Origin: Streptomyces sp. NBC_01451
GTDB taxonomy: Bacteria; Actinomycetota; Actinomycetes; Streptomycetales; Streptomycetaceae
Direction: 5' to 3'
Length of the DNA stretch: 64,000 bases
Assembly: GCF_036227485.1 (NCBI RefSeq)
Contig: NZ_CP109479.1
Span: forward strand, 2,232,001 to 2,296,000
The notes under the pieces are model-generated. The model was not told the origin of the DNA and ran no database searches. It worked only from the letters and a program-made list of their open reading frames with translations. This document shows, in pieces, positions 1-64,000 of this stretch; position 1 is the stretch's first letter, and each line of letters begins with the position of its first letter. A program made the position numbers and the translations under genes.

Positions 1-963
1 GGTCTGCTGCTCACCGCGCACTTCGGATGGCCGGACTGGTTGCTGTTCGTGTGCAGCGCCGGCATCGGCTGCGTACCGAGCGTCGGCGCGATGACCCGGG
101 CGCGCTGGGCCGCCGTCTACCGCGGCACCCCGCAACTGCACACCGCGTACTCCTTCGAGTCCGTGGTGGACGAGGTCTGCTTCATCCTCGGGCCGATCGT
201 CTCGATCGGGCTGTCCACGGCGTGGTTCCCGGAGGCGGGACCGCTGCTCGCCGCCTGTTTCCTGGCGGTCGGCGTCTTCTGGCTGACCTCCCAGCGCGAC
301 ACCGAGCCGAAGCCGCATCCGCTCGCGCGGCACCGGAGCGGCTCGGCACTGCGCTCTCCCGGTCTCCAGGTCCTGGTGGTCACCTTCACGGCGACCGGGG
401 CGATCTTCGGGGCCGTCGACGTGGTCACCGTCGCCTTCGCCGAGGAACGTGGCCACAAGGGCGCCGCGAGCATCGTGCTGGCCCTCTACGCGGCGGGCTC
501 CTGCGCGGCAGGAGTCGTGTTCGGGCTGCTGCACCTCCCGGGACGCCTGGAACGCCGGTGGTTGCTGGGCATATGTGCGATGGCCGTGAGTATGATCCCC
601 CTCCTACTGGTCGGAAACTTGCCGTCTCTGGCCGTGGCGCTGTTCGTTGCGGGTCTGTCCATCGCTCCCACGATGATCACGACGATGTCCCTCATCGAAC
701 AGCACGTACCACGCGCGCAACTGACCGAGGGCATGACCTGGGTGAGCACCGGGCTCGCGGTCGGCGTCGCGCTCGGCTCCTCCGTGTCCGGCTGGGTGAT
801 CGACGCCGCCGGTGCGAGTGCCGGGTACGGGGTTCCGGTGGCGTCCGGGGCCGTCGCGGTCGCGGTCGGTTTCCTCGGGTACCGCCGGCTGAACAGACCG
901 GCTCCGTGTCGGGGAGGCACCGTTGAACAGCACAGTGAGCGGCAAGAGCGGCACGTGGCGTAA
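1..963 (+). CDS. MFS transporter, 5'-truncated by window edge
   Basis: The reading frame is open from base 1, so the N-terminal part lies outside the window; about 320 residues are visible. They contain several strongly hydrophobic segments, for example around the visible residues FVCSAGIGCVPSVGAM, then a hydrophilic loop of the kind that joins the two six-helix halves of a major facilitator (QRDTEPKPHPLARHRSGSAL), then at least five more membrane segments including SLAVALFVAGLSIAPTMI. This matches the C-terminal two thirds of an MFS efflux-type permease in the cytoplasmic membrane. Substrate cannot be predicted. The last 41 bases overlap the start of the next gene, so the two are probably translated from one message. 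Family assignment is good; function within the family is open. Confidence 0.82.
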   Translation, partial: GLLLTAHFGWPDWLLFVCSAGIGCVPSVGAMTRARWAAVYRGTPQLHTAYSFESVVDEVCFILGPIVSIGLSTAWFPEAGPLLAACFLAVGVFWLTSQRDTEPKPHPLARHRSGSALRSPGLQVLVVTFTATGAIFGAVDVVTVAFAEERGHKGAASIVLALYAAGSCAAGVVFGLLHLPGRLERRWLLGICAMAVSMIPLLLVGNLPSLAVALFVAGLSIAPTMITTMSLIEQHVPRAQLTEGMTWVSTGLAVGVALGSSVSGWVIDAAGASAGYGVPVASGAVAVAVGFLGYRRLNRPAPCRGGTVEQHSERQERHVA

Positions 964-2242
964 CTGGGCGGGCAACGTCACCGCCCGGCCCGCCAGGGAG
1001 GTCACGCCCGCTTCCGTGGAGGAACTGTCCGCGGCCGTGCGGCAGGCAGCCGCGGACGGCCTGAAGGTGAAGGCCGTGGGCACCGGGCACTCCTTCACGG
1101 CGACCGCCGCCACGGACGGGGTGTTGATCCGCCCTCAACTGTTGACCGGCATCCGCAATATCGACCGGGAGAACATGACGGTCACGGTCGAGGCGGGCAC
1201 TCCGCTCAAGAGACTCAACATGGCCCTCGCCCGCGAGGGTCTGTCGCTCACGAACATGGGCGACATCATGGAGCAGACGGTCTCGGGCGCCACCAGCACC
1301 GGCACGCACGGCACGGGCCGCGAGTCGGGCTCGATAGCCGCCCAGATCAAGGGTCTTGAGCTGGTGACGGCGGACGGGTCGGTGCTCGTCTGCTCGGAGA
1401 AGGAGAATCCGGAGGTCTTCGCCTCGGCCCGGGTCGGCATCGGCGCCCTGGGGATCATCACGGCGATCACGTTCGCCGTGGAGCCCCTCTTCCTGCTCAC
1501 CGCCCGCGAGGAGCCGATGACCTTCGACAAGGTCACCAGCACCTTCGACGAACTCTGGGCCGAGAACGAGCACTTCGAGTTCTACTGGTTCCCGCACACC
1601 GGCAACACCAACACCAAGCGCAACAACCGCAGCGCGGGCCCCGAGAAGCCCGTCAGCCGGATCAGCGGCTGGATCGAGGACGAGTTCCTCTCCAACGGCG
1701 TCTTCCAGGCGGCCCAGCTGGTCGGCCGCACGGTGCCCGCCACGATCCCGACGATCGCCCAGATCTCCAGCAAGGCCCTGTCCGCGCGGACGTACACCGA
1801 CATCCCGTACAAGGTCTACACATCGCCGCGCCGGGTGCGCTTCGTGGAGATGGAGTACGCCGTTCCGCGCGAGGCCCTGGTGGCGACGCTGCGCGAACTC
1901 AAGGCGATGGTCGACCGGTCGGACATGCGGATCAGCTTCCCGGTGGAGGTGCGCACGGCCCCGGCGGACGACATCACGCTCTCCACGGCCTCGGGCCGCG
2001 ACAGCGCCTACGTCGCCGTCCACATGTTCCGCGGGACGCCCTACCAGGCGTACTTCACCGCCGCCGAGCGCATCTTCACGGCGCACGAGGGACGGCCGCA
2101 CTGGGGCAAGGTGCACACGCGGGACGCCGAGTACTTCGCCGGGGTCTACCCCCGCTTCGGGGAGTTCACCGCTCTGCGGGACCGGCTCGACCCTGAACGC
2201 CTGTTCCAGAACGACTACTTGCGACGAGTTCTCGGCGCGTAG
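923..2242 (+). CDS. FAD-binding D-arabinono-1,4-lactone oxidase-family protein
   Basis: A 439-residue flavin oxidase of the aldono-lactone/alditol oxidase family. The N-terminal half is a PCMH-type FAD-binding domain with the motif VGTGHSF near residue 52, whose His binds FAD covalently in family members, and a GTHGTG motif near 129. The C-terminal half carries the family's HWGK motif near residue 393. Such enzymes oxidise sugar lactones or polyols with O2; the natural substrate here is unknown. The TTG start at 923 has a GGGGAGG ribosome site five bases upstream; a GTG twelve bases later is in frame but badly spaced. It overlaps the MFS gene, so co-translation is likely. No signal peptide is visible, so it is probably cytoplasmic. 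Confidence 0.87.
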   Translation: MNSTVSGKSGTWRNWAGNVTARPAREVTPASVEELSAAVRQAAADGLKVKAVGTGHSFTATAATDGVLIRPQLLTGIRNIDRENMTVTVEAGTPLKRLNMALAREGLSLTNMGDIMEQTVSGATSTGTHGTGRESGSIAAQIKGLELVTADGSVLVCSEKENPEVFASARVGIGALGIITAITFAVEPLFLLTAREEPMTFDKVTSTFDELWAENEHFEFYWFPHTGNTNTKRNNRSAGPEKPVSRISGWIEDEFLSNGVFQAAQLVGRTVPATIPTIAQISSKALSARTYTDIPYKVYTSPRRVRFVEMEYAVPREALVATLRELKAMVDRSDMRISFPVEVRTAPADDITLSTASGRDSAYVAVHMFRGTPYQAYFTAAERIFTAHEGRPHWGKVHTRDAEYFAGVYPRFGEFTALRDRLDPERLFQNDYLRRVLGA

Positions 2243-2648
2243 CGAAGGAATTGGTTCCGTTTCCGATGTTTACGTGAAGTGCGCTGCCTCCGAGGTCACG
2301 GAGCCGGCGGGGGATCGGCCAACTCGCACTCTCCGGCTGGAATTGGGTGGCGTGCCAATCCACGCACGTGGCCCAAATGGAGTACTGTTGCGAGCCCTGG
2401 GTCCGGTCTCCCGCCTGGGCGTCCGGGGGCTTCCAGGATCGCCAAGAGGGGGCTCGTTGCACAGGGTGACGGAGTTTGTCACTTAGCGTTGCGAATAGAT
2501 AACCGTGGTATAACGGCGAGTTCGGGCCCCTGCCCGACACGCCGGGCAACTCGGCAAGGTTGTGGCAGGCTGCACCCGGGCAGGCCACACTCGACTAGCG
2601 GAAGCAGCGACGCACGTGACGTCGGCAGGCACCACCCGGGAGGTCCCC
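2243..2648. other. Non-coding stretch upstream of sepH
   Basis: About 400 bases without a convincing gene; short open frames here lack ribosome sites and family resemblance. The last 170 bases are less GC-rich and contain a TATAAC hexamer near 2508, a plausible -10 element for sepH, though no well-spaced -35 is evident. Confidence 0.5.
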
Positions 2649-3674
2649 ATGCCCGAACTGCGTGTCGTGGCCGTCTCTAACGACGGCACACGGCTGGTGC
2701 TGAAGGCTGCGGACAGCACGGAGTACACGCTTCCGATCGATGAGCGTCTGCGCGCCGCGGTACGCGGCGACCGTCCCCGCCTCGGCCAGATCGAGATCGA
2801 GGTGGAGAGTCATCTCCGCCCCCGCGACATCCAGGCACGCATACGTGCCGGCGCGTCCGCGGAAGAGGTGGCGCAGCTCGCCGGGATTCCGGTGGACCGC
2901 GTACGCCGCTTCGAGGGCCCCGTGCTGGCCGAGCGAGCCTTCATGGCCGAGCGGGCCCGGAAGACTCCGGTCCGTCGGCCCGGTGAGAACGCCGGTCCAC
3001 AGCTCGGCGAAGCCGTGCAGGAGCGGCTGACGATCCGTGGCGCCGAGAAGGACACCGTCCAGTGGGACTCGTGGCGCCGCGACGACGGCACCTGGGAAGT
3101 CCTGCTGGTCTACCTGGTGGCCGGCGAACCGCACTCGGCGAGCTGGACGTACGACCCGCCCCGGCGGCTCGTACAGGCCGTCGACGAGGAGGCCCGCTCG
3201 CTGATCGGCGAGTCGGACGACCTCGCGGCGCCCGAGCCCAGTTTTCCGTTCGTACCACGCATCGCCCGGCTGCCGCGCGACCGCCCGCTGGACCGCCCGG
3301 TCCTGCCCGCGCCGTCGTCCGAGCTCACCGAGGAGGGCGTGAGCGCGAGCGAGCGGGACTCGCTGACGAGCCTTCTGGAAGCGGTGCCGAGTTTCCGCGG
3401 CGACATGGTCGTGCCGGAACGCCCTTCCTCCACGGAAGTCGTGGAGGAACCGGCAGCCGAACCCGAGGTGGAGGAGCCCCCGGCTCCCGCGGCCTCGGCC
3501 GGCTCCGCGTACGCGGACGTGCTCATGCCCCGCTCGGTCGGCGCCCACCGGGACCGACTGGTCGGTGCCACCGACCGCCAGGCGGAGGCGGACGGCGTCC
3601 GTCCCGGGCGCAGAGCGGCGGTACCGAGCTGGGACGAGATCGTGTTCGGCACACGCCGGAAGAACAAGGAGTAG
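2649..3674 (+). CDS. sepH: Septation protein SepH
   Basis: A 341-residue protein beginning MPELRVVAVSNDGTRLVLKA, the signature N-terminus of the DUF3071/SepH family. The first ~100 residues form the conserved domain, ending in a helix-turn-helix-like segment (GASAEEVAQLAGIPVDRVRRF). An acidic, Pro-rich low-complexity linker follows, and a short conserved basic tail closes the protein. In Streptomyces, SepH binds FtsZ and promotes filament assembly at vegetative and sporulation septa. The start at 2649 has GGGAGG five bases upstream; in-frame codons further upstream give unconserved sequence. It is followed by a strong terminator shared with the convergent sulfurtransferase. Identification by recognition of the family is strong. 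Confidence 0.95.
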   Translation: MPELRVVAVSNDGTRLVLKAADSTEYTLPIDERLRAAVRGDRPRLGQIEIEVESHLRPRDIQARIRAGASAEEVAQLAGIPVDRVRRFEGPVLAERAFMAERARKTPVRRPGENAGPQLGEAVQERLTIRGAEKDTVQWDSWRRDDGTWEVLLVYLVAGEPHSASWTYDPPRRLVQAVDEEARSLIGESDDLAAPEPSFPFVPRIARLPRDRPLDRPVLPAPSSELTEEGVSASERDSLTSLLEAVPSFRGDMVVPERPSSTEVVEEPAAEPEVEEPPAPAASAGSAYADVLMPRSVGAHRDRLVGATDRQAEADGVRPGRRAAVPSWDEIVFGTRRKNKE

Positions 3675-3696
3675 TCACCCGTCCGGGTTACTCATA

Positions 3697-3738
3697 CGAC
3701 TGTGGGGCCGCATCCGGTCGGATGCGGCCCCACAGTCG
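3697..3738. terminator. Bidirectional terminator between sepH and sulfurtransferase gene
   Basis: A perfect 19-bp stem (3697-3715 with 3720-3738) closed by a four-base loop GGTC sits 22 bases after the sepH stop and about 50 bases after the end of the convergent sulfurtransferase gene. It should stop transcription from both sides. Confidence 0.93.
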
Positions 3739-3789
3739 ATCGCGCCCCTCGTCCGGCCGAACCGGCCAACGGTCTGTCGAACCACCGCG

Positions 3790-4641
3790 CTACTGCGGAT
3801 CGGGCCCCACGGCCACGGGCCGCGCCGGATCCCCCGACCACTCCGACCACGAACCGACGTACAGCGCGGCCGGAATGCCCGCGACCGCCAGGGCCAGGAC
3901 CTCGTGGGCGCCCGAGACACCCGATCCGCAGTACACGCCCACCGCGGTGGCGTCCGCCGCGCCCAGGGCCTTGAACCGGGCCGTCAGCTCCTCGGCGGGC
4001 AGGAACCGTCCGTCCGCCGCCACGTTCTCGTTCGTGGGCGCCGAGACCGCGCCCGGGATGTGTCCGCCGACCCGGTCGATGGGCTCGACCTCGCCCCGGT
4101 AACGCTCCCCCGCGCGCGCGTCCAGCAGCAGTCCGGAGCGGGCCAGTGCGGCGGCCCCGTCGGCGTCGAGCAGTCCCACCCCGCCCGGCACCGGCGTGAA
4201 GTCGCCCTCGGCGGGCACCGGTACATCTGTGTCCAGCACCTCTTCCCAGGACGGCAACCCGCCGTCGAGAACCCGCACGTCCGGGTGACCCGTCCAGCGC
4301 AGCAGCCACCAGGCGCGGGCCGCCGCCCAGCCCTGTCCGCCGTCGTACACGACCACCGGGACCCCGAACGAGACCCCGGCGCGTCGCATGGCGGCGCCGA
4401 ACACCTCCGGGTCGGGCAGCGGATGCCGGCCGGCCGGTCCCGCCGCCGAGGCGAGCTCCCTGTCCAGGTCGACGAAGACCGCCCCGGGAAGATGCCCGGC
4501 GACGTACTCGGCGCGCCCGTCGAAGGGCGCCGCACCGCCCGCGGTGGGCATGCTCAGCTGCCAGCGGACGTCGAGCAGGACCGGCGGGTCGGAACCGGCC
4601 AGCTCGTTCACGAGTTCGAGTGCGGAGATGATGGCGTTCAT
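3790..4641 (-). CDS. sseA: 3-mercaptopyruvate/thiosulfate sulfurtransferase (rhodanese family)
   Basis: A 283-residue tandem rhodanese. The first domain (to ~130) is the inactive structural copy with AGHLPGAVFVDLD. The second carries the active loop CGSGVSG near residue 242, whose Cys would take up the persulfide sulfur. A CG-S-GV loop is closer to mercaptopyruvate sulfurtransferases than to the CRKGVT loop of thiosulfate enzymes, so mercaptopyruvate is the likelier donor; this is inference. I chose the ATG at 4641, which has GGAG five bases upstream, over the in-frame GTG eighteen bases earlier. The product is cytoplasmic and the gene appears to stand alone, diverging from the VOC gene. Confidence 0.88.
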   Translation of the reverse strand: MNAIISALELVNELAGSDPPVLLDVRWQLSMPTAGGAAPFDGRAEYVAGHLPGAVFVDLDRELASAAGPAGRHPLPDPEVFGAAMRRAGVSFGVPVVVYDGGQGWAAARAWWLLRWTGHPDVRVLDGGLPSWEEVLDTDVPVPAEGDFTPVPGGVGLLDADGAAALARSGLLLDARAGERYRGEVEPIDRVGGHIPGAVSAPTNENVAADGRFLPAEELTARFKALGAADATAVGVYCGSGVSGAHEVLALAVAGIPAALYVGSWSEWSGDPARPVAVGPDPQ

Positions 4642-5021
4642 GGCTCCATCCTTGCGCACGGGGTGGCCGCGGCGGCCAGGGCGGGCTACTCTCCCGCCGG
4701 ACAGGTTCGATCACACGGCGTACGGGATCGGGCACATGCTGTACAACTGATGGACACCTTGCGGCAATTGCGCGGAAACAGGCGAGAAACACCGGTTCGG
4801 GCACCCTCGGGACGAGGACGTGCGGAGTCGGCGCGGCCCGGGCGCGCGGTACCGCGGGTGGTGCGAGCATCGGCACGGAGCGTGCCCGCACGCGGGAACG
4901 CGGCACGGCACGGGCGACGTACCCAACGGAGCACGCCGTACGGCGGCATGCGGCAGGTCCGCCGACGCGGCGGACGGCGGAAGTGACACGGCCACCGCGA
5001 GGGGTCGAGGAGAGAGTGACG
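4642..5021. other. Divergent intergenic region, sulfurtransferase / VOC gene
   Basis: About 380 bases between two divergent genes. It must hold both promoters, but I could not pick convincing -35/-10 pairs. No supported gene is present. Confidence 0.45.
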
Positions 5022-5825
5022 ATGACCGAGGCACGGGAGTCGGCCGACCGGAACAGCGAAGCGCCGGCCCGGCACGCGCCCGGCACACCCTGCTGGGTGA
5101 GTCTGATGGTGCACGGCATGACAGCGACCCAGGAGTTCTACGGGGAGTTGTTCGGCTGGGAGTTCGAGCTGGGCCCGCAGCAGCTCGGCTGGTACGTACG
5201 GGCCCTGCTCGACGGCCAGGAGGTGGCCGGCATCGGCCAGCTGCCGCCGGACCGCCACCTCCCCGTCGCCTGGACGCCGTATCTCGCCTCGGACGACGTG
5301 GACCTCACCGCGGAGATGGTCCGGCACTCCGGCGGCACCGTGGGCGTGGGCCCGCTGGACGCGGCCGAGGCGGGCCGGCTGGCGATCGCCTCCGACCCGA
5401 CGGGTGCGGTGTTCGGCATCTGGCAGACCGCCGCCCACCTGGGCACGGGAATCACCGGCGTCCCCGGCACCCCCGCCTGGAACGAGCTGGTGACGCGCGA
5501 CTCGTCGAGCGTCGCCAAGTTCTACAAGACCGTCTTCGGCTACGAGGAGGAGCCCGTGGTGTCGGCGGACTTCGACTACGTCACCCTGCACGTCGCGGGC
5601 CGGCCGGTCGCCGGCATCCACGGCGTGGGCAACCTCCTGCCGCGCGACCGGGGCCCGCACTGGATGACGTACTTCGAGGTCGCCGACGCGGACGCGGCGG
5701 CCACCCGCCTGGTGGACCTGGGCGGCCACGTCGTCAGCCCCCCGCACGACAGCGCACACGGCCGCGTGGCGACCGTGACGGACCCGGAGGGGGCGTTGTT
5801 CTCGCTGATCCAGGGGGCCCACTGA
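5022..5825 (+). CDS. Two-domain VOC (glyoxalase/bleomycin-resistance fold) protein
   Basis: A 267-residue protein made of two vicinal-oxygen-chelate domains in tandem. The first begins WVSLMVHGMTATQEFYGELF and the second AWNELVTRDSSSVAKFYKTV; each has the beta-alpha-beta-beta-beta pattern with FGWEFE/FGYEEE after the helix, and each ends in an ATVTDPEGALFSLI-like strand. Members of this actinobacterial group are cytoplasmic and mostly uncharacterised; some act on small electrophiles or antibiotics, but no substrate can be named here. The ATG at 5022 is preceded by GAGGAGAG; an in-frame GTG at 5016 is a second candidate and would add two residues. It starts divergently from the sulfurtransferase. 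Confidence 0.83.
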   Translation: MTEARESADRNSEAPARHAPGTPCWVSLMVHGMTATQEFYGELFGWEFELGPQQLGWYVRALLDGQEVAGIGQLPPDRHLPVAWTPYLASDDVDLTAEMVRHSGGTVGVGPLDAAEAGRLAIASDPTGAVFGIWQTAAHLGTGITGVPGTPAWNELVTRDSSSVAKFYKTVFGYEEEPVVSADFDYVTLHVAGRPVAGIHGVGNLLPRDRGPHWMTYFEVADADAAATRLVDLGGHVVSPPHDSAHGRVATVTDPEGALFSLIQGAH

Positions 5826-5843
5826 CGGCCCCCTGGAGGGCGC

Positions 5844-7211
5844 CTACGCGGGCCGCAGGACGCTGTGGATCGCGGCCTCGCCGGCCGCGAAGATCGAGTC
5901 CTCGCGGACCCTCGCCCCCGGACTCGGTGCGTGCATCATCATTCCGTCGCCGACGAAGATGCCCACGTGACCGACATGGCCCGCGTCCCCGTGGTAGAAG
6001 ACCAGGTCACCGGAGCGGATGTCGGCGACGTTGATCGCCATCCCGGCGCTCGCCTGCTCGTGCACGGAACGCGGGAGCGCGACCCCGGCGGCCTTCCAAG
6101 CGGCCTGGATGAGACCGGAGTTGTCGTACGAGCCCGGCCCGACCGCGCCCCAGACGCACGGCCTGCCGATCTGCGCGCGGGCGAAGGCGACCGCCTTCGC
6201 GGCCTTGGCACCGGGCTCCAGGCCCAGCGCGAGGCCGTTGCCGATACTCGCGCCGGACCCGGCACCCGGGAACGATTCGGTGCCGAAGTGGTAGGTCCCC
6301 GTGGCGTAGGACGTCTGCGTGCCGTGGGGCGGCGTGTGCGCTCCGTAGGACGGCGTCCCGTGCGGCGGCGTCTGCGTGCCGTAGGGCGCCTCCGTCACGG
6401 GGAACGGGTCGGCGACCGGGAACGGTTCCGTGACCAGGGGCAGTTCGGTGACGAGGGCGTAGTCCCCGTCGCGGAGCGTGCCCGCGTAGAGGGGTGTGCC
6501 CGCGTCCAGGAACGCGTCCGCGCTGAGACCGGCCGGCTGGGGCAGTTGCCACTCCTCGGCGGGCTGGGGGCGAACCTGTTCCGCGTGGTTCGGGAGGCGC
6601 CAGGCATCCTCGACGGGCAGGGGGCCGGCTACCTGGAGAGGAGCGGCGCCCTGGGCGGCCGACGGGAACCAACTGGGCTCGGCCGAAAGCGCGTTCAGGC
6701 TCCCCTGAGGTTCCTGACGCGGTGCGGGCACGGCCGACAGCGCGCCCACGGGTGCGGCGGGCAGTTCGGCGACCGGCGCGGGCGGCAGCTCGGCCATGAG
6801 CCCGGGAGGCAGTGCGGCCGTCGGTCCGGCGGCCGGCGCGGCGACGGGTCCGGCGGTCAACTCCGCCACCGGAAGGGCGGCCAGCTCGACGCCGGGACCC
6901 GCGGGCCGGGTGGGCCGGGCCTCCGCCGCGCGGGCGGGCCTCCTGTCGGGCGGCAGCACCGCCGGCACGGTCGGGCCCAACTGGGCGCGCCCCACGTCGA
7001 ACCACGGTCGGGCGACCTCGTCGAGGGCGGGATCGGAGCGCCTGCGCGCGCTCTCGGGCGCCGGGTTGACGCGCTTGCGTATCCCGAGCCTCATCGCGCG
7101 GGTGGCGTTGAAGGTCCCGGTGAAGCTCTCGGCCTGGTCGTAGAGGCTGTTGATCCGTTGCTGGACCTCCTCACGGCTCGGCCCATCATCTCGGGTTCGT
7201 TCCGGCGCCAT
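5844..7211 (-). CDS. NlpC/P60-fold protein lacking the catalytic cysteine
   Basis: A 455-residue protein with a long Ala/Pro/Glu-rich low-complexity body (roughly residues 30-330, with repeats such as VAELPAAPV and PPHGTPSYGAHTPPHGT) and a C-terminal NlpC/P60 domain of about 115 residues. The domain has RPCVWGAVGP and the His-containing HVGIFVGDG, but where active enzymes read YDCSGL it reads YDNSGL: the codon at 6120-6122 is AAC, Asn364. The endopeptidase nucleophile is therefore absent. No signal peptide or membrane anchor is visible, so it may be cytoplasmic or exported by another route. The ATG at 7211 follows an AAGGAG with wide spacing; an upstream start at 7268 would add 19 residues. 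Its role is probably binding or structural rather than hydrolytic, which is inference. Confidence 0.8.
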   Translation of the reverse strand: MAPERTRDDGPSREEVQQRINSLYDQAESFTGTFNATRAMRLGIRKRVNPAPESARRRSDPALDEVARPWFDVGRAQLGPTVPAVLPPDRRPARAAEARPTRPAGPGVELAALPVAELTAGPVAAPAAGPTAALPPGLMAELPPAPVAELPAAPVGALSAVPAPRQEPQGSLNALSAEPSWFPSAAQGAAPLQVAGPLPVEDAWRLPNHAEQVRPQPAEEWQLPQPAGLSADAFLDAGTPLYAGTLRDGDYALVTELPLVTEPFPVADPFPVTEAPYGTQTPPHGTPSYGAHTPPHGTQTSYATGTYHFGTESFPGAGSGASIGNGLALGLEPGAKAAKAVAFARAQIGRPCVWGAVGPGSYDNSGLIQAAWKAAGVALPRSVHEQASAGMAINVADIRSGDLVFYHGDAGHVGHVGIFVGDGMMMHAPSPGARVREDSIFAAGEAAIHSVLRPA

Positions 7212-7310
7212 GGCGGGACGAGCTCCTTCCGTGGTACGTCTCCCCGGCCCACTGTCAGGTGCGGACAACAGGTTTGGGAAGGTGTTCGGAGGTCAACTTA
7301 GCCAACTTGT

Positions 7311-7335
7311 GTGCTTCAGGTGAAGGTTGAAGCAC
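7311..7335. promoter_or_regulatory. Inverted repeat upstream of the NlpC/P60-like gene
   Basis: Arms GTGCTTCA (7311-7318) and TGAAGCAC (7328-7335) are separated by nine bases. The repeat lies 100 bases upstream of the NlpC/P60-like start and 70 bases beyond the tdk stop, so it could be an operator or a weak terminator. Confidence 0.4.
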
Positions 7336-7406
7336 GAAATGCCCGATACGTTATTGTGACCTTCATCGTATCGAGAGCGGCCGGAAAGAACCGCCTAGGA
7401 GAACGA

Positions 7407-8057
7407 TCAGGCCGAATTGACCGGCAGGACGTCCGGAGAGATGACGGAGGCGTGCGCGGATGCGCTCGTCATCCGGCGCCGGTGGTGGCGCCGGCACAGC
7501 ACCTCGTAGCCGATCTCCTCAGCCTGTCGGTTCACGTCACCGACGACGACCTGCTCGCCCTCCACCACCATCACGCCCCCCACGGTGCGCGCGTTGTGCG
7601 TGGCCCGTGCGCCGCACCAGCACATCGCCTCCACCTGGAGGGTCTCGATCCGGTCCGCCAGCTCGATCAGCCGCTGGGAGCCCGGGAAGAGCTTCGTGCG
7701 GAAGTCGGTGGTGATGCCGAACGCGAAGACGTCCAGTCCCAGGTCGTCCACCACCCGCGCCAACTGGTCGATCTGCTGCGGCGCGAGGAACTGTGCCTCG
7801 TCCACGATCACGTAGTCGACCTTGCCGCCCCTGGACATCTGGTCCACCAGATAGGCGTGCAGATCCATGCCCACGGTCGCCTCGACCGCCTCCGTCACCA
7901 GCCCCAGCCGCGAGGAGAGCTTGCCCTCGCCCGCCCGGTCGTCGCGGGTGAAGATCACACCCTGAAGTCCTCGTGCCGACCGGTTGTGCCCGATCTGGAG
8001 CGCCAGCGTCGACTTCCCGCAGTCCATCGTTCCGGAGAAGAACACCAACTCGGGCAT
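7407..8057 (-). CDS. tdk: Thymidine kinase
   Basis: A 216-residue type II thymidine kinase, which phosphorylates thymidine to dTMP in the salvage pathway. The P-loop GTMDCGKST lies at residues 9-17, the Walker B/DEAQF motif near 88, and the zinc/lasso region (CWCGARATHN, and the Cys of YEVLCRRHH) towards the C-terminus. Length is usual for the family. It is the last gene of a minus-strand run and follows the phosphodiesterase gene by 87 bases, so it may be cotranscribed with it. The ribosome site is weak (GAAAGG at wide spacing), which could mean reduced translation or dependence on upstream translation. Confidence 0.95.
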   Translation of the reverse strand: MPELVFFSGTMDCGKSTLALQIGHNRSARGLQGVIFTRDDRAGEGKLSSRLGLVTEAVEATVGMDLHAYLVDQMSRGGKVDYVIVDEAQFLAPQQIDQLARVVDDLGLDVFAFGITTDFRTKLFPGSQRLIELADRIETLQVEAMCWCGARATHNARTVGGVMVVEGEQVVVGDVNRQAEEIGYEVLCRRHHRRRMTSASAHASVISPDVLPVNSA

Positions 8058-8144
8058 GGGAGGTCGAGCACCTTTCGGCGAGATTCGCGGGGGACGGGAG
8101 CAGGGCGAGGAGGCTGGGCAGGGGCTGTCGGGCGGGTGCGGGCG

Positions 8145-9335
8145 TCAGGAGCGTACTTGCAGGAGCGGGACCAGCTGTTCCGCAGGGGTCATGGAACCGT
8201 GGTTGCCGACCATCACGGACTCCCTCGGCTCCCGCTCGGAGGCGACGATCAGGACGTCGTCCCGGGCCGCCGCGACCACGTCGCCGATCCGCCCGTACAC
8301 ACGCTCGTCGACCGTCGGTCCGAACCAGCCCGCCGCGATCGCCTCGTCGCGCGAGGCCACCCAGAACTGTTCGCCGAGCACCTCGCGCCAGCAGGTCAGT
8401 ACGTCGGCCTCGGCTCCCCGCACCGCGTACACGTGCCGTGCGCGGCCCTCGCCGCCCAACAGGGCGACACCGGCGCGCAGTTCCCAGTCCTCGTCGAAGT
8501 CGATGCGGTGCTGCTCGTCGAACGGGATGTCGATCATGCCGTGGTCGGCGGTGACGTACAGCGCGGCACGCGGCGGGAGTTGTTCCGCCAGCCGCTGGAC
8601 GAGCCGGTCCACGTACATGAGCTGACCGCGCCAGGGGTCCGAGTCGACACCGAAGCGGTGGCCCTTGCCGTCCACCTCCGCGTAGTACGTGTACACCAGC
8701 GAACGGTCACCGGCGGCCAGTTGCTCGGCCGCCAGGTCCATCCGGTCCTCGCCGGAGAGCTTCCCCCGGAACGTTCCGCCACTGAGCGCGATCTTCGTCA
8801 GCGGGGTGTTCTCGAAGGTCGGCGAGGAGACCTGGGCCGTGTGCACACCGGCCGCGTGCGCCAGCTGGAACACTGTGGGGTACGGCTGCCACGCGCGCGG
8901 GTCCGTCCACGGCTGCCAGCGCAGCTGGTTCATCAGCTCACCGGTGGCCGGATCGCGCACCATGTAACCGGGCAGGCCGTGCGCGCCCGGCGGCAGACCG
9001 GTGCCGACCGAGGCGAGGGAGGTCGCGGTGGTCGCCGGATAGCCGGTGGTGATCGGGCGGCCCGTGCCACCGCGCGAGCTGCTCATGAGCGAGCTCATGA
9101 AGGGGGCCTCGTCCGGGTGCGCCCGGAGCTGCTCCCAGCCCAGTCCGTCGATCAGGAACACGCAGTTCCGGTCGGCGGGCGCCAGTTCCGGGATCGCCGG
9201 GGACATGCCCGGTACGTCCATGCCGGCGGCCAGGGTGGGCAGCAGGTCGGCGAGCGAACCCGTGCCGTACTGCGGGACGGGGGCGGAGGATACGGCGAGT
9301 GGTTCCGGGTGGTCCCAGGCGGTCGGCTGCGCCAT
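8145..9335 (-). CDS. Alkaline phosphatase-superfamily phosphodiesterase/nucleotide pyrophosphatase
   Basis: A 396-residue member of the type I phosphodiesterase/nucleotide pyrophosphatase family. Metal-site and nucleophile motifs of the alkaline phosphatase fold are present: VFLIDGLGWEQL near 60, the Thr nucleophile region TTGYPATTATSL near 97, EVDGKGHRFG near 225, and TADHGMIDIP near 265. These enzymes cleave phosphodiester or pyrophosphate bonds; the substrate is unknown. No signal peptide is evident, which suggests an intracellular role. Its ATG overlaps the TGA of the upstream DUF5998 gene by one base (TGATG), so the two are probably translationally coupled. Confidence 0.85.
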   Translation of the reverse strand: MAQPTAWDHPEPLAVSSAPVPQYGTGSLADLLPTLAAGMDVPGMSPAIPELAPADRNCVFLIDGLGWEQLRAHPDEAPFMSSLMSSSRGGTGRPITTGYPATTATSLASVGTGLPPGAHGLPGYMVRDPATGELMNQLRWQPWTDPRAWQPYPTVFQLAHAAGVHTAQVSSPTFENTPLTKIALSGGTFRGKLSGEDRMDLAAEQLAAGDRSLVYTYYAEVDGKGHRFGVDSDPWRGQLMYVDRLVQRLAEQLPPRAALYVTADHGMIDIPFDEQHRIDFDEDWELRAGVALLGGEGRARHVYAVRGAEADVLTCWREVLGEQFWVASRDEAIAAGWFGPTVDERVYGRIGDVVAAARDDVLIVASEREPRESVMVGNHGSMTPAEQLVPLLQVRS

Positions 9336-9922
9336 CAGCGGGTGACGTCCGCGGTCGCTTCCGAGAGGGCCTGCGCGAAGACGAGGGCCTGGCGGACCGT
9401 CTCCGGGCCGTCACCGGCCTCGCTGACACGCAGGCTCAGGTCGTCGGCGGTCGAGCTGCCGGTGTAGCCGTGGTCCGCCTCGCAGTTGGGGTCGCCGCAG
9501 GCGGCGGGCTCCAGGTCGATGCGGGAGACGGCGCCCCAGCCGATGGTGAGGACGACCTCGCGGGGCAGCGTGCCCGGCGTGTACGACTCCGGGTTGGCGA
9601 CGACCCTGCTGACGACGACGGACGAGATACGGCCCAGCTTCACGGATTCCGTGGACGTGGTGGCGTACGGCGTCGGGGACGTGGTGTCCTCGGCCTGCTC
9701 GTCGGTGTGGCTGACGATGAAACGATTGCCCGTGAGGACGAGCACGGTCACGTGCCGACGCACCTCGTTCGCGTCGAATGTCGTCTCCTGGTGGACCAGG
9801 TACGACCGGATGGAGTCGCCGCCGATCGCGGCCTCCACCGCCTCGGCCACGAGGGCCGGGTAGTAGCCGCTGCGCTCGATCGCCGCTCGCAGCCCCTGGG
9901 TCGACGTACTGGTCTTGGCCAT
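9335..9922 (-). CDS. DUF5998 family protein
   Basis: A 195-residue protein beginning MAKTSTSTQGLRAAIERSGY, which I recognise as the actinobacterial DUF5998 family. It is predicted to be soluble alpha/beta, with a possible metal-binding pair in ACGDPNCEADH near residue 140. No function is established. It lies 40 bases downstream of patA and overlaps the phosphodiesterase start by one base, so it belongs to the same transcription unit. The tight coupling to the phosphodiesterase suggests a shared role, which is inference. Confidence 0.78.
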   Translation of the reverse strand: MAKTSTSTQGLRAAIERSGYYPALVAEAVEAAIGGDSIRSYLVHQETTFDANEVRRHVTVLVLTGNRFIVSHTDEQAEDTTSPTPYATTSTESVKLGRISSVVVSRVVANPESYTPGTLPREVVLTIGWGAVSRIDLEPAACGDPNCEADHGYTGSSTADDLSLRVSEAGDGPETVRQALVFAQALSEATADVTR

Positions 9923-9962
9923 GTGCCCATCCTACGGGGGCCCACTGACTGCGAGGCACCGC

Positions 9963-12836
9963 TCAGTACACAGGAAGTGTCCTGGGACCCAGGTCGTCAC
10001 GGGCGGGCGGCGGCGCCAACCGCACCGACGCCCCGAGCACGCTCACGCCGTGCTGTGCGACGACCACCGGCTCCAGCGACACGGCGATGACCTCGGGGTG
10101 ATCGTCCACGAGCCGCGACACCCTGAGCAGCAGTTCTTCCAGCGCCCCCGTGTCGACCGGCGCCGAGCCGCGCCAGCCGAAGAGGAGCGGCGCCGTCCGG
10201 ATGGACCGGATCAGCGACGCCGCGTCGCGGTCGGTGACCGGTATCAGTCGGTGCGCGATGTCCCCGAGCAGCTGCGAGGCGGGTCCGGCGAGCCCGAAGG
10301 AGAGCACCGCGCCGGCCGCCGGGTCGATCACCGCCCGTACGACGGTGTCGACTCCCCGCGGTGCCATCCCCTGCACCACCGGCCGCACCTCCTCAGGGCT
10401 CCCGAAGAGGCCGGTCAGTTCGGCGTACGCCCGCCGCAGTTGCTCCTCGTCCGCGAGATCCAGGCGTACGCCGCCGAGGTCGGCGCGGTGCCGCAGGTGC
10501 GGGGCGGTGGCCTTGAGGGCGACGGGGTATCCGAGGGTCCGCGCGGCGGCCACGGCGTCCTCGGGGTTCGGGGCGGGCAAAGCTCCGCGCACCGGGATGC
10601 CGTATGTCCCGAGCAGCTCGCACGTCTCGTCCGCGCCGAGGGTGAGCCCCTGCCCGCGCGCGAGGAGCCCGCCGATCAGCTCGGCGGCCCCCTTCTCGTC
10701 GATGTCCGCGTCGATGGACTCGGGCACCCTGCCGGGCTCGGCGGCCTCCCGCCGCCACTGCGCGTACTTCACGGCTTCCCCGAGGGCCCGTACGGCGCGC
10801 TCGGCGGCGGGGTAGGCGGGGATGAGACGGGAGCAGGAACCGGGGGCGGGCGGGGCCGGGGACGCCGGGGCCTGCGAAACCGGCGCGGAGGCCGGCCGTT
10901 CCGCCCCGGGGGTCGGCAGGCGTTCCGCCACTGCGGTGCCGGGTGCCGGTGAACCTGTCTGCGGGGCGGTGCTGGCGGCGGCCGACAGCGCCTCCGCCAG
11001 TCCCCCGAGCTCCACATGAACCACCAGTACCGGCTTCCCGGGTACCTCCGCCGCGGCCGACCGCAGGGCCTCGGCCAACGCGGCGTCCCCGGGGGTGCCC
11101 TCCCCCACCGTGGGGATTGCGGTGACGACGACCGCATCGCTCGCCTCGTCCGCCAGCGCCGCAGACAGTGCCCGCTGGAAGTCCTCGGGCGACGCCCCCG
11201 TCGTCAGGTCCAGCGGCGCCAGCGGCTGGAGCCCCTCGGAGAGGCACGCGTCGTACGTCAGCAGCCCCAGCGACTCCGAGTTCCCCAGGATCGCCACCCG
11301 CGGCCCGGCGGGCAGCGGCTGCCGGGCCAGCAGCAGCCCCGCGTCGACCAGCTCGGTGATCGTGTCCACCCGGATCACACCGGCCTGCCGCAGCAGCTCG
11401 GACACCGTCGCGTGCGGCAACCGCGTGGCCCGTACGGCATGCCCCTGGGGAGCGGCGCCGCCGTGCCGCGTCCCCTGTACGACCACCAGCGGCTTCGCCG
11501 CCGCCGTGCGCCGCGCGAGGCGGGTGAACTTGCGCGGGTTGCCGATGGATTCGAGGTACATGAGGACGACGTCGGTGTCCGGGTCGTCGTACCAGTACTG
11601 GAGTACGTCGTTGCCCGACACGTCGGCCCGGTTGCCGGACGAGACGAAGGTCGACACCCCGGTGACCCCGGTGACTCCTCCCCCGCGCCGGTGCAGCCGG
11701 GACAGCAGCGCGATCCCGATGGCCCCGGACTGCGCGAACAGCCCGATCCGCCCGGGCCTCGGCATCTCGGGGGCGAGCGACGCGTTCAGCCGGACGTCCT
11801 GCGCCGTGTTGATGACGCCGAAGGCGTTGGGGCCGATGATGCGCATCCCGTACGTGCGCGCGTGCCGCACGAGTTCGCGCTGCCGCTCCCGTCCCTCGGG
11901 GCCGCTCTCGGCGTACCCGGCGGAGACCACGACGAGCCCCTGCACGCCGTGCTCACCGCACTCGGTGACGACATCGGGGACGTACGCGGCCGGGACGGCG
12001 ACGACCGCGAGGTCGACGGAGCCCCCGATGTCGCCGACCGACCGGTGGGCCGGCACTCCGTCGATGTCCTTCTGCTCTTCCGGGAAGGCGCTGTTGACCG
12101 CGTACAGCTCACCGGTGAAACCGGCGTCCCTGATGTGGTCGAGGATGCTGCGGCCGACGCCGCCGGGGGCGCGGCCGACGCCGATGACGGCCACGGCGCC
12201 CGGGACGAGCAGTCGCCGTACGGAACGCCCCTCGGCACGCTGCTCCCGCGCGCGCTGGACGGCGAGGGAGCGGTCCGTGGGCTCCAGGTCGAACTCCAGG
12301 CGTACGACGCCGTCCTCGAAGCTGCGCTTCTGGGTGTACCCGGCGTCCGTGAACACCTTGATCATCTTGCTGTTGGCCGGCAGCACCTCGGCGGCGAAGC
12401 GGCGGATGCCGCGCTCGCGGGCGACAGCGGCGATGTGTTCGAGGAGGGCGGAGGCCACGCCCCGGCCCTGGTGCGCGTCCTGCACCAGGAAGGCGACCTC
12501 GGCCTCGTGGGCGGGACCGGAGGCGGGCAGTCCCTCGGCGTCGATGCGGTCGTAGCGTACGGTGGCGATGAACTCGCCGCCGACCGTGGCCGCGAGCCCC
12601 ACCCGGTCCACGAAGTCGTGGTGGGTGAAGCGGTGGACGTCCTTTGCGGACAGGCGCGGATAGGGCGCGAAGAAGCGGTAGTACTTCGACTCGTCCGAGA
12701 CCTGTTCGTAGAAGCTGACCAGCCGGTCGGCGTCGTCCGCCGTGATGGGCCGGACACGGGCGGTGCCGCCGTCGCGCAGCACGACGTCCGCCTCCCAGTG
12801 GGCGGGGTACTCGTGCCGGTCCGCCGAGTTCTGCAT
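9963..12836 (-). CDS. patA: GNAT acetyltransferase fused to NDP-forming acyl-CoA synthetase-like region (PatA type)
   Basis: A roughly 957-residue bifunctional-looking protein. The N-terminal ~190 residues are a GNAT acetyltransferase (VRPITADDADRLVSFYEQV, and acetyl-CoA-binding QGRGVASALLEH). A Rossmann CoA-binding domain follows (VIGVGRAPGGVGRSIL), then a succinyl-CoA-ligase-like flavodoxin domain, a Pro/Ala-rich linker and a C-terminal ATP-grasp domain. GNAT at the N-terminus is the arrangement described for S. lividans PatA, which acetylates and inactivates acyl-CoA synthetases. The ATG at 12836 is the most natural start; a TTG thirty bases upstream is in frame but has no ribosome site. 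It is the first gene of a run with DUF5998, the phosphodiesterase and tdk. Confidence 0.9.
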   Translation of the reverse strand: MQNSADRHEYPAHWEADVVLRDGGTARVRPITADDADRLVSFYEQVSDESKYYRFFAPYPRLSAKDVHRFTHHDFVDRVGLAATVGGEFIATVRYDRIDAEGLPASGPAHEAEVAFLVQDAHQGRGVASALLEHIAAVARERGIRRFAAEVLPANSKMIKVFTDAGYTQKRSFEDGVVRLEFDLEPTDRSLAVQRAREQRAEGRSVRRLLVPGAVAVIGVGRAPGGVGRSILDHIRDAGFTGELYAVNSAFPEEQKDIDGVPAHRSVGDIGGSVDLAVVAVPAAYVPDVVTECGEHGVQGLVVVSAGYAESGPEGRERQRELVRHARTYGMRIIGPNAFGVINTAQDVRLNASLAPEMPRPGRIGLFAQSGAIGIALLSRLHRRGGGVTGVTGVSTFVSSGNRADVSGNDVLQYWYDDPDTDVVLMYLESIGNPRKFTRLARRTAAAKPLVVVQGTRHGGAAPQGHAVRATRLPHATVSELLRQAGVIRVDTITELVDAGLLLARQPLPAGPRVAILGNSESLGLLTYDACLSEGLQPLAPLDLTTGASPEDFQRALSAALADEASDAVVVTAIPTVGEGTPGDAALAEALRSAAAEVPGKPVLVVHVELGGLAEALSAAASTAPQTGSPAPGTAVAERLPTPGAERPASAPVSQAPASPAPPAPGSCSRLIPAYPAAERAVRALGEAVKYAQWRREAAEPGRVPESIDADIDEKGAAELIGGLLARGQGLTLGADETCELLGTYGIPVRGALPAPNPEDAVAAARTLGYPVALKATAPHLRHRADLGGVRLDLADEEQLRRAYAELTGLFGSPEEVRPVVQGMAPRGVDTVVRAVIDPAAGAVLSFGLAGPASQLLGDIAHRLIPVTDRDAASLIRSIRTAPLLFGWRGSAPVDTGALEELLLRVSRLVDDHPEVIAVSLEPVVVAQHGVSVLGASVRLAPPPARDDLGPRTLPVY

Positions 12837-13015
12837 GCGCCCCAGAGTACGGCTCGCGTCCGACAACGTCGCGAGGCAGTCTGTGGGGAACCGGAGTCGG
12901 GCCCAGGCCGGGGTTCGAACGCGGTTCCGGGACGGGTTTCGGCCCGCCTCCCGGCACGCTTCACGCTATGGAACAATGGTCTAGACAACCCTGAGACAGT
13001 GAAGGGCAGCATCAC

Positions 13016-13297
13016 ATGGCTGAGCGCCGCGTCAACGTCGGCTGGGCGGAGGGCCTCCACGCCCGCCCCGCCTCCATCTTCGTCCGTGCGGCCACGGCCG
13101 CCGGCGTCCCCATGACGATCGCCAAGGCCGACGGCAACCCCGTCAACGCGGCCTCCATGCTGGCGGTCCTCGGCCTGGGCGCCCAGGGCGGCGAGGAGAT
13201 CGTCCTCGCCTCCGAGGCGGAGGGCGCGGACGCCGCGCTCGACCGTCTGGCGAAGCTGGTGGCCGAGGGACTCGAGGAACTTCCCGAGACGGTCTGA
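13016..13297 (+). CDS. ptsH: Phosphocarrier protein HPr
   Basis: A 93-residue HPr of the sugar phosphotransferase system. It receives phosphate from enzyme I on His15, seen in GLHARPAS, and passes it to sugar-specific EIIA proteins. The conserved regulatory-loop region is present as NAASMLAVLGLGAQGGEEI with Ser47, although Streptomyces is not known to use HPr-Ser phosphorylation widely. Length is typical. It is monocistronic: it diverges from patA and ends in a strong terminator shared with the convergent GntR gene. Confidence 0.95.
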   Translation: MAERRVNVGWAEGLHARPASIFVRAATAAGVPMTIAKADGNPVNAASMLAVLGLGAQGGEEIVLASEAEGADAALDRLAKLVAEGLEELPETV

Positions 13298-13366
13298 AAA
13301 GTCCGGCGGAGTCCTTGATTGAGGGTGGCGACAGTCGCCACCGCAAAAGAACCACCCGCACACGGC

Positions 13367-13399
13367 GAAGGGCCCGCCCGAATATCGGGCGGGCCCTTC
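13367..13399. terminator. Terminator between ptsH and GntR gene
   Basis: A perfect 14-bp stem (13367-13380 with 13386-13399) encloses the five-base loop AATAT. It lies 69 bases after ptsH and 71 bases past the end of the convergent regulator gene. Confidence 0.9.
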
Positions 13400-13469
13400 A
13401 CAATTCCCGATCGCGGGCAGCAGAAATAACCTCCCGCGAATTCGACTCTCTTTGTATACGGCTCCCGTG

Positions 13470-14165
13470 TTAATGACGCAGGCCCGTCATGTTTACGGGA
13501 TGTTGCGAAGTCCTCACACGATCCGGCCTGTCCCCGGCGCCCGGAAATCGAAGCCGGTGCACGGCGGTCGCGCGCTCGGTGTGCAGCGCCGTGATGGCCC
13601 GCGCCCGCTCACTGTCGCCGCGCGCCACCGCGTCCACGATCGCCCCGTGTTCCGCCCAGGAGTCGACGGGGCTGGCAGGCGCCTCCACCGTGTACATCCA
13701 GGCGATCTTGTGCCGGAGCTGGGTGAGTGTCGAGGCCAGGGTGTGGCTTCCGGAGGCCTGGGTCAGCGTCTCGTGGAACCAGCCCCCCAGGGAGCGCAGA
13801 TCCTCGCTGTTCCCCCTCCTGGCCCGCTCCTGGCCCAGCCTGACCAGGCCCCGCAGCACCTTGAGGTGGGCCTCGGTGCGCCGCTGGGCGGCCCGGGAGG
13901 CACCCAGCGGCTCCAGGAGCATGCGCATCTCCAGCAGGTCGGAGGCCTCCTGCTCGGTGGGTTCCGCGACGCACGCGCCCGCGTGCCGCCGGGTCACCAC
14001 GAAGCCCTCGGCCTCCAGGGTGCGCAGGGCCTCGCGGACGGGGACGCGCGAGACGCCGTAGCGGCGCGCGAGCAGTTCCTCGGTGAGCCGGCTGCCGCGC
14101 TCGTAGACACCGGCGACGATGTCGTCCCGGATCGCCGTGCATACCGAGTGCGCCGGAATACGCAT
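13470..14165 (-). CDS. GntR-family transcriptional regulator, FadR/FCD type
   Basis: A 231-residue regulator. The first ~70 residues are a winged helix-turn-helix of the GntR family (DDIVAGVYERGSRLTEELLA, then SRVPVREALRTLEAEGFVV). The remainder is an all-helical FCD ligand-binding domain with its metal-site residues spread over EMRMLLE, WFHETLTQASG and HGAIVDAV. FCD proteins usually sense small organic acids and repress neighbouring metabolic genes. The target is not evident: neighbours are ptsH and the riboswitch-controlled M23 peptidase. The ATG at 14165 lies about 140 bases from the terminator of the peptidase gene, so it has its own promoter. Confidence 0.88.
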   Translation of the reverse strand: MRIPAHSVCTAIRDDIVAGVYERGSRLTEELLARRYGVSRVPVREALRTLEAEGFVVTRRHAGACVAEPTEQEASDLLEMRMLLEPLGASRAAQRRTEAHLKVLRGLVRLGQERARRGNSEDLRSLGGWFHETLTQASGSHTLASTLTQLRHKIAWMYTVEAPASPVDSWAEHGAIVDAVARGDSERARAITALHTERATAVHRLRFPGAGDRPDRVRTSQHPVNMTGLRH

Positions 14166-14306
14166 GTCCGACCTCCGCTTTAATCCCCGTGAAACGTCGA
14201 CGATTGACGTGTGTTGAGTGACTCTATTGCAGAGAACCGGAATTTCCGACGGCAGGCCGGAATCGATGGATATTTTTTGGACACACCACCCTCCGAAACG
14301 CCGAAA

Positions 14307-14329
14307 GCCCCGGCTCGGGGAGCCGGGGC
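14307..14329 (-). terminator. Terminator downstream of the M23 peptidase gene
   Basis: A nine-bp perfect stem (14307-14315 with 14321-14329) with a five-base loop lies 25 bases beyond the peptidase stop. On the minus strand it is followed by TTTCGG. Confidence 0.78.
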
Positions 14330-14353
14330 CACGACAAGTGGTGCGCGGGGTCG

Positions 14354-15127
14354 TCAGACGTTCACGCCGTGCGAGCGGAGGTAGGCGACGGGGTTGATGT
14401 CCGAGCCGTACTCCGGGGTCGTACGTGCCTCGAAGTGGAGGTGCGCCCCGGTGACGTTGCCGGTGGCTCCGGAGAGGCCTATCTGCTGACCCGGGGTGAC
14501 CGTCTGGCCGACGGACACATTGATGGACGACAGATGACCGTACTGGGTGTACGTACCATCAATCATCTTGATCACGATGTTGTTGCCGTAGGACCCTCCC
14601 CAGCCGGCCTCGACGACGGTGCCGGAGCCCACCGCCTGGACGGTGGTGCCGGACGCGGCGTGGAAGTCGACACCGGTGTGGCTGCCGGAGGACCAGACGG
14701 CGCCGCCCGCCTTGTAGCCCGTGGAGATGTACGAGCCGGCGATCGGGGCGACGTAGCTGGTGAGGCGCTTGCGCTCGGCCTCACGGGCGGCACGGGCCTT
14801 CGCCTCGCGCGCCTCCTTGACCCGCTCCTCCGCTTCCTTCTTCGCGGCGGCGACGGCCCGCTTCTCGGCGGCGGCCTTCTCTGCGGCCTGTTCCTGGGCG
14901 GCGGCCTGCGCGTCTATCTCGTCGGCGAGCGACTCACCGATGGAGACCACCGGGGTGAGACCGGTCTGCTCGACGGTGGACTCCGCGGCGAGCGCCGGAG
15001 CTGCGAGGGAGCCGACGACGCCGGTGGTCGCGAGGGCGGCGACGCCGGCCGCGCGGACGGTCGTACGGGTGACAAGACTGGGGCGGCTGGGACGACGGTG
15101 CTTCCCGGTGGCGCGGGTGAACGCCAT
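14354..15127 (-). CDS. swlA: Secreted M23 (LytM-type) cell-wall endopeptidase, riboswitch-controlled
   Basis: A 257-residue secreted zinc endopeptidase. Residues 1-48 form a signal peptide with a basic start, a hydrophobic core and a likely AAPALA cleavage site. Residues ~70-125 are a highly charged Ala/Glu/Lys coiled coil. The C-terminal M23 domain has HTGVDFH and HLHFEAR, the zinc ligands and catalytic His. It should cut peptidoglycan cross-bridges outside the membrane. A c-di-AMP riboswitch precedes it. From memory it corresponds to the S. coelicolor hydrolase gene swlA (SCO5839), described as riboswitch-preceded and involved in germination and growth; the symbol rests on that recollection plus synteny with ptsH. 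Confidence 0.9.
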   Translation of the reverse strand: MAFTRATGKHRRPSRPSLVTRTTVRAAGVAALATTGVVGSLAAPALAAESTVEQTGLTPVVSIGESLADEIDAQAAAQEQAAEKAAAEKRAVAAAKKEAEERVKEAREAKARAAREAERKRLTSYVAPIAGSYISTGYKAGGAVWSSGSHTGVDFHAASGTTVQAVGSGTVVEAGWGGSYGNNIVIKMIDGTYTQYGHLSSINVSVGQTVTPGQQIGLSGATGNVTGAHLHFEARTTPEYGSDINPVAYLRSHGVNV

Positions 15128-15140
15128 GTAGTGGTGGGTC

Positions 15141-15300
15141 CTTTCCTTCCTTCTCGCCTACCGGGTTAGCTGACGGGTTCGGAGCAGGAAGGTCTCCTAC
15201 GGACACCCTCGCTGTACACGCGGGCATCCGATTCACCCCAGGGACTGCACATGGTGGGTCCCCGGCTCCCCTGGCTCGCGCCGTACGGGGACTCGGCGAT
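15141..15300 (-). promoter_or_regulatory. c-di-AMP (ydaO/yuaA) riboswitch
   Basis: Read on the minus strand, the leader contains the consensus blocks of the ydaO class in order: ATCGCCGAG, GCCAGGGGAGCCGGGGACCC, TGGGGTGAATC, GTAGGAGACCTTCC, TGCTCCGAACCCGTCAGCTA and ACCCGGTAGGCGAGAAGG. It ends about 15 bases upstream of the peptidase start. In Streptomyces, riboswitches of this class precede cell-wall hydrolase genes and switch them off when c-di-AMP is high. Confidence 0.95.
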
Positions 15301-15524
15301 GACTGTCCGGTGCCGCGGCTGCGGCGCAGTGCATGACGGACAGCCGGACAGACGCTAAACGGGACATCTTTCAATCAACAAACCGATCACGGGTTTTGTA
15401 GCGCATGCCACAGTGCAGACTGTCCACCTCTCCATCAATACGGACAACTTGCGCATCAACATGGACACAGAAGCCCCGGTGACGCTTTCGTCACCGGGGC
15501 TCCTGTCGTGTACGCCGGGTGCCG

Positions 15525-16913
15525 CTACTCGGCGGGGACGACGGTCACTTCGCCGATACCGAGGGCCCGGACGGGCTCCTCGATCGTCGCCGCGTCCCCG
15601 ACGAGCACCGTCACCAGACGGTCCACCGGGAAGGCGTTGACGGCCGCCGCGGTGGCCTCCACCGTGCCGGTCGCGGCGAGCTGCCGGTACAGCGTCGCCT
15701 GGTAGTCGTCGGGCAGGTGCTGCTCGACCTGGTCGGCCAGCGTGCTCGCAACGGCCGCCGCGGTCTCGTACTTGAGCGGGGCGACTCCGACCAGGTTCTG
15801 CACCGCGACATCGCGCTCGGCGTCGGTGAGCCCCTCGGCCGCGAGGGTGCGCAGCACCTTCCAGAGGTCCGCCAGCGCGGGACCGGTGTTCGGCGTGTCG
15901 AAGGAGCCGCTGATGGCGAGCAGCGCGGCGCCCGTGCCGTCCGGGGCGGAGCGCAGCACCTGGCCGAACGCCCGCACACCGTAGGTGTAGCCCTTTTCCT
16001 CGCGCAGGACACGGTCCAGGCGGGAGGTGAGGGTGCCGCCGAGGCAGTACGTGCCGAGGACCTGGGCGGCCCAGACGCGGTCGTGCCGGTCGGCGCCGAT
16101 GCGGCCGATGAGCAGCTGGGTCTGCACGGCGCCGGGGCGGTCCACGATGACGACACGGCCGGTGTCGTCGGCGGTCACCGGCGGCACGGGCCGCGGCTCG
16201 GCCGTCGAACCCGTCCAGGCCCCCAGGGTGTCGCCGAGCAGCGCGTCCAGGTCGACGCCGGTGAGGTCGCCGACGACCACGGCGGTGGCCGTGGCGGGCC
16301 GGACGTGCCTCTCGTAGAAGGCGCGTACGGCTGCCGCGTCGATCTTCGCGACCGTCTCCTCGGTGCCCTGGCGCGGACGTGACATGCGCGAGGACGCCGG
16401 GAACAGCTCCTTGTACAGCTGCTTGGCCGAGCGGCGGGCCGGGTTGGCCGTCTCGTGCGGGATCTCGTCGAGCCGGTTGCGCACCAGCCGCTCGATCTCG
16501 CTGTCCGAGAACGCGGGCGCCCTGAGTGCGTCGGCCAGCAGACCGAGCGCCTTGGGGAGACGCGACACGGGGACTTCGAGGCTGAGCCGCACACACGGGT
16601 GGTCGGCGTGCGCGTCGAGGGTGGCGCCGCAGCGCTCCAGCTCGGCGGCGAACTCCTCGGCGGAGTGCTTGTCGGTGCCTTCGGAGAAGGCCCGGGCCAT
16701 GATCGTGGCCACTCCGTCGAGACCGGCCGGCTCGGCCTCCAGGGGGGCGTCGACGAGTACCTCGACGGCGACGACCTGCTGGCCGGGGCGGTGGCAGCGC
16801 AGGACGGTCAGACCGTTGCCGAGGGTGCCGCGCCCGGGGGCCGGGAAGGCCCAGGGCCTGGCCTCGCCCGCCTGGGGCTGGGGGTGGAACTCCATCGTGG
16901 CGAGCTCGGTCAC
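15525..16913 (-). CDS. M16-family peptidase homologue without the zinc motif (partner subunit)
   Basis: A 462-residue M16B protein. The fold is recognisable from AFSEGTDKHSAEEFAAELER, the central RRSAKQLYKELFP and EEKGYTYGVRAF, but the HxxEH zinc motif is missing, as in the regulatory subunits of mitochondrial processing peptidase-like pairs. It probably forms a heterodimer with the catalytic subunit encoded just upstream. The GTG start at 16913 overlaps the TGA of that gene (GTGA), so translation is coupled. No export signal is present. Confidence 0.87.
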   Translation of the reverse strand: MTELATMEFHPQPQAGEARPWAFPAPGRGTLGNGLTVLRCHRPGQQVVAVEVLVDAPLEAEPAGLDGVATIMARAFSEGTDKHSAEEFAAELERCGATLDAHADHPCVRLSLEVPVSRLPKALGLLADALRAPAFSDSEIERLVRNRLDEIPHETANPARRSAKQLYKELFPASSRMSRPRQGTEETVAKIDAAAVRAFYERHVRPATATAVVVGDLTGVDLDALLGDTLGAWTGSTAEPRPVPPVTADDTGRVVIVDRPGAVQTQLLIGRIGADRHDRVWAAQVLGTYCLGGTLTSRLDRVLREEKGYTYGVRAFGQVLRSAPDGTGAALLAISGSFDTPNTGPALADLWKVLRTLAAEGLTDAERDVAVQNLVGVAPLKYETAAAVASTLADQVEQHLPDDYQATLYRQLAATGTVEATAAAVNAFPVDRLVTVLVGDAATIEEPVRALGIGEVTVVPAE

Positions 16914-18304
16914 TTGGCCGCCTCCTCGTCGGTGTCGGTGGCTTCGATCGTGGCCTCGGCCTCGGGGTCCTGGGGCGGATCCGCGTCCTCGGCGGTCTCG
17001 CCGGAGACCGGCTCGTAGACGAGCACCGCGCGGTTGTCGGGGCGCAGCCGGTCCTTGGCGGCCTGCTGGACCTCCTCGGCCGTGACGTCGAGCACGCGCT
17101 CCACGGCGGTCAGGGCGAGCTGCGGGTCGCCGAACAGCACCGCGAAACGGCACAGTTCGTCGGCGCGGCCCGAGACCGTGCCGAGCCGGTCGAGCCACTC
17201 GCGCTCCAACTGGGCCTGGGCGCGTTCCATTTCCTCGGCCGTGGGGCCCTCCGCGGCGAACCGGGCGAGCTCCTCGTCGACGGCGGCCTCGATGACCGGC
17301 ACCTCGACGTCCGCGGAGGTCTTCACGTCCAGCCACCCCAGGGAGGGTGCTCCGGCCAGCCGCAGCAGGCCGAAGCCGGCCGCCACCGCCGTACGGTCCC
17401 GCCGTACGAGCCGGTTGTAGAGCCGGGAGGACTCGCCGCCGCCGAGGACGGTGAGCGCCAGGTCGGCCGCGTCGCACGCGCGCGTGCCGTCCTCCGGGAG
17501 CCGGTAGGCGGCCATCAACGCGCGCGCGGGGACCTCCTCCTCGACGACCTCGCGCAGTTCCTCGCCGATGACGTCGGGGAGGGCGCCGGAGCGCGGCGCG
17601 GGCTTGCCGTCGTGCCCGGCGATGGATCCGAAGTACTTCTCGACCCAGGCGAGCGTCTGGACGGGGTCGATGTCCCCGACGACCGACAGGACGGCGTTGT
17701 TGGGCGCGTAGTACGTGCGGAAGAACGCGCGCGCGTCCTCCAGCGTCGCCGCGTCCAGATCGGCCATGGAGCCGATCGGCGTGTGGTGGTAGGGGTGGCC
17801 CTCCGGGTAGGCGAGGGCGGTCAGCTTCTCGAACGCCGTCCCGTACGGGACGTTGTCGTAGCGCTGCCGCCGCTCGTTCTTGACGACGTCCCGCTGGTTC
17901 TCCATCGACTCGTCGTCGAGGGCCGCGAGCAGCGAGCCCATGCGGTCGGCCTCCAGCCAGAGCGCGAGCTCCAGTTGGTGGGTGGGCATGGTCTCGAAGT
18001 AGTTGGTGCGCTCGAAGCTGGTGGTCCCGTTGAGCGAGCCGCCCGCGCCCTGGACCAGTTCGAAGTGGCCGTTGCCCTTCACCTGGCCCGAACCCTGGAA
18101 CATCAGGTGCTCGAAGAGGTGAGCCAGGCCGGTACGGCCCTTGACCTCGTGGCGCGACCCGACGTCGTACCAGAGGCACACCGCTGCGACCGGGGTCAGG
18201 TGGTCCTCGGAGAGCACCACGCGCAGCCCGTTGGCGAGGCGGTGCTCTGTCGCTGTCAGGCCGCCGGAGCCTGCCTCGGCTGTGGCCGTGTGACCCATGG
18301 GCAT
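16910..18304 (-). CDS. M16-family zinc peptidase, catalytic subunit
   Basis: A 464-residue processing-peptidase-like metalloprotease. The inverted zinc motif HLFEH lies at residues 62-66 and the third ligand region NERRQRYDN near 145. The glycine-rich loop region and C-terminal M16 domain are intact. It should cleave peptides inside a clamshell chamber together with the zinc-less partner downstream. The ATG at 18304 has GAAGGG six bases upstream; a longer frame extends upstream but gives unconserved sequence. No signal peptide is visible, so the protein is probably cytoplasmic. Substrates are unknown. Confidence 0.9.
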   Translation of the reverse strand: MPMGHTATAEAGSGGLTATEHRLANGLRVVLSEDHLTPVAAVCLWYDVGSRHEVKGRTGLAHLFEHLMFQGSGQVKGNGHFELVQGAGGSLNGTTSFERTNYFETMPTHQLELALWLEADRMGSLLAALDDESMENQRDVVKNERRQRYDNVPYGTAFEKLTALAYPEGHPYHHTPIGSMADLDAATLEDARAFFRTYYAPNNAVLSVVGDIDPVQTLAWVEKYFGSIAGHDGKPAPRSGALPDVIGEELREVVEEEVPARALMAAYRLPEDGTRACDAADLALTVLGGGESSRLYNRLVRRDRTAVAAGFGLLRLAGAPSLGWLDVKTSADVEVPVIEAAVDEELARFAAEGPTAEEMERAQAQLEREWLDRLGTVSGRADELCRFAVLFGDPQLALTAVERVLDVTAEEVQQAAKDRLRPDNRAVLVYEPVSGETAEDADPPQDPEAEATIEATDTDEEAAK

Positions 18305-18696
18305 GTACGTCCCTTCGATCGCGGATGCGGTTGTTGCAACCGCTGTTTTCCTGCCGGTCCTGCCACTGTATGCAAGCGTGTGGAGTGCTGGCGAAGTTCC
18401 CGGCGGACGTACGCCGACAGCGAGATTCCCCGCCTTCCAGGCGGTACGTTTCAGCATCAGCGGCCATGGCCCAACACCGCCGCAGGCACGGGCCTTGGTC
18501 CGCGTTGTCAGTGCGGCAGTCCACAATGGTCCGCGTCAGATCCCGTTCATGTCTCAGCAGGAGTGAGCCACAGGGGCGCGTCGGTGTCGAGAGGGCGAGC
18601 GCGCGGAGGCCCGCAGGGCTGAGCACGATCGGGCTCTCGACACCGATACAGGCACCCCGTAGGCGAACGACCAGGAATCAGAAGGAGCCGGCAGCG
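18305..18696. other. Divergent intergenic region, M16 peptidase / parC
   Basis: About 390 bases with no supported gene. It should contain promoters in both directions and holds the long inverted repeat listed separately. Confidence 0.5.
18581..18646 (+). promoter_or_regulatory. Long-armed inverted repeat in the parC leader
   Basis: Arms TCGGTGTCGAGAG (18581-18593) and its exact complement (18634-18646) are 13 bp each, separated by 40 bases. The right arm ends 50 bases upstream of the parC start, so it could form a leader stem-loop or be a looping-protein operator. Confidence 0.55.
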
Positions 18697-21153
18697 ATGG
18701 CCCGCCGCACCACGAAGACCCCGCCGCCCGATGACTTCGAGGAGCGGATCCTCGACATCGACGTCGTCGACGAGATGCAGGGCTCCTTCCTCGAGTACGC
18801 GTACTCGGTCATCTACTCCCGAGCCCTGCCCGACGCCCGCGACGGTCTCAAACCCGTACACCGTCGCATCGTGTACCAGATGAACGAGATGGGCCTGCGC
18901 CCCGACCGCGGCTATGTGAAGTGCGCCCGCGTCGTCGGCGAGGTCATGGGTAAGCTGCACCCGCACGGCGACTCGTCGATCTACGACGCCCTGGTGCGTC
19001 TCGCCCAGCCGTTCTCCATGCGCGTGCCGCTGGTCGACGGCCACGGCAACTTCGGGTCGCTGGGCAACGACGACCCGCCGGCCGCCATGCGGTACACCGA
19101 GGCCCGCATGGCCGACGCGACGTCCCTGATGACGGAGTCGATCGAAGAGGACACGGTCGACTTCGCCCCCAACTACGACGGCCAGGAGCAGGAACCGGTG
19201 GCGCTGCCCGCCGCCTTCCCGAACCTGCTGGTGAACGGCGCGTCGGGCATCGCCGTCGGCATGGCCACGAACATGCCGCCGCACAACCTCGGCGAGGTCA
19301 TCTCGGCCGCCCGGCACCTCATCCGCCACCCGGCCGCCGATCTCGACACCCTGATGCGGCACGTCCCCGGCCCCGACCTGCCCACCGGCGGCCGGATCGT
19401 CGGCCTCGCCGGGATCAGGGACGCGTACGAGACGGGCCGCGGCACGTTCCGGATCCGCGCCACGGTGTCGGTGGAGAACGTGACGGCGCGCCGGGTGGGC
19501 CTGGTCGTCACCGAACTGCCGTTCACCGTCGGCCCGGAGAAGGTGATCGCCAAGATCAAGGACCTGGTCGGCTCGAAGAAGCTCCAGGGCATCGCCGACG
19601 TCAAGGACCTCACCGACCGCAGTCACGGCCTGCGCCTGGTCATCGAGATCAAGAACGGCTTCGTGCCGGAAGCCGTCCTGGAACAGCTCTACAAGCTGAC
19701 GCCGATGGAGGAGTCCTTCGGCATCAACAACGTGGCGCTGGTGGACGGCCAGCCCCTCACCCTGGGGCTCAAGGAGCTCCTGGAGGTCTATCTCGACCAC
19801 CGCTTCGAGGTCGTACGGCGCCGTTCGGAGTTCCGCCGCGGCAAGCGCCGCGACCGGCTGCACCTGGTCGAGGGCCTGCTCACCGCACTGGTGGACATCG
19901 ACGAGGTCATCCGGCTGATCCGCTCCAGCGACAACTCCGCTCAGGCGAAGGAACGCCTGATGGAGCGGTTCTCCCTCTCCGAGATCCAGACGCAGTACAT
20001 CCTGGACACCCCGCTGCGTCGGCTGACCCGGTTCGACCGCATCGAGCTGGAGTCCGAGAAGGAGCGGCTGGCCGCCGAGATCGCGGAGCTGACCCGGATC
20101 CTGGAGTCGGACGCGGAGCTCCGCAAGCTGGTCTCGACCGAACTGGCCGCGGTGGCCAAGAAGTTCGGCACCGAGCGGCGTACGGTACTGCTGGAGTCGG
20201 CCGGCGCCGCCCCCGCGGCCGGCGTCCCGCTCCAGGTGGCCGACGACCCGTGCCGGGTCCTGCTCTCGTCCACGGACCTGCTGGCGCGTACGGCGAACGG
20301 CGAGCCGTTCCCGGCGGACGAGGACGGTCGGCGCGCGAAGCACGACCTGATCGTCTCCGCGGTGCCCGCGACGGCACGGGGCGAGGTGGGTGCGGTGACG
20401 TCGGCCGGGCGCCTGCTGCGGATCAACGTCATCGATCTCCCCCGGCTCCCGGACACCATGGCGGCGCCCAACCTCTCCGGCGGCGCCCCGCTGTCGGAGT
20501 TCCTCTCCCTGGAGGACGGCGAGACGGTGGTCTGCCTGACGACGCTCGACGAGTCGTCCCCGGGCCTCGCGATCGGCACGGAACAGGGTGTCGTCAAGCG
20601 GGTGGTCCCCGACTATCCCTCCAACAAGGAGGAGTTGGAGGTCATCACGCTCAGGGACGGCGACCGGATCGTCGGCGCCGCAGAGCTGCGCACCGGCGAG
20701 GAGGACCTGGTCTTCATCACGGACGACGCCCAGTTGCTGCGCTTCCAGGCCGCCCATGTCCGCCCCCAGGGCCGCCCGGCCGGCGGCATGGCCGGCATCA
20801 AGCTCACGGACGGCGCCAAGGTGATCTCGTTCACGGCGGTGGACCCGGCGGTCGACGCGGTCGTCTTCACGGTCGCGGGCTCGCGGGGCACGCTGGACGA
20901 CTCGGTGCAGACGACTGCGAAGCTGACCCCCTTCGACCAGTACCCGCGCAAGGGCCGCGCCACCGGCGGCGTCCGCTGCCAGCGGTTCCTGAAGGGTGAG
21001 GACTGTCTGTCCCTGGCCTGGGCGGGCCCCGCACCGGCGCGGGCGTCCCAGAAGAACGGCACCCCGGCGGACCTCCCGGAGATGGACCCGCGCCGCGACG
21101 GCTCGGGCCTGTCGTTGCCGAAGACGGTGGGTGTGGTGGCGGGCCCGGTGTAG
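18697..21153 (+). CDS. parC: DNA topoisomerase IV subunit A
   Basis: An 818-residue type IIA topoisomerase A subunit that cuts and rejoins DNA to decatenate daughter chromosomes. The quinolone-resistance region HPHGDSSIY lies at residues 88-96 and the catalytic Tyr133 in MRYTEARM. The coiled-coil tower ends in LDTPLRRLTRFD near 435, followed by a six-blade beta-pinwheel tail with GTEQGVVKR-type repeats. Absence of a GyrA box and pairing with the separate parE at 34296-36416 favour topoisomerase IV over gyrase. The ATG at 18697 has AAGGAG about ten bases upstream. It ends one base from the convergent CobW-family gene with no terminator between. Confidence 0.92.
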   Translation: MARRTTKTPPPDDFEERILDIDVVDEMQGSFLEYAYSVIYSRALPDARDGLKPVHRRIVYQMNEMGLRPDRGYVKCARVVGEVMGKLHPHGDSSIYDALVRLAQPFSMRVPLVDGHGNFGSLGNDDPPAAMRYTEARMADATSLMTESIEEDTVDFAPNYDGQEQEPVALPAAFPNLLVNGASGIAVGMATNMPPHNLGEVISAARHLIRHPAADLDTLMRHVPGPDLPTGGRIVGLAGIRDAYETGRGTFRIRATVSVENVTARRVGLVVTELPFTVGPEKVIAKIKDLVGSKKLQGIADVKDLTDRSHGLRLVIEIKNGFVPEAVLEQLYKLTPMEESFGINNVALVDGQPLTLGLKELLEVYLDHRFEVVRRRSEFRRGKRRDRLHLVEGLLTALVDIDEVIRLIRSSDNSAQAKERLMERFSLSEIQTQYILDTPLRRLTRFDRIELESEKERLAAEIAELTRILESDAELRKLVSTELAAVAKKFGTERRTVLLESAGAAPAAGVPLQVADDPCRVLLSSTDLLARTANGEPFPADEDGRRAKHDLIVSAVPATARGEVGAVTSAGRLLRINVIDLPRLPDTMAAPNLSGGAPLSEFLSLEDGETVVCLTTLDESSPGLAIGTEQGVVKRVVPDYPSNKEELEVITLRDGDRIVGAAELRTGEEDLVFITDDAQLLRFQAAHVRPQGRPAGGMAGIKLTDGAKVISFTAVDPAVDAVVFTVAGSRGTLDDSVQTTAKLTPFDQYPRKGRATGGVRCQRFLKGEDCLSLAWAGPAPARASQKNGTPADLPEMDPRRDGSGLSLPKTVGVVAGPV

Positions 21154-21154
21154 G

Positions 21155-22267
21155 TCAGCCGGCCTCTCCGGAGCCCTCCGGGCTCTGCTCCCGTACGTAC
21201 CTCAGGACGCCCCACATGCTGTGCTCGTCGGCGTGTGGGGCGTCGTCCGTGCAGGTCTCAAGGTCCTTGCCGAGGGCGGACGGTCGGATGCCGGACCCGA
21301 TGAGGACGAGGCGGCTGAGCCGCTCCTCGCCGTCGGCCCAGGGCTCGGGGTAGAACCGCAGGAACCGCCCGACGGCATGCACGGCGTACCGGTTGCCCGG
21401 GTCGTGCGGCCCGAAGTCGACGTACCCCTTGATGCGGTAGAGCCCTTCGGGCCTGCTGTCGAGGAAGTCCATCAGCCGACGCGGATGGAGGGGGACCGGA
21501 GAGCTGAAGGAGAGGCTGTCGTAGGCGGCGTGCAGATGCGCGGAGTGGCCCCCCGCACCGCCCTCATGACCGCCTTCGGTCTCCCCGTGCCCGCCCTCCC
21601 CGTGATGGTGCAGGTCGTCGAAGGACAGCTGCCCGATGCGCTCTTCGGTCGGCCGGCAGTCGAAGAGGAACTCGGGGTCCACACGCCCGTAGTCGGCGGG
21701 GACGACAGCGGCGCGGTCGACCAGCCCGCGGACGGTCTCCAGGACCCGCTCACCGCCGTCCGCGACCCGCCCGACCTTGTTGACGACGACGAGATCGGCG
21801 AGGGCGAGATGCCGGTCGACCTCGGGGTGCTTCACCCGCGTGTCGTCGAACTCGACGGCGTCGACGACCTCGACGAGTCCCCCGTACACGACCCGGGGAT
21901 TCTCGCTGGCGAGCACCATCCGGACGAGCTCCTGCGGCTCGGCGAGCCCGCTGGCCTCGATGACGACGACATCGATCCGGGCCGAGGGTTGAGTGAGCCG
22001 ATCAAGATAGACATCGAGCTCGCTCGCATCAACAGCGCAGCACAGACATCCATTGCCCAGCGACACCGTGGAGTCCCCCAGCGCCCCCGCGACGGCCATG
22101 GCGTCGATCTCGATGGCCCCGAAGTCATTGACGATGGCCCCGATACGACTGCCACCGCTGCGGTGGAGGAGATGGTTGAGGAGGGTGGTCTTGCCGGAAC
22201 CGAGGAAGCCGGCGAGGACGATGACAGGGATCTGCCGAGGGCTCTGACCCGGACCCGGCTGACTCAA
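21155..22267 (-). CDS. CobW/ZinU-family GTP-dependent metallochaperone
   Basis: A roughly 370-residue G3E GTPase. It has the P-loop GFLGSGKTTLLN near residue 20, the metal-binding CLCC motif near 66, a His-rich stretch (HHHGEGGHGETEGGH, then HSAHLH) near 235-265, and a C-terminal CobW_C domain beginning YRIKGYVDF. Such proteins deliver zinc or cobalt to target enzymes at the cost of GTP. The G4 motif reads NKVG instead of the usual NKxD, which may weaken guanine selectivity. The TTG at 22267 has GAGAGG six bases upstream and is preferred; upstream in-frame starts add basic, unconserved sequence. No zinc-uptake-regulator box was identified upstream. Confidence 0.87.
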   Translation of the reverse strand: MSQPGPGQSPRQIPVIVLAGFLGSGKTTLLNHLLHRSGGSRIGAIVNDFGAIEIDAMAVAGALGDSTVSLGNGCLCCAVDASELDVYLDRLTQPSARIDVVVIEASGLAEPQELVRMVLASENPRVVYGGLVEVVDAVEFDDTRVKHPEVDRHLALADLVVVNKVGRVADGGERVLETVRGLVDRAAVVPADYGRVDPEFLFDCRPTEERIGQLSFDDLHHHGEGGHGETEGGHEGGAGGHSAHLHAAYDSLSFSSPVPLHPRRLMDFLDSRPEGLYRIKGYVDFGPHDPGNRYAVHAVGRFLRFYPEPWADGEERLSRLVLIGSGIRPSALGKDLETCTDDAPHADEHSMWGVLRYVREQSPEGSGEAG

Positions 22268-22397
22268 TCTGCGGCCTCTCTCACGCCGACGCGCACACCG
22301 GCTCACAGCCCCGCGCGCGTACGAGGAACGAATGCCGCCCCAGGATACGAGCCGGGGAGTCGTCACCGGGTGAACGGTGGCCGGCGGCCGGCCCCGG

Positions 22398-23573
22398 TCA
22401 GACCGTCAAAGGCACCGCCACCGGCGGCACGGGTCCCACGTACCGCGCGGCCGGCCGAATGATCTTCGAGTCCTCCGCCTGCTCCAGGATGTTGGCGCTC
22501 CAGCCCACCACCCGGGCCGCCGCGAAGGTCGGGGTGAACATCTCGCGGGGCAGGCCGCACAGTTCCATGACCACGCCCGCGTAGAACTCGACGTTCGTGT
22601 GCAGTTCGCGGCCCGGCTTGAGTTCGGCCAGGATCGCCTCCACCCTCCGTTCGACCTCGACCGCCAGATCGACCAGCGGGCCGCCGAACTGCCCGGCGAT
22701 GCCCCGGAGCATGCGGGAGCGGGGGTCCTCGGTGCGGTAGACCGGGTGGCCGAAGCCCATGATGCGGTCACCGGCGAGAACGCGTGCGCGGATCCAGGCG
22801 TCGATACGGTCCGTCGTCCCGATCGCGTCCAGGGTGTCCAGCGCGCGGCTCGGGGCGCCGCCGTGCAACGGGCCCGACAGGGCTCCCACCGCCCCCACGA
22901 GACAGGCCGCCACGTCCGCCCCCGTCGACGCGATGACCCGTGCCGTGAAGGTTGATGCATTGAATCCGTGATCAATGGTTGAGATCAAGTATTGCTCGAT
23001 CGCCCTGGCGTGCAGCGGGTCCGGCTCCGATCCCGTCAACATGTACAAGTAGTTGGCCGCATACGGGAGGTCGTCCCGCGGCTCCACGGGATCGAGACCC
23101 CGGCCCAGCCGGTGCAGCGCCGTCAGTACGGTCGGCACCGCGGCCGAGGCGACGAGGGCGTCCGCGAGCCGCTCCTCCGCGTCGGTGTCGTACACGGGAC
23201 GGAAGCCCTTCGCCGCACCGAGCAGGGACAGTGCCGTGCGCATGCCGGCCAGCGGCCCGGACCGGCCACTCGCCGCCGCGATCGCCGGCAACGCGGCCCG
23301 CACCTCGTCCGGCAGCCGCCGCAGCGCCGCGGTCTGCGCGGTGAAGGCGGCGAGACGGCCCGCGTCCGGCAGCTCACCATGGGCCAGGAGATGCCAGACA
23401 TCCTCGAAGCCGCGGGTCTGCGCGAGTTCGACGGCGGAGTACTGACGGTAGTGGTAAAAGCCCTCGCGCCCTCTGACGTCACCAATTCGGGTGTCGGTGA
23501 CGACGACGCCCGCGAGTCCTCGCGGTACGTCGACAACGGTGGTTGCGGCTGTATCGGCCCGGTTGTTCGGCAT
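22398..23573 (-). CDS. Citrate synthase-family protein with Asp-to-Glu change at the catalytic site
   Basis: A 391-residue citrate-synthase fold protein. Substrate-binding motifs are present: LHGGAPSRAL with the first catalytic His near 240, and MGFGHPVYR with the second near 280. The third catalytic position, Asp in the usual NVDFYSG, reads NVEFYAG: the codon is GAG. Glu could still abstract a proton but would alter geometry, so activity as citrate or methylcitrate synthase is uncertain. The start has AGGGAGG five to six bases upstream. It diverges from a second citrate-synthase-like gene that carries a DNA-binding domain, with a shared palindrome between. Confidence 0.88.
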   Translation of the reverse strand: MPNNRADTAATTVVDVPRGLAGVVVTDTRIGDVRGREGFYHYRQYSAVELAQTRGFEDVWHLLAHGELPDAGRLAAFTAQTAALRRLPDEVRAALPAIAAASGRSGPLAGMRTALSLLGAAKGFRPVYDTDAEERLADALVASAAVPTVLTALHRLGRGLDPVEPRDDLPYAANYLYMLTGSEPDPLHARAIEQYLISTIDHGFNASTFTARVIASTGADVAACLVGAVGALSGPLHGGAPSRALDTLDAIGTTDRIDAWIRARVLAGDRIMGFGHPVYRTEDPRSRMLRGIAGQFGGPLVDLAVEVERRVEAILAELKPGRELHTNVEFYAGVVMELCGLPREMFTPTFAAARVVGWSANILEQAEDSKIIRPAARYVGPVPPVAVPLTV

Positions 23574-23625
23574 GTTTCCTCCCTGAACTTGATTCGACTG
23601 TCCATGATTGACTGAAACGATGTCA

Positions 23626-23644
23626 ATATTGATTGAATCAATAT
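23626..23644. promoter_or_regulatory. 19-bp palindrome between divergent citrate-synthase-like genes
   Basis: A perfect palindrome with nine-base arms, ATATTGATT and its complement around a central G. It is strikingly AT-rich for this genome. It lies 53 bases upstream of the minus-strand gene and 28 bases upstream of the plus-strand gene, where an operator for both is expected. Partial copies (TTGATTC, TGATTGA) lie at 23588-23613. Confidence 0.75.
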
Positions 23645-23671
23645 GTAGTCCATGCGGATACGGTGACCCCC

Positions 23672-24928
23672 ATGCGCGATCAGGAACCCGCCCCCGACCA
23701 CACTGGCCGCCGGCTGAGCACCAAGGAGACCGCCGAACTGCTCGGCGTGAAGCCCGAGACCGTGTACGCGTACGTGAGTCGCGGTCAGCTCAGCAGCCGA
23801 CGCGATCCCGGGGGCCGAGGCAGCACCTTCGACGCCACGGAGGTGGAGGCGCTCGCCCGCCGCAACAAACGGGAGGGCAGCGGGAGTTCGTCCTCCGGCG
23901 GCGAGCTGTCCGTACGGACCCGGCTCACCCTCATCGACAAGGACCGCTACTACTTCCGGGGTGTCGACGCCGCCGAGCTGGCCACACGACACTCCTACGA
24001 GGAAGTCGCCGAATGGCTGTGGACCGGCACCCTGCGCCCCGGGGCCTCCTTCACCGCGCCCAAGGCCTCCGTCACCGCCGCCCGCCGCTCCGTCAACGCC
24101 CTGCCGGAGCACAGCGACCCGGTCGACCGGCTCCGGGTCGCCGCCATCGCCGCGGCAGCAGTCGATCCGCTCCGCTTCGACCTCTCCGAGGGCACCGTCC
24201 TGGGCACCGCACGCACCCTCATCCCCACCCTGGTCGCCGCCCTGCCGCCACGCGCACCCGGCCACCGTGACGACGGACCACTGGCCCACCGCCTCTGGGC
24301 CCGGCTCACCGTCCGGATCGCCGACGAGGCGTCGCTGCGCACCCTGGACACGGCACTCGGGCTCCTCGTCGACCACGACCTGGCCGCCTCGACGCTCGCC
24401 GTACGCGTCGCCGCGTCCGCCCGCGCGCACCCCTACGCGGCCGTCTCGGCAGGGCTCGGCGTCCTGGAAGGCCCGCTCCACGGCGCCGCCAGCGGCCTGG
24501 CGCACCGGATGCTCCTCGACGTGCTCGACGAGGGGGACGCGGCTCCCGTCGTCGCGGACGAGCTGCGCGCGGGCCGCCGCGTCCCCGGGCTCGGTCACCG
24601 GCTCTACCCCGGCGAGGACCCACGTGCGCGTGCCCTCTTCGCCCTCCTCGACGAGATGCCCCAGGCCGCGCCCGCCCTCGCCGCGGCGCGGGACGTCGTG
24701 ACGACCGCCGCCCGTCACAGGCCTCTGCACGCCAATGTGGATCTCGCCCTGGCCGTGTTCACCGTCGCCTGCGGCATGGGCGCGTCGGCAGGCGAGACGA
24801 TCTTCGCCATCGCCCGTACGGCGGGCTGGATCGCACACGCCCTGGAGGAGTACGGCGAGCGTCCACTGCGGATGCGCCCGTCCGGAACCTACGTGGGCGA
24901 GCGCCCTCCGCAACCACTCCCGGAGTAA
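23672..24928 (+). CDS. Citrate synthase-like protein with N-terminal helix-turn-helix
   Basis: A 418-residue fusion. Residues ~12-65 form a MerR/excisionase-type helix-turn-helix (LSTKETAELLGVKPETVYAY, then SRRDPGGRGSTFDATEV). The rest is a citrate-synthase domain with LHGAASGLAH, GLGHRLYPG and NVDLALAV, so the three catalytic positions (His, His, Asp) are present. A DNA-binding domain on a metabolic enzyme suggests it senses oxaloacetate, acyl-CoA or citrate and controls transcription, perhaps of itself and its divergent neighbour. This is inference. There is no good ribosome site at the ATG; translation may be leaderless, or an earlier TTG/GTG may be used. Confidence 0.85.
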   Translation: MRDQEPAPDHTGRRLSTKETAELLGVKPETVYAYVSRGQLSSRRDPGGRGSTFDATEVEALARRNKREGSGSSSSGGELSVRTRLTLIDKDRYYFRGVDAAELATRHSYEEVAEWLWTGTLRPGASFTAPKASVTAARRSVNALPEHSDPVDRLRVAAIAAAAVDPLRFDLSEGTVLGTARTLIPTLVAALPPRAPGHRDDGPLAHRLWARLTVRIADEASLRTLDTALGLLVDHDLAASTLAVRVAASARAHPYAAVSAGLGVLEGPLHGAASGLAHRMLLDVLDEGDAAPVVADELRAGRRVPGLGHRLYPGEDPRARALFALLDEMPQAAPALAAARDVVTTAARHRPLHANVDLALAVFTVACGMGASAGETIFAIARTAGWIAHALEEYGERPLRMRPSGTYVGERPPQPLPE

Positions 24929-24983
24929 CCCGACAGCGCCGGAACCACCCGTTCCGCGCGGCTGGAAGTCGCCCCGCTCCAAG

Positions 24984-25002
24984 TCAGGTTAGGCTCACCT
25001 CT
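24984..25002 (+). promoter_or_regulatory. Iron box (DmdR/IdeR/DtxR-type operator)
   Basis: The 19 bases match the actinobacterial iron-box consensus at 16 positions, with core AGGTTAGGCTCACCT. It ends at the base before the GTG start of the next gene. In Streptomyces, DmdR1 with Fe(II) binds such boxes and represses. Confidence 0.85.
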
Positions 25003-25941
25003 GTGAGTAGGTGCGCAACCGTCTCCCGGGACCTCGACGAGCCCATCGCGGGAACCGCCGCGACCGCGAGGACGTGGCTGCTGCTGGAGCAGCCGGGCCC
25101 GTGGGGTGCCCAGGCGCTCACCATGAGCCACCTGGACCCCGGACTCGGCCGCGCCCTGGAGAAGGCCGCGGAGGGCACCGGCGTACGGATCGCACTGATC
25201 CGCCGCCCCGGACGCCACGCCGACTTCGGGCAACCTGCCGTACGCCAGGTGTACGCGGCCCACACCACGCCGGGCAACGTCTGGCTGCGCAGCGCCACCA
25301 CCAGAACCCCCGAACAGCTGCTCGACCTCGACTTCGCCGCGCTCGGCAGGGGCGCCCCGCAGTCCTTCGACGCCGCGCTCCAGGGGCGGCCCCACACCGG
25401 CGAACCGCTCGCGCTCGTCTGCACCAACGGCAAACGCGACCGCTGCTGCGCGTTGCTGGGCCGCCCCCTCGCCGCCGAACTGGCCGCCTCCGGGGTCGAG
25501 GGCGCCTGGGAGGTCACGCACCTCGGCGGACACCGCTTCTCGCCGACACTGCTCGTCCTGCCGTACGGATACGCGTACGGCCGCGCCCAGGCCGCGCACG
25601 TCAAGGAGATCCTCCAGGGCGTGCGCGAAGGGCGTGTCGTCGTGGAGGGCTGTCGCGGCGGCTCAGCCTGGGAGCGGCCCGGACAGGCAGCGGAACTGGC
25701 CGTCCGCTCGGCGGCGCGCGAGTACGCGGCGGACGCGCTGAGCGTCGTACGGACTGACGGCCCGGCGCCGCACTGGGAGGTGACCGTCGCCCACACGGAC
25801 GGGCGCCGGTGGAGCGTCGCGGTGGCCCAGGGCGCCTCACTGCCGCCTCGCCCGGAGAGCTGCGGATCGGCGTTGGGTGCGCCGGCGCGGATGGACGTGC
25901 TGGCGGTGCGCGAACTGGAGTCCACGGCTCCGACGCGCTGA
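25003..25941 (+). CDS. Sucrase/ferredoxin-like (thioredoxin-fold 2Fe-2S) family protein
   Basis: A 312-residue protein of the sucrase/ferredoxin-like family. The signature CTNGKRDRCCALLGRP lies near residue 146, followed by HLGGHRFSPTLLVLPYG near 178; the Cys and His residues could bind a 2Fe-2S cluster in a thioredoxin-like fold. Despite the family name, sugar hydrolysis is not established. The gene begins immediately after an iron box, which suggests expression under iron limitation, so a role in iron handling or siderophore reduction is plausible inference. The GTG start abuts the operator, leaving no room for a ribosome site, so the transcript may be leaderless or an internal start may be used. 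Confidence 0.85.
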   Translation: MSRCATVSRDLDEPIAGTAATARTWLLLEQPGPWGAQALTMSHLDPGLGRALEKAAEGTGVRIALIRRPGRHADFGQPAVRQVYAAHTTPGNVWLRSATTRTPEQLLDLDFAALGRGAPQSFDAALQGRPHTGEPLALVCTNGKRDRCCALLGRPLAAELAASGVEGAWEVTHLGGHRFSPTLLVLPYGYAYGRAQAAHVKEILQGVREGRVVVEGCRGGSAWERPGQAAELAVRSAAREYAADALSVVRTDGPAPHWEVTVAHTDGRRWSVAVAQGASLPPRPESCGSALGAPARMDVLAVRELESTAPTR

Positions 25942-25990
25942 CCGCACGGCGTCATCCCGTACGGCCAGCGGTCCACCCGTCGGTCACCCC

Positions 25991-26014
25991 GTACATGCGC
26001 AGGCACGCATGTAC
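25991..26014 (+). promoter_or_regulatory. Inverted repeat upstream of the DcuS/CitA-type kinase gene
   Basis: Arms GTACATGCG (25991-25999) and CGCATGTAC (26006-26014) are perfect, with a six-base spacer, and end 65 bases upstream of the kinase start. A further ATGTACAT palindrome overlaps the right arm. This is a candidate site for the encoded response regulators. Confidence 0.55.
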
Positions 26015-26079
26015 ATACATTGATCAAGAGATCCACGTAACACCCCACTACGGCACAGGCCGCTCGTCCCCGTACCGTC

Positions 26080-27831
26080 ATGGGTATGAGCCCCACTCCC
26101 CCTGGACGCCGCCTGCGCCTCGGTCTGCCGCGGCGGATGTTCTCGCAGGTGCTGCTGATGCAGGTGGCGATCGCCGCAGGAGTCGCGGTGCTCGCGACCG
26201 GGCTGTTCCTCGCACCGCTCAGCGATCAGCTGGACGACCAGGCGATGCGCCGGGCGCTGGCGATCGCGCAGACCACAGCGGCCCAGCCGCAGATCGCCGA
26301 GGACCTGCAGAACACCAGGCCGTCGGCCGGCGGGCCGGTGCAGACCGAGGCGGAGCGGATCCGGAAGGCCAGCGGGGCCGAGTACGTCGTGGTGATGGAC
26401 ATGCGAGGCGTGCGCTGGTCCCACACGGACCCGAAGGAGATCGGCCGGGTCGTCTCCACCGACCCCCGCCAGGCCCTGGCGGGCAAGGAGGTCATGGAGA
26501 TCGACAGCGGCACCCTGGGCCGCTCGGCCCGCGGCAAGGTGCCACTGCGCGACACCACCGGCAGGGTCGTCGGGGCGGTCTCGGTCGGCATCGAGTACGA
26601 CAGCGTGCGCGCCCTGCTGTTCCACGCGATTCCGGGGCTCCTCGCCTACGCGGGCGGCGCCATGGCCGTCGGCGCCCTGGCCGCCTGGGTGATCTCCCGG
26701 AGGGTGCAGCGGCAGACCCGGGACCTGGCCTTCTCGGACATCGCGGCGTTGCTCGCGGAGCGCGAGGCCGTGCTGCACGGCATCCGGGAGGGTGTCGTCG
26801 CCCTGGACCGCACGGGCCGCGTCCGGCTCCTCAACGACGAGGCACAGCGCCTGCTGGGCATCGGCGAAGAGGCCGTCGGCCATTCCCTGGACGAGGCGCT
26901 CGGTGCCGGACGTACGACCGATGTGCTGGCCGGACGCGTGACCGGAACCGACCTGCTCACCGTGCGCGGCCAGCGTGTCCTGGTCGCCAACCGCATGCCC
27001 ACCGACGACGGCGGCGCCGTGGCCACCCTGCGCGACCGCACCGAGCTGGAGCAGCTCGGCCGCGAACTCGACTCCACGCACGGTCTGCTCGACGCACTGC
27101 GCGCCCAGGACCACGAACACGCCAACCGCATGCACACGCTCCTGGGACTGCTCGAACTGGAGATGTACGACGACGCCGCGGAGTTCATCGGCGAGGTGGT
27201 GGGCGACCATCGGGCCACGGCGGAACAGGTGGCCGAGAAGATCCGGGATCCGCTGCTCGCCGCGCTGCTGGTCGGCAAGGCCACCGTGGCGGCGGAGCGG
27301 GGTGTCGCCCTGTGGGTCTCGGACCGGACCCTGCTCCCGGACCGGCTGATCGATCCCAGGGGACTGGTCACCGTCGTCGGCAACCTGGTCGACAACGCGC
27401 TGGACGCCGTCGCCGGCACCGCGCACGCGCGCGTGGAGGTCGAACTGCGCGCGGAGGGCCGGACAGCGGTTCTCAGGGTGCGCGACACGGGGCCCGGAAT
27501 CCCGGCGGAACAGCGCGAGTTGATCTTCACGGAGGGATGGTCCACGAAGAAGCCCCCGGCGCACGGCAAGCGCGGGATCGGGCTTCCCCTGGTACGCCGG
27601 CTCGCGGAGCGGCAGGGCGGCAGCGCGCGCGTGGACGAGGCCGAGGGCGGGGGCGCGGAGTTCACGGTCGTGCTGCCGGAGGCACTCACGGAGCCGGACC
27701 CCGAGCCGGAATCCCGGCACAGCCACATCGCGGAGGCGGAACACATGCGTGTCCCGGACACGGAACCGTCCCCGGCGCCGGCCACCACCACGGCCACCGG
27801 CGCCTCCGCCGCACCGGAGGAGTCGAGATGA
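26080..27831 (+). CDS. DcuS/CitA-family sensor histidine kinase
   Basis: A 583-residue membrane kinase. One helix at ~20-45 and another near 185-210 flank an extracytoplasmic PAS-like sensor (GAEYVVVMDMRGVRWSHTDP) of the type that binds citrate or C4-dicarboxylates. A cytoplasmic PAS (~225-330) and a transmitter follow, with the phospho-acceptor region QDHEHANRMH, N box NLVDNALDAV and G boxes DTGPGIP and RGIGLPLV. The final ~60 residues are a Pro/Glu-rich tail. The stop overlaps the first regulator gene (ATGA). No ribosome site precedes the ATG, so leaderless translation is possible. Nearby transport genes on the other strand could be targets. Confidence 0.92.
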   Translation: MGMSPTPPGRRLRLGLPRRMFSQVLLMQVAIAAGVAVLATGLFLAPLSDQLDDQAMRRALAIAQTTAAQPQIAEDLQNTRPSAGGPVQTEAERIRKASGAEYVVVMDMRGVRWSHTDPKEIGRVVSTDPRQALAGKEVMEIDSGTLGRSARGKVPLRDTTGRVVGAVSVGIEYDSVRALLFHAIPGLLAYAGGAMAVGALAAWVISRRVQRQTRDLAFSDIAALLAEREAVLHGIREGVVALDRTGRVRLLNDEAQRLLGIGEEAVGHSLDEALGAGRTTDVLAGRVTGTDLLTVRGQRVLVANRMPTDDGGAVATLRDRTELEQLGRELDSTHGLLDALRAQDHEHANRMHTLLGLLELEMYDDAAEFIGEVVGDHRATAEQVAEKIRDPLLAALLVGKATVAAERGVALWVSDRTLLPDRLIDPRGLVTVVGNLVDNALDAVAGTAHARVEVELRAEGRTAVLRVRDTGPGIPAEQRELIFTEGWSTKKPPAHGKRGIGLPLVRRLAERQGGSARVDEAEGGGAEFTVVLPEALTEPDPEPESRHSHIAEAEHMRVPDTEPSPAPATTTATGASAAPEESR

Positions 27832-28508
27832 TCGAGGTCCTGGTCGTGGACGACGACATCCGGGTGGCGCGCGTCAACGCCGCCTACGTGGAGAAGGTGC
27901 CCGGCTTCCATGTCGCGGGAGCGGCGCACAGCGCGGCCGAGGCACTGCGACAGCTGGCGGCGCTGCCGGATCTCGACCTCGTCCTCATGGACCACTACCT
28001 GCCCGACGGCACGGGCCTCTCGGTCGTCCAGGAGATGCGCCGACGCGGCCACGAGACCGACGTGATCATGGTGACGGCGGCCCGGGACGTGTCGACCGTA
28101 CAGGCGGCGATGCGGCAGGGAGCGCTTCAGTATCTGGTCAAGCCGTTCGCCTTCGCGGGGCTGCGCGCCAAGCTGGAGGCGTACGCGGAGCTGCGCCGGA
28201 CCCTGGACGGCGGCGGCGAGGCCGAACAGGCCGAGGTGGACCGGATCTTCGGCGCCCTGTCCTCCGGGCCCGAGCCCGAACTGCCCAAGGGCCACTCCCC
28301 CACCACCGCGGAACTCGTGCGCCGAGCCCTGGTGAACGCCGAAGGCCCCCTCTCCGCCCAGGAGATCGCCGAGCGGACCGGGGTGAGCCGCCAGACCGCA
28401 CAGCGTTATCTGAAGCTGCTGGAGCGCACGGGACGGGCCAGACTGACCCTCAAGTACGGGGACGCGGGCCGCCCGGAGCACCGGTATGTATGGGCGACGC
28501 GCCCCTGA
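27828..28508 (+). CDS. CitB/DcuR-type response regulator (first copy)
   Basis: A 227-residue response regulator. The receiver has VVDDDIRVARVN, the phospho-acceptor Asp in VLMDHYLPDGTG and the conserved Lys in LVKPFAF. A linker leads to a C-terminal helix-turn-helix (SAQEIAERTGVSRQTAQRYL) typical of the CitB/DcuR group. Its ATG overlaps the kinase TGA by four bases, so the pair is translationally coupled and is the obvious cognate of the kinase. A closely related regulator follows 213 bases later. Confidence 0.93.
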   Translation: MIEVLVVDDDIRVARVNAAYVEKVPGFHVAGAAHSAAEALRQLAALPDLDLVLMDHYLPDGTGLSVVQEMRRRGHETDVIMVTAARDVSTVQAAMRQGALQYLVKPFAFAGLRAKLEAYAELRRTLDGGGEAEQAEVDRIFGALSSGPEPELPKGHSPTTAELVRRALVNAEGPLSAQEIAERTGVSRQTAQRYLKLLERTGRARLTLKYGDAGRPEHRYVWATRP

Positions 28509-28721
28509 GAGCGAGCACGGCGGAGTTGTGAAGATCTTGCTCACGCCCCGCTGTTCGATGGCGGGAGACATGGCGCATGCCACAACATCGAAATTCGGGG
28601 CGCAGGCCGTTCTTCTGCTTGCGAAAATCTGTTCTGCTCGTTCCGCTCACCGAAGAAGCGGAGCCGCAACACGGGTTCACCGCACGAGCTCACCGCCCGT
28701 CGGCCCTGAGGGAGAGGCACG

Positions 28722-29414
28722 ATGATTGACGTCCTGGTAGTGGACGACGACTTGCGTGTCGCAGAGATCAACGCCAGGTACGTGGGCAGGGTTCCCGGAT
28801 TCAGGGTCGCCGCCCGCGCGCACAACGCCGCGCAGGCGCTGGCAGCCGTGCAGCAGGGCCCCATCGACCTGGTGCTGCTCGACCACTACCTGCCCGACCA
28901 GACAGGGCTCGAACTCGTTCACCGCATGCGGGAACAGGGCCACTGCACCGACGTCATCATGATCACGGCGGCGAGCGATGTGGTGACCGTGCAGGCCGCG
29001 ATGCGCGTGGGCGCGCTGCACTACCTGGTCAAGCCGTTCACCTTCGCCGCGCTGCGCACCCGCCTGGACTCCTACGCCGCCCTGCGCCGCACCGTCGAGC
29101 ACGTCGGGGACCGGAGCCACACCGGCCAGGAGCAGGTCGACCGGATCTTCGGCGCCCTGCGCACACCGCCCGCCCCCTCGTCCCCCGACCTTCCGAGCGG
29201 CCACTCGGAACCGACAACGGACCTGATCTGCGGCGTCCTCCACCGCGCCGGCCACCCGCTCTCGGCTCACGAGGTGGCCGCCGAGACAGGCCTGAGCCGC
29301 TCCACGGCCCAGCGCTACCTCCGCCACCTGGAACAGGCAGGCCGCCTCCGCCTGTCCCTCAAGTACGGCGACACGGGCCGCCCCGAACACCGGTACGCAT
29401 GGGTGGCCCCCTGA
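28722..29414 (+). CDS. CitB/DcuR-type response regulator (second copy)
   Basis: A 230-residue paralogue of the preceding regulator, nearly collinear with it: VVDDDLRVAEIN, VLLDHYLPDQTG, LVKPFTFAALR, a variable linker (HVGDRSHTGQEQ), and the DNA-binding SAHEVAAETGLSRSTAQRYL with the same closing LKYGDTGRPEHRYAW. It clearly arose by tandem duplication. It has its own GGGAGAGG ribosome site, and a 213-base gap separates it from the first copy, so it may have its own promoter. No second kinase is adjacent; it may share the kinase or act as an orphan. Confidence 0.92.
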   Translation: MIDVLVVDDDLRVAEINARYVGRVPGFRVAARAHNAAQALAAVQQGPIDLVLLDHYLPDQTGLELVHRMREQGHCTDVIMITAASDVVTVQAAMRVGALHYLVKPFTFAALRTRLDSYAALRRTVEHVGDRSHTGQEQVDRIFGALRTPPAPSSPDLPSGHSEPTTDLICGVLHRAGHPLSAHEVAAETGLSRSTAQRYLRHLEQAGRLRLSLKYGDTGRPEHRYAWVAP

Positions 29415-29472
29415 ACGCTGCCCGGCCCATCGCGGGTCGTGCGGCGCCCTACGACAGGGAAATCGCCGCCCG

Positions 29473-31065
29473 CTAAACAGCCCCCGCACCCGTGAGCGAC
29501 CGCACCTCGGTCTCCGCGTGCTTGGCCTCGTCCGGGTTCTCCGCCGAGGTGACCGTGCCGAGCCAGCCGGCGAGGAATCCCAGCGGGATCGAGACGAGCC
29601 CAGGGTTCTGCAACGGGAAGTACTGGAAGTCCACTCCCGGGAACAGTGATTCGGGGCTTCCCGACACCACGGGCGACAGCAGCACCAGAACCACTGACGG
29701 AATCAGCCCGCCGTACACCGACCACACCGCCCCCCTGGTCGTGAAGCCGCCCCAGAACAGCGAGTAGAGCAACACCGGGAGGTTCGCGGACGCCGCGACA
29801 GCGAAGGCGAGGCCCACCAGGAAGGCGACATTGAGGTCACGGGCCAGCAGGCCGAGGGCGATCGCGACCACGCCGATGCCGACCGCGGCGGTGCGGGCCA
29901 CGGCGACCTCGCTGCGCGGCTTGGCGCGCGGGCGCCGCAACGACGCGTACAGGTCGTGGGCCACGGACGCCGACGACGCGAGGGTGATGCCTGCGACCAC
30001 CGCGAGAATCGTTGCGAAGGCAATGGCGGCGACAATCGCGAACAGAACCGTTCCGCCTGTGGAGTCCGCTCCGCCGCCCAGATCGAGGGCCAGCAGCGGG
30101 ACCGCCGTGTTCCCGGCCGCGTTGGACCCACGGACCGCCTTCGGCCCGACGATCGCCGCCGCACCGAAGCCGAGGACGATCGTCATCAGGTAGAAGCCGC
30201 CGATGAGCCCGATCGACCAGACGACCGATCGGCGTGCGGCCCGAGCCGTCGGCACGGTGTAGAAGCGGGAGAGGATGTGCGGCAGCCCGGCCGTACCCAG
30301 GACGAGGGCGAGCCCCAGGCTCATGAAGTCGAAGCGCGAGGTCCAGTCACCGCCGTACCTCAGACCGGGGGCGAGGAACGCGTCACCGTGACCACTGCGC
30401 TCGGCCGCCGTGCGCAGCAGCTGGTCGAAGTCACCGTGGAACCGCACCAGCACCAGCACGGTCAGTGTGATCGCCCCGCCCATCAGCAGGACCGCCTTGA
30501 CGATCTGGATCCAGGTAGTGGCCCGCATCCCTCCCAACGACACATAGATCACCATGAGCGCGCCGACCGCGATCACCGTCCAGGACTGCGCCGCCTCGCT
30601 CGTCCCGCCCAGCAGCAGCGCGACCAGGCTGCCCGCCCCCACCATTTGCGCCACCAAATACAGAACGGACACCGTGACCGAGGAAGTTCCCGCGGCGATC
30701 CGTACCGGCCGCTCCCGCATCCGCGAGGCGACGACATCGGCCAGCGTGAACCGCCCGCAGTTGCGCACCAGTTCGGCGACGAGGAACAGCACGACGAGCC
30801 AGGCCACCAGGAAGCCCACCGAGTACAGCAGCCCGTCGTAGCCGAAGAGCGCGATGAGGCCCGAGATGCCGAGGAAGGACGCGGCCGACATGTAGTCGCC
30901 CGCGATGGCAAAACCATTCTCCATCGGGGAGAAGAGCCGACCGCCCGCGTAGAACTCCTCCGCCGAGCCCTGCCGGTGACGGCTCACCCACGTGGTGATG
31001 GCCAGCGTGACGGCCACGAACGCGCTGAACAGCACCAGCGCCAGCATCTGATGGTTGCCGGTCAC
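29473..31065 (-). CDS. Sodium:solute symporter, cation/acetate symporter type
   Basis: A 530-residue integral membrane protein of the SSS family with about 13 hydrophobic helices. SAEEFYAGGRLFSPMENGFA and the helix-2 segment AGDYMSAASFLGISGLIALF are characteristic of ActP/MctC acetate and monocarboxylate symporters. It would import acetate or a similar monocarboxylate with sodium. The GTG start overlaps the end of the DUF485 gene by four bases, the usual pairing for this transporter. Two different two-component systems lie on either side, one encoded upstream on the same strand. Confidence 0.92.
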   Translation of the reverse strand: MTGNHQMLALVLFSAFVAVTLAITTWVSRHRQGSAEEFYAGGRLFSPMENGFAIAGDYMSAASFLGISGLIALFGYDGLLYSVGFLVAWLVVLFLVAELVRNCGRFTLADVVASRMRERPVRIAAGTSSVTVSVLYLVAQMVGAGSLVALLLGGTSEAAQSWTVIAVGALMVIYVSLGGMRATTWIQIVKAVLLMGGAITLTVLVLVRFHGDFDQLLRTAAERSGHGDAFLAPGLRYGGDWTSRFDFMSLGLALVLGTAGLPHILSRFYTVPTARAARRSVVWSIGLIGGFYLMTIVLGFGAAAIVGPKAVRGSNAAGNTAVPLLALDLGGGADSTGGTVLFAIVAAIAFATILAVVAGITLASSASVAHDLYASLRRPRAKPRSEVAVARTAAVGIGVVAIALGLLARDLNVAFLVGLAFAVAASANLPVLLYSLFWGGFTTRGAVWSVYGGLIPSVVLVLLSPVVSGSPESLFPGVDFQYFPLQNPGLVSIPLGFLAGWLGTVTSAENPDEAKHAETEVRSLTGAGAV

Positions 31066-31628
31066 GATCCACCGCCTCTGAGGCCACGCGTCAGTTCCTG
31101 GGTGTCCCAGCGCAGATCGAGCGCGGCCCGGTCCCTGCGCAGCCGTGCGTGCCGCGCGTACGCCCAGGTGAACAGGAACGTCGTGAGGAACTGTCCGAGT
31201 CCAGCCAGCATGGCCACGTTCACCGCGCCCACCACGGGCCGCGCCATGAATCCGGGTGCCATGGTCGCGGTCACCACGTAACCCACATACCAGGAGAAGA
31301 AGATGGCGACGCCTGGGATCACGAACCTCCGATACCGGCTGCGCACCTCCTGGAAGGCAGCACTGCGCTGCACCTCCAGATAGACGTCGGCCGCGCCGCC
31401 ACCCCGGCTCTCCCGCTCCCGGCGCGCGGGCGGAACGACAGGGGCGGGCGCACCCGTGCCGTCCAACTCGCCCCAGCCGGACGCGAGCGCGTCGTACCAG
31501 GGGTCGTCGAAACGCGGGTCCCCACCCACGCCCGTGAGGGTCGGGACGGTGTCACGACCTTCGGGGGTCTCGGCCGAACTCTCGGGGCCGCCCACGCGTC
31601 TGTTGGGGCGACCGGTGCTTGACTGCAT
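31062..31628 (-). CDS. DUF485 membrane protein (symporter partner)
   Basis: A 188-residue protein. The N-terminal ~100 residues are hydrophilic and probably disordered. The DUF485 domain follows, with VQRSAAFQEVRSRYRRFV and two membrane helices (IPGVAIFFSWYVGYVVTA and NVAMLAGLGQFLTTFLFT). DUF485 proteins are regularly encoded next to and cotranslated with ActP-type symporters and are thought to be accessory to them. The stop overlaps the symporter start by four bases. The ATG at 31628 is preferred over a TTG six bases upstream; neither has a strong ribosome site. Confidence 0.87.
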   Translation of the reverse strand: MQSSTGRPNRRVGGPESSAETPEGRDTVPTLTGVGGDPRFDDPWYDALASGWGELDGTGAPAPVVPPARRERESRGGGAADVYLEVQRSAAFQEVRSRYRRFVIPGVAIFFSWYVGYVVTATMAPGFMARPVVGAVNVAMLAGLGQFLTTFLFTWAYARHARLRRDRAALDLRWDTQELTRGLRGGGS

Positions 31629-31697
31629 GCCCAAGGATGGACAGAACGGGAAGATCCCCGACTCTTCTTCTCCCCAGTCTTCACCCCATTAGGTGAC

Positions 31698-32381
31698 TCA
31701 CCCCGTCGGAGGCCGCACCAAACCCCTCCCGAAGGCGTAACGCACCGCCTGCGCACGGTCCTTGATGCCTGTCTTGGCGAAGAGGTTGTTGATGTGGGTC
31801 TTCACGGTCGCGGTGGAGACATGCAGTTGGTGGGCGATCTCCTGGTTGCTGAGGCCGTCCGCGATCAGGACCAGCACTTCGGTCTCCCTCGTGGTGAGCC
31901 CGTCGGGCGGCTCGGCGGGCGCGGCAGGCTTCTTCTCCGGCTCCGTGAGCCGTTCCAGGAGCCGCCGCTGGATGCTCGGCGCCAGCCCCGCGTCACCGGA
32001 CAGCACGCTGTGCACCGCTCGGACGATCTCCTCACCGTCCGCGTCCTTGGTGAGATAGCCGCGCGCGCCTGCCTTCAGCGCGCGGAACAGCGAATCGTCG
32101 TCCGCGAACGTCGTGAGCACCACGACCTGTGTGCCCGGGTACTCCGCCCTGATCCGCCGGGTCGCCTCGACGCCGTCGCACCGCGGCATGCGCAGATCCA
32201 TCAGCACCACGTCCGGCGCGAGTTCACCGGCGAGTCTCACCGCCTCGTCCCCGTCTCCGGCCGCGCCGACGACCTCGATCCCGGGCAACAGGCCGAGCAG
32301 CATCACGATGCCTTCCCGTACGACGGTCTGGTCGTCCGCGACCACGACCCGTGCGGTCTTCGGGCCCGCCTCCCCTGTCAT
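31698..32381 (-). CDS. NarL/LuxR-type response regulator
   Basis: A 227-residue regulator. The receiver has VVADDQTVVREG, the Asp in VLMDLRMPRCDG, the Thr in VVLTTFADDD and the Lys in YLTKDADG. The C-terminal LuxR helix-turn-helix has LTTRETEVLVLIADGLSNQE and STATVKTHINNLFAKTGI. Its start overlaps the stop of the kinase gene upstream by four bases. It lies only 69 bases upstream of the DUF485/symporter pair with no terminator in between, so it may be cotranscribed with them. Confidence 0.94.
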   Translation of the reverse strand: MTGEAGPKTARVVVADDQTVVREGIVMLLGLLPGIEVVGAAGDGDEAVRLAGELAPDVVLMDLRMPRCDGVEATRRIRAEYPGTQVVVLTTFADDDSLFRALKAGARGYLTKDADGEEIVRAVHSVLSGDAGLAPSIQRRLLERLTEPEKKPAAPAEPPDGLTTRETEVLVLIADGLSNQEIAHQLHVSTATVKTHINNLFAKTGIKDRAQAVRYAFGRGLVRPPTG

Positions 32382-33529
32382 GTCGGCACCCTCAGCGTCA
32401 CCACGAACCCCTTCTCGCCCGGCCCGGCATCCAGCGAACCGCCCAGCAGCTCGGCACGCTCGCGCATGCCCAGCAGACCGTACCCGCCTCCCATCCCCGT
32501 GAGTTCGCCCGGCGAACCGCCCGAATCCCGCACGTCCAGCGTCACTTGGTGCTCGCTGTAGTCCAGCCGCACCTGGACCTTGGCGCCGGGGGCATGCTTG
32601 CGGACATTCGTCAGGGCCTCCTGGGCCACCCGGCGAACGGCCTGCGACGCCTCCGCCGGCAGCGGTCTGCGCTCACCCGTAATGGTGACGCCCACGTCGT
32701 CGGTCGCTCCGACGAGTTCACCCAGGTAGTCCTCCAGTGGGGACATCTCGCCCCTCAGCGCGGACAGGGCCTGTCTCGTCTCGGCCAGACCGTCGCGGGC
32801 CATCCCCCGCGCCGCGACCACCCGTTCGAGTATCCGGTCCCGGTCGGCGCCCCGCTCGATCAGGAGCCGGGCCGCTTCCAGGTGCACGAGCTGTGCCGAG
32901 AGACTGTGTGCCAGCACGTCGTGGATCTCCCGCGCTATCCGGGCGCGCTCCGCGAGCGCCGCCGACTCCGCCTCGGCCGCCCGCGCGGCCCGCTCCTGGG
33001 CGAGGAGCCGCTGGGCGTTGCCACGTGCTTCGGCGTCGAGCCGCAGCACGTATCCGGCGAGTGCGAGACCGATGCTGGTGACGGTCGTGGTGAGCAAGGG
33101 GTCGTCGTTGACCACGGCGTACGAGCCGAGGGCGACCGTGCTCATGGGCAGAGCGGCTGAGAGGGGCATTCTCTCCAGAGCCGTGATCGCGCACCCGCAC
33201 CACAGGACGAGAGCCGGCACCCGGAAGCCCGCGGCCTGGCCCGCGACGGCGAGGCCCTGAAGCAGCAGCAGGAGGGCCAGGGAGGGCCACAGCCGGTGCT
33301 GGAACGTTGTGCGGTAGAGCGCCCGGGCGAGGAGCGCGGCGGTCAGGACTCCCCCGACGGCCAGGGCCGAGTCCCAGCCCCGGGGCGGATTGCCGCTGAC
33401 GGCTCCCCACAGCAGCATGCCGAGGAGCAGCATCCGGGTTGCCCAGGCGAGTCGGCGGCGGTTGCGTGAGATTCCCTCACGGCCGAGCGCCTCCCGGGAG
33501 GGCCAGCACAACCAGTCGTTCTTCGTCAC
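32378..33529 (-). CDS. Sensor histidine kinase, NarL-partner (HisKA_3) type
   Basis: A 383-residue kinase. Five or six hydrophobic helices fill the first ~165 residues with almost no extracytoplasmic loop, so it probably senses an intramembrane or membrane-state signal. The HisKA_3 region has the phospho-acceptor in REIHDVLAHSLSAQLVHLEA near residue 203. The ATP-binding domain has RVAQEALTNVRKHA and GGGYGLLGMRERAELLGG. It is translationally coupled to the regulator downstream and to the small membrane protein upstream (four-base overlaps at both ends). Confidence 0.92.
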   Translation of the reverse strand: MTKNDWLCWPSREALGREGISRNRRRLAWATRMLLLGMLLWGAVSGNPPRGWDSALAVGGVLTAALLARALYRTTFQHRLWPSLALLLLLQGLAVAGQAAGFRVPALVLWCGCAITALERMPLSAALPMSTVALGSYAVVNDDPLLTTTVTSIGLALAGYVLRLDAEARGNAQRLLAQERAARAAEAESAALAERARIAREIHDVLAHSLSAQLVHLEAARLLIERGADRDRILERVVAARGMARDGLAETRQALSALRGEMSPLEDYLGELVGATDDVGVTITGERRPLPAEASQAVRRVAQEALTNVRKHAPGAKVQVRLDYSEHQVTLDVRDSGGSPGELTGMGGGYGLLGMRERAELLGGSLDAGPGEKGFVVTLRVPT

Positions 33530-34089
33530 ACGCGCTCCTTCCGCAATCGCACGCCGTCACCGTAGGCCGTGGTCCGCCGGTGCGCCGAGGGTGTGGACGA
33601 CGGATGCGAGGGCTCCGGGTGCGGGCGCGTCAGTTGTAGGGACTTCGCCCGCCGGTGCAGGATTCCGGCGCGGAGCAGGAGGGTCGCCGCGAGGGCGAGG
33701 AGAAGGGCCGAGGTGTCCTGGTGGACGCCGAGTGCTGCGCCCAGGGCGAAGAGGCCGGCACGGAGGCCGATCCCCATGATCCACACGGCCACGCTCGCCC
33801 TGGTGCTCCGGCTCCACACCACGCCGTCCGCCTCCGCCCAGACGCGGGTCGTCCAGGCCCAGCCGGCTCCGGTGGCGAGGCCGACGAACAGTTCGGCCGC
33901 GAGCAGGGTGATCGACTCCGTGCGGTGGTGGATGTCGACGAGGCCGGGCTCGCGCAGCGCCACGGCGGCCAGGATCACGGGCACGACCCACCAGCGCCGG
34001 TCCGCGTCCGTCCGACGTGTGCGGAACTGTCGTACGACCACCAGGGTGACGACGGCGACGATCAGCATGGCATCAACGAGCCCGGACAT
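33526..34089 (-). CDS. DUF1453-like polytopic membrane protein
   Basis: A 188-residue membrane protein with about five hydrophobic helices, starting MSGLVDAMLIVAVVTLVVVR and resembling the CcdC/DUF1453 group. Its basic C-terminal tail follows the last helix. The ATG at 34089 has a well-placed GGAGG; in-frame sequence further upstream is not coding-like. The stop overlaps the kinase start by four bases, so it is the first gene of the kinase-regulator operon and may be a membrane co-sensor. That role is inference. Confidence 0.8.
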   Translation of the reverse strand: MSGLVDAMLIVAVVTLVVVRQFRTRRTDADRRWWVVPVILAAVALREPGLVDIHHRTESITLLAAELFVGLATGAGWAWTTRVWAEADGVVWSRSTRASVAVWIMGIGLRAGLFALGAALGVHQDTSALLLALAATLLLRAGILHRRAKSLQLTRPHPEPSHPSSTPSAHRRTTAYGDGVRLRKERV

Positions 34090-34221
34090 CAGGCCTCCGT
34101 AGGCGAAGAGGAAGCAGGTGTCGGCAGCGGGTGCCGTCGACGCCTTCGACGCTACGGAAACCGGCAGGTCACAGGATCGGAGCAGGGGTGGATCAAGGCT
34201 GGATCCGCTGCGGGTCGGCGG

Positions 34222-34237
34222 TCCACCCCAGGGTGGA
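34222..34237 (-). promoter_or_regulatory. Short inverted repeat upstream of the DUF1453-kinase operon
   Basis: Arms TCCACCC and GGGTGGA are separated by two bases, about 135 bases upstream of the operon's first start codon. It is a possible operator for the NarL-type regulator; the length is too short for certainty. Confidence 0.3.
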
Positions 34238-34244
34238 GAAATGA

Positions 34245-34278
34245 TGCCGGGGCAGCACCTGAAGGCGCTGCCCCGGCA
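34245..34278 (-). terminator. Terminator downstream of parE
   Basis: A 12-bp perfect stem (34245-34256 with 34267-34278) with a ten-base loop lies 18 bases past the parE stop, separating it from the two-component operon downstream. Confidence 0.85.
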
Positions 34279-34295
34279 CCGGGACCCCAGACGGG

Positions 34296-36416
34296 TCACG
34301 CGTCGATGCGTGACCTGTCCAGCGTTGCCGCCGAGCTGGAGATGAACTCCTTGCGAGGAGCGACGTCGTTGCCCATCAGAAGGTCGAAGACCTGTTCGGC
34401 GGAGTCCAGGTCGGACACGTTGATCCGGCGCAGTGTGCGATGGCGCGGATCCATCGTGGTCTCGGCCAGCTGGTCGGCGTCCATCTCACCGAGACCCTTG
34501 TAGCGCTGGATCGAGTCCTTGTGACGGATGCCCTTGCTCTGGAACTCCTGAAGCTTCTCGCGCAGCTCACGGTCCGAGTAGGTGTAGACGTACTTGTCCT
34601 GGCCCTTCTTCGGCTGGATGAGCTCGATGCGGTGCAACGGCGGCACCGCGGCGAACACCCGGCCCGCTTCGACCATGGGCCGCATGTAGCGGTGGAACAG
34701 GGTCAGCAGCAGGGTGCGGATGTGGGAGCCGTCGACGTCGGCGTCGGTCATCATGATGATCTTGCCGTAGCGGGCCGCATCGATATCGAACGTACGACCG
34801 GATCCAGCTCCTATGACCTGGATGATCGCGCCGCACTCGGCGTTCTTCAGCATGTCGGTCACGGACGACTTCTGGACGTTGAGGATCTTGCCGCGGATCG
34901 GCAGCAGCGCCTGGAACTCCGAGTTCCGGGCGAGCTTGGCCGTACCGAGCGCGGAGTCGCCCTCCACGATGAACAGTTCGCTGCGCTCGACGTCGTCACT
35001 GCGGCAGTCGGCGAGCTTGGCAGGCAGCGAGGAGGACTCCAGGGCCGTCTTGCGGCGCTGCGCGTCCTTGTGCTGACGGGCCGCGATGCGCGTACGCGCG
35101 GCAGCCACAGCCTTCTCCATGACGACACGGGCCTGCGCGGCGGCGTCCCGCTTGGTGGAGGTCAGGAAGTCCTTGAGCTCCTTGGACACCACGTTCGTCA
35201 CGATGCGGCGAGCCGCCGAGGTACCGAGCACCTCCTTGGTCTGGCCCTCGAACTGCGGCTCGGCGAGACGTACGGTGACGACCGCCGTGAGGCCCTCCAG
35301 GGCGTCGTCCTTGACGATGTCGTCCTCGGCCACGCGCAGCAGCTTCTTGGTGCGCAGCACCTCGTTCATCGTCTTCGCGACGGCCTGTTCGAACCCCGCC
35401 ATGTGGGTGCCGCCCTTGGGCGTGGCGATGATGTTCACGAAGGACTTGAGAGTCACGTCGTAACCCGTGCCCCAGCGCAGCGCCACGTCGACACCCAGCT
35501 CGCGGGTGACCTCGGTGGGGGTCATCTGGCCGTGGTCGTCGAGGACCGGGACCGTCTCCTTGAAGGATCCCTGCCCGGAGAAGCGGAGGACGTCGCAGAC
35601 CGGCTTGTCGGTCGCCAGGTACTCGCAGAACTCGCTGATGCCGCCGTCGAAGCGGAAGGACTCCTCGCCCTTGCTGCCGCCCTCACCGAGCCCCACCTCG
35701 TCGCGGACGACGATGGTCAGGCCCGGTACCAGGAACGCGGTCTGCCGAGCGCGCTGGTGAAGGTTCTCCAGGGAGAGCTTGGCGTCCTTGAGGAAGATCT
35801 GGCGGTCGGCCCAGTACCGCACACGCGTACCGGTGCGGGTCTTGGGGATCCGCTTGGTCTTGCGCAGGCCCCCCGTCTCGAACGTGGCGTCCGGGCCGAC
35901 GTCGGAGAAGGAGCCGGGCACTCCCCGCCGGAAGCTGATCGCATGGGTGTTCCCCCCGCGGTCGACCTCGACGTCCAGGCGCGCCGAGAGCGCGTTCACC
36001 ACGGACGCGCCGACGCCGTGCAGGCCGCCGGAGGCCGCGTAGGAACCGCCGCCGAACTTGCCGCCGGCGTGCAGCTTGGTCATGACGACCTCGACACCGG
36101 AGAGGCCGGTTTTGGGCTCGACGTCCACGGGGATGCCGCGGCCGTTGTCCCGCACCTCGACGGAGCCGTCGTCGTGCAGGACGACGTCGATGTGGTCGCA
36201 GTAGCCCCCGAGGGCCTCGTCCACGGAGTTGTCGATGATCTCCCAGAGGCAGTGCATCAGGCCACGGCTGTCGGTGGACCCGATGTACATGCCCGGGCGC
36301 TTTCGCACGGCCTCGAGGCCCTCGAGGACGAGCAGGTGCCGCGCGGTGTAGTTGGAACCGTCCCGGTCTGCTCCTGCCAGCAGCGCTGTGGACGGCACGG
36401 ACGTATCGGCGGTCAC
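34296..36416 (-). CDS. parE: DNA topoisomerase IV subunit B
   Basis: A 706-residue type IIA topoisomerase ATPase subunit. The GHKL ATP site has EIIDNSVDEALGG near 60 and GGLHGVGASVVNALSA near 129. The Toprim domain has the metal-binding VEGDSALG near 480 and MTDADVDGSHIRTLL near 560; the subunit ends in the TMDPRHRTLRRI segment. It hydrolyses ATP to drive strand passage with ParC. The length and lack of a gyrase-B insertion fit ParE. The GTG start has GAGGAG eight bases upstream. parC lies 13 kb away on the opposite strand instead of next to it. Confidence 0.93.
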   Translation of the reverse strand: MTADTSVPSTALLAGADRDGSNYTARHLLVLEGLEAVRKRPGMYIGSTDSRGLMHCLWEIIDNSVDEALGGYCDHIDVVLHDDGSVEVRDNGRGIPVDVEPKTGLSGVEVVMTKLHAGGKFGGGSYAASGGLHGVGASVVNALSARLDVEVDRGGNTHAISFRRGVPGSFSDVGPDATFETGGLRKTKRIPKTRTGTRVRYWADRQIFLKDAKLSLENLHQRARQTAFLVPGLTIVVRDEVGLGEGGSKGEESFRFDGGISEFCEYLATDKPVCDVLRFSGQGSFKETVPVLDDHGQMTPTEVTRELGVDVALRWGTGYDVTLKSFVNIIATPKGGTHMAGFEQAVAKTMNEVLRTKKLLRVAEDDIVKDDALEGLTAVVTVRLAEPQFEGQTKEVLGTSAARRIVTNVVSKELKDFLTSTKRDAAAQARVVMEKAVAAARTRIAARQHKDAQRRKTALESSSLPAKLADCRSDDVERSELFIVEGDSALGTAKLARNSEFQALLPIRGKILNVQKSSVTDMLKNAECGAIIQVIGAGSGRTFDIDAARYGKIIMMTDADVDGSHIRTLLLTLFHRYMRPMVEAGRVFAAVPPLHRIELIQPKKGQDKYVYTYSDRELREKLQEFQSKGIRHKDSIQRYKGLGEMDADQLAETTMDPRHRTLRRINVSDLDSAEQVFDLLMGNDVAPRKEFISSSAATLDRSRIDA

Positions 36417-36866
36417 GCGGTTCGCTCCTCGCTGAATTTCAGATGGGGCCCTGATGGGTAAGGGCCTGGCTTCGGTCGCCGCTCAGAGGGTACCGAGGCC
36501 TGGTAGAGCCGATGTAACACCACCCTCGGCGAAACTCACACTAATCCAGAGTCGCATGCCTGTTCGATCCCTCGATGGAGTGAAGTACATATCACGTTCC
36601 CTTCCAGGCATGAACCATTTAGGCTCCGGGCACGTCCTCATCAACAACCGGCAATCCAGCCGACAGGACCAACACCCCTACAGACGACAGACAGCGCGAA
36701 CCCGTACAGACACATAGACACGCAATACGGCACATTCGCCGCCAACCGGAAGCAGACAGCCACCTCGAAAAGATTTTTTCGAGGAAGGGCCACGAGCGGG
36801 AACGTTTTCGGCCTGGTTGGATGTTGACCCTGGTACGACAGCTCGTCGAGCTAGAGAAGAGGCGAC
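36417..36866. other. Divergent intergenic region, parE / zinc-ribbon gene
   Basis: A 450-base region without a convincing gene. Bases ~36640-36770 are unusually A/C-rich and G-poor on the plus strand, unlike the flanking coding DNA. Promoters for parE and the small plus-strand gene must lie here. Confidence 0.5.
36763..36784. promoter_or_regulatory. AT-containing inverted repeat upstream of the zinc-ribbon gene
   Basis: Nine-base perfect arms CCTCGAAAA and TTTTCGAGG flank the four-base loop GATT, about 80 bases upstream of the gene. It could be an operator, or a terminator for an unseen short transcript. Confidence 0.45.
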
Positions 36867-37097
36867 GTGACTACTGTTCTGACCCCCGCGAGCCCGCTGA
36901 CGGCCGCTGATCGCTGCGACCGCTGCGGCGCCCAGGCATACCTTCGCGTTGTCTTGGCGAGCGGCGGAGAACTGCTCTTCTGCGCCCACCACGGTCGCAA
37001 GTTCGAGCCGGAACTCAAGAAGATCGCCGCTGAGATACAGGACGAGACGGAGCGACTGACGACCGTTCCAGCCAGCTCCAACGAAGAAGAACGCTGA
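36867..37097 (+). CDS. Small DUF7455-type zinc-ribbon protein
   Basis: A 76-residue protein with two candidate zinc half-sites: DRCDRC (Cys17, Cys20) and FCAHHGRKF (Cys39, His41/His42), followed by a charged helix. It resembles the actinobacterial DUF7455 group of unknown function. The GTG at 36867 has AGAAGAGG upstream. The gene is monocistronic, between parE and a strong terminator, and is a regular neighbour of hrdB in Streptomyces as far as I recall. A nucleic-acid or protein-binding role is possible but unproved. Confidence 0.82.
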   Translation: MTTVLTPASPLTAADRCDRCGAQAYLRVVLASGGELLFCAHHGRKFEPELKKIAAEIQDETERLTTVPASSNEEER

Positions 37098-37143
37098 TAC
37101 TGCGCGTCGACGACGAGCCAGCCCCGGCACAGGCCGGTTGATT

Positions 37144-37179
37144 CGGGCGGCCACTCCTGCACTCAGGAGTGGCCGCCCG
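37144..37179. terminator. Terminator between the zinc-ribbon gene and the protease gene
   Basis: A 16-bp perfect stem (37144-37159 with 37164-37179) and a four-base loop CACT lie 47 bases after the plus-strand gene and 85 bases beyond the convergent protease stop; it is likely bidirectional. Confidence 0.92.
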
Positions 37180-37263
37180 CTTCACTCAAGCCGCTCAGCG
37201 GCCGTCAGGCGCCGCTGCGGGGGCAGACCTCGACAACCCCTCCAAGACGCCGCCCACGCGCCC

Positions 37264-38130
37264 TCAACCGCCGTTGCCGGGCGCCAGGGCGGCACCCCAC
37301 CCCATCGTGCGGACGACGTCCGAGACCCGCGTGTAGACGCCGGGACTCCCAGGCCGTCCACAGCCACTCCCCCAGGACACGAGCCCGACCAGTCGCCCCT
37401 GGGCGACCAGCGGCCCCCCGCTGTCCCCCTGGCAGGCGTCCGGCCCCCCTGAAGCCTCCCCCGCGCAGAGCATGGTGTCGGCCCGGTACCTTCCGTCGAC
37501 GTTGCCCGGGTAGGCCTGCTCGCAGAGCGCGTCCGACAGCACGTGCACCCGCGCGGCCCGCAGACTGCGCGCGTAGTCCCCGACCCCCGTGATGTCTCCC
37601 CAGCCGTAGACCGTGGCGCTCGTACCGGGCTGGTAGGCCGGGTCGCCCGCAGCCGCCATACCGATGACCGAGCCCGCCGGAAGCGCTTCGGCGAGGGTGA
37701 GCACGGCGAAGTCCCCGGCGTTGCTGGCCTTGTCGTAGTCCGGATTGACCCAGGTGTCCCGTACGGCGATCTCCTTGCCCTGCGCCGATGTCAGGTCCGT
37801 GCGCCCCGTGATGACCTTCAGGTCCCGCACGCGGTTGGGCGGCGCCCCCAACACGTCCTCGCCCATGCAGTGGGCCGCGGTCAGTACGGTGGTGCGGCCG
37901 ACGGCCACGCCGCCGCAGAACTGTCCGGCGCGCGCACCTCCGAACCGGTCACGGCTGGACAGCGCCACCGTCCACGGGCCCTCGGACACGTCGACCGGGA
38001 ACCCGCCGACGACGACGCCGTCGGCGGCCACAGGACCGGCGGACGCCAGCGGTATCACGGCCGCCGCGGCCGCCAGGACCAGCGACCGGGTCAGCGCCCG
38101 GGACAGGGCCCGGACAAGGGGATGGCGCAT
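37264..38130 (-). CDS. Secreted trypsin-like serine protease (S1 family)
   Basis: A 288-residue secreted protease. Residues 1-36 are a signal peptide with Arg residues and an Ala/Leu-rich core. The mature part starts near VVGGFPVDVSEGPWTVAL, and the triad is in TAAHC (His ~90), DFAVL (Asp ~141) and GDSGGP (Ser ~235). Cys pairs typical of the family are present. The Asp six residues before the catalytic Ser (PDACQGDSGGP) gives trypsin-like Lys/Arg specificity. There is a clear GAGGAG ribosome site, immediately preceded by a 12-bp stem-loop. Confidence 0.93.
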   Translation of the reverse strand: MRHPLVRALSRALTRSLVLAAAAAVIPLASAGPVAADGVVVGGFPVDVSEGPWTVALSSRDRFGGARAGQFCGGVAVGRTTVLTAAHCMGEDVLGAPPNRVRDLKVITGRTDLTSAQGKEIAVRDTWVNPDYDKASNAGDFAVLTLAEALPAGSVIGMAAAGDPAYQPGTSATVYGWGDITGVGDYARSLRAARVHVLSDALCEQAYPGNVDGRYRADTMLCAGEASGGPDACQGDSGGPLVAQGRLVGLVSWGSGCGRPGSPGVYTRVSDVVRTMGWGAALAPGNGG

Positions 38131-38139
38131 GCGCGCTCC

Positions 38140-38173
38140 TCACTCTGGGTTGATCACGAGAAACCCAGAGTGA
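38140..38173 (-). promoter_or_regulatory. 12-bp inverted repeat abutting the protease ribosome site
   Basis: Perfect arms (38140-38151 with 38162-38173) with a ten-base loop. On the minus strand the 3' arm ends directly at GGAGCGCGC and the ATG. It could be an operator or an RNA hairpin that affects translation or mRNA stability. Confidence 0.65.
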
Positions 38174-38300
38174 TTCAACGGGCTCCACCTCGCACGCTCG
38201 GTCCACGAAAGAGGGACGCCGCGGTCTGGAGCACCTCGCTCCGCACGCGCCGGGCCGCACTCCCCGCACGCCGGTGCCACGACCCGCACCAGCTCAGCAC

Positions 38301-38335
38301 GAAGGCCCGGCTCCCCTGAGGGAAACCGGGCCTTC
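38301..38335 (-). terminator. Terminator downstream of hrdB
   Basis: Ten-bp arms GAAGGCCCGG (38301-38310) and CCGGGCCTTC (38326-38335), with partial pairing inside the 15-base loop, lie 20 bases past the hrdB stop. Confidence 0.85.
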
Positions 38336-38354
38336 CGTGTCGTACGACCGCGGC

Positions 38355-39890
38355 CTAGTCCAGGTAGTCGCGCAGCACCTGGGAACGCGACGGGTGGCGC
38401 AGCTTCGACATGGTCTTGGACTCGATCTGGCGAATGCGCTCGCGGGTGACGCCGTACACCTTGCCGATCTCGTCGAGGGTCTTCGGCTGACCGTCGGTGA
38501 GACCGAAGCGCATCGAGACGACGCCCGCCTCACGCTCGGAGAGGGTGTCGAGCACGGAGTGCAGCTGCTCCTGGAGGAGCGTGAAGCTGACCGCGTCGGC
38601 CGGGACGACCGCCTCGGAGTCCTCGATGAGGTCACCGAACTCGCTGTCCCCGTCCTCACCCAGGGGGGTGTGGAGGGAGATCGGCTCGCGGCCGTACTTC
38701 TGGACCTCGATGACCTTCTCCGGGGTCATGTCGAGTTCCTTGGCCAGTTCCTCCGGGGTGGGCTCACGGCCCAGGTCCTGGAGCATCTGGCGCTGCACGC
38801 GCGCGAGCTTGTTGATGACCTCGACCATGTGCACCGGGATACGGATGGTGCGGGCCTGGTCGGCCATCGCGCGGGTGATCGCCTGACGGATCCACCAGGT
38901 GGCGTACGTGGAGAACTTGTAGCCCTTGGTGTAGTCGAACTTCTCGACCGCGCGGATCAGACCGAGGTTGCCCTCCTGGATGAGGTCCAGGAAGAGCATG
39001 CCGCGGCCGGTGTAACGCTTGGCCAGGGAGACCACCAGACGGAGGTTGGCCTCCAGGAGGTGGTTCTTGGCGCGGCGGCCGTCCTCGGCGATGATCTCCA
39101 GCTCGCGCTTGAGCTTCGGGGCGAGCTTGTCGGCGTTGGCCAGCTTGTCCTCGGCGAAGAGGCCCGCCTCGATGCGCTTGGCGAGTTCCACCTCCTGCTC
39201 GGCGTTGAGCAGCGGGACCTTGCCGATCTGCTTGAGGTAGTCCTTGACCGGGTCGGCGGTGGCACCCGCGACGGCGACCTGCTGGGCCGGCGCATCGTCC
39301 TCGTCGTCGTCGGAGAGGACGAAGCCCTTGTTCTCGGCCCCTTCCTCTTCCTCTTCGCCGGGCTTGACGTCCTCGAGTGCTTCGTCCTCGACGGCCTCGG
39401 CGTCGTCCTTGCCGGCGGTCGTCTTCTTGGCCGTCGCCTTCTTGGCGACGGTCTTCTTCGCGACCGCCTTCTTGGCAGTCGTCGTCTTCTTGGCGGCGGC
39501 CTTCTTCGCAGGCGCCTCGTCGTCGACGGAGGGCTCGGCGGAGGGGGCCGCCGGGGTGGCGGTGGCGGTGGCCTTCTTCGTGGTCACCGTCTTCGCCGCG
39601 ACCGTCTTGGTGGCGGTGCGCTTGGCCGGACTCTTCGCTGCGACGCTCTTTCGGGTGCGCTTGGGCTCCGCGGCACTGACCATCAGCGTCACACCCTCTT
39701 CCTCGAGGATCTGGTTGAGGCTGCGCAGTACGTTCTTCCACTGAGTGGCCGGAATCTGGTCAGCTTCGAAGGCCCGACGCACGTCGTCGCCGGCGATCTG
39801 CCCCTCAGCCTTTCCCCGCTCGATGAGCGCCATGACAGAGACGGACTCGGCGATCTCCGACGGGAGCGTACGGGATGTGCTGGCCGACAC
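38355..39890 (-). CDS. hrdB: Principal RNA polymerase sigma factor HrdB
   Basis: A 511-residue group 1 sigma-70 factor that directs most vegetative transcription. Region 1.1-like sequence at the N-terminus ([20 protein letters not shown]) is followed by a Lys/Ala-rich tract with [18 protein letters not shown] repeats and an acidic stretch. Regions 1.2-2 follow ([55 protein letters not shown]), then region 3, and region 4 ([20 protein letters not shown]). The GTG start at 39890 has GAGAGG six bases upstream and matches the known HrdB N-terminus from memory; the frame open further upstream is leader. The long 5' region fits its regulated promoter. Confidence 0.97.
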
Positions 39891-40405
39891 GAACAACCTC
39901 TCGAACGTTGGAAAACGGCTTCCGGCCCCGTCCACTACGGACAGGAACCGACGACCGCCGACTGGGGATGGGCCGACGGCGCGGGCGGGGGCCGGGAAGA
40001 TACACAGCGCCTTGAACGGCGTCCGTATTCCCTCCGCGGCTGTCACCTCTTAGGTCATCGCGCTGCTTCCGCAAGCGTTACGCCCAATCTGCGTGGCCCG
40101 AGTCACACCCCGTAAGCGCTCAGAAGAGGTCAAATGTGACTAGAGGTGGTCAGTCACGGCGACGACCAGGCCGTCCCGACCGACCCCGCGCCCGCATCGG
40201 CGGCGGGATTCACAGCCTCGACGGCCCCCTCAGGACGATCCGCCGTCTCTTCCTCGCACCACTCACGGCGCGGTCACCCTGTCTCCCCGTCGGACCCCGC
40301 CGGGCCCTCTCGGGGTCCGACGGGGCCCAGCGGTGACGGCTCGCGGGCCCGGCGATGCTTCCGGAGGGCGGCACGGTCTCCGATCGCGCCGCTCTCGGCG
40401 CGCGG
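39891..40405. other. hrdB leader/promoter region and whiH 3' region
   Basis: About 515 bases without a gene. The part nearest hrdB is its leader and promoter; bases 40075-40145 are lower in GC and include GGTCAAATGTGAC. The distal part carries the whiH terminator. Confidence 0.55.
40285..40325 (-). terminator. Terminator downstream of whiH
   Basis: A 15-bp perfect stem (40285-40299 with 40311-40325) with an 11-base loop lies 80 bases past the whiH stop, insulating hrdB. Confidence 0.88.
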
Positions 40406-41293
40406 TCAGTGCTCGCGCGGGGCCGGGACCACGCGCTCCACCTCGGGGTGCACCATGAGGAGCTGCCGCATGGCCGCCTCCGCCCCCGCTCCGTCGCCTG
40501 CCGCGAGAGCCTCGACGATCCGGGCATGGTGGGCCAAGGACGCCTCGTTGGGCCGGTCACAGCCGGCGATCGGGCCGCCGGACACCTGGAGGGCCGCGGA
40601 CACGATCCCGGAGAGGTGCTCCAGCATGCGGTTGCCGGCGAGCTGGATGAGCAGCGAGTGGTACTCGGCGTCGGCGCGCGAGAACGTCAGCGCGTCACCC
40701 TGGCTCATGGCGTGACCCATGATCTCGACCATGTCGACGAGCCGCTGCTGGACCTCCTCGCGCCCGTGCCCGGCGGCGAGGCGGGCGGCGAGCGGCTCGA
40801 TCGTCCAGCGCAGCTCGCTGAGCTCGCGGCGCTGGTTGTCGCGCTGCGGTCCGAAGGCGCGCCACTCGATGATGTCGGGGTCGAGGAGGTTCCAGTCGCT
40901 GACGGGACGCACGCGCGTGCCCACGTTCGGCCGGGCGCTCACCAGGCCCTTGGCCTCCAGCACCCGGAGCGACTCACGGACCACGGTGCGGGAGACCTCG
41001 AAACGCTGGCCGATCTCCTCTGGTACGAGGGGGCGGTCCGCGCCCAGGTCGCCGGAGACGATCATCTGGCCCAGCTGCTGGACGAGTTGACCGTGCAGTC
41101 CGCGGCCACGGCTACCCGCGGTACGGCGGCCGACACGGCCCAGCTCAGGGTCCGCGGCATCCCAGGAGGGGACTCCCACCCGGTCGGCACCGGGGGCCTC
41201 GGCGTAGGGGTAACGGTCGAGCCCGCCCGGGCCGACGAGACCGGAGTCTGCGGAGCGGGCGGCGGTCATCATGGTGTGCGCAAGGGTACTCAC
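40406..41293 (-). CDS. whiH: Sporulation regulator WhiH (GntR/FCD family)
   Basis: A 295-residue GntR-family regulator. After a ~65-residue N-terminal extension (STLAHTMMTAARSADSGLVG) comes the winged helix (HGQLVQQLGQMIVSGDLGAD; SRTVVRESLRVLEAKGLV) and an FCD effector domain (WTIEPLAARLAAGHGREEV; DAEYHSLLIQLAGNRML). Its position directly upstream of hrdB, with the N-terminal extension and length, identifies it as WhiH, which is required for sporulation septation in aerial hyphae. The GTG at 41293 has AAAGGA four bases upstream. whiH is known to repress its own promoter; the 160-base upstream gap would hold that site. Confidence 0.9.
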   Translation of the reverse strand: MSTLAHTMMTAARSADSGLVGPGGLDRYPYAEAPGADRVGVPSWDAADPELGRVGRRTAGSRGRGLHGQLVQQLGQMIVSGDLGADRPLVPEEIGQRFEVSRTVVRESLRVLEAKGLVSARPNVGTRVRPVSDWNLLDPDIIEWRAFGPQRDNQRRELSELRWTIEPLAARLAAGHGREEVQQRLVDMVEIMGHAMSQGDALTFSRADAEYHSLLIQLAGNRMLEHLSGIVSAALQVSGGPIAGCDRPNEASLAHHARIVEALAAGDGAGAEAAMRQLLMVHPEVERVVPAPREH

Positions 41294-41455
41294 GGATCCT
41301 TTGTCGGCTCCGTCTTCAACTCCCTTGAGGTCTTTGGTGAAAAGCACACGAAAGGGTGATCGCTCACCCCGTCGCAATTGACGCCTTATCGGAAAGAAAC
41401 GGGCGTTCCCCGGGGAGTTGTGCGCAGGGCAGGACCGGAAGGGCGCGGACGATCG

Positions 41456-43558
41456 TCATCGGACCCTGCTTCGCAGGGTCGTGAGCAGATACGCACAGAG
41501 CAGAGCAGCCAGCGACAACGTCAGCGCCCCGGCGACGGGTTGGGCGATCATCCGCGCTCCGGCCGCCAGATACCGCTCGCCTCCGAAGGGCCACTGCGAC
41601 AGGAGCAGTTCCCGAAGGCGCACGGAGAATCCGGCCGCGCTCCGCACGGACGAGCCCTCCAGGGCCTTCTGCACGAGGGGCACCACCAGGACCGGTACGG
41701 CGACCACCGCCGCGAGCCCGGCGGTGGTGGAACGGAAGATTCCCGCGGCCAGCACCCCGGCCCACGCGCAGCCGATCACGAGGCCGATCCAACTTGCGGT
41801 CAGCGCGAGCCAGTCCGCGGGAACTCGCGCCAGCTCCCGTCCGTAGACGAGGTAGAGCACTTCGGCGTCGCAGCCCACGGTGAGAAAGGCCAGCAGCAGC
41901 CCGGTGGCCGCGGCGACGAGGAGCTTGGCGACGAGCAGTCCCAGTCGGCGGGGCACCGTGCCTCGGTCGACCGCCAGCGCGGGGTGGCGGAACTCGTCCC
42001 CGAAGGCGACGGCGCCCAGCAGCCCGGCGCCGAGTGCCGCGGGCGGCAGCGGCAGCTCCTGCGGCCAGGCGGCCAGCAGGCGGTGCTGTGGGGTGTGGCC
42101 GACACGGGCCAGGAGTACGGCACCGAGCGCGGACGAGACGAGCACGGCGGCCCCGGTCAGAAACCCGGTGCCGACACCGGCGGCCCGGCGCAGTTCGTAG
42201 CGGAGCGGGCGCAGCGGACTCGGAGCGGGGCGGACGGAGATGGGGGGCGGGAGCGGGGGCAGGCTGTCGGAGGTGAGGGGGGCGGAGGAGCGCGGGCGGG
42301 CGTTCCGAGGGCGTGCGGGCGCGGATGTCGCTGCGGCCTGTCCGGCTGTCGGTTCGGAGACACGGGTGACTGCCAGCGGGCGGCCGGTGGGCTCGTTCGG
42401 CTCGGGGAGGCGGGTTGCCGGGGTGGCTGCGGTTGACGCCGCAGTAGCCGCGCGCTCGCTCTGCCCGGCAGGGCTGTGCAAGACGGAAGGGCCCGGCAAG
42501 GCGGCAGAACCTGGCGACCGGTCGGCGTCATCAGGCGTGGTGCGGGCGGCCTTCTGTCCTGTTGCGCCGCCGGTGCTTCCGGTCATGGCGGCTGCCCCGG
42601 CCTCACCGAGCGCCGTTGTCCCATCAGTCGCGCGGGCCTCACCGCCTGCCGATGGCCCGCCCTGACGGGTCGAGCCGGCTCCGGGACCCATGTCACCGAC
42701 CTCGTCGGCGAGTTGGTGTACGAGGATGCCGTGCCGGAAGGCGGCCTCGCCGACGTCCGCGCAGGTACTGCCGTACACGGAGAGCCGGTTGCCCGCCTCT
42801 CGTACGACTTCAACGGAGCGCTGTGCCGTCCGCGCCTCTTTGGTGAGCAGGGCGGCGAGACGGGTGGCGTGCGGGCTGCGCACGGCGACGCGGGGGCGCA
42901 GCCGGGTGCGGGAGAACTCTGCGGCTTCCTGGTCGGCGACGAGTCGTCCCTGTTCCAGTGTGATGATCCGGTCGGCGGTGCGGGCCGCCTCCTTGGGGTC
43001 GGTGGTGGCGCACAGGACGGTGCCGCCCTGGGTCGCGTGGGCGCGCAGCATGCCGTGCAGCCAATGGCGTTCACGAGCCGACAGACCGTCCGTGAGCGCG
43101 TCGAGCACGAGGGTGTGCGGGTCCGCCAGCAGCGCACAGGCCAGGCCGAGCCGACGGTCCATGCCACGTGAGAGCGTGCCCAGGCGTTCGTCGCGCAGGC
43201 TGACGAGGCCGACGACCTCAAGGACTTCGTCGGCACGGCGGACCGATACGCCCGCCGCGGCGCACAGCATGCGGAGTTGACCCCGGACGGTGCGCGCGGG
43301 GTGCCCCGGCACATCACCCAGGAGCACGCCGACCTCACGTGACGGATGGGCGATGCGGTGCAGTGGGCGGCCTCTGAAACAGGTGGTCCCACGGCCCTGT
43401 TGGAGTTCGAGCATGAGCCTGAGCACTGTTGTCTTGCCGGCGCCTGGGGTGCCGAGGAGCGCGGTGACGCAGCCCGCGCGTGCCTCGAAGGAGACGTCGT
43501 CGACGGCGGGCGGGAGCTCCTTGCGGGGGTTGCTGGTCAGTCCGAAGGCCTGGATCAC
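41456..43558 (-). CDS. ABC ATPase-permease fusion with degenerate ATPase motifs
   Basis: A roughly 700-residue protein. The N-terminal ~215 residues are an ABC ATPase domain with an intact Walker A (GTPGAGKTT). The signature reads LSRGM instead of LSGGQ, Walker B reads LVLDALTDG with Ala in place of the catalytic Glu, and the switch His is replaced by Thr (LCATTD). A ~190-residue Ala/Pro/Thr/Ser-rich linker follows, and about six membrane helices form an ABC-2-like permease. It would bind ATP but hydrolyse it poorly if at all. The GTG at 43558 or the TTG nine bases earlier may be the start; neither has a good ribosome site. The substrate is unknown. It is transcribed towards whiH. Confidence 0.82.
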   Translation of the reverse strand: MIQAFGLTSNPRKELPPAVDDVSFEARAGCVTALLGTPGAGKTTVLRLMLELQQGRGTTCFRGRPLHRIAHPSREVGVLLGDVPGHPARTVRGQLRMLCAAAGVSVRRADEVLEVVGLVSLRDERLGTLSRGMDRRLGLACALLADPHTLVLDALTDGLSARERHWLHGMLRAHATQGGTVLCATTDPKEAARTADRIITLEQGRLVADQEAAEFSRTRLRPRVAVRSPHATRLAALLTKEARTAQRSVEVVREAGNRLSVYGSTCADVGEAAFRHGILVHQLADEVGDMGPGAGSTRQGGPSAGGEARATDGTTALGEAGAAAMTGSTGGATGQKAARTTPDDADRSPGSAALPGPSVLHSPAGQSERAATAASTAATPATRLPEPNEPTGRPLAVTRVSEPTAGQAAATSAPARPRNARPRSSAPLTSDSLPPLPPPISVRPAPSPLRPLRYELRRAAGVGTGFLTGAAVLVSSALGAVLLARVGHTPQHRLLAAWPQELPLPPAALGAGLLGAVAFGDEFRHPALAVDRGTVPRRLGLLVAKLLVAAATGLLLAFLTVGCDAEVLYLVYGRELARVPADWLALTASWIGLVIGCAWAGVLAAGIFRSTTAGLAAVVAVPVLVVPLVQKALEGSSVRSAAGFSVRLRELLLSQWPFGGERYLAAGARMIAQPVAGALTLSLAALLCAYLLTTLRSRVR

Positions 43559-43642
43559 CCGTAGCAAGATAGTGCGTTATGTCCGTTTTCCCGGGTGCGG
43601 CAGGGCCATTGACGGGCAGGCGTTGCCTCAGCGGGTTCGCGG

Positions 43643-44401
43643 TCAGACCTCGGGACGCAGCATCGGAGGGTTGAGCAGGGTGGCGCCGCCCGCCCTGAAG
43701 AGCTGGGCCGGACGACCGCCCTGGCGGGTGGTCGTACCTCCGGTGGGGACGAGGAAGCCCGGGGTGCCCGTGACCTTGCGGTGGAAGTTGCGCGGGTCGA
43801 GGGCGACGCCCCACACCGCCTCGTACACGCGGCGCAGCTCACCGACGGTGAACTCGGTCGGGCAGAACGCCGTGGCCAGCGATGAGTACTCGATCTTTGA
43901 ACGGGCGCGCTCCACCCCGTCCGACAGGATCTGGGCGTGGTCGAAGGCGAGTGGTGCCGCCTGTTCGCCGTCTCTGCCGTAGCCGCCCTGCTGCAGCAGT
44001 TCCTCGACGGGCGCCCAGCGGGCGCTGTTGGCGTCACCGCCCGCCCGGGGAGCGGGCAGATCGGGGGCGAGCGCGAGATGGGCGACGCTGACCACCCGCA
44101 TCCGGGGATCGCGCTTGGGGTCGCCGTACGTCGCGAGCTGTTCCAGGTGAGCACCGTTGTCCTGGGCCGGGGCGTCCGGGTCGTGGGCGCGTAGTCCGGT
44201 CTCCTCGGCCAGTTCACGTGCTGCGGCCTGCGACAGATCCTCGTCGGCCCGAACGAAGCCACCAGGGAGCGCCCAGCGTCCCTGAAAGGGCGGCTCACCC
44301 CTGCGTACCGCCAGCGCGCACAGGGCATGACGACGCACGGTCAGCACGACCAGGTCCACGGTGACGGCGAAGGGCGGGAAGGCCGAGGGGTCGTAGGGCA
44401 T
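43643..44401 (-). CDS. Nudix protein with C-terminal winged helix (NrtR-like)
   Basis: A 252-residue protein. The Nudix domain carries an intact box: GGFVRADEDLSQAAARELAE continuing into ETGL, residues ~47-70. The C-terminal third (FTVGELRRVYEAVWGVALDP, then RNFHRKVTGTPGFLVP) is the winged helix of NrtR-type regulators, which sense ADP-ribose and control NAD genes. Because the catalytic box is complete it may also hydrolyse ADP-ribose or another nucleotide sugar. No NAD biosynthesis gene is adjacent. An ATG at 44458 would add 19 residues and cannot be excluded. It lies downstream of the debranching-enzyme gene by about 130 bases. Confidence 0.85.
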   Translation of the reverse strand: MPYDPSAFPPFAVTVDLVVLTVRRHALCALAVRRGEPPFQGRWALPGGFVRADEDLSQAAARELAEETGLRAHDPDAPAQDNGAHLEQLATYGDPKRDPRMRVVSVAHLALAPDLPAPRAGGDANSARWAPVEELLQQGGYGRDGEQAAPLAFDHAQILSDGVERARSKIEYSSLATAFCPTEFTVGELRRVYEAVWGVALDPRNFHRKVTGTPGFLVPTGGTTTRQGGRPAQLFRAGGATLLNPPMLRPEV

Positions 44402-44532
44402 GCCGTGATCATAGTCGTCTTCCTGACGATAAACAGTCCCTTCTCCGTCCGTCCACATGGCTGGTCCACGGTGGTCGTGCACGGGTCCCAGGGGCGGCCC
44501 CAGGCCGTCCTCCGGGGAGATGTCGTACGAGG

Positions 44533-46725
44533 TCACGCTCCCAATTGCAGTCCCGCGGCGGCCTCCTCGACCATGGCGACGCCGAGACGGCCGACCCGTA
44601 CGGAAAAGGGGGCGCCCGCGACGCGCAGCCCCGTCAGGCTGATCTCGCCCAGCGGAACGCTGCGTACCGGACGGAGCATGACCGTGCCGGCCGGGGCGTC
44701 CGGACGGATTCCGGCCAGTGCCGCGAGCAGCAGCACCCCGGAGGCGGCAGCGGTGGCCGCCGGCCGGCAGGCGGCCGGGTGGGGCAAGGGAGCTCCTCCT
44801 TCCGCGCGCTGCTCCCCCGCGTACATCTCCGGCAGCCGGTACTCGAAGGCCTCGGCGGCCGCCAGGAGGCCGCGCAGCAGCGAACTCGCCTCCTTCTCGT
44901 ACCCGGCGGTGGCCAGGCCCGCGACGGCCACCGCGGTCTCCTGGACCCGCACGGCACCGCTCCGGTGACCGAACGGGTTGTATCCCGCCTCCTTGACGCC
45001 CAGGCCCCGCAATCCCCAACCGGAGTCCATGGCCGGACTGCCTAGCAGCCGCGCGAGCTGCCCGGTCTGCACCTTGTCGAGCAGCCCGGGGGCCGGTTCG
45101 CCCCCGCCCAGCAGGCCGGTGTCGAGGAGGTGGGCGGCGATCGCACCGAGGTGCGGCACGGTGCGCCCGTCAGGCGTACGGGCGGCCGCCGGTCTGCCGC
45201 CGCCCCGGTCCTCGACCCAGAATTCGTCCCTGAAGGCGGTGCGCATCTCCTGAGCCCACTGCCTCAGCCCGGCACCGCCCGGTCGGCCGTACGCGTCGAG
45301 GAGATCGGCGCCGAGGAGTGCGGCGCGGTGCGCGTGGGCCTGCGTCTCGCAGCGCAGGGGGCCGCCCGGCTGCGGATCGGGCAGGTAGGTTCCGTCGCCC
45401 ACTGTCGCGCGCAGCCAGGTGAGACAGCGTTCGGCGGTCGGGAGCAGTTCCTCTGTCAGCTGTTCCGGGAGCCCCCAGCGGCGGGCCTCGGCGAGGAGCA
45501 CGGGGAAGAGCAGGGTGGCCTCCGTGCCCGTACAACCCGGCGGCAGGTGGGGGCCCGCGTCGCGGAGCGGGCCGGGAAGCATGCCGGATCTCGGGCCCGG
45601 CCCCGGGAGCTGGGTGCGGGCGAGGGCACGCAGCGTGCCCGCGGCGAGCCCGGTGCCGAGGGGCAGCGTCATTCGGGCGGCGGCAAGCGCCTCTGCCGGC
45701 GCCATGCCGCAGCGCCATGGCGCGCCTGCCGCGAGGTGGGTGTCGGCGGGATGCGCGGAGTCCCGCAGGAGCAGCGCCTGGAGGTCTTCGATGCTGGTCC
45801 GCAGGAGTGCCTCGACGCGTGGATCGTCTCCGGCGGCCCGTGCCGGGGCGAGAGGGCTCGTCGCCACGTGACCCACGGCTCGGACGGGTCCCGAGCCGTC
45901 CTGCCGGATCCGCAGCTCCAGGGTCATGGAACCGCCCGGGGGCAGTTCGAGCTCCCAGCGCAGGAGGCCGGCGGAGGCCAGCGCGTCGGCGGGCGGCGGG
46001 TCGGCCGTGACGGCGGCGCTGCCGCCGGCACCGGACCAGCGCAGGCCGGAGGCGTGGACGCTGGCGGGCAGTTCGGGACCCGCGGTGCCGGAGGCGATCG
46101 TGCCCAGGTCCGCCAGGTCGGTGCCGAGTGACACCTCGACCGGCAGGCGCAGCGGGCGCGGCGCCGAACTGTGCAGGGTGATCCGCTCCGTGCCGTCCGC
46201 GTGGCGGATGCGCTCGACGACGACGTCCGGGTCGGGCCCGCCGTCGGGGGCGACACGCAACGTCCCCACGAAGCGGGCACGGTCGGCGGCGGTCATCCGG
46301 GCCTGTACCGCGAGTGGTTCACGGCCGGCCACGCGGACCTGGCACCGGGCGAGCACGCGCCTGCCTCCGCGGTAGAAGCCCTCCAGTCCCCGGCCGGTGA
46401 GCTGCCCCTGGTCCGTGGAGATCGCGAGCCCGGGAAGGGCGACGCAGATCAGGGTGGTGTGGGTCGGGGGGATCTGGGCGGGACGGCGGGCGGTGGGTGG
46501 CGGGGCGAGCGGCGGCCGAGGAGAGTGGGACGGCGCGAGCGATGACGGCATGCCCCTCGCCGGGGGTGCGGAAGGGCGCCCGGTCCCCGGGAAACGAGGC
46601 TCCGGCCCTCGCTGGTCCCCCGCGTTCCCGGGTACTCCGCCGCCACCTCCCCACAAGGGTGGCGTGGGTGTGCCTGCGGCACGGCGGCCGTCGTCGGCGG
46701 CCGAGGGCGGGGTCGGCGGATACAT
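44533..46725 (-). CDS. Glycogen-debranching/amylo-alpha-1,6-glucosidase-like protein
   Basis: A roughly 730-residue protein. The first ~80 residues are Pro-rich and likely disordered. The debranching-enzyme N-terminal domain starts at ISTDQGQLTGRGLEGFYRGG near residue 105 and is beta-rich. The C-terminal (alpha/alpha)6 domain includes MAPAEALAAARMTLPLGTGL, TGTEATLLFPVLLAEARRWG and the late GWGLRGLGVKEAGYNPFGHR. The fold fits glycogen/trehalose-type glycosidases, but I cannot confirm catalytic acids. The start is uncertain; ATG 46725 has only AGAAG upstream, and upstream in-frame sequence has poorer codon bias. Confidence 0.8.
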   Translation of the reverse strand: MYPPTPPSAADDGRRAAGTPTPPLWGGGGGVPGNAGDQRGPEPRFPGTGRPSAPPARGMPSSLAPSHSPRPPLAPPPTARRPAQIPPTHTTLICVALPGLAISTDQGQLTGRGLEGFYRGGRRVLARCQVRVAGREPLAVQARMTAADRARFVGTLRVAPDGGPDPDVVVERIRHADGTERITLHSSAPRPLRLPVEVSLGTDLADLGTIASGTAGPELPASVHASGLRWSGAGGSAAVTADPPPADALASAGLLRWELELPPGGSMTLELRIRQDGSGPVRAVGHVATSPLAPARAAGDDPRVEALLRTSIEDLQALLLRDSAHPADTHLAAGAPWRCGMAPAEALAAARMTLPLGTGLAAGTLRALARTQLPGPGPRSGMLPGPLRDAGPHLPPGCTGTEATLLFPVLLAEARRWGLPEQLTEELLPTAERCLTWLRATVGDGTYLPDPQPGGPLRCETQAHAHRAALLGADLLDAYGRPGGAGLRQWAQEMRTAFRDEFWVEDRGGGRPAAARTPDGRTVPHLGAIAAHLLDTGLLGGGEPAPGLLDKVQTGQLARLLGSPAMDSGWGLRGLGVKEAGYNPFGHRSGAVRVQETAVAVAGLATAGYEKEASSLLRGLLAAAEAFEYRLPEMYAGEQRAEGGAPLPHPAACRPAATAAASGVLLLAALAGIRPDAPAGTVMLRPVRSVPLGEISLTGLRVAGAPFSVRVGRLGVAMVEEAAAGLQLGA

Positions 46726-47267
46726 GGGCGACTTCTTCTGCGCTCTGGGCGCCGAGGGCGCGCTCGGCGCCCGGTAGGGGGCTTCGGCAGGACAGGGGTG
46801 ATGCGGCGGCTCGGCCTGTCCACGGGTTCCGCCACTCAGGTGAACGGACCAGGGCTTCCCCGAGTCACGCCTCCGGCGGGACGAGCCGACCGAATGGCGG
46901 TGAGGCGGAGCATACGTCCGGCCGGTGCCGGGACGACTGCATCGGCCGTCACCGGTGGTCGGAAGAGTGGTGTGTCCATGTGCTGCCCTGGCGCCGGTCT
47001 GTTGTACGTGGGACGCGCTGCGCCTGCTCAATCGCGAGTCGCGTGTTCCGCCGTTGCCGAACCGTGCGTGGACCGGCAGGCGGCTGCCCGGACGCCGGTC
47101 GGTCGTGCCCCCGATGACGAGTCGGTCCTCGGACGTCCTGGCACTGCCCGGCCGTCGGGAGCCTCCCCTGTCGCTGTTCGGGCGCCCTTCGGCTGTCGCG
47201 CGCTTGACGGCTCGTCCGCCCGGCATGCGACTGCCGCCGGGGCGTCCACGAACTGCCCCACCCCGGT
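46726..47267. other. Gene-poor stretch between debranching enzyme and DUF4192 gene
   Basis: A 542-base region with no supported gene. Frames are open on both strands, but third-position G/C bias is weaker than in neighbouring genes and the translated products are Arg/Gly/Ser-rich without family resemblance. Confidence 0.5.
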
Positions 47268-48908
47268 TCACGCTTCACTCCCCTTCGTCCGGTGACCGCG
47301 AGGAGCGGCCTCCCCGGTGCCCGGGCCACCCCGGCGTACAGCGGGCCTGCCCACGGGCCGGGGACGGGTTCCGCCCGTCCTCCTGGCGCGGGGGCCCGTG
47401 TCGCCGTCGTCTGGCGCGCCCACCCGACGTCGACGCCTCGTGGCCGACTCCAACGCCCGGGTGGCACCGCTGATGGACGTCGAGCAGGACGGGGGGCCAG
47501 TGACGTCGTCGAGGTGCGTCATGGCCTCGGCGTCGTCGATCCAGTCGTCACCTTCGAGATCGTCGAGACCTTCCCGACCTTCGAGATCTTCCCGATCCAC
47601 GAGCGCATCCGCGCAATCGACACCGCTCGCTCCCTCGAACCTCTCGGTCCCCTCCGTCCCCTCGAAACCCTCCGTGGCCTCAAGCCCGTCCTGATGCTCA
47701 CCCCACCTGATGCCCCCGTCCTCGTACGCCTCGCCGGCCTCGATCCGCGCGGTGTCCGGAGTGGTTCCCGGCGGCCCGGCGGCAACGCGAGGTCGGCCGC
47801 CGCGCTCCGCTCGCAGACAGCGCCGGATCGACTCCGGGTCCAGTCCCTCGTTGCAGGCCTGGTGCAGCAGGCGGGCGAACAGGTATCCGGGGTCCGCGCC
47901 GAGTGCCATGGCCAGGGCTTCCCGGGCCTCCAGTTCGTCGCCGGTCGACCAGGCGACCCAGCCCGCGAGCGTCAGAGGTGCCGCGGCGTGCTCGCGGTAC
48001 GGCCCGACACAGCGTCGAGCGAGGGCTCGCCAGAGGCGGAGGGCCGGTGCTGCCTCGTCGCCCTCCATCCACTCCGCCGCGCGATCGCGGGTCGTACGGT
48101 CCTGCAGGCCCAGAATCAGCATGGCGGCCTCGTCGTGTGCGAGCAGTTCGTCGTCGCGCAGGTCTGCCAGAAGCGTGCCGGAGACAGCGGGTGCGCCGGC
48201 GAATCGGCTGCTGACCTGCCGTGCCCGTCGCAGGGTTTCCTCGGCCACGTCCGCGCGGCTCGCGTCGTCGAGGATCCGAGGGACCATGCGGGCATTCACG
48301 GTGTCGAGCGCGCGCTCCTGTTCCAGCGCCGCAGCGGTCTCCCAGGGGTGGAACCTGGCCCGCAACCCGCTCAGCGTGCCTCGCACTTGCAGACCGGCGT
48401 AGGTCGCGGCGGCGGCCAGCACCGAGGTGCCGGGCAGGCCCATGGGCACTCCGTCGTCCGGACAGCATTCCGGCGTCACGCAGCAGTAGGACCAGAAGCG
48501 GTTGCCGGCGATGCACAGAGCCTCGACCACGGGTACGTCGAGACGGCCGCATTCGGTGCGCAGCAACTGGGCGAGCGGGCGCAGACGTTCCCTCACCTGA
48601 TGCCGCGCTTCGCCCTCCGCCGGTTCCTGGCAGAGATACACGACCATGCTCTCGGGCCGAGCGCCTCTGCGTTCGCTTCCGGTCACCAGACCGTGTGTCA
48701 GCTGCTGTGCCACGGCGGGCCAGTCGTCCGGGTTCGCGGGAATTCCGAGCCGGGCGCGGCCTCCGAACCGGCCTCGGCCGTCCCGGTCGTGGAGCGCGAC
48801 CAGGACGATGCTGTCCTCGGGCTGGTAGCCGAGCAAATACGGCAGGGCGTCGGCCAGTTCGGCCGGGGTACGTAGGGTGACCTGGTGTGTTTCGCCGTGA
48901 TTCGTCAT
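47268..48908 (-). CDS. DUF4192 domain protein with long low-complexity tail
   Basis: A 546-residue protein. The DUF4192 domain occupies the first ~350 residues, beginning LRTPAELADALPYLLGYQPE with the family hallmark PEDSIVLVAL and later GWVAWSTGDELEAREALAMA. The tail switches from acidic repeats (EATEGFEGTEGTERFEG; DREDLEGREGLDDLEGDDW) to a strongly basic end (RRRRRVGAPDDG, RRTGGTRPRP). Third-position bias stays fairly high in the tail, so it is probably real rather than a frameshift. The function of DUF4192 is unknown; the gene is common in actinobacteria. The ATG at 48908 is followed by THQVTLRTPAEL, the standard family start. Confidence 0.87.
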   Translation of the reverse strand: MTNHGETHQVTLRTPAELADALPYLLGYQPEDSIVLVALHDRDGRGRFGGRARLGIPANPDDWPAVAQQLTHGLVTGSERRGARPESMVVYLCQEPAEGEARHQVRERLRPLAQLLRTECGRLDVPVVEALCIAGNRFWSYCCVTPECCPDDGVPMGLPGTSVLAAAATYAGLQVRGTLSGLRARFHPWETAAALEQERALDTVNARMVPRILDDASRADVAEETLRRARQVSSRFAGAPAVSGTLLADLRDDELLAHDEAAMLILGLQDRTTRDRAAEWMEGDEAAPALRLWRALARRCVGPYREHAAAPLTLAGWVAWSTGDELEAREALAMALGADPGYLFARLLHQACNEGLDPESIRRCLRAERGGRPRVAAGPPGTTPDTARIEAGEAYEDGGIRWGEHQDGLEATEGFEGTEGTERFEGASGVDCADALVDREDLEGREGLDDLEGDDWIDDAEAMTHLDDVTGPPSCSTSISGATRALESATRRRRRVGAPDDGDTGPRARRTGGTRPRPVGRPAVRRGGPGTGEAAPRGHRTKGSEA

Positions 48909-49121
48909 GCGTCGACGATCTCGCGGTTTCCTCGATCCCGCTTGAGCCTGTGGATAACCTCGACCAGGGACACGTCAAGGGCGCCGCGTGAGTTCATCCG
49001 CCACCTCGTACACGCTCAGAGCAGCGGGACACCGCATCGAACGAGCAGCGGGACACCGCCCCGAACGGAGACTCGCATGGCGGCAACGGAAAGGGCCGGT
49101 GCCATACCGCACATGGAGGCC

Positions 49122-50147
49122 TCAGCTCCGATCGTCCGCGGGAGGCAGATGTGGCGGCGCGAACAAGCCACCACCGTCCTCGGCACCAGGCGCCTCCTGG
49201 CTGCCGGGCACGGGCAGTTGGCCGACAAGGTCTCCGAGTCCGTTGCGGGACAAGGGTCCGGCCACTGCCGCTTGGCGCAGGTGTTCGGCGAGCGCCGCGG
49301 TGGCTGCCGTTGAGGCGTGGTCCCTGACACCCCAGGCCAGCAGATGGTGACGGCAGGCCCAGGGTTCCCGCAGTTCGCACACGTCGAGTGGTCGGCTGGG
49401 GTCGACGACCCGACGCGGCACCACGGCGAGCCCGACACCGGCGGCAGCGAGGGTGACGAGGACGTTGAGGTTGGCGACGGTGGTGCGGTGACGCGCGACC
49501 GGAGCGTGCGGTCCGAGGTGTTTCTCGATCCAGCGGCGCAGCGAGGAATCGGCGTCGAGCCCGACGAGGGGGTGCTCGGCGACCTCGCCGTAGGTCAGCG
49601 CGGTTCGCCCGGCGAGGACCCCTCCGGCCTGGCCGATCACCACCAGGGAGTCGTCGCCGAGGGGTTCCGTCCGCAGGCCGCACTCGCGGGCCTCGTCGTC
49701 GAGGACGACCCCCAGGTCCGCCTCTCCGTCCGCGAGCATCCGCAAGGTCCGCGGGGTGCGGCTCTCGGCCACCGTGACGTCGGCCTCCGGGTGTGCGCGC
49801 AGGAACGAGACCAGGGCCCGGGGCACGAGCCCGTGCATCGCGGAGCCACCGCCCAACAGGGTCAGCGGGGCCGTCGGAGACCGCGTATAGCTCGCGACGG
49901 CGCTGTCGAGCCGAGCCGTCCGAGCGAGCACGTCGCGGGCATGCCGGGCCAGGGTCGTCCCCGCCGGTGTGGGCCGCACGCCTCGCCGGCCGCGGATCAG
50001 CAGTGGCACCCCGGCGTGCCGCTCCAGGGAGCGCACCCTGGCGCTGGCCGAAGGCAGGCTCAGGTGCATCCGGTGCGCGCCTGCCGTGATCGATCCCTCC
50101 GCCACGATGTGGACGAAGAGCCTCAGGTCGTCCAAGTCGTAGCGCAT
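49122..50147 (-). CDS. LysR-family transcriptional regulator
   Basis: A 341-residue LysR regulator. The N-terminal winged helix is clear (LDDLRLFVHIVAEGSITAGA; LSLPSASARVRSLERHAGVP), followed by the two-lobed periplasmic-binding-protein-like effector domain. A Gly/Pro-rich tail of about 35 residues extends beyond the usual ~300 length. It is divergent from a TauE/SafE permease gene only ~80 bases away, the typical arrangement for a LysR protein and its target, so it probably controls that exporter in response to a sulfonate- or sulfite-like ligand. The ligand is inference. Confidence 0.92.
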   Translation of the reverse strand: MRYDLDDLRLFVHIVAEGSITAGAHRMHLSLPSASARVRSLERHAGVPLLIRGRRGVRPTPAGTTLARHARDVLARTARLDSAVASYTRSPTAPLTLLGGGSAMHGLVPRALVSFLRAHPEADVTVAESRTPRTLRMLADGEADLGVVLDDEARECGLRTEPLGDDSLVVIGQAGGVLAGRTALTYGEVAEHPLVGLDADSSLRRWIEKHLGPHAPVARHRTTVANLNVLVTLAAAGVGLAVVPRRVVDPSRPLDVCELREPWACRHHLLAWGVRDHASTAATAALAEHLRQAAVAGPLSRNGLGDLVGQLPVPGSQEAPGAEDGGGLFAPPHLPPADDRS

Positions 50148-50162
50148 CGACCCAGCCTATGT

Positions 50163-50172
50163 TCAGGCCTGA
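50163..50172. promoter_or_regulatory. Candidate LysR binding palindrome
   Basis: TCAGGCCTGA lies between the divergent LysR and TauE/SafE genes, 15 bases upstream of the LysR start. Its position fits an autoregulatory LysR site, but it is short. Confidence 0.35.
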
Positions 50173-50230
50173 GGCTGGGTGCGTCGATCGCGCATTGTGG
50201 GTCTCCTTCCGAGGGACGGATGCTCGGCGT

Positions 50231-50992
50231 GTGGCCGAGATACTGCTTGTCCTGCTGGCCGGCACCGCCGCCGGAGCGTTGAACGCCATCGGCGGCGGAG
50301 GCACCTTCGTGGCGCTGCCCGTTCTCGTGGCGCTCGGCCTGTCGCCGGTGACGGCGAACGCGTTGTCGCGCGTCGCCCTCGTGCCCGGGGCCCTGGCCGG
50401 CGCATGGGTGTACCGACACGAGCTCGTGCCGGTCGGGGCGACGTCCATGAGGTCGCTGACCGCGATCAGCGTGGTCGGCGGCGGAGTCGGCGGCGGGCTG
50501 CTCCTGGCGCTGCCCGCCTCGTCGTTCGACGCCGCGGCGCCCTGGCTGCTCGCCTGCGCCACGGTCATTCTCGCCTGCGGTCGCCGCCTGTCCCGGGCGT
50601 TGAACGCCACCCTGGGCCGCGCGGTCGGCATGAGTCCGCGCGCCGTCCTGATCGGCCAGTTCGTCCTCGCCGTGTACGGCGGATACTTCGGCGGGGCCGT
50701 AGGCATCATGATGCTCGCTCTGTGGAGCATCGGCCTCGGTCTCGACGCCGCGGCGAGCAATCCGATGCGCGTCGCGCAACTCGCCGCCATCTATCTCAGC
50801 GCGACCGTGCTGTTCCTGATCGCCTCGGACGCCCTGAACACGCCGCTTGTGCTCGCCTCCATGCTGGTCGGCGCGGTGGCCGGGGGCTTCGGCGGCGCCC
50901 ACCTCGCCCGGCGTCTCCCCGCCCGGCCGCTGCGGGGCATCCTTCTGACCACCGCCGTGATCATGACCGTCCTGTACTTCCTGCGCGGCTGA
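50231..50992 (+). CDS. TauE/SafE-family sulfite/sulfonate exporter
   Basis: A roughly 253-residue membrane protein with about eight helices. The conserved half-repeats are GTAAGALNAIGGGGTFVALP near the N-terminus and YGGYFGGAVGIMMLALWSIG near residue 155, the hallmark of the TauE/SafE family. These export sulfite, sulfoacetate or related anions. I chose the GTG at 50231 because the hydrophobic segment starts there; the frame stays open back to 50159. The divergent LysR gene probably regulates it. Confidence 0.88.
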   Translation: MAEILLVLLAGTAAGALNAIGGGGTFVALPVLVALGLSPVTANALSRVALVPGALAGAWVYRHELVPVGATSMRSLTAISVVGGGVGGGLLLALPASSFDAAAPWLLACATVILACGRRLSRALNATLGRAVGMSPRAVLIGQFVLAVYGGYFGGAVGIMMLALWSIGLGLDAAASNPMRVAQLAAIYLSATVLFLIASDALNTPLVLASMLVGAVAGGFGGAHLARRLPARPLRGILLTTAVIMTVLYFLRG

Positions 50993-51144
50993 CCATGCGG
51001 GAAGTTTCAGCGATCACCCCGAGCCGTCGAAGCTGGGCTGGGGATCAATGCGAACCACCGAACGCGCACATGTGCCGCCGGCTGCCGGTGCGCACGCGCA
51101 CGTACCGCCGTCCCGATGCTCTCCGTCCCCTCGGTGAGGCTCCC

Positions 51145-53304
51145 TCACCCGGCCACGGCAAGGGTGAGCGGGAGGACCGCGTCGGCTCCGGCCCGGCGCA
51201 GCAGGCGTGCGCCTACGGCCAGGGTCCAGCCGGAGTCGGTGTAGTCGTCGACGAGCAGTACCGGGCCGGGGGTGGCGGCCAGGGCGGCGGCGAGTTCGTC
51301 GGGCACAGCGAACGAAGCGGCCAGGGCGCGCAGCCGCTGTGCGGAGTTGCTGCGGTGCGCCGCGTACTCGTCGGCCTGCTCGGTGTAGGCCAGGCTGCCC
51401 AGCAGGGGAAGCCTGCCGACCCGGGCCAGTCCCCCGGCCAGCGCGGCGACCAGCTGCGGCCGGGTGCGGGAGGGCATGGCGACGATCCCCACCGGCCGCG
51501 CCGCCGCGTCAGGACTGCCGCCGGCCCAGCCGCCCGGCGAGCGGGCCCAGTCGGTCACCACCGTCACGACGGCGGCCAGTACGTCGTCCGGCAGCGGCCC
51601 GTCCGCGGCCTGCGCCGACAGCAGCGGACGCAGGCGGTTGCCCCAGCCGATGTCCGACAGCCTGCCCAGGGCCCGCCCGGTGGCCGCCTGCTGACCCACG
51701 GGGATACGGCCCTTGAGGTCGACCCCGACCGCCGGCATGCCCGAGGGCCACATCCTGCGCGGCTCGACCTCGACCCCGGGCCGGTCCAGTTCGCCCGCGG
51801 CGCCCGCGAGAGCGCCGGGTGACACCGAGGGGTCGAGCCAGGGCCCGGCACAGGAGTCGCAGCGGCCGCACGGGACCGCCTTCTCGTCGTCCAGCTGCCG
51901 CTGCAGGAACTCCATCCGGCATTCCGTGGTCGCCACGTAGTCCCTCATGGCCTGCTGCTCCGCGGCGCGCTGCTTGGCGACCCAGGCGTAGCGCTCGGTG
52001 TCGTACGCCCATGGCTGCCCTGTCGCCGTCCAGCCCCCCTTCACGCGCTTGACCGCCCCGTCCACGTCCAGGACCTTCAGCATCGTCTCCAGTCGTGAAC
52101 GCCGAAGATCCACCAACGGCTCCAGCGCGGGCAGCGACAGCGGACGACCCGCCCCCTCGAGAACCGCCAGTGTGCGCCGCACCTGCTCCTCGGGAGGGAA
52201 TCCCACCGAGGCGAAGTACGCCCAGATCGCCTCGTCCTCCCGCCCCGGCAGCAGCAGCACATCCGCATGATCCACACCGCGTCCCGCACGCCCCACCTGC
52301 TGGTAGTAGGCGATCGGCGACGAGGGCGACCCCAGGTGCACCACGAACCCCAGGTCCGGCTTGTCGAAGCCCATCCCCAGTGCCGAGGTCGCCACCAGAG
52401 CCTTCACCCGGTTCGCCAGCAGGTCCTCCTCCGCCTGCAACCGGTCGGCGTTCTCCGTCTTCCCCGTGTACGAGGCCACCGGATAGCCGCGCTGCCGCAG
52501 GAACGCCGCGACCTCCTCGGCCGCCGCCACCGTCAGGGTGTAGATGATCCCCGAACCCGGCAGATCGCCCAGCCGCTCGCCCAGCCACGCCAGCCGGTGC
52601 GCCGCGTTCGGCAGCTCCAGCACGCCCAGCCGCAGGCTCTCGCGGTCGAGCGGCCCCCGCAGTACCAGGGCGTCCTCGCCGCCCGTGCCCAGCTGTTCGG
52701 CCACATCCGCCGTCACCCGCGCGTTCGCGGTCGCAGTCGTCGCCAGCACAGGCACCCCCGCCGGCAGCTCCGCGAGCATCGTGCGCAACCGGCGGTAGTC
52801 GGGACGGAAATCGTGTCCCCAGTCGGAGATGCAGTGGGCCTCGTCGACCACCAGCAGGCCGGTGGTGGCCGCGAGCCTGGGCAGCACCTGGTCGCGGAAA
52901 TCCACGGAGTTGAGGCGTTCCGGACTCACGAGGAGAACGTCGGTCTCGCCGCGCTCGACCTCCCCGTAGATCGTGTCCCACTCCTCCGGGTTGGCCGAGT
53001 TGATCGTGCGCGCCCGGATACCGGCCCGTGCCGCCGACTCGACCTGGTTGCGCATCAACGCCAACAGCGGTGAGATGATCACCGTCGGGCCGGAGCCACG
53101 CCGCCGCAGCAGAGCGGTCGCCACGAAGTACACGGCCGACTTGCCCCAGCCGGTGCGCTGCACCACCAGGGCACGCCGGTGCTCCTCCACCAGGGCCGCC
53201 ACCGCCTGCCACTGGTCCTCCCGCAACCGCGCCGAACCCCCAGGGGCACCGACCAGCTCGGCGAGGATGGCGTCGGCTTCGTCACGTAGCTCCTGGTTGC
53301 TCAT
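51145..53304 (-). CDS. RecQ-family DNA helicase with C-terminal phosphoribosyltransferase-like domain
   Basis: A 719-residue protein. Helicase motifs are complete: the P-loop QRTGWGKSAVYF near 52, DEAHCISDWGHD near 155, TTATAN near 187, and motif VI QVGRAGRGVD near 335. A RecQ zinc site is formed by the Cys of TTECRMEFL and CGRCDSC. The last ~220 residues have PVGIVAMPSRTRPQLVAALA and the PRPP-loop-like LLVDDYTDSGWTLAVGARLL, typical of phosphoribosyltransferases such as ComF. The ATG at 53304 is preferred; earlier in-frame sequence is not conserved. It should unwind DNA 3' to 5'. The tail's role is unknown. It converges on the TauE gene. Confidence 0.9.
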   Translation of the reverse strand: MSNQELRDEADAILAELVGAPGGSARLREDQWQAVAALVEEHRRALVVQRTGWGKSAVYFVATALLRRRGSGPTVIISPLLALMRNQVESAARAGIRARTINSANPEEWDTIYGEVERGETDVLLVSPERLNSVDFRDQVLPRLAATTGLLVVDEAHCISDWGHDFRPDYRRLRTMLAELPAGVPVLATTATANARVTADVAEQLGTGGEDALVLRGPLDRESLRLGVLELPNAAHRLAWLGERLGDLPGSGIIYTLTVAAAEEVAAFLRQRGYPVASYTGKTENADRLQAEEDLLANRVKALVATSALGMGFDKPDLGFVVHLGSPSSPIAYYQQVGRAGRGVDHADVLLLPGREDEAIWAYFASVGFPPEEQVRRTLAVLEGAGRPLSLPALEPLVDLRRSRLETMLKVLDVDGAVKRVKGGWTATGQPWAYDTERYAWVAKQRAAEQQAMRDYVATTECRMEFLQRQLDDEKAVPCGRCDSCAGPWLDPSVSPGALAGAAGELDRPGVEVEPRRMWPSGMPAVGVDLKGRIPVGQQAATGRALGRLSDIGWGNRLRPLLSAQAADGPLPDDVLAAVVTVVTDWARSPGGWAGGSPDAAARPVGIVAMPSRTRPQLVAALAGGLARVGRLPLLGSLAYTEQADEYAAHRSNSAQRLRALAASFAVPDELAAALAATPGPVLLVDDYTDSGWTLAVGARLLRRAGADAVLPLTLAVAG

Positions 53305-53792
53305 GACCCCATGCAACCCCACAGCACTGACAACGGCCCAATCCACGGCCGTGAGGAAGTGCGCAGAGCGTTCTCCCCGGCCGCTCGGAGGCGGGCCGGT
53401 CCTCCTTTCGGACGACTTCACGGCGGCCTGGTGGACCCTCCCTGCGGCGGCCCAGGGGCGACGGGGACTGGTGCGCAGCAGCGTTGCCACTGGTCCTCGC
53501 CCCGCATCGTCGATGACGAGAACGTGAACCAAACCGAACAAGCGGACCAACGGCACGTTCCCGGCCACCCCAGCCGTCTACAAATGACACACCTGGCAGG
53601 GATATAATCCACAGATCACCAGAAGCCGGTCGGTGGCCCCATTTGCTCGTTGCCGCAACCCAGTTCGACAGCGAGAATTGGAGTCCGCTCCCCGCACGGC
53701 GTGTCCGTGGTCCGGCAGGGCTCCGCCGCGGTGTGCGCTCCCCCAAGTCCGATCTCCGCCCGCAGTGTGGGCGCGTAGCCGAAGGGAGGACC
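53305..53792. other. Divergent intergenic region, recQ-like / hypothetical gene
   Basis: About 490 bases without a supported gene. A TATAAT hexamer at 53603-53608, rare in this genome, is a plausible -10 element for the plus-strand gene, although no -35 with 17-base spacing was found. Confidence 0.5.
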
Positions 53793-54434
53793 GTGACCTT
53801 CGGATTCGCTCCGTCCCCCGCGGCATCCATGTCGACGTCTGCCGACCTGTCCGCCGCTTCCACCAACTCAGCAGCCCGCATGCTCGAACCCGCGGAGTGG
53901 GCCGCAGCCGGGATCCCCCTACTGCGCAATCCCCGTGAGGTCGTCAGCGGACTGCACGCGCGGCACCGCCCCGCGCCCGCGACCGCGATCGTGGCCGTCC
54001 TCGACGCGGACGAACGGCTGCGCGCGAGCGCCTCGTTCACCCGCCGCTCGGCGCCGGCCGACGGCTGGATGTTCCGCAACTCGCTGCTCGCGCAACTGCG
54101 TCGGGTCATCCCCCACGACCTGCGTCGCCGCACGCCGGTGCGCACCGCCGTCCTGCTCTACTGCCGGGACGGCGACGCCCGCTGGACGGAGGAGGACGGC
54201 GCGTGGATGTGGGGTCTGCGTGACGCCTGCACCCTGCACGGGCTGCGCTGCGGCGCGTACATCACGTTGACCCGTGACGGCTGGCAGGTACTCGGCGAAG
54301 GCCGCGGCGGGCGCCGCCCGAACGCGGATTCGCCTCCGGAGCCGTTCGCCATGTCCGAGGCACCGCCGCCGCTGCCGATGCCCCGCACCGGAGGCACCGC
54401 CTCGGACATCCTGCGCCGCGCGGCAGCCCGCTGA
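53793..54434 (+). CDS. Conserved Streptomyces protein of unknown function
   Basis: A 213-residue protein I do not recognise. It has a predicted globular alpha/beta centre (ATAIVAVLDADERLRASASF; RTAVLLYCRDGDARWTEEDG) and a Pro/Ala-rich tail ending in TASDILRRAAAR. No signal peptide or membrane helix is visible. The GTG at 53793 has AAGGGAGGA five bases upstream, clearly better than the earlier in-frame ATG. The tidy ribosome site and codon bias show it is a real gene. It diverges from the RecQ-like helicase gene, but no functional link is evident. Confidence 0.75.
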   Translation: MTFGFAPSPAASMSTSADLSAASTNSAARMLEPAEWAAAGIPLLRNPREVVSGLHARHRPAPATAIVAVLDADERLRASASFTRRSAPADGWMFRNSLLAQLRRVIPHDLRRRTPVRTAVLLYCRDGDARWTEEDGAWMWGLRDACTLHGLRCGAYITLTRDGWQVLGEGRGGRRPNADSPPEPFAMSEAPPPLPMPRTGGTASDILRRAAAR

Positions 54435-54896
54435 CACAGGCGCCCGGCGGCCAGCACGCCTCGCCCCTCGGCCGCTTCGGCGGTCGGCCAGGCAGTGCGC
54501 AGTACCGGTTGCAGTACCGGTCGACGTACACGTCGTAGAAGAGCCGTACGAAGAACGGCCACCGCGGACAACGGCGTCCGCCGGTACGACGTACGCCGAC
54601 GAGGACCACGCACCTGGGCAGCACGTGGGCGACACGAGTCGTCCGGACGGCGTCGAGCACGCAGGAACGGGTGCACGCGCACGCGTGCACCCGTCGCCCA
54701 TGCGATTCGCCTCTACGATCCCGTTCCACCGCCCGGGCCAGGGCAGGGAGCAGCGCCGCACGGCAGTCACCGGCATCCCGACGCGTCCGCGTGGGGGCAC
54801 GTCGGACTGCCCGCCGTACGGTCACCGCTTCAGCGGCCCTCCGTCAGCCGGTCGGTGTCACTGGACCGGCCGACCCGGGACGGTTGACGAAGCTGC
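54435..54896. other. Gene-poor convergent region with a short tandem repeat
   Basis: About 460 bases between convergent hypothetical genes. No supported gene. GCAGTACCGGT occurs twice in tandem at 54499-54509 and 54511-54521. Confidence 0.5.
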
Positions 54897-55583
54897 TCAG
54901 ACCCCCGCGCCCAGCGCCGAGTTGATCTGCCGCGGGTCGCCGCAGCAGATCAGCAGGACACCGGCCCGGCCGAAGGCCAGTGGAAGGGCAGCTGCGGTCG
55001 TCGTGCCGGCGCCGCCGTTGACGGCGACCACGACCACGGGACGGGAGGCGGCACGGCTCAGAGCGGCGGCGTCGGCGTAGAAGACGTCGTCACCCGCGTC
55101 GTGCTGCGCCCAGTACGGGCCCTCGCCGAAGGACAGCTCGTGCGCCGCCCACGGGTGCGGATCGCCGGTGGTGATCACCAGCACCTCACCGGGGGCCCGA
55201 CCCGACTCCAGGAGCAGGTCGACGGCCTCCTCGGCCGCGTCCAGCGCACCCTCGGCCGAGGCCGGGATCAGCTGGATCTGCGGGGCCGCCGGGGCCGCGG
55301 AGGCAGGCGCGGAAGGGGTGGAAGGGACAGGGGCGGCCGCTGCCGCGGACGGCCCGGGCTTGACCGCGGCAGCGGTCGAAGCCACGGCCGCGGGCGCGTC
55401 GTGCGGTGCACGCTGGGCCGGCGCGGTGGGCCGGAAGGGACCCGGACGGCCGGGACGCGGCGAAGCCGCGGGGCGCGGGCCGGGTACGGGACGGGGGGTC
55501 GGCGTGCTGTGGCCACTGGCCGGAGCGACGCGGGGACCCTGGGCACTCTCGTGAATCTGAGGCTCCTCGGGACTGAGAGGCAT
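54897..55583 (-). CDS. Pro/Ala-rich protein of unknown function
   Basis: A 228-residue protein I do not recognise. The first ~115 residues are low-complexity Pro/Ala/Arg. The C-terminal ~110 residues look like a Rossmann-like alpha/beta domain (GEVLVITTGDPHPWAAHEL; RPVVVVAVNGGAGTTTAAAL; GVLLICCGDP), without a recognisable catalytic motif. The ATG at 55583 has no ribosome site but is preceded by an AT-rich near-palindrome at 55585-55598, so a leaderless transcript is possible. It lies 68 bases downstream of rnhB on the same strand and may be co-expressed or independently controlled. Confidence 0.7.
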   Translation of the reverse strand: MPLSPEEPQIHESAQGPRVAPASGHSTPTPRPVPGPRPAASPRPGRPGPFRPTAPAQRAPHDAPAAVASTAAAVKPGPSAAAAAPVPSTPSAPASAAPAAPQIQLIPASAEGALDAAEEAVDLLLESGRAPGEVLVITTGDPHPWAAHELSFGEGPYWAQHDAGDDVFYADAAALSRAASRPVVVVAVNGGAGTTTAAALPLAFGRAGVLLICCGDPRQINSALGAGV

Positions 55584-55584
55584 G

Positions 55585-55598
55585 ACTTGATATTTATC
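55585..55598 (-). promoter_or_regulatory. AT-rich near-palindrome at the start of the Pro/Ala-rich gene
   Basis: Arms TTGATA and TATCAA flank a central TT, directly upstream of the start codon. It could be the -10 region of a leaderless promoter overlapped by an operator. Confidence 0.4.
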
Positions 55599-55651
55599 AA
55601 ACGCCGGTGCGACTCGCGTCAGCGGGTGGCACATGAGTGCGAACGGAACCG

Positions 55652-56353
55652 TCAGAAGTCGAAGCCGAGCTGGCCCTCGATCTCCGGAGCGTTCCCGTTC
55701 GCCCAACTGCGGGCCTTCTTGAGGTGCCGCCACTGGGGCAGCGCATCAAGATACGCCCACGACAGCCGGTGGTACGGGGTGGGACCCCGCTCCTCCAGCG
55801 CGGCCTTGTGCACGGGCGACGGATACCCGGCATTGGCCGCAAAACCGAAGTCTGCATGGTCGATACCCAGTTCGGCCATCATTTTGTCGCGGTGAACCTT
55901 GGCGATCACGGACGCCGCCGCGACCGCCACGCACGACTGGTCACCCTTGATCACCGTACGGACCTGCCACGGCGACCCCAGGTAGTCGTGCTTCCCGTCG
56001 AGGATGACCGCGTCCGGGCGGACCGGCAAGGCCTCCAGAGCGCGCTCCGCCGCGAGCCGCAGCGCCGCCGTCATCCCCAGGTCGTCGATCTCGTCCGGCG
56101 AGGCGTGCCCCAGCGCGTACGACGTGACCCATTCCCGCAGTACCTCCGCGAGTTGGGTACGCCGCTTGACCGCGAGGAGCTTGGAGTCGGTGAGCCCCTC
56201 GGGGGGCCGCCGGAGACCGGTGACCGCCGCGCAGACGGTGACGGGGCCGGCCCACGCGCCCCGCCCCACCTCGTCGACGCCGGCGATGACCTTCGCTCCG
56301 GTCGTGGCGCGCAAAGAGCGCTCGACGGTGTGGGTGGGTGCTTCGTACGGCAT
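55652..56353 (-). CDS. rnhB: Ribonuclease HII
   Basis: A 233-residue RNase HII, which removes RNA from RNA-DNA hybrids and single ribonucleotides from DNA. The catalytic acids are in [15 protein letters not shown] (Asp and Glu near residues 26-27), [11 protein letters not shown] (Asp near 124) and the following [15 protein letters not shown] (Asp near 159). Length is usual. I chose the ATG at 56353, which starts [14 protein letters not shown]; an upstream in-frame start would add 18 unconserved residues. Confidence 0.94.
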
Positions 56354-56458
56354 GGCGCTCTTAGCGTACGCCGCCCGGAACCCCACCCGACACCCCCGTC
56401 CCCCCACGCGACTTGAGAGTCACCGCGGGACATGTCCGGGCGGCCCCGGGGGCGGACT

Positions 56459-57082
56459 TCAGAGACCGCCCGCCCGCAGCAGCGGAACCATCAACTGGTC
56501 GATCATCTCTTCGATGTCCCGCTCCTCCCATTCGCTCCCGCACATCTTCGAGCGGTACATCATCATCGCTGGAATGGCGTCGAGGACGTAGCCGTTGACG
56601 GCGTCGGAACGCGCCTCTCCCCGCTCGATTCCCCGGTCGACGATCTCCCGGAGGAGCCTTACCGTCGGCTCGACGAGCCCTCCGAAGATCACGCTCTGGA
56701 AGCGCTCCGCCTGCGGACTGTCGCACTCGTGAATCACCGAGCGCAGTGCGAATCCCGGGCGCGAGAACATCGCCTCACGCACCTGTCGGCACAGTTCGAG
56801 AAGGTCGTCCCGCACGTTCCCGAGGTCGGGCGCCCGGTCGAAGCGCGGCAGCCCGGCCTGGAGGGCGTCCGCGACGAGGTCCTCCTTGGAGGGCCAGCGC
56901 CGGTAGACCGCGGCCTTGCCGGTCTGGGCGCCGGCGGCGACACCCTCCATCGTGAGCCCGTTCCAGCCGACCGTACTGAGCTGTTCCAGCGCGGCATCGA
57001 GAATCGCGCGTTCGAGCACGGCGCCGCGCCGGCGGGGGGAGGCCGCCTGGGCGGGGGCAGCCGTCCAGCGCGAAGTAACCAT
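56459..57082 (-). CDS. TetR-family repressor of the adjacent drug exporter
   Basis: A 207-residue TetR regulator. The DNA-binding helices lie at residues ~24-65 (RAILDAALEQLSTVGWNGLT; TGKAAVYRRWPSKEDLVADA). The C-terminal domain (TetR_C type) binds a ligand and dimerises. The ATG at 57082 has GGAG eight bases upstream. The gene diverges from a DHA2-type exporter across 226 bases that hold two near-identical 20-22-bp palindromes, so it very probably represses that exporter and itself until a toxic compound binds. Confidence 0.92.
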   Translation of the reverse strand: MVTSRWTAAPAQAASPRRRGAVLERAILDAALEQLSTVGWNGLTMEGVAAGAQTGKAAVYRRWPSKEDLVADALQAGLPRFDRAPDLGNVRDDLLELCRQVREAMFSRPGFALRSVIHECDSPQAERFQSVIFGGLVEPTVRLLREIVDRGIERGEARSDAVNGYVLDAIPAMMMYRSKMCGSEWEERDIEEMIDQLMVPLLRAGGL

Positions 57083-57215
57083 CTGAGCGTCTCCAGCGGG
57101 CGGGGAGGAGCGGGGAGTGCGAGTATTTATGAGGATTGTCGGCATTCGGGTGATCACCGACGAGGTGAACCGCCGAGATTACCCGGGCAACCGGTACGCG
57201 ACACGACGACGGCTT

Positions 57216-57237
57216 CAGTGAACGCTTGCGTTCACTG
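57216..57237. promoter_or_regulatory. TetR operator palindrome 1
   Basis: A 22-bp palindrome with arms CAGTGAACGC around TT. It lies 92 bases upstream of the exporter start. Confidence 0.85.
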
Positions 57238-57265
57238 TCGGGGACTCACTACCGTTCGACGCGAC

Positions 57266-57285
57266 AGTGAACGCGAGCGTTCACT
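57266..57285. promoter_or_regulatory. TetR operator palindrome 2
   Basis: A 20-bp palindrome with arms AGTGAACGC around GA, the same half-site as operator 1, centred 49 bp away and 23 bases upstream of the exporter start. Confidence 0.85.
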
Positions 57286-57308
57286 AGTGCTCTTATGGGG
57301 GACCCATA

Positions 57309-58865
57309 GTGACTACCTCTTCGTTGATGAAGGACCAGAAACCAGGTGCGGCACGCCGGGAGGGGCATCCCGGCATAGCGCTCACCGTCATCGCGGCCTG
57401 CCAACTCATGGTGGTACTCGACGCGACGATTGTGAACATCGCGCTGCCGCACATTCAAGGCGCCCTCAAGTTCAGTACGACCGACCTCACCTGGGTGGTC
57501 AGCGCCTACACCCTCACCTTCGGCGGCCTGCTGCTGCTCGGCGGCCGGGCCGGTGACATCCTCGGCCGCCGCCGGGTCTTCCTGACCGGCATCCTGGTGT
57601 TCATCGCCGCCTCCCTGCTGGGCGGACTCGCCCAGGAACCCTGGCAGTTGCTGGCCGCGCGGGCCCTCCAGGGCGTGGGCGGCGCGATCGCCTCGCCCAC
57701 CTCGCTGGCCCTCATCACCACCACGTTCGCCGAAGGCCCGGAGCGCAACCGGGCGTTCGGGGTCTTCGCCGCGGTCTCGGCCGGCGGCGGCGCCGTCGGT
57801 CTGCTCGCCGGCGGCATGCTCACCGAGTGGCTCGACTGGCGCTGGGTGCTCTTCGTCAACGTTCCGATCGGTCTCCTGATCGCCGTGCTCACGCCGATCT
57901 ACATCGGCGAGTCCGAACGCCACCCGGGCCGCTTCGACATCCTGGGCGCACTGACCTCGACGCTGGGCATGGCGTCCCTCGTCTACGGCTTCATCCGCGC
58001 GGCGGAGAAGGGCTGGCGGGACGGTCTGACGCTCGCGTCCTTCGCCACCGCGGTGGTCCTGCTGGTCGCCTTCGCCCTCGTGGAGATGCGCGCCAAGGAA
58101 CCGATCACCCCGCTGCGGATGTTCGCCGACCGCAACCGCTCGGGCACGTACGTGATCATGCTGAGCCTGGCCGCGGCGATGTTCGGCATGTTCTTCTTCA
58201 TCGTCCTCTTCGTGCAGAACGTCCTGCTGTACACGCCGATCGAGGCGGGCCTCGCCTTCCTGCCGGTGACCTTCGCGATCGCCACGGGCGCGGGCCTCTC
58301 GCAGCGGTTCCTGCCGGTCCTGGGGCCCAAGCCGTTCATGGTGGTCGGCTCGGCACTGGCCACGCTCGGCCTCGCCTGGCAGGCCTTCATCACCCCCGAC
58401 AGCTCGTACGTCGGCGGGGTGCTCGGCCCGATGCTGGTGTTCGGCTTCGGCATGGGCCTGAACTTCGTGACACTGACCCTGACGGCGGTCTCGGGGGTCG
58501 CCGCGCACGAGGCCGGCGCCGCTTCCGGGCTGCTCAACGTCACACAGCAGGTGGGCGGTTCGCTCGGCCTCTCCATCCTGACGACGGTGTTCGGGTCGGC
58601 GAGCCGCGACGAGGCGGCGAAGCAGGTGCCCAAGTTCCTCGCCCAGGCCACGGCGGAGCAGAAGGCGGAGTTCGCCAGGACCAACCAACTCCCCGCTCCC
58701 TGGAGCCACGAGGTACTGGCCCACGGCATCTCCACGGCCTTCATCCCCGCCGCCGCGATGGCCGTGCTGGCCCTCGCCACCGCCTGGTTCGTGATCCGCG
58801 TCCGCAAGAGCGACCTGGAGGCCCTGGCAGGCACGGCGAGCACCGCGGGCCCGGCCGGCGGCTGA
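57309..58865 (+). CDS. DHA2-family (EmrB/QacA-type) multidrug MFS exporter
   Basis: A 518-residue membrane protein with 14 predicted helices. Antiporter motifs are clear: motif C/D1-type LMVVLDATIVNIALPHIQ near residue 35, motif A GGRAGDILGRRRVF near 78, and ARALQGVGGAIASPTSLALI near 120. Such pumps expel drugs or self-made antibiotics in exchange for protons. It starts at GTG 57309 and continues to a hydrophilic C-terminal tail. The divergent TetR gene and twin operator indicate inducible expression. The substrate is unknown. Confidence 0.93.
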   Translation: MTTSSLMKDQKPGAARREGHPGIALTVIAACQLMVVLDATIVNIALPHIQGALKFSTTDLTWVVSAYTLTFGGLLLLGGRAGDILGRRRVFLTGILVFIAASLLGGLAQEPWQLLAARALQGVGGAIASPTSLALITTTFAEGPERNRAFGVFAAVSAGGGAVGLLAGGMLTEWLDWRWVLFVNVPIGLLIAVLTPIYIGESERHPGRFDILGALTSTLGMASLVYGFIRAAEKGWRDGLTLASFATAVVLLVAFALVEMRAKEPITPLRMFADRNRSGTYVIMLSLAAAMFGMFFFIVLFVQNVLLYTPIEAGLAFLPVTFAIATGAGLSQRFLPVLGPKPFMVVGSALATLGLAWQAFITPDSSYVGGVLGPMLVFGFGMGLNFVTLTLTAVSGVAAHEAGAASGLLNVTQQVGGSLGLSILTTVFGSASRDEAAKQVPKFLAQATAEQKAEFARTNQLPAPWSHEVLAHGISTAFIPAAAMAVLALATAWFVIRVRKSDLEALAGTASTAGPAGG

Positions 58866-59228
58866 TCTCCCGGCAGCGGGCCGCGGACGACGCCGAGAGG
58901 GCTGTACGGCCGACGCCGTCAGCCGTACGTCGCTCCGCCCGCCGGAGCGACGTACGGCGACTGCGGGACCGCGCGAGGCTACGGCGCCCGGTGACGTTCT
59001 CCGGCGGACCTGGCCCGCAGTCGCTGCCCGTCAGATTCGCGGCCAGCAGGTCTGCGGTGCACGTCGCCGCGCACGCCGGGGCGACGCGGAGCGGTTGCGC
59101 TCCGGCACGACCACGCGGGCGGGCGGCCGAGGGGACGAGACCTGGTGCCTGGCGCCGCCCACCCCGGCGACCTGGGCAGGAACCGCACCCGCGGGGCGCG
59201 AGGACCCGCCTCGGAGTGGGCGCCCGCG
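58866..59228. other. Convergent intergenic region between exporter and ADP-ribosylglycohydrolase genes
   Basis: About 360 bases without a supported gene. It holds the exporter terminator and the outer arm of the glycohydrolase terminator. Confidence 0.5.
58922..58958 (+). terminator. Terminator downstream of the exporter
   Basis: A 16-bp perfect stem (58922-58937 with 58943-58958) with the loop CCCGC lies 57 bases past the exporter stop. Confidence 0.92.
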
Positions 59229-59254
59229 CTACACCCCCGCGGGCGCCCACTCCG
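59212..59254 (-). terminator. Terminator overlapping the 3' end of the glycohydrolase gene
   Basis: A 17-bp perfect stem (59212-59228 with 59238-59254). One arm is the last coding bases of the gene, and the stop codon (59229-59231) sits in the nine-base loop. Confidence 0.85.
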
Positions 59255-60146
59255 GCAGCGGTTCCGTCCGCTCCAGCCATGCCGGCGGCGGTGCCCCCGC
59301 CTTCCCCGCGGCGAGTACGCCGCCCACGATGGCGCAGTTCGTGTCCACGTCGCCGCCCACCTGGGCCGTCGTCCAGAACGCCTTCTCGTAGTCACCGAGG
59401 GCGCGCGCTGCGGACCAGAGGGCGAAGGGCACCGTGTCGTGCGCCGTCGTACGCCGGCCACACCCCAGTACGGCCGCGACCGTGCCCGCGTCCGCGTAGT
59501 CGAGCATGTCCCGGGCGCGCCGCAGACCGGCGGAGACGGCGCTTCTCGGGACGAGTGCGACGACACCGTCGAGAAGCGCGCCGGGGCTCGGCGGGCCGCC
59601 CGGCCCGGCCACCAGGGCGGCTGCGGCGGCGACGGCCATGGCGCCCACCACGGCCTCGCGGTGCTGGTGCGTGGGATAGGCCGAGATCTCCGCCTGGTGG
59701 GTGGCCTGCTCCGGGTCGTCCGCGTACCAGGCACCCAGGGGAGCGATCCGCATGGCCGCGCCGTTGCCCCAGGACCCCTGGCCGTTGAACAGGGCGGACG
59801 CCAGCTCGCGCCAGTCGCCGCCCTCCCGGACCAGCCGCAGGAGCCGGTTCACCGCGGGACCGTACCCGCGGTCGAAGTCGTGGTGCCGCGCGAAGGAAAG
59901 GGCCAGCGCGTCCTGGTCGATGCGCCGGTGGGCGGCCAGCACGGCCACCACGGAGCACGCCATCTCGGTGTCGTCGGTCCACTGCCAGGGGCCGGGCGGC
60001 AGCTCGCGGAGCCCCGGCAGCGGGTGGTTCACGGGCACGAAGAACTGCGACCCGAGCGCGTCCCCCACCGCGAGCCCGCGCAGACTGGCCAGGGCGCGCT
60101 CCAGGCGCTCGGGGGAAGAGGGCTGGGGAGAGGAGTCAGCGGTCAT
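59229..60146 (-). CDS. ADP-ribosylglycohydrolase-family protein
   Basis: A 305-residue (ADP-ribosyl)hydrolase-fold protein. The di-metal site motifs are present: GLAVGDALGSQFF near 28, WTDDTEMACSVVAVL near 58, and the closing GGDVDTNCAIVGGVL near 265, each contributing the Asp/Thr ligands seen in DraG and ARH3. Such enzymes remove ADP-ribose from proteins, nucleic acids or metabolites. It follows a histidine-phosphatase gene by 12 bases, so the two are one operon. The substrate is unknown. Its stop codon lies inside a terminator hairpin. Confidence 0.92.
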   Translation of the reverse strand: MTADSSPQPSSPERLERALASLRGLAVGDALGSQFFVPVNHPLPGLRELPPGPWQWTDDTEMACSVVAVLAAHRRIDQDALALSFARHHDFDRGYGPAVNRLLRLVREGGDWRELASALFNGQGSWGNGAAMRIAPLGAWYADDPEQATHQAEISAYPTHQHREAVVGAMAVAAAAALVAGPGGPPSPGALLDGVVALVPRSAVSAGLRRARDMLDYADAGTVAAVLGCGRRTTAHDTVPFALWSAARALGDYEKAFWTTAQVGGDVDTNCAIVGGVLAAGKAGAPPPAWLERTEPLPEWAPAGV

Positions 60147-60158
60147 CGCTCTGTCACC

Positions 60159-60818
60159 CTATCCGGTGATTCCATACGATTCCGGATCACGCCAGCGCTC
60201 GAACGGCCGGTCAAGGGTGTATCTGCCGTCACTCCCGAGAACGAGCATCCGCATCTCCGCGTTCCCCGGATTCGACAGCGACTCGAATTCGGCGACGGTC
60301 CAGTGGAACCAGCGCATGCAGAACAGCCGCATGGCCAGCCCGTGGGTGACCAGCAGCACGTTGGGCGGATGGTCCGGGGCCTCGAAGCTGCGGTAGAGGC
60401 TCTCCAGGAAGCCGCCGACCCTGTCGTACACGTCGGCGCCGGACTCGCCCTGGGCGAAGCGGTAGAAGAAGTGCCCGTAGGCGTCCCGGTAGGCCTTCTG
60501 GAGCTGTACGTCGTCCCGGTCCTGCCAGTTGCCCCAGTCCTGTTCGCGGAGCCGGGGCTCCTCGCGTACGCGCACGAGGTCGGAGTTCAGGCTGAAGGCG
60601 CGCAGGGTCTCGTGCGTACGGCGGTAGGGGGAGACGTAGACGCTCACCTGCTCCTGCCCGAACACCTCGCGCAGCCGCTTGCCGGTCTCCTCCGCCTGTC
60701 GCCAGCCGCGTTCGGTGAGGGCGAGGGCATGATCCGGCTCGCGCTCGTAAACGGTGTCATCGGCATTGCCCATTGACTCGCCGTGCCGGACAAGGACGAT
60801 GCGCCGTGGTCTTACCAT
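60159..60818 (-). CDS. Histidine phosphatase (phosphoglycerate mutase-like) family protein
   Basis: A 219-residue protein with the catalytic motif VLVRHGESMGN near residue 10 and the second His in VTHGLAMRL near 157. Glu in REQDWGNWQ near 93 is the likely proton donor. It probably dephosphorylates a small metabolite; true phosphoglycerate mutase activity is unlikely given the divergence. It is the first gene of the pair with the ADP-ribosylglycohydrolase, which suggests a shared phosphate- or ADP-ribose-related pathway. That link is inference. Confidence 0.92.
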   Translation of the reverse strand: MVRPRRIVLVRHGESMGNADDTVYEREPDHALALTERGWRQAEETGKRLREVFGQEQVSVYVSPYRRTHETLRAFSLNSDLVRVREEPRLREQDWGNWQDRDDVQLQKAYRDAYGHFFYRFAQGESGADVYDRVGGFLESLYRSFEAPDHPPNVLLVTHGLAMRLFCMRWFHWTVAEFESLSNPGNAEMRMLVLGSDGRYTLDRPFERWRDPESYGITG

Positions 60819-60947
60819 GCCAAAACCCTAGATCGCGTCGGCGCCGACCGGGCACTCGCACAGCCTCTATACGGCGTATGTCACACATGTCGTGCGCGCT
60901 GGAGCACACAAGGGGCAACGCGGGGTCCGGAACACAGGCTCCGGACC

Positions 60948-61553
60948 TCAGACTATCCAGCTGGGTTCCAGTTCGACGATGTCTCCGGCGAGAGCCGCGA
61001 CGTCCGCCTCGAGCTGGGCCCGCAGCGCCAGTCGCTCCACGCGCTCGGCCCGGTACTTTCCGTGCTCGGCGGCCGACCGCCACATCGACAGGATCAGGAA
61101 CTCGTGCCCCGGCGCCTCGCCGAACAGCCCCCGCACCATGCCGGGCGAACCCGCCATCGCGGGGTTCCAGACCTTCTCCTGCATCAGTGCGAAGTGCTCG
61201 GCGCGCTCCTCGTGGACGCGGCAGTGCGCCACCCGGACCAGGTCGGAGTCCGTGAAGCGCGGCTCGAAGCCGGTCTTCACGTCGAAGCGGTGGTCGAACA
61301 GCTTGACCTGCTGGTCCTTGAAGGTGCCCGACTGCGCGGTGGCCAGCCGGTCATGGGACCGGGCCATGAAGGAGTCGTAGAAGGCGCGGCTCTCCCAGAA
61401 GGCGAAGACGTGTGCCACGCCGGGACGACCCCGGCTCCAGCCCCCGCCCTGCCCCCGGAATCCCGGCTCCCCCAGAAGTCCCGCCCACTTTCGCTGTCCC
61501 CGTTCGAAACCGCGGCGGTCCACCACGGTGCAGCGAATCCACTTGACCAGCAC
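60948..61553 (-). CDS. DUF4937 (YdbC-like) antibiotic-monooxygenase-fold protein
   Basis: A roughly 201-residue protein of two ABM/dimeric alpha-beta-barrel-like halves: one around residues 3-110 (KWIRCTVVDRRGFERGQRKW) and the other from VRVAHCRVHEERAEHFALMQ to WRSAAEHGKYRAERVERLAL. It matches the DUF4937/YdbC group, whose function is unknown. The GTG at 61553 starts VLVKWIRCTV; it is preferred although its ribosome site is weak, because upstream in-frame sequence is Arg-rich and unconserved. Confidence 0.82.
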   Translation of the reverse strand: MLVKWIRCTVVDRRGFERGQRKWAGLLGEPGFRGQGGGWSRGRPGVAHVFAFWESRAFYDSFMARSHDRLATAQSGTFKDQQVKLFDHRFDVKTGFEPRFTDSDLVRVAHCRVHEERAEHFALMQEKVWNPAMAGSPGMVRGLFGEAPGHEFLILSMWRSAAEHGKYRAERVERLALRAQLEADVAALAGDIVELEPSWIV

Positions 61554-61707
61554 CGCGCCATCGTAAGGCCCCGTGGCGTGGCGCCGGTCACGCTCGGGCG
61601 GAGTGCGACCGCGCGAGCGCCCCCGCGCGCGTGACACGATGGACAACCAGCTGCGGTGTACCGGCAGTTGGCGCGACAGCACACGGCGAACGGGGAAGGA
61701 AAGTCTG

Positions 61708-62241
61708 GTGAAGGCCCTCAACAAGGGGATCCGCAAGGCCGAAGTCTCACTGAAGTGGGATCCGAGTCCGGCGGGTCAGCCGCCCACCGATCTCGACATC
61801 GTCGCCGCGACCTACTCGGCGACCGATCCGTACGGCGATCCCGCCTATGTGGTGCACTTCGACAGCCGCTCTCCGGACGGCACGATCACGCTCAACCGGG
61901 ACAGCAAGGACGGCAAGGGCTTCGGCTGGGACGAGGTCATGACGCTGGAGTTCGACCGGCTGGGCGCCCAGTACGCGCGCGTGGTCGTCGGCGTCGTCAT
62001 CCAGCAGCGTTCCACACACCGGACGTTCGTCAGCGTCCGGGGGCCCGGCCTGCGCATCCGCGAGGGCTACACCGTCCTGGCCGAGGACGACTTCGGCGGC
62101 GTTCTGGGATCCACGGCGGCCACGGTCGCGGAGTTCGTCCGTGACGAGGCCGGGTCGTGGGACTTCCACTCCGGTGTCCAGGGCTTCGAGGACGACCCCT
62201 CGACGTTCAGCAGGGAGATGGGCCGCACGCGTCAGGCCTGA
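61708..62241 (+). CDS. TerD-family calcium-binding stress protein
   Basis: A 177-residue TerD-domain protein, starting VKALNKGIRKAEVSLKWD, with the family's acidic calcium-binding segments around DLDIVAATYSATDPYGDPAY. TerD proteins are associated with tellurite, metal and phage stress and with Streptomyces differentiation. This one is single-domain, divergent from the typical sequence (for example the usual GDDRSG segment is not evident), and lies outside a ter cluster. The GTG at 61708 has a strong GGAAGGA site. The last ten bases overlap the end of the convergent DUF2785 gene. Confidence 0.85.
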   Translation: MKALNKGIRKAEVSLKWDPSPAGQPPTDLDIVAATYSATDPYGDPAYVVHFDSRSPDGTITLNRDSKDGKGFGWDEVMTLEFDRLGAQYARVVVGVVIQQRSTHRTFVSVRGPGLRIREGYTVLAEDDFGGVLGSTAATVAEFVRDEAGSWDFHSGVQGFEDDPSTFSREMGRTRQA

Positions 62242-63047
62242 TCCCTCCCCGGGGGTGAGGGAAGGCAGGGAGTGACGATCGCGAGGGTGGCGGCCAGGGC
62301 ATCGAGTACGGCCTCCCGGTGGGGGACCGCACCGGGCCGGCCGTCCCCTCCCGGTGTCAGCAGTCCGCGGTCCACCAGCAGGTAGAGCATGCGCAGCGTG
62401 CGCATGGTGTTGGAGGCCCACGGCGGCACCGGCCCCGGTTCCCCCGTCCGGAAGGCCGCCGAGACGGCGTCCAGCCATCCCACCGACGCGGCGGCACCGA
62501 GACCGGGCCGGCACAGGACCTGGGTCAGCGCACGGGCGATCCGGTCGTCCTCCTGGGCGTCGAAGACATGCCCGGTGTCCGCCAGCAACCGCGCGACGGC
62601 CAGTTCGAACAGCGGTGCGGGATCCTGCTCCGGGCGCCGCGCGAGAGCCGCCAGCAGGTCGGCCCCGTGCGCGGCGGCATGCACCCAGCCCAGCACCGGG
62701 TCGTACCCGCGCAGATCGGTCTCCCCGGGATACCACCCGCTGAACGCCTCCCACCACGCCTGCCGCCACTCCCCCGCATCGGCGATCCGGGCCAGGACGA
62801 GGGGCGCGAACGCACGCGCCTGAATGCCGGGGTCGTCGAACAGCCCGGCCGCGCGGTCCCCGAGCCACCGCCGCTCGGCCGCGTCGAGGCCGGGTATCCA
62901 GCGGACGGCCGTGCCGTACGCACGCTCGTCCCGCACCACGGGGTCCGGGGACCGGAGATCCGCGACCAGCGCTTCGAGAGCGGCGGCCCTGGCCGCCCCC
63001 GAGAGCTCACCGATGTCATCGCCGTGAAGCCGCAACATGCCGTCCAT
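62232..63047 (-). CDS. DUF2785 family protein
   Basis: A 271-residue, largely helical protein, matching the DUF2785 family. It is rich in Ala/Trp helices (RWIPGLDAAERRWLGDRAAG; RAFAPLVLARIADAGEWRQA; GWVHAAAHGADLLAALARRP) and has no enzyme motif I can identify. The function is unknown. An ATG nine bases later (63038) has a GGACGG site and may be the true start. The gene overlaps the convergent TerD gene by ten bases at their 3' ends. Confidence 0.8.
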   Translation of the reverse strand: MDGMLRLHGDDIGELSGAARAAALEALVADLRSPDPVVRDERAYGTAVRWIPGLDAAERRWLGDRAAGLFDDPGIQARAFAPLVLARIADAGEWRQAWWEAFSGWYPGETDLRGYDPVLGWVHAAAHGADLLAALARRPEQDPAPLFELAVARLLADTGHVFDAQEDDRIARALTQVLCRPGLGAAASVGWLDAVSAAFRTGEPGPVPPWASNTMRTLRMLYLLVDRGLLTPGGDGRPGAVPHREAVLDALAATLAIVTPCLPSPPGRDQA

Positions 63048-63151
63048 GGAGGGAGGTTAGCTGCCCACGACATGACGGAGGAGGAGCACCGGCACATGGC
63101 CGGCACCCCTCCTCCCTCACTCACTCACCGGTCGGCGACCGGCCGTCGAGG

Positions 63152-64000
63152 TCAGCTGCAACCGCTGGTCGACCCGCAGCCCTCGCAGATGTAGCAGGAC
63201 CCGGCCCGCTGCATCTTCGTACCGCAGGAGAAGCACAGCGGGGCGTCCGCCTGGATGCCCAGCTGCATCTCCACCAGTTCGGCACTGGTGTGGACCTGCA
63301 TCAGCGCGGGCTCGGGCGTCTCCGCGACGGCGGCCTTCGGGGCCGCGACGGCCTTCAGCTCCTGGGTGCGGGGCGCCGACTGGGCCAGACCCTCGACCTC
63401 GATGCCGACCTCTTCCTCGGTCGGCTCGTAGGACCCCGTCTCCAGGTGCCGCTGGCGCTCGTCGGCGGAGTGGATGCCGAGGGCCGAGCGCGTCTCGAAG
63501 GGGAGGAAGTCCAGCGCGAGGCGGCGGAAGATGTAGTCGACGATCGACTGGGCCATCCGGACATCGGGGTCGTCCGTCATACCGGCCGGCTCGAAGCGCA
63601 TGTTCGTGAACTTCGAGACGTACGTCTCCAGCGGCACGCCGTACTGCAGACCCACCGAGATGGCGATCGAGAAGGCGTCCATCATGCCCGCGAGGGTGGA
63701 GCCCTGCTTGGACATCTTCAGGAAGACCTCGCCGAGACCGTCGTCCGGGTAGGAGTTGGCGGTCATGTAGCCCTCGGCGCCGCCGACCGTGAAGGACGTG
63801 GTGATGCCGGGGCGGCCCTTGGGGAGGCGCTTGCGGACCGGGCGGTACTCGACGACCTTCTCGACGGCCTCACGGATCGTCGCCTCGGTCTTCGCGGTCA
63901 CCTCGGCCTTCTCGTTCTCCTTCTTCTTGACGGAGAGCGGCTGGCCGACCTTGCAGTTGTCGCGGTAGATCGCGAGCGCCTTGACGCCCATCTTCCAGGC
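63152..64000 (-). CDS. nrdJ: Vitamin B12-dependent (class II) ribonucleotide reductase, C-terminal part
   Basis: The last ~282 residues of NrdJ; the gene runs off the right edge. The visible part has GITTSFTVGGAEGYMTANSY, SIAISVGLQYGVPLETYVSK and the family linker, ending in the zinc-ribbon tail CFSCGTKMQRAGSCYICEGC with two Cys pairs used in reducing the active site. The enzyme makes deoxynucleotides using adenosylcobalamin and works with or without oxygen. In Streptomyces it is cotranscribed with the repressor nrdR, which would lie beyond the window, and is regulated by a B12 riboswitch upstream there. Confidence 0.95.
   Translation of the reverse strand, partial: AWKMGVKALAIYRDNCKVGQPLSVKKKENEKAEVTAKTEATIREAVEKVVEYRPVRKRLPKGRPGITTSFTVGGAEGYMTANSYPDDGLGEVFLKMSKQGSTLAGMMDAFSIAISVGLQYGVPLETYVSKFTNMRFEPAGMTDDPDVRMAQSIVDYIFRRLALDFLPFETRSALGIHSADERQRHLETGSYEPTEEEVGIEVEGLAQSAPRTQELKAVAAPKAAVAETPEPALMQVHTSAELVEMQLGIQADAPLCFSCGTKMQRAGSCYICEGCGSTSGCS

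Follow-up and report, generated by a model that had tools for sequence, protein, structure and literature searches.

An HTH-citrate synthase fusion diverges from a second citrate synthase gene

The window, i. e. the whole stretch of 64 kb that was analysed, contains a divergent pair of citrate-synthase-like genes, one of which encodes a protein with an N-terminal DNA-binding domain, as the preliminary description had proposed: Both products match Pfam Citrate_synt, and the product of the plus-strand gene also matches HTH_17. The interval singled out there, 23574-23671, is exactly the 98-bp gap between the ATG of the minus-strand citrate synthase gene (CS, ATG at 23573) and the ATG of the plus-strand fusion gene (ATG at 23672). 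The locus has the following features:

22398-23573, minus strand: divergent citrate synthase (CS) of the "citrate synthase 2" type, SCO5832-like, presumed target (Pfam, NCBIfam)
23589-23604, no strand: TTGATTCGACTGTCCA, counterpart of the S. coelicolor MtrA site TTGACTTAACTGTCCA, 13 of 16 positions identical by eye (site as given in an excerpt of PMC12323332)
23597-23626, minus strand: predicted CS promoter, with the -35 TTGACA at 23626-23621 in the operator, an 18-bp spacer and the -10 GACAGT at 23602-23597 (sequence)
23621-23644, no strand: candidate operator TGTCAATATTGATTGAATCAATAT with three half-sites of the ATCAA/TTGAT type (sequence; kept in Streptomyces loci; genome-unique)
23623-23632, no strand: most conserved part, the 10-bp palindrome TCAATATTGA (half-sites 1 and 2; cross-phylum loci)
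23626-23644, no strand: perfect 19-bp palindrome, corresponding to half-sites 2 and 3 at the Streptomyces spacing (sequence)
23638-23642, no strand: third half-site TCAAT, at a clade-dependent distance from the core, mostly 5 or 9 bp
23659-23664, plus strand: predicted -10 TACGGT of the fusion gene, leaderless (ATG spacing in Streptomyces loci)
23672-24928, plus strand: HTH-citrate synthase fusion, SCO5831-like, presumed regulator, ATG start (Pfam, structure model)
23711-23887, plus strand: winged HTH domain, residues about 14-72 (HTH_17 match, models, fold matches)
23906-24880, plus strand: citrate-synthase domain, residues about 79-403, with conserved active-site residues (Pfam, residue alignment)

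The palindrome reported earlier, ATATTGATTGAATCAATAT, is indeed perfect over its 19 bp (centre G23635), and the partial half-site copies mentioned with it are present as TCAATATTGA, TTGATTC (from 23589) and TTGACT (23608-23613). By itself, such a palindrome is not rare and proves little, since three perfect ones with arms of 9 bp or longer are present in the window and order-1 resamples have 2.7 on average; when the 98-bp gap is resampled at its own composition, the palindrome arises in 15 of 20,000 cases. The core TTGATTNAATCAA occurs once in the whole 10.27-Mb genome and at one other place if up to one mismatch is allowed. The RNA fold of the palindrome region is no better than that of shuffles (z 0.41), and an RNA hairpin or terminator was rejected on this ground. 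As judged from sequence comparison, the decisive evidence for the palindrome is its conservation across genomes.

The fusion combines a winged HTH with a complete enzyme fold

The listed open reading frame of the fusion begins at TTG 23633, but ATG 23672 is the likelier start because in 27 of the 28 Streptomyces loci measured an ATG is located 12-13 nt past the start of TACGGT, as in a leaderless transcript. The N-terminal part scores above the curated cut-off for HTH_17 (PF12728; 35.8 bits vs 27) and thus qualifies as an HTH_17 domain, and the remainder is a complete Citrate_synt domain (215 bits vs 27). This combination of a DNA-binding domain and a complete enzyme fold is also seen in the AF2 model (mean pLDDT 92.8), in which residues 72-75 between the two parts fall below 50. 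The nearest folds to the modelled HTH are Xis, BldC and MerR-type domains; the domain is borderline for MerR (the Pfam matches are HTH_17/MerR) and fails the NCBIfam model HTH_BldC for the BldC family (23.7 bits vs a cut-off of 77). Foldseek returned M. tuberculosis CitA as the best match of the fusion (E 2.1e-15); none of the 60 solved-structure chains listed, out of 66 matching, covers the HTH, and all match from residue 69 on.

Residues His235, His270, His309, Asp357, Arg318, Arg382 and Arg402, which we take to be the catalytic and substrate residues, are invariant in 29 of 29 fusions. The fusion carries a citrate synthase annotation; it scores below the cut-off of all 21 citrate synthase or citryl-CoA lyase models among the NCBIfam matches listed. 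In a tree of 55 chosen rows, the fusions form one side of a branch with an SH-aLRT value of 100, and by the sequences compared the fusion arose once.

The operator is predicted to be part of the promoter of the partner gene

The partner CS matches Citrate_synt with 370 bits (cut-off 27) and also exceeds the cut-off of NCBIfam PRK12350 (344 bits vs 332). At the position of the catalytic Asp, 24 of 26 non-fusion rows and all 24 Caulobacterales partners read have a Glu (L213, with a partner cut short, was left out of the count). Since B. subtilis CitA (2c6x) and the mycobacterial citrate synthase 2 chains have the same residue, Glu is a trait of this clade of citrate synthases, and we have rejected it as an oddity of the partner.

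The distance between the -10 block of CS and the operator is 28 bp in 26 of the 28 Streptomyces loci measured, and 27 and 29 bp in the other two, whereas the distance between the operator and the -10 of the fusion varies from 25 to 63 bp (L015 and L023 were left out of parts of these measurements). This near-fixed spacing on one side and variable spacing on the other suggests that the operator is built into the CS promoter, with half-site 1 serving as the predicted -35 TTGACA. The distances on the fusion side cluster at about 25, 35, 47-49 and 57-58 bp among the Streptomyces loci L001-L030, i. e. about one helical turn apart, with 41, 62 and 63 bp as exceptions.

The candidate operator accompanies the gene pair in Streptomyces

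The preliminary description had proposed an alignment of this intergenic region from many Streptomyces species. Among the 30 best Streptomyces loci, 29 have the operator in the gap, and most of these gaps also have an upstream block like TTGATTCGACTGTCCATG. All 61 Streptomyces genomes gave matches to the fusion query, the weaker ones being mostly citrate synthases without an HTH; the fusion itself is present in 36 genomes (E < 1e-150), and a CS ortholog was likewise counted in 36 of the 61. Both genes were found in 35 genomes (G012, with a split CS, included), and 33 of these have the operator with at most one mismatch at the pair, as compared to none at such a place in the 26 genomes with one or neither gene (Fisher p 3e-15, ignoring relatedness). 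By eye, the two exceptions are an operator with one extra spacer base (G060) and an operator in which TCAATATTGA is kept and the third half-site is degraded (G031). The reversed pattern, used as a control, had three matches in the 61 genomes; operator matches with one mismatch were also found elsewhere in three genomes that lack the pair.

The candidate operator is found beside fusions of distant bacteria

Among 396 sampled genomes of Actinomycetota, 39 have a match at 1e-40 or better, ten of them Streptomyces. Twenty non-Streptomyces loci (L045-L064) were fetched, and 19 of them are testable, L049 being left out as its contig begins inside the fusion; 18 of the 19 have an exact TCAAYNTTGA, and one has it with one mismatch. 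A scan of named genomes identified at least 590 relatives, the best 80 of which were kept for operator counts. The operator was no part of this search, which relied on the HTH motif TLYAYVSRG and a CS motif; the invariance of the HTH among these proteins is therefore partly selected. The 80 loci include many near relatives (Bradyrhizobium, Streptomyces) and many MAGs. In 72 of these best 80 of at least 590 loci, TCAAYNTTGA is present in the 200 bp before the fusion, as compared to a mean of 0.15 for shuffles and 0 of 1010 downstream or flanking windows, in agreement with the conservation across species. TCAAYRTTGA with at most one mismatch was found in 78 of the 80 (shuffle mean 2.35; 10 of 1010 windows), and the longer form with the third half-site in 61 (0 in shuffles; 0 of 1010 windows). 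By phylum of the record organism, the exact core is present in 35 of 38 loci of Actinomycetota, 31 of 32 of Pseudomonadota, one of two of Myxococcota, the single loci of Acidobacteriota and Gemmatimonadota, and three of five unplaced loci; the single locus of Chloroflexota is without it there and has a site 1.05 kb upstream. L104 is the only one of the best 80 that has no operator site within 320 bp. Of the palindrome as initially described, conservation across species has stood and the 19-mer as such has not: The element that is kept is TCAAYNTTGA followed by a downstream TCAAY at a variable distance, among the best 80 loci most often 5 or 9 bp.

In an even sample of 120 Caulobacterales genomes, 36 match, and 30 loci were fetched. 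All 25 loci with a divergent CS have the core (22 exact, three with one mismatch); among the five without CS (L225, L230-L233, left out of the HTH check), it is present in two and absent from three. A strict operator pattern occurs in 16 of 24 genomes of other taxa, at a single place in 15 (one of these places being read on both strands) and at two places in G457; the reversed control matched once in the 24. G457 is the Trinickia genome of L148, and its second strict match, L195 (G457:C23:3844-3867), lies away from that of L148.

Loss, separation and replacement of the partner gene

Individual genomes illustrate what becomes of the operator upon rearrangement of the pair. The operator is missing from two genomes in which a fusion but no CS was found, G013 (no CS ortholog at 1e-100) and G251 (none within the 1.5 kb fetched), and likewise from G027, which has CS without the fusion; in G022, both genes are reduced to pieces. 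In G032, where the pair is not divergent, each gene has its own operator, at 10990-11009 before CS (exact) and at 9567-9586 before the fusion (one mismatch), and in the likewise non-divergent L135 one copy of the core precedes CS (-1234) and another the fusion (-26). L054 and L145 have another gene in front of the fusion, and here the operator is found in the gap adjoining CS. Where CS is cut, in G012, the operator remains with the fusion. The loss of the operator together with one gene and its doubling upon separation of the two fit the prediction for a link between a regulator and its target. The CS of G012 (L095, L096) has residues 14-106 at the operator and residues 88-388 about 4.5 Mb away, which reflects either a rearrangement or an assembly fault.

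Among the best 80 of at least 590 loci, 65 have CS as the partner, on the opposite strand and upstream, in a few cases by more than 1 kb. Five loci (Actinomadura, Nonomuraea, Thermoactinospora and two MAGs) have a homocitrate-synthase-like HMGL protein instead, four a class III CoA-transferase and one a same-strand CS; no partner was found in the remaining five of these 80 loci, L104, L120, L132, L162 and L172, and in L132 a DUF2332 open reading frame overlaps the upstream side. The HMGL-type synthases, to which Re-citrate synthase belongs, likewise catalyse the condensation of acyl-CoA and oxo-acids. The four HMGL partners scanned are below every NCBIfam cut-off among those listed. That the operator is kept beside an unrelated partner enzyme is as predicted for a regulator and its target. 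In L114, a MAG of Gemmatimonadota, the operator precedes a leuB-like 3-isopropylmalate dehydrogenase gene (1707-2786, minus strand) that is followed by CS; it is possible that the two genes form a target operon.

Discussion

Because it recurs beside the same gene in several distant bacterial groups, the palindrome is very probably the site at which an enzyme-derived gene switch binds DNA. The citrate-synthase-derived transcription factor that had been suggested for this locus is supported as an inference from comparison: The site is conserved, absent after gene loss and doubled upon separation of the genes. We consider it likely that the fusion is a one-component transcription factor derived from citrate synthase that controls the divergent CS gene and itself via the operator. 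The comparison of sequences reveals the fusion, the conserved operator, the co-loss, the duplication upon separation, the survival of the operator with a replaced partner and the phasing with the CS promoter; from these we infer that the fusion binds the operator, that it does so as a dimer, the sign of the control and the ligand.

According to our model, the BldC/MerR-like winged HTH would read TCAAYNTTGA and then TCAAY 4-9 bp further on in the control region that the two genes share. It would most likely do so as a dimer joined through the citrate-synthase body. On the operator, this dimer would block the CS promoter and damp its own. The intact active site would be the most likely sensor: Oxaloacetate, an acyl-CoA or the product may alter DNA binding, and we propose that the dedicated enzyme would thus be made when its chemistry is needed. 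With key residues invariant, the fusion probably senses a citrate-synthase ligand in this site, although an enzyme that is active would account for the intact catalytic residues as well. It is about an even bet that a citrate synthase paralog with an intact site itself serves as a transcription factor, gated by its substrate or product complex, and thus directly reads the supply of acyl-CoA and oxo-acid where the citrate cycle begins, and that a single fusion event gave rise to a module, recognisable by TCAAYNTTGA across about six phyla, that governs unrelated enzymes of similar chemistry.

The sign of the control is the point at which another reading comes closest. We favour repression over activation with some reserve, because the operator overlaps the predicted -35 of CS and is located either at the -35 region of the fusion promoter or upstream of it. 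The fusion might instead activate, e. g. with a site centred at about -40 in both promoters from which it aids RNA polymerase. The position of the operator centre near the -35 of both predicted promoters and the resemblance of the modelled HTH fold to MerR-type activators would suit such a role; however, a good -35 (TTGACA) of CS inside the operator would favour occlusion, and the 19-20 bp spacer arrangement is not seen, so that activation appears unlikely to us. It is quite improbable that the fusion acts as a functional citrate or methylcitrate synthase and that its HTH serves some other purpose or none. Its annotation as citrate synthase and the invariance of the catalytic His, His and Asp and of the substrate arginines agree with an enzyme, but its failure to reach any NCBIfam citrate synthase cut-off among the models listed does not, and an enzyme would leave the conserved operator and the HTH unexplained. 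Moreover, CitC of C. crescentus, which is probably a fusion of this kind, fails to replace GltA in E. coli according to an excerpt of PMC7083601, although this failure may have other causes.

Even less probable is the idea that the palindrome is the site of another regulator, such as MtrA, GlnR or an unlinked factor, and that the fusion is just a neighbour. The available excerpt of PMC12323332 reports that MtrA of S. coelicolor shifts a probe from the gap between sco5831 and sco5832, and that the mtrA mutant has raised levels of both genes at late time points. However, the counterpart of the reported MtrA site, 23589-23604, is outside the operator (23621-23644) and beside the palindrome, so the palindrome is not the MtrA site given in that excerpt. 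Furthermore, G027 has lost the operator with the fusion despite retaining CS, and the operator is found again next to fusions of other phyla and where the partner is another enzyme. Binding of MtrA beside the operator, by which both genes are lowered in the excerpted report, indicates that other control exists at this locus. We give hardly any credit to a chance AT-rich repeat or an RNA hairpin: The number of such palindromes expected in 64 kb would allow for chance, but the conservation across genomes and phyla refutes it, and a hairpin is at odds with the RNA fold and with the position of the palindrome upstream of both predicted starts.

Two probably related gene pairs have been studied. 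Judging by how they are described, as a CS pair near a DcuS-type kinase, SCO5831/SCO5832 (citA3/citA4) appear to correspond to the pair studied here, with the MtrA site in the same gap. The excerpt of PMC12323332 treats them as two putative citrate synthases and has no mention of an HTH or a palindrome. In excerpts of published work, SCO5831 is reported to be more abundant under ample phosphate, and it appears in an RNA-seq table. The second pair is that of Caulobacter. C. vibrioides, presumably the same species as C. crescentus, has an HTH_17-CS protein (P0292), which matches 2c6x (B. subtilis citrate synthase 1) over the C-terminal half with 89 bits, and a Caulobacterales partner matches 2c6x over its full length with 227 bits. 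The excerpt of PMC7083601 describes CitB and CitC of C. crescentus as neighbouring citrate-synthase-like genes, one active and one inactive in E. coli: CitB, with 37% identity to B. subtilis CitA, replaces GltA, and CitC, with 32% identity, does not. CitB is probably the partner and CitC the fusion. In the main text as excerpted, the term HTH is absent, and moonlighting is claimed for the unrelated CitA rather than for CitC. Word searches of open-access PMC articles found no paper on an HTH-citrate synthase regulator; such a paper may exist.

Regulators of the MocR/GabR family combine a winged GntR-type HTH with an aminotransferase fold. As in these proteins, an HTH is fused here to a complete enzyme fold that may act as the sensor, with probable local control of an adjacent metabolic gene, and the conserved operator is found in the control region of the fusion and of its neighbour. 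In contrast to them, the fusion has a citrate synthase body and an HTH of the HTH_17 type and is not homologous; membership in the family was rejected as the Pfam matches are HTH_17/MerR and Citrate_synt. The fusion would thus work like an enzyme-derived regulator of the MocR kind and is no member of that family. CarH, with a MerR-type HTH and a cobalamin-binding domain, differs in sensor domain, ligand and organisms. The nearest HTH folds are those of BldC and the phage excisionases (HTH_17 type), which are small stand-alone proteins, unlike the fusion.

If our interpretation is correct, many entries named "citrate synthase" or "citrate synthase family protein" would in fact be transcription factors, and the annotation of central metabolism would be corrected in Streptomyces, Bradyrhizobium, Caulobacter and others. 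It would also account for the retention of a second citrate synthase beside the fusion and would reveal a sensor that acts directly where the citrate cycle begins, with an operator code that is simple enough for immediate testing in laboratory strains (S. coelicolor SCO5831, C. crescentus citC).

Downstream of the fusion are genes for a DcuS-like sensor kinase (26080-27831), a DcuR-like regulator (28722-29414) and an MctC-like monocarboxylate transporter (29473-31065), and L162 likewise has an sCache-type sensor kinase after the fusion. Which carbon source is involved may be hinted at by the DcuS/MctC neighbourhood. Just before a sucrase/ferredoxin-like gene (open reading frame from 25003), the sequence CAGGTTAGGCTCACCTCTG at 24985-25003 resembles the actinobacterial iron box, the consensus of which we take to be TTAGGTTAGGCTCACCTAA. 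By eye, this same block is present in reversed orientation at the end of the fusion gene in L002, L003, L004, L006 and L010.
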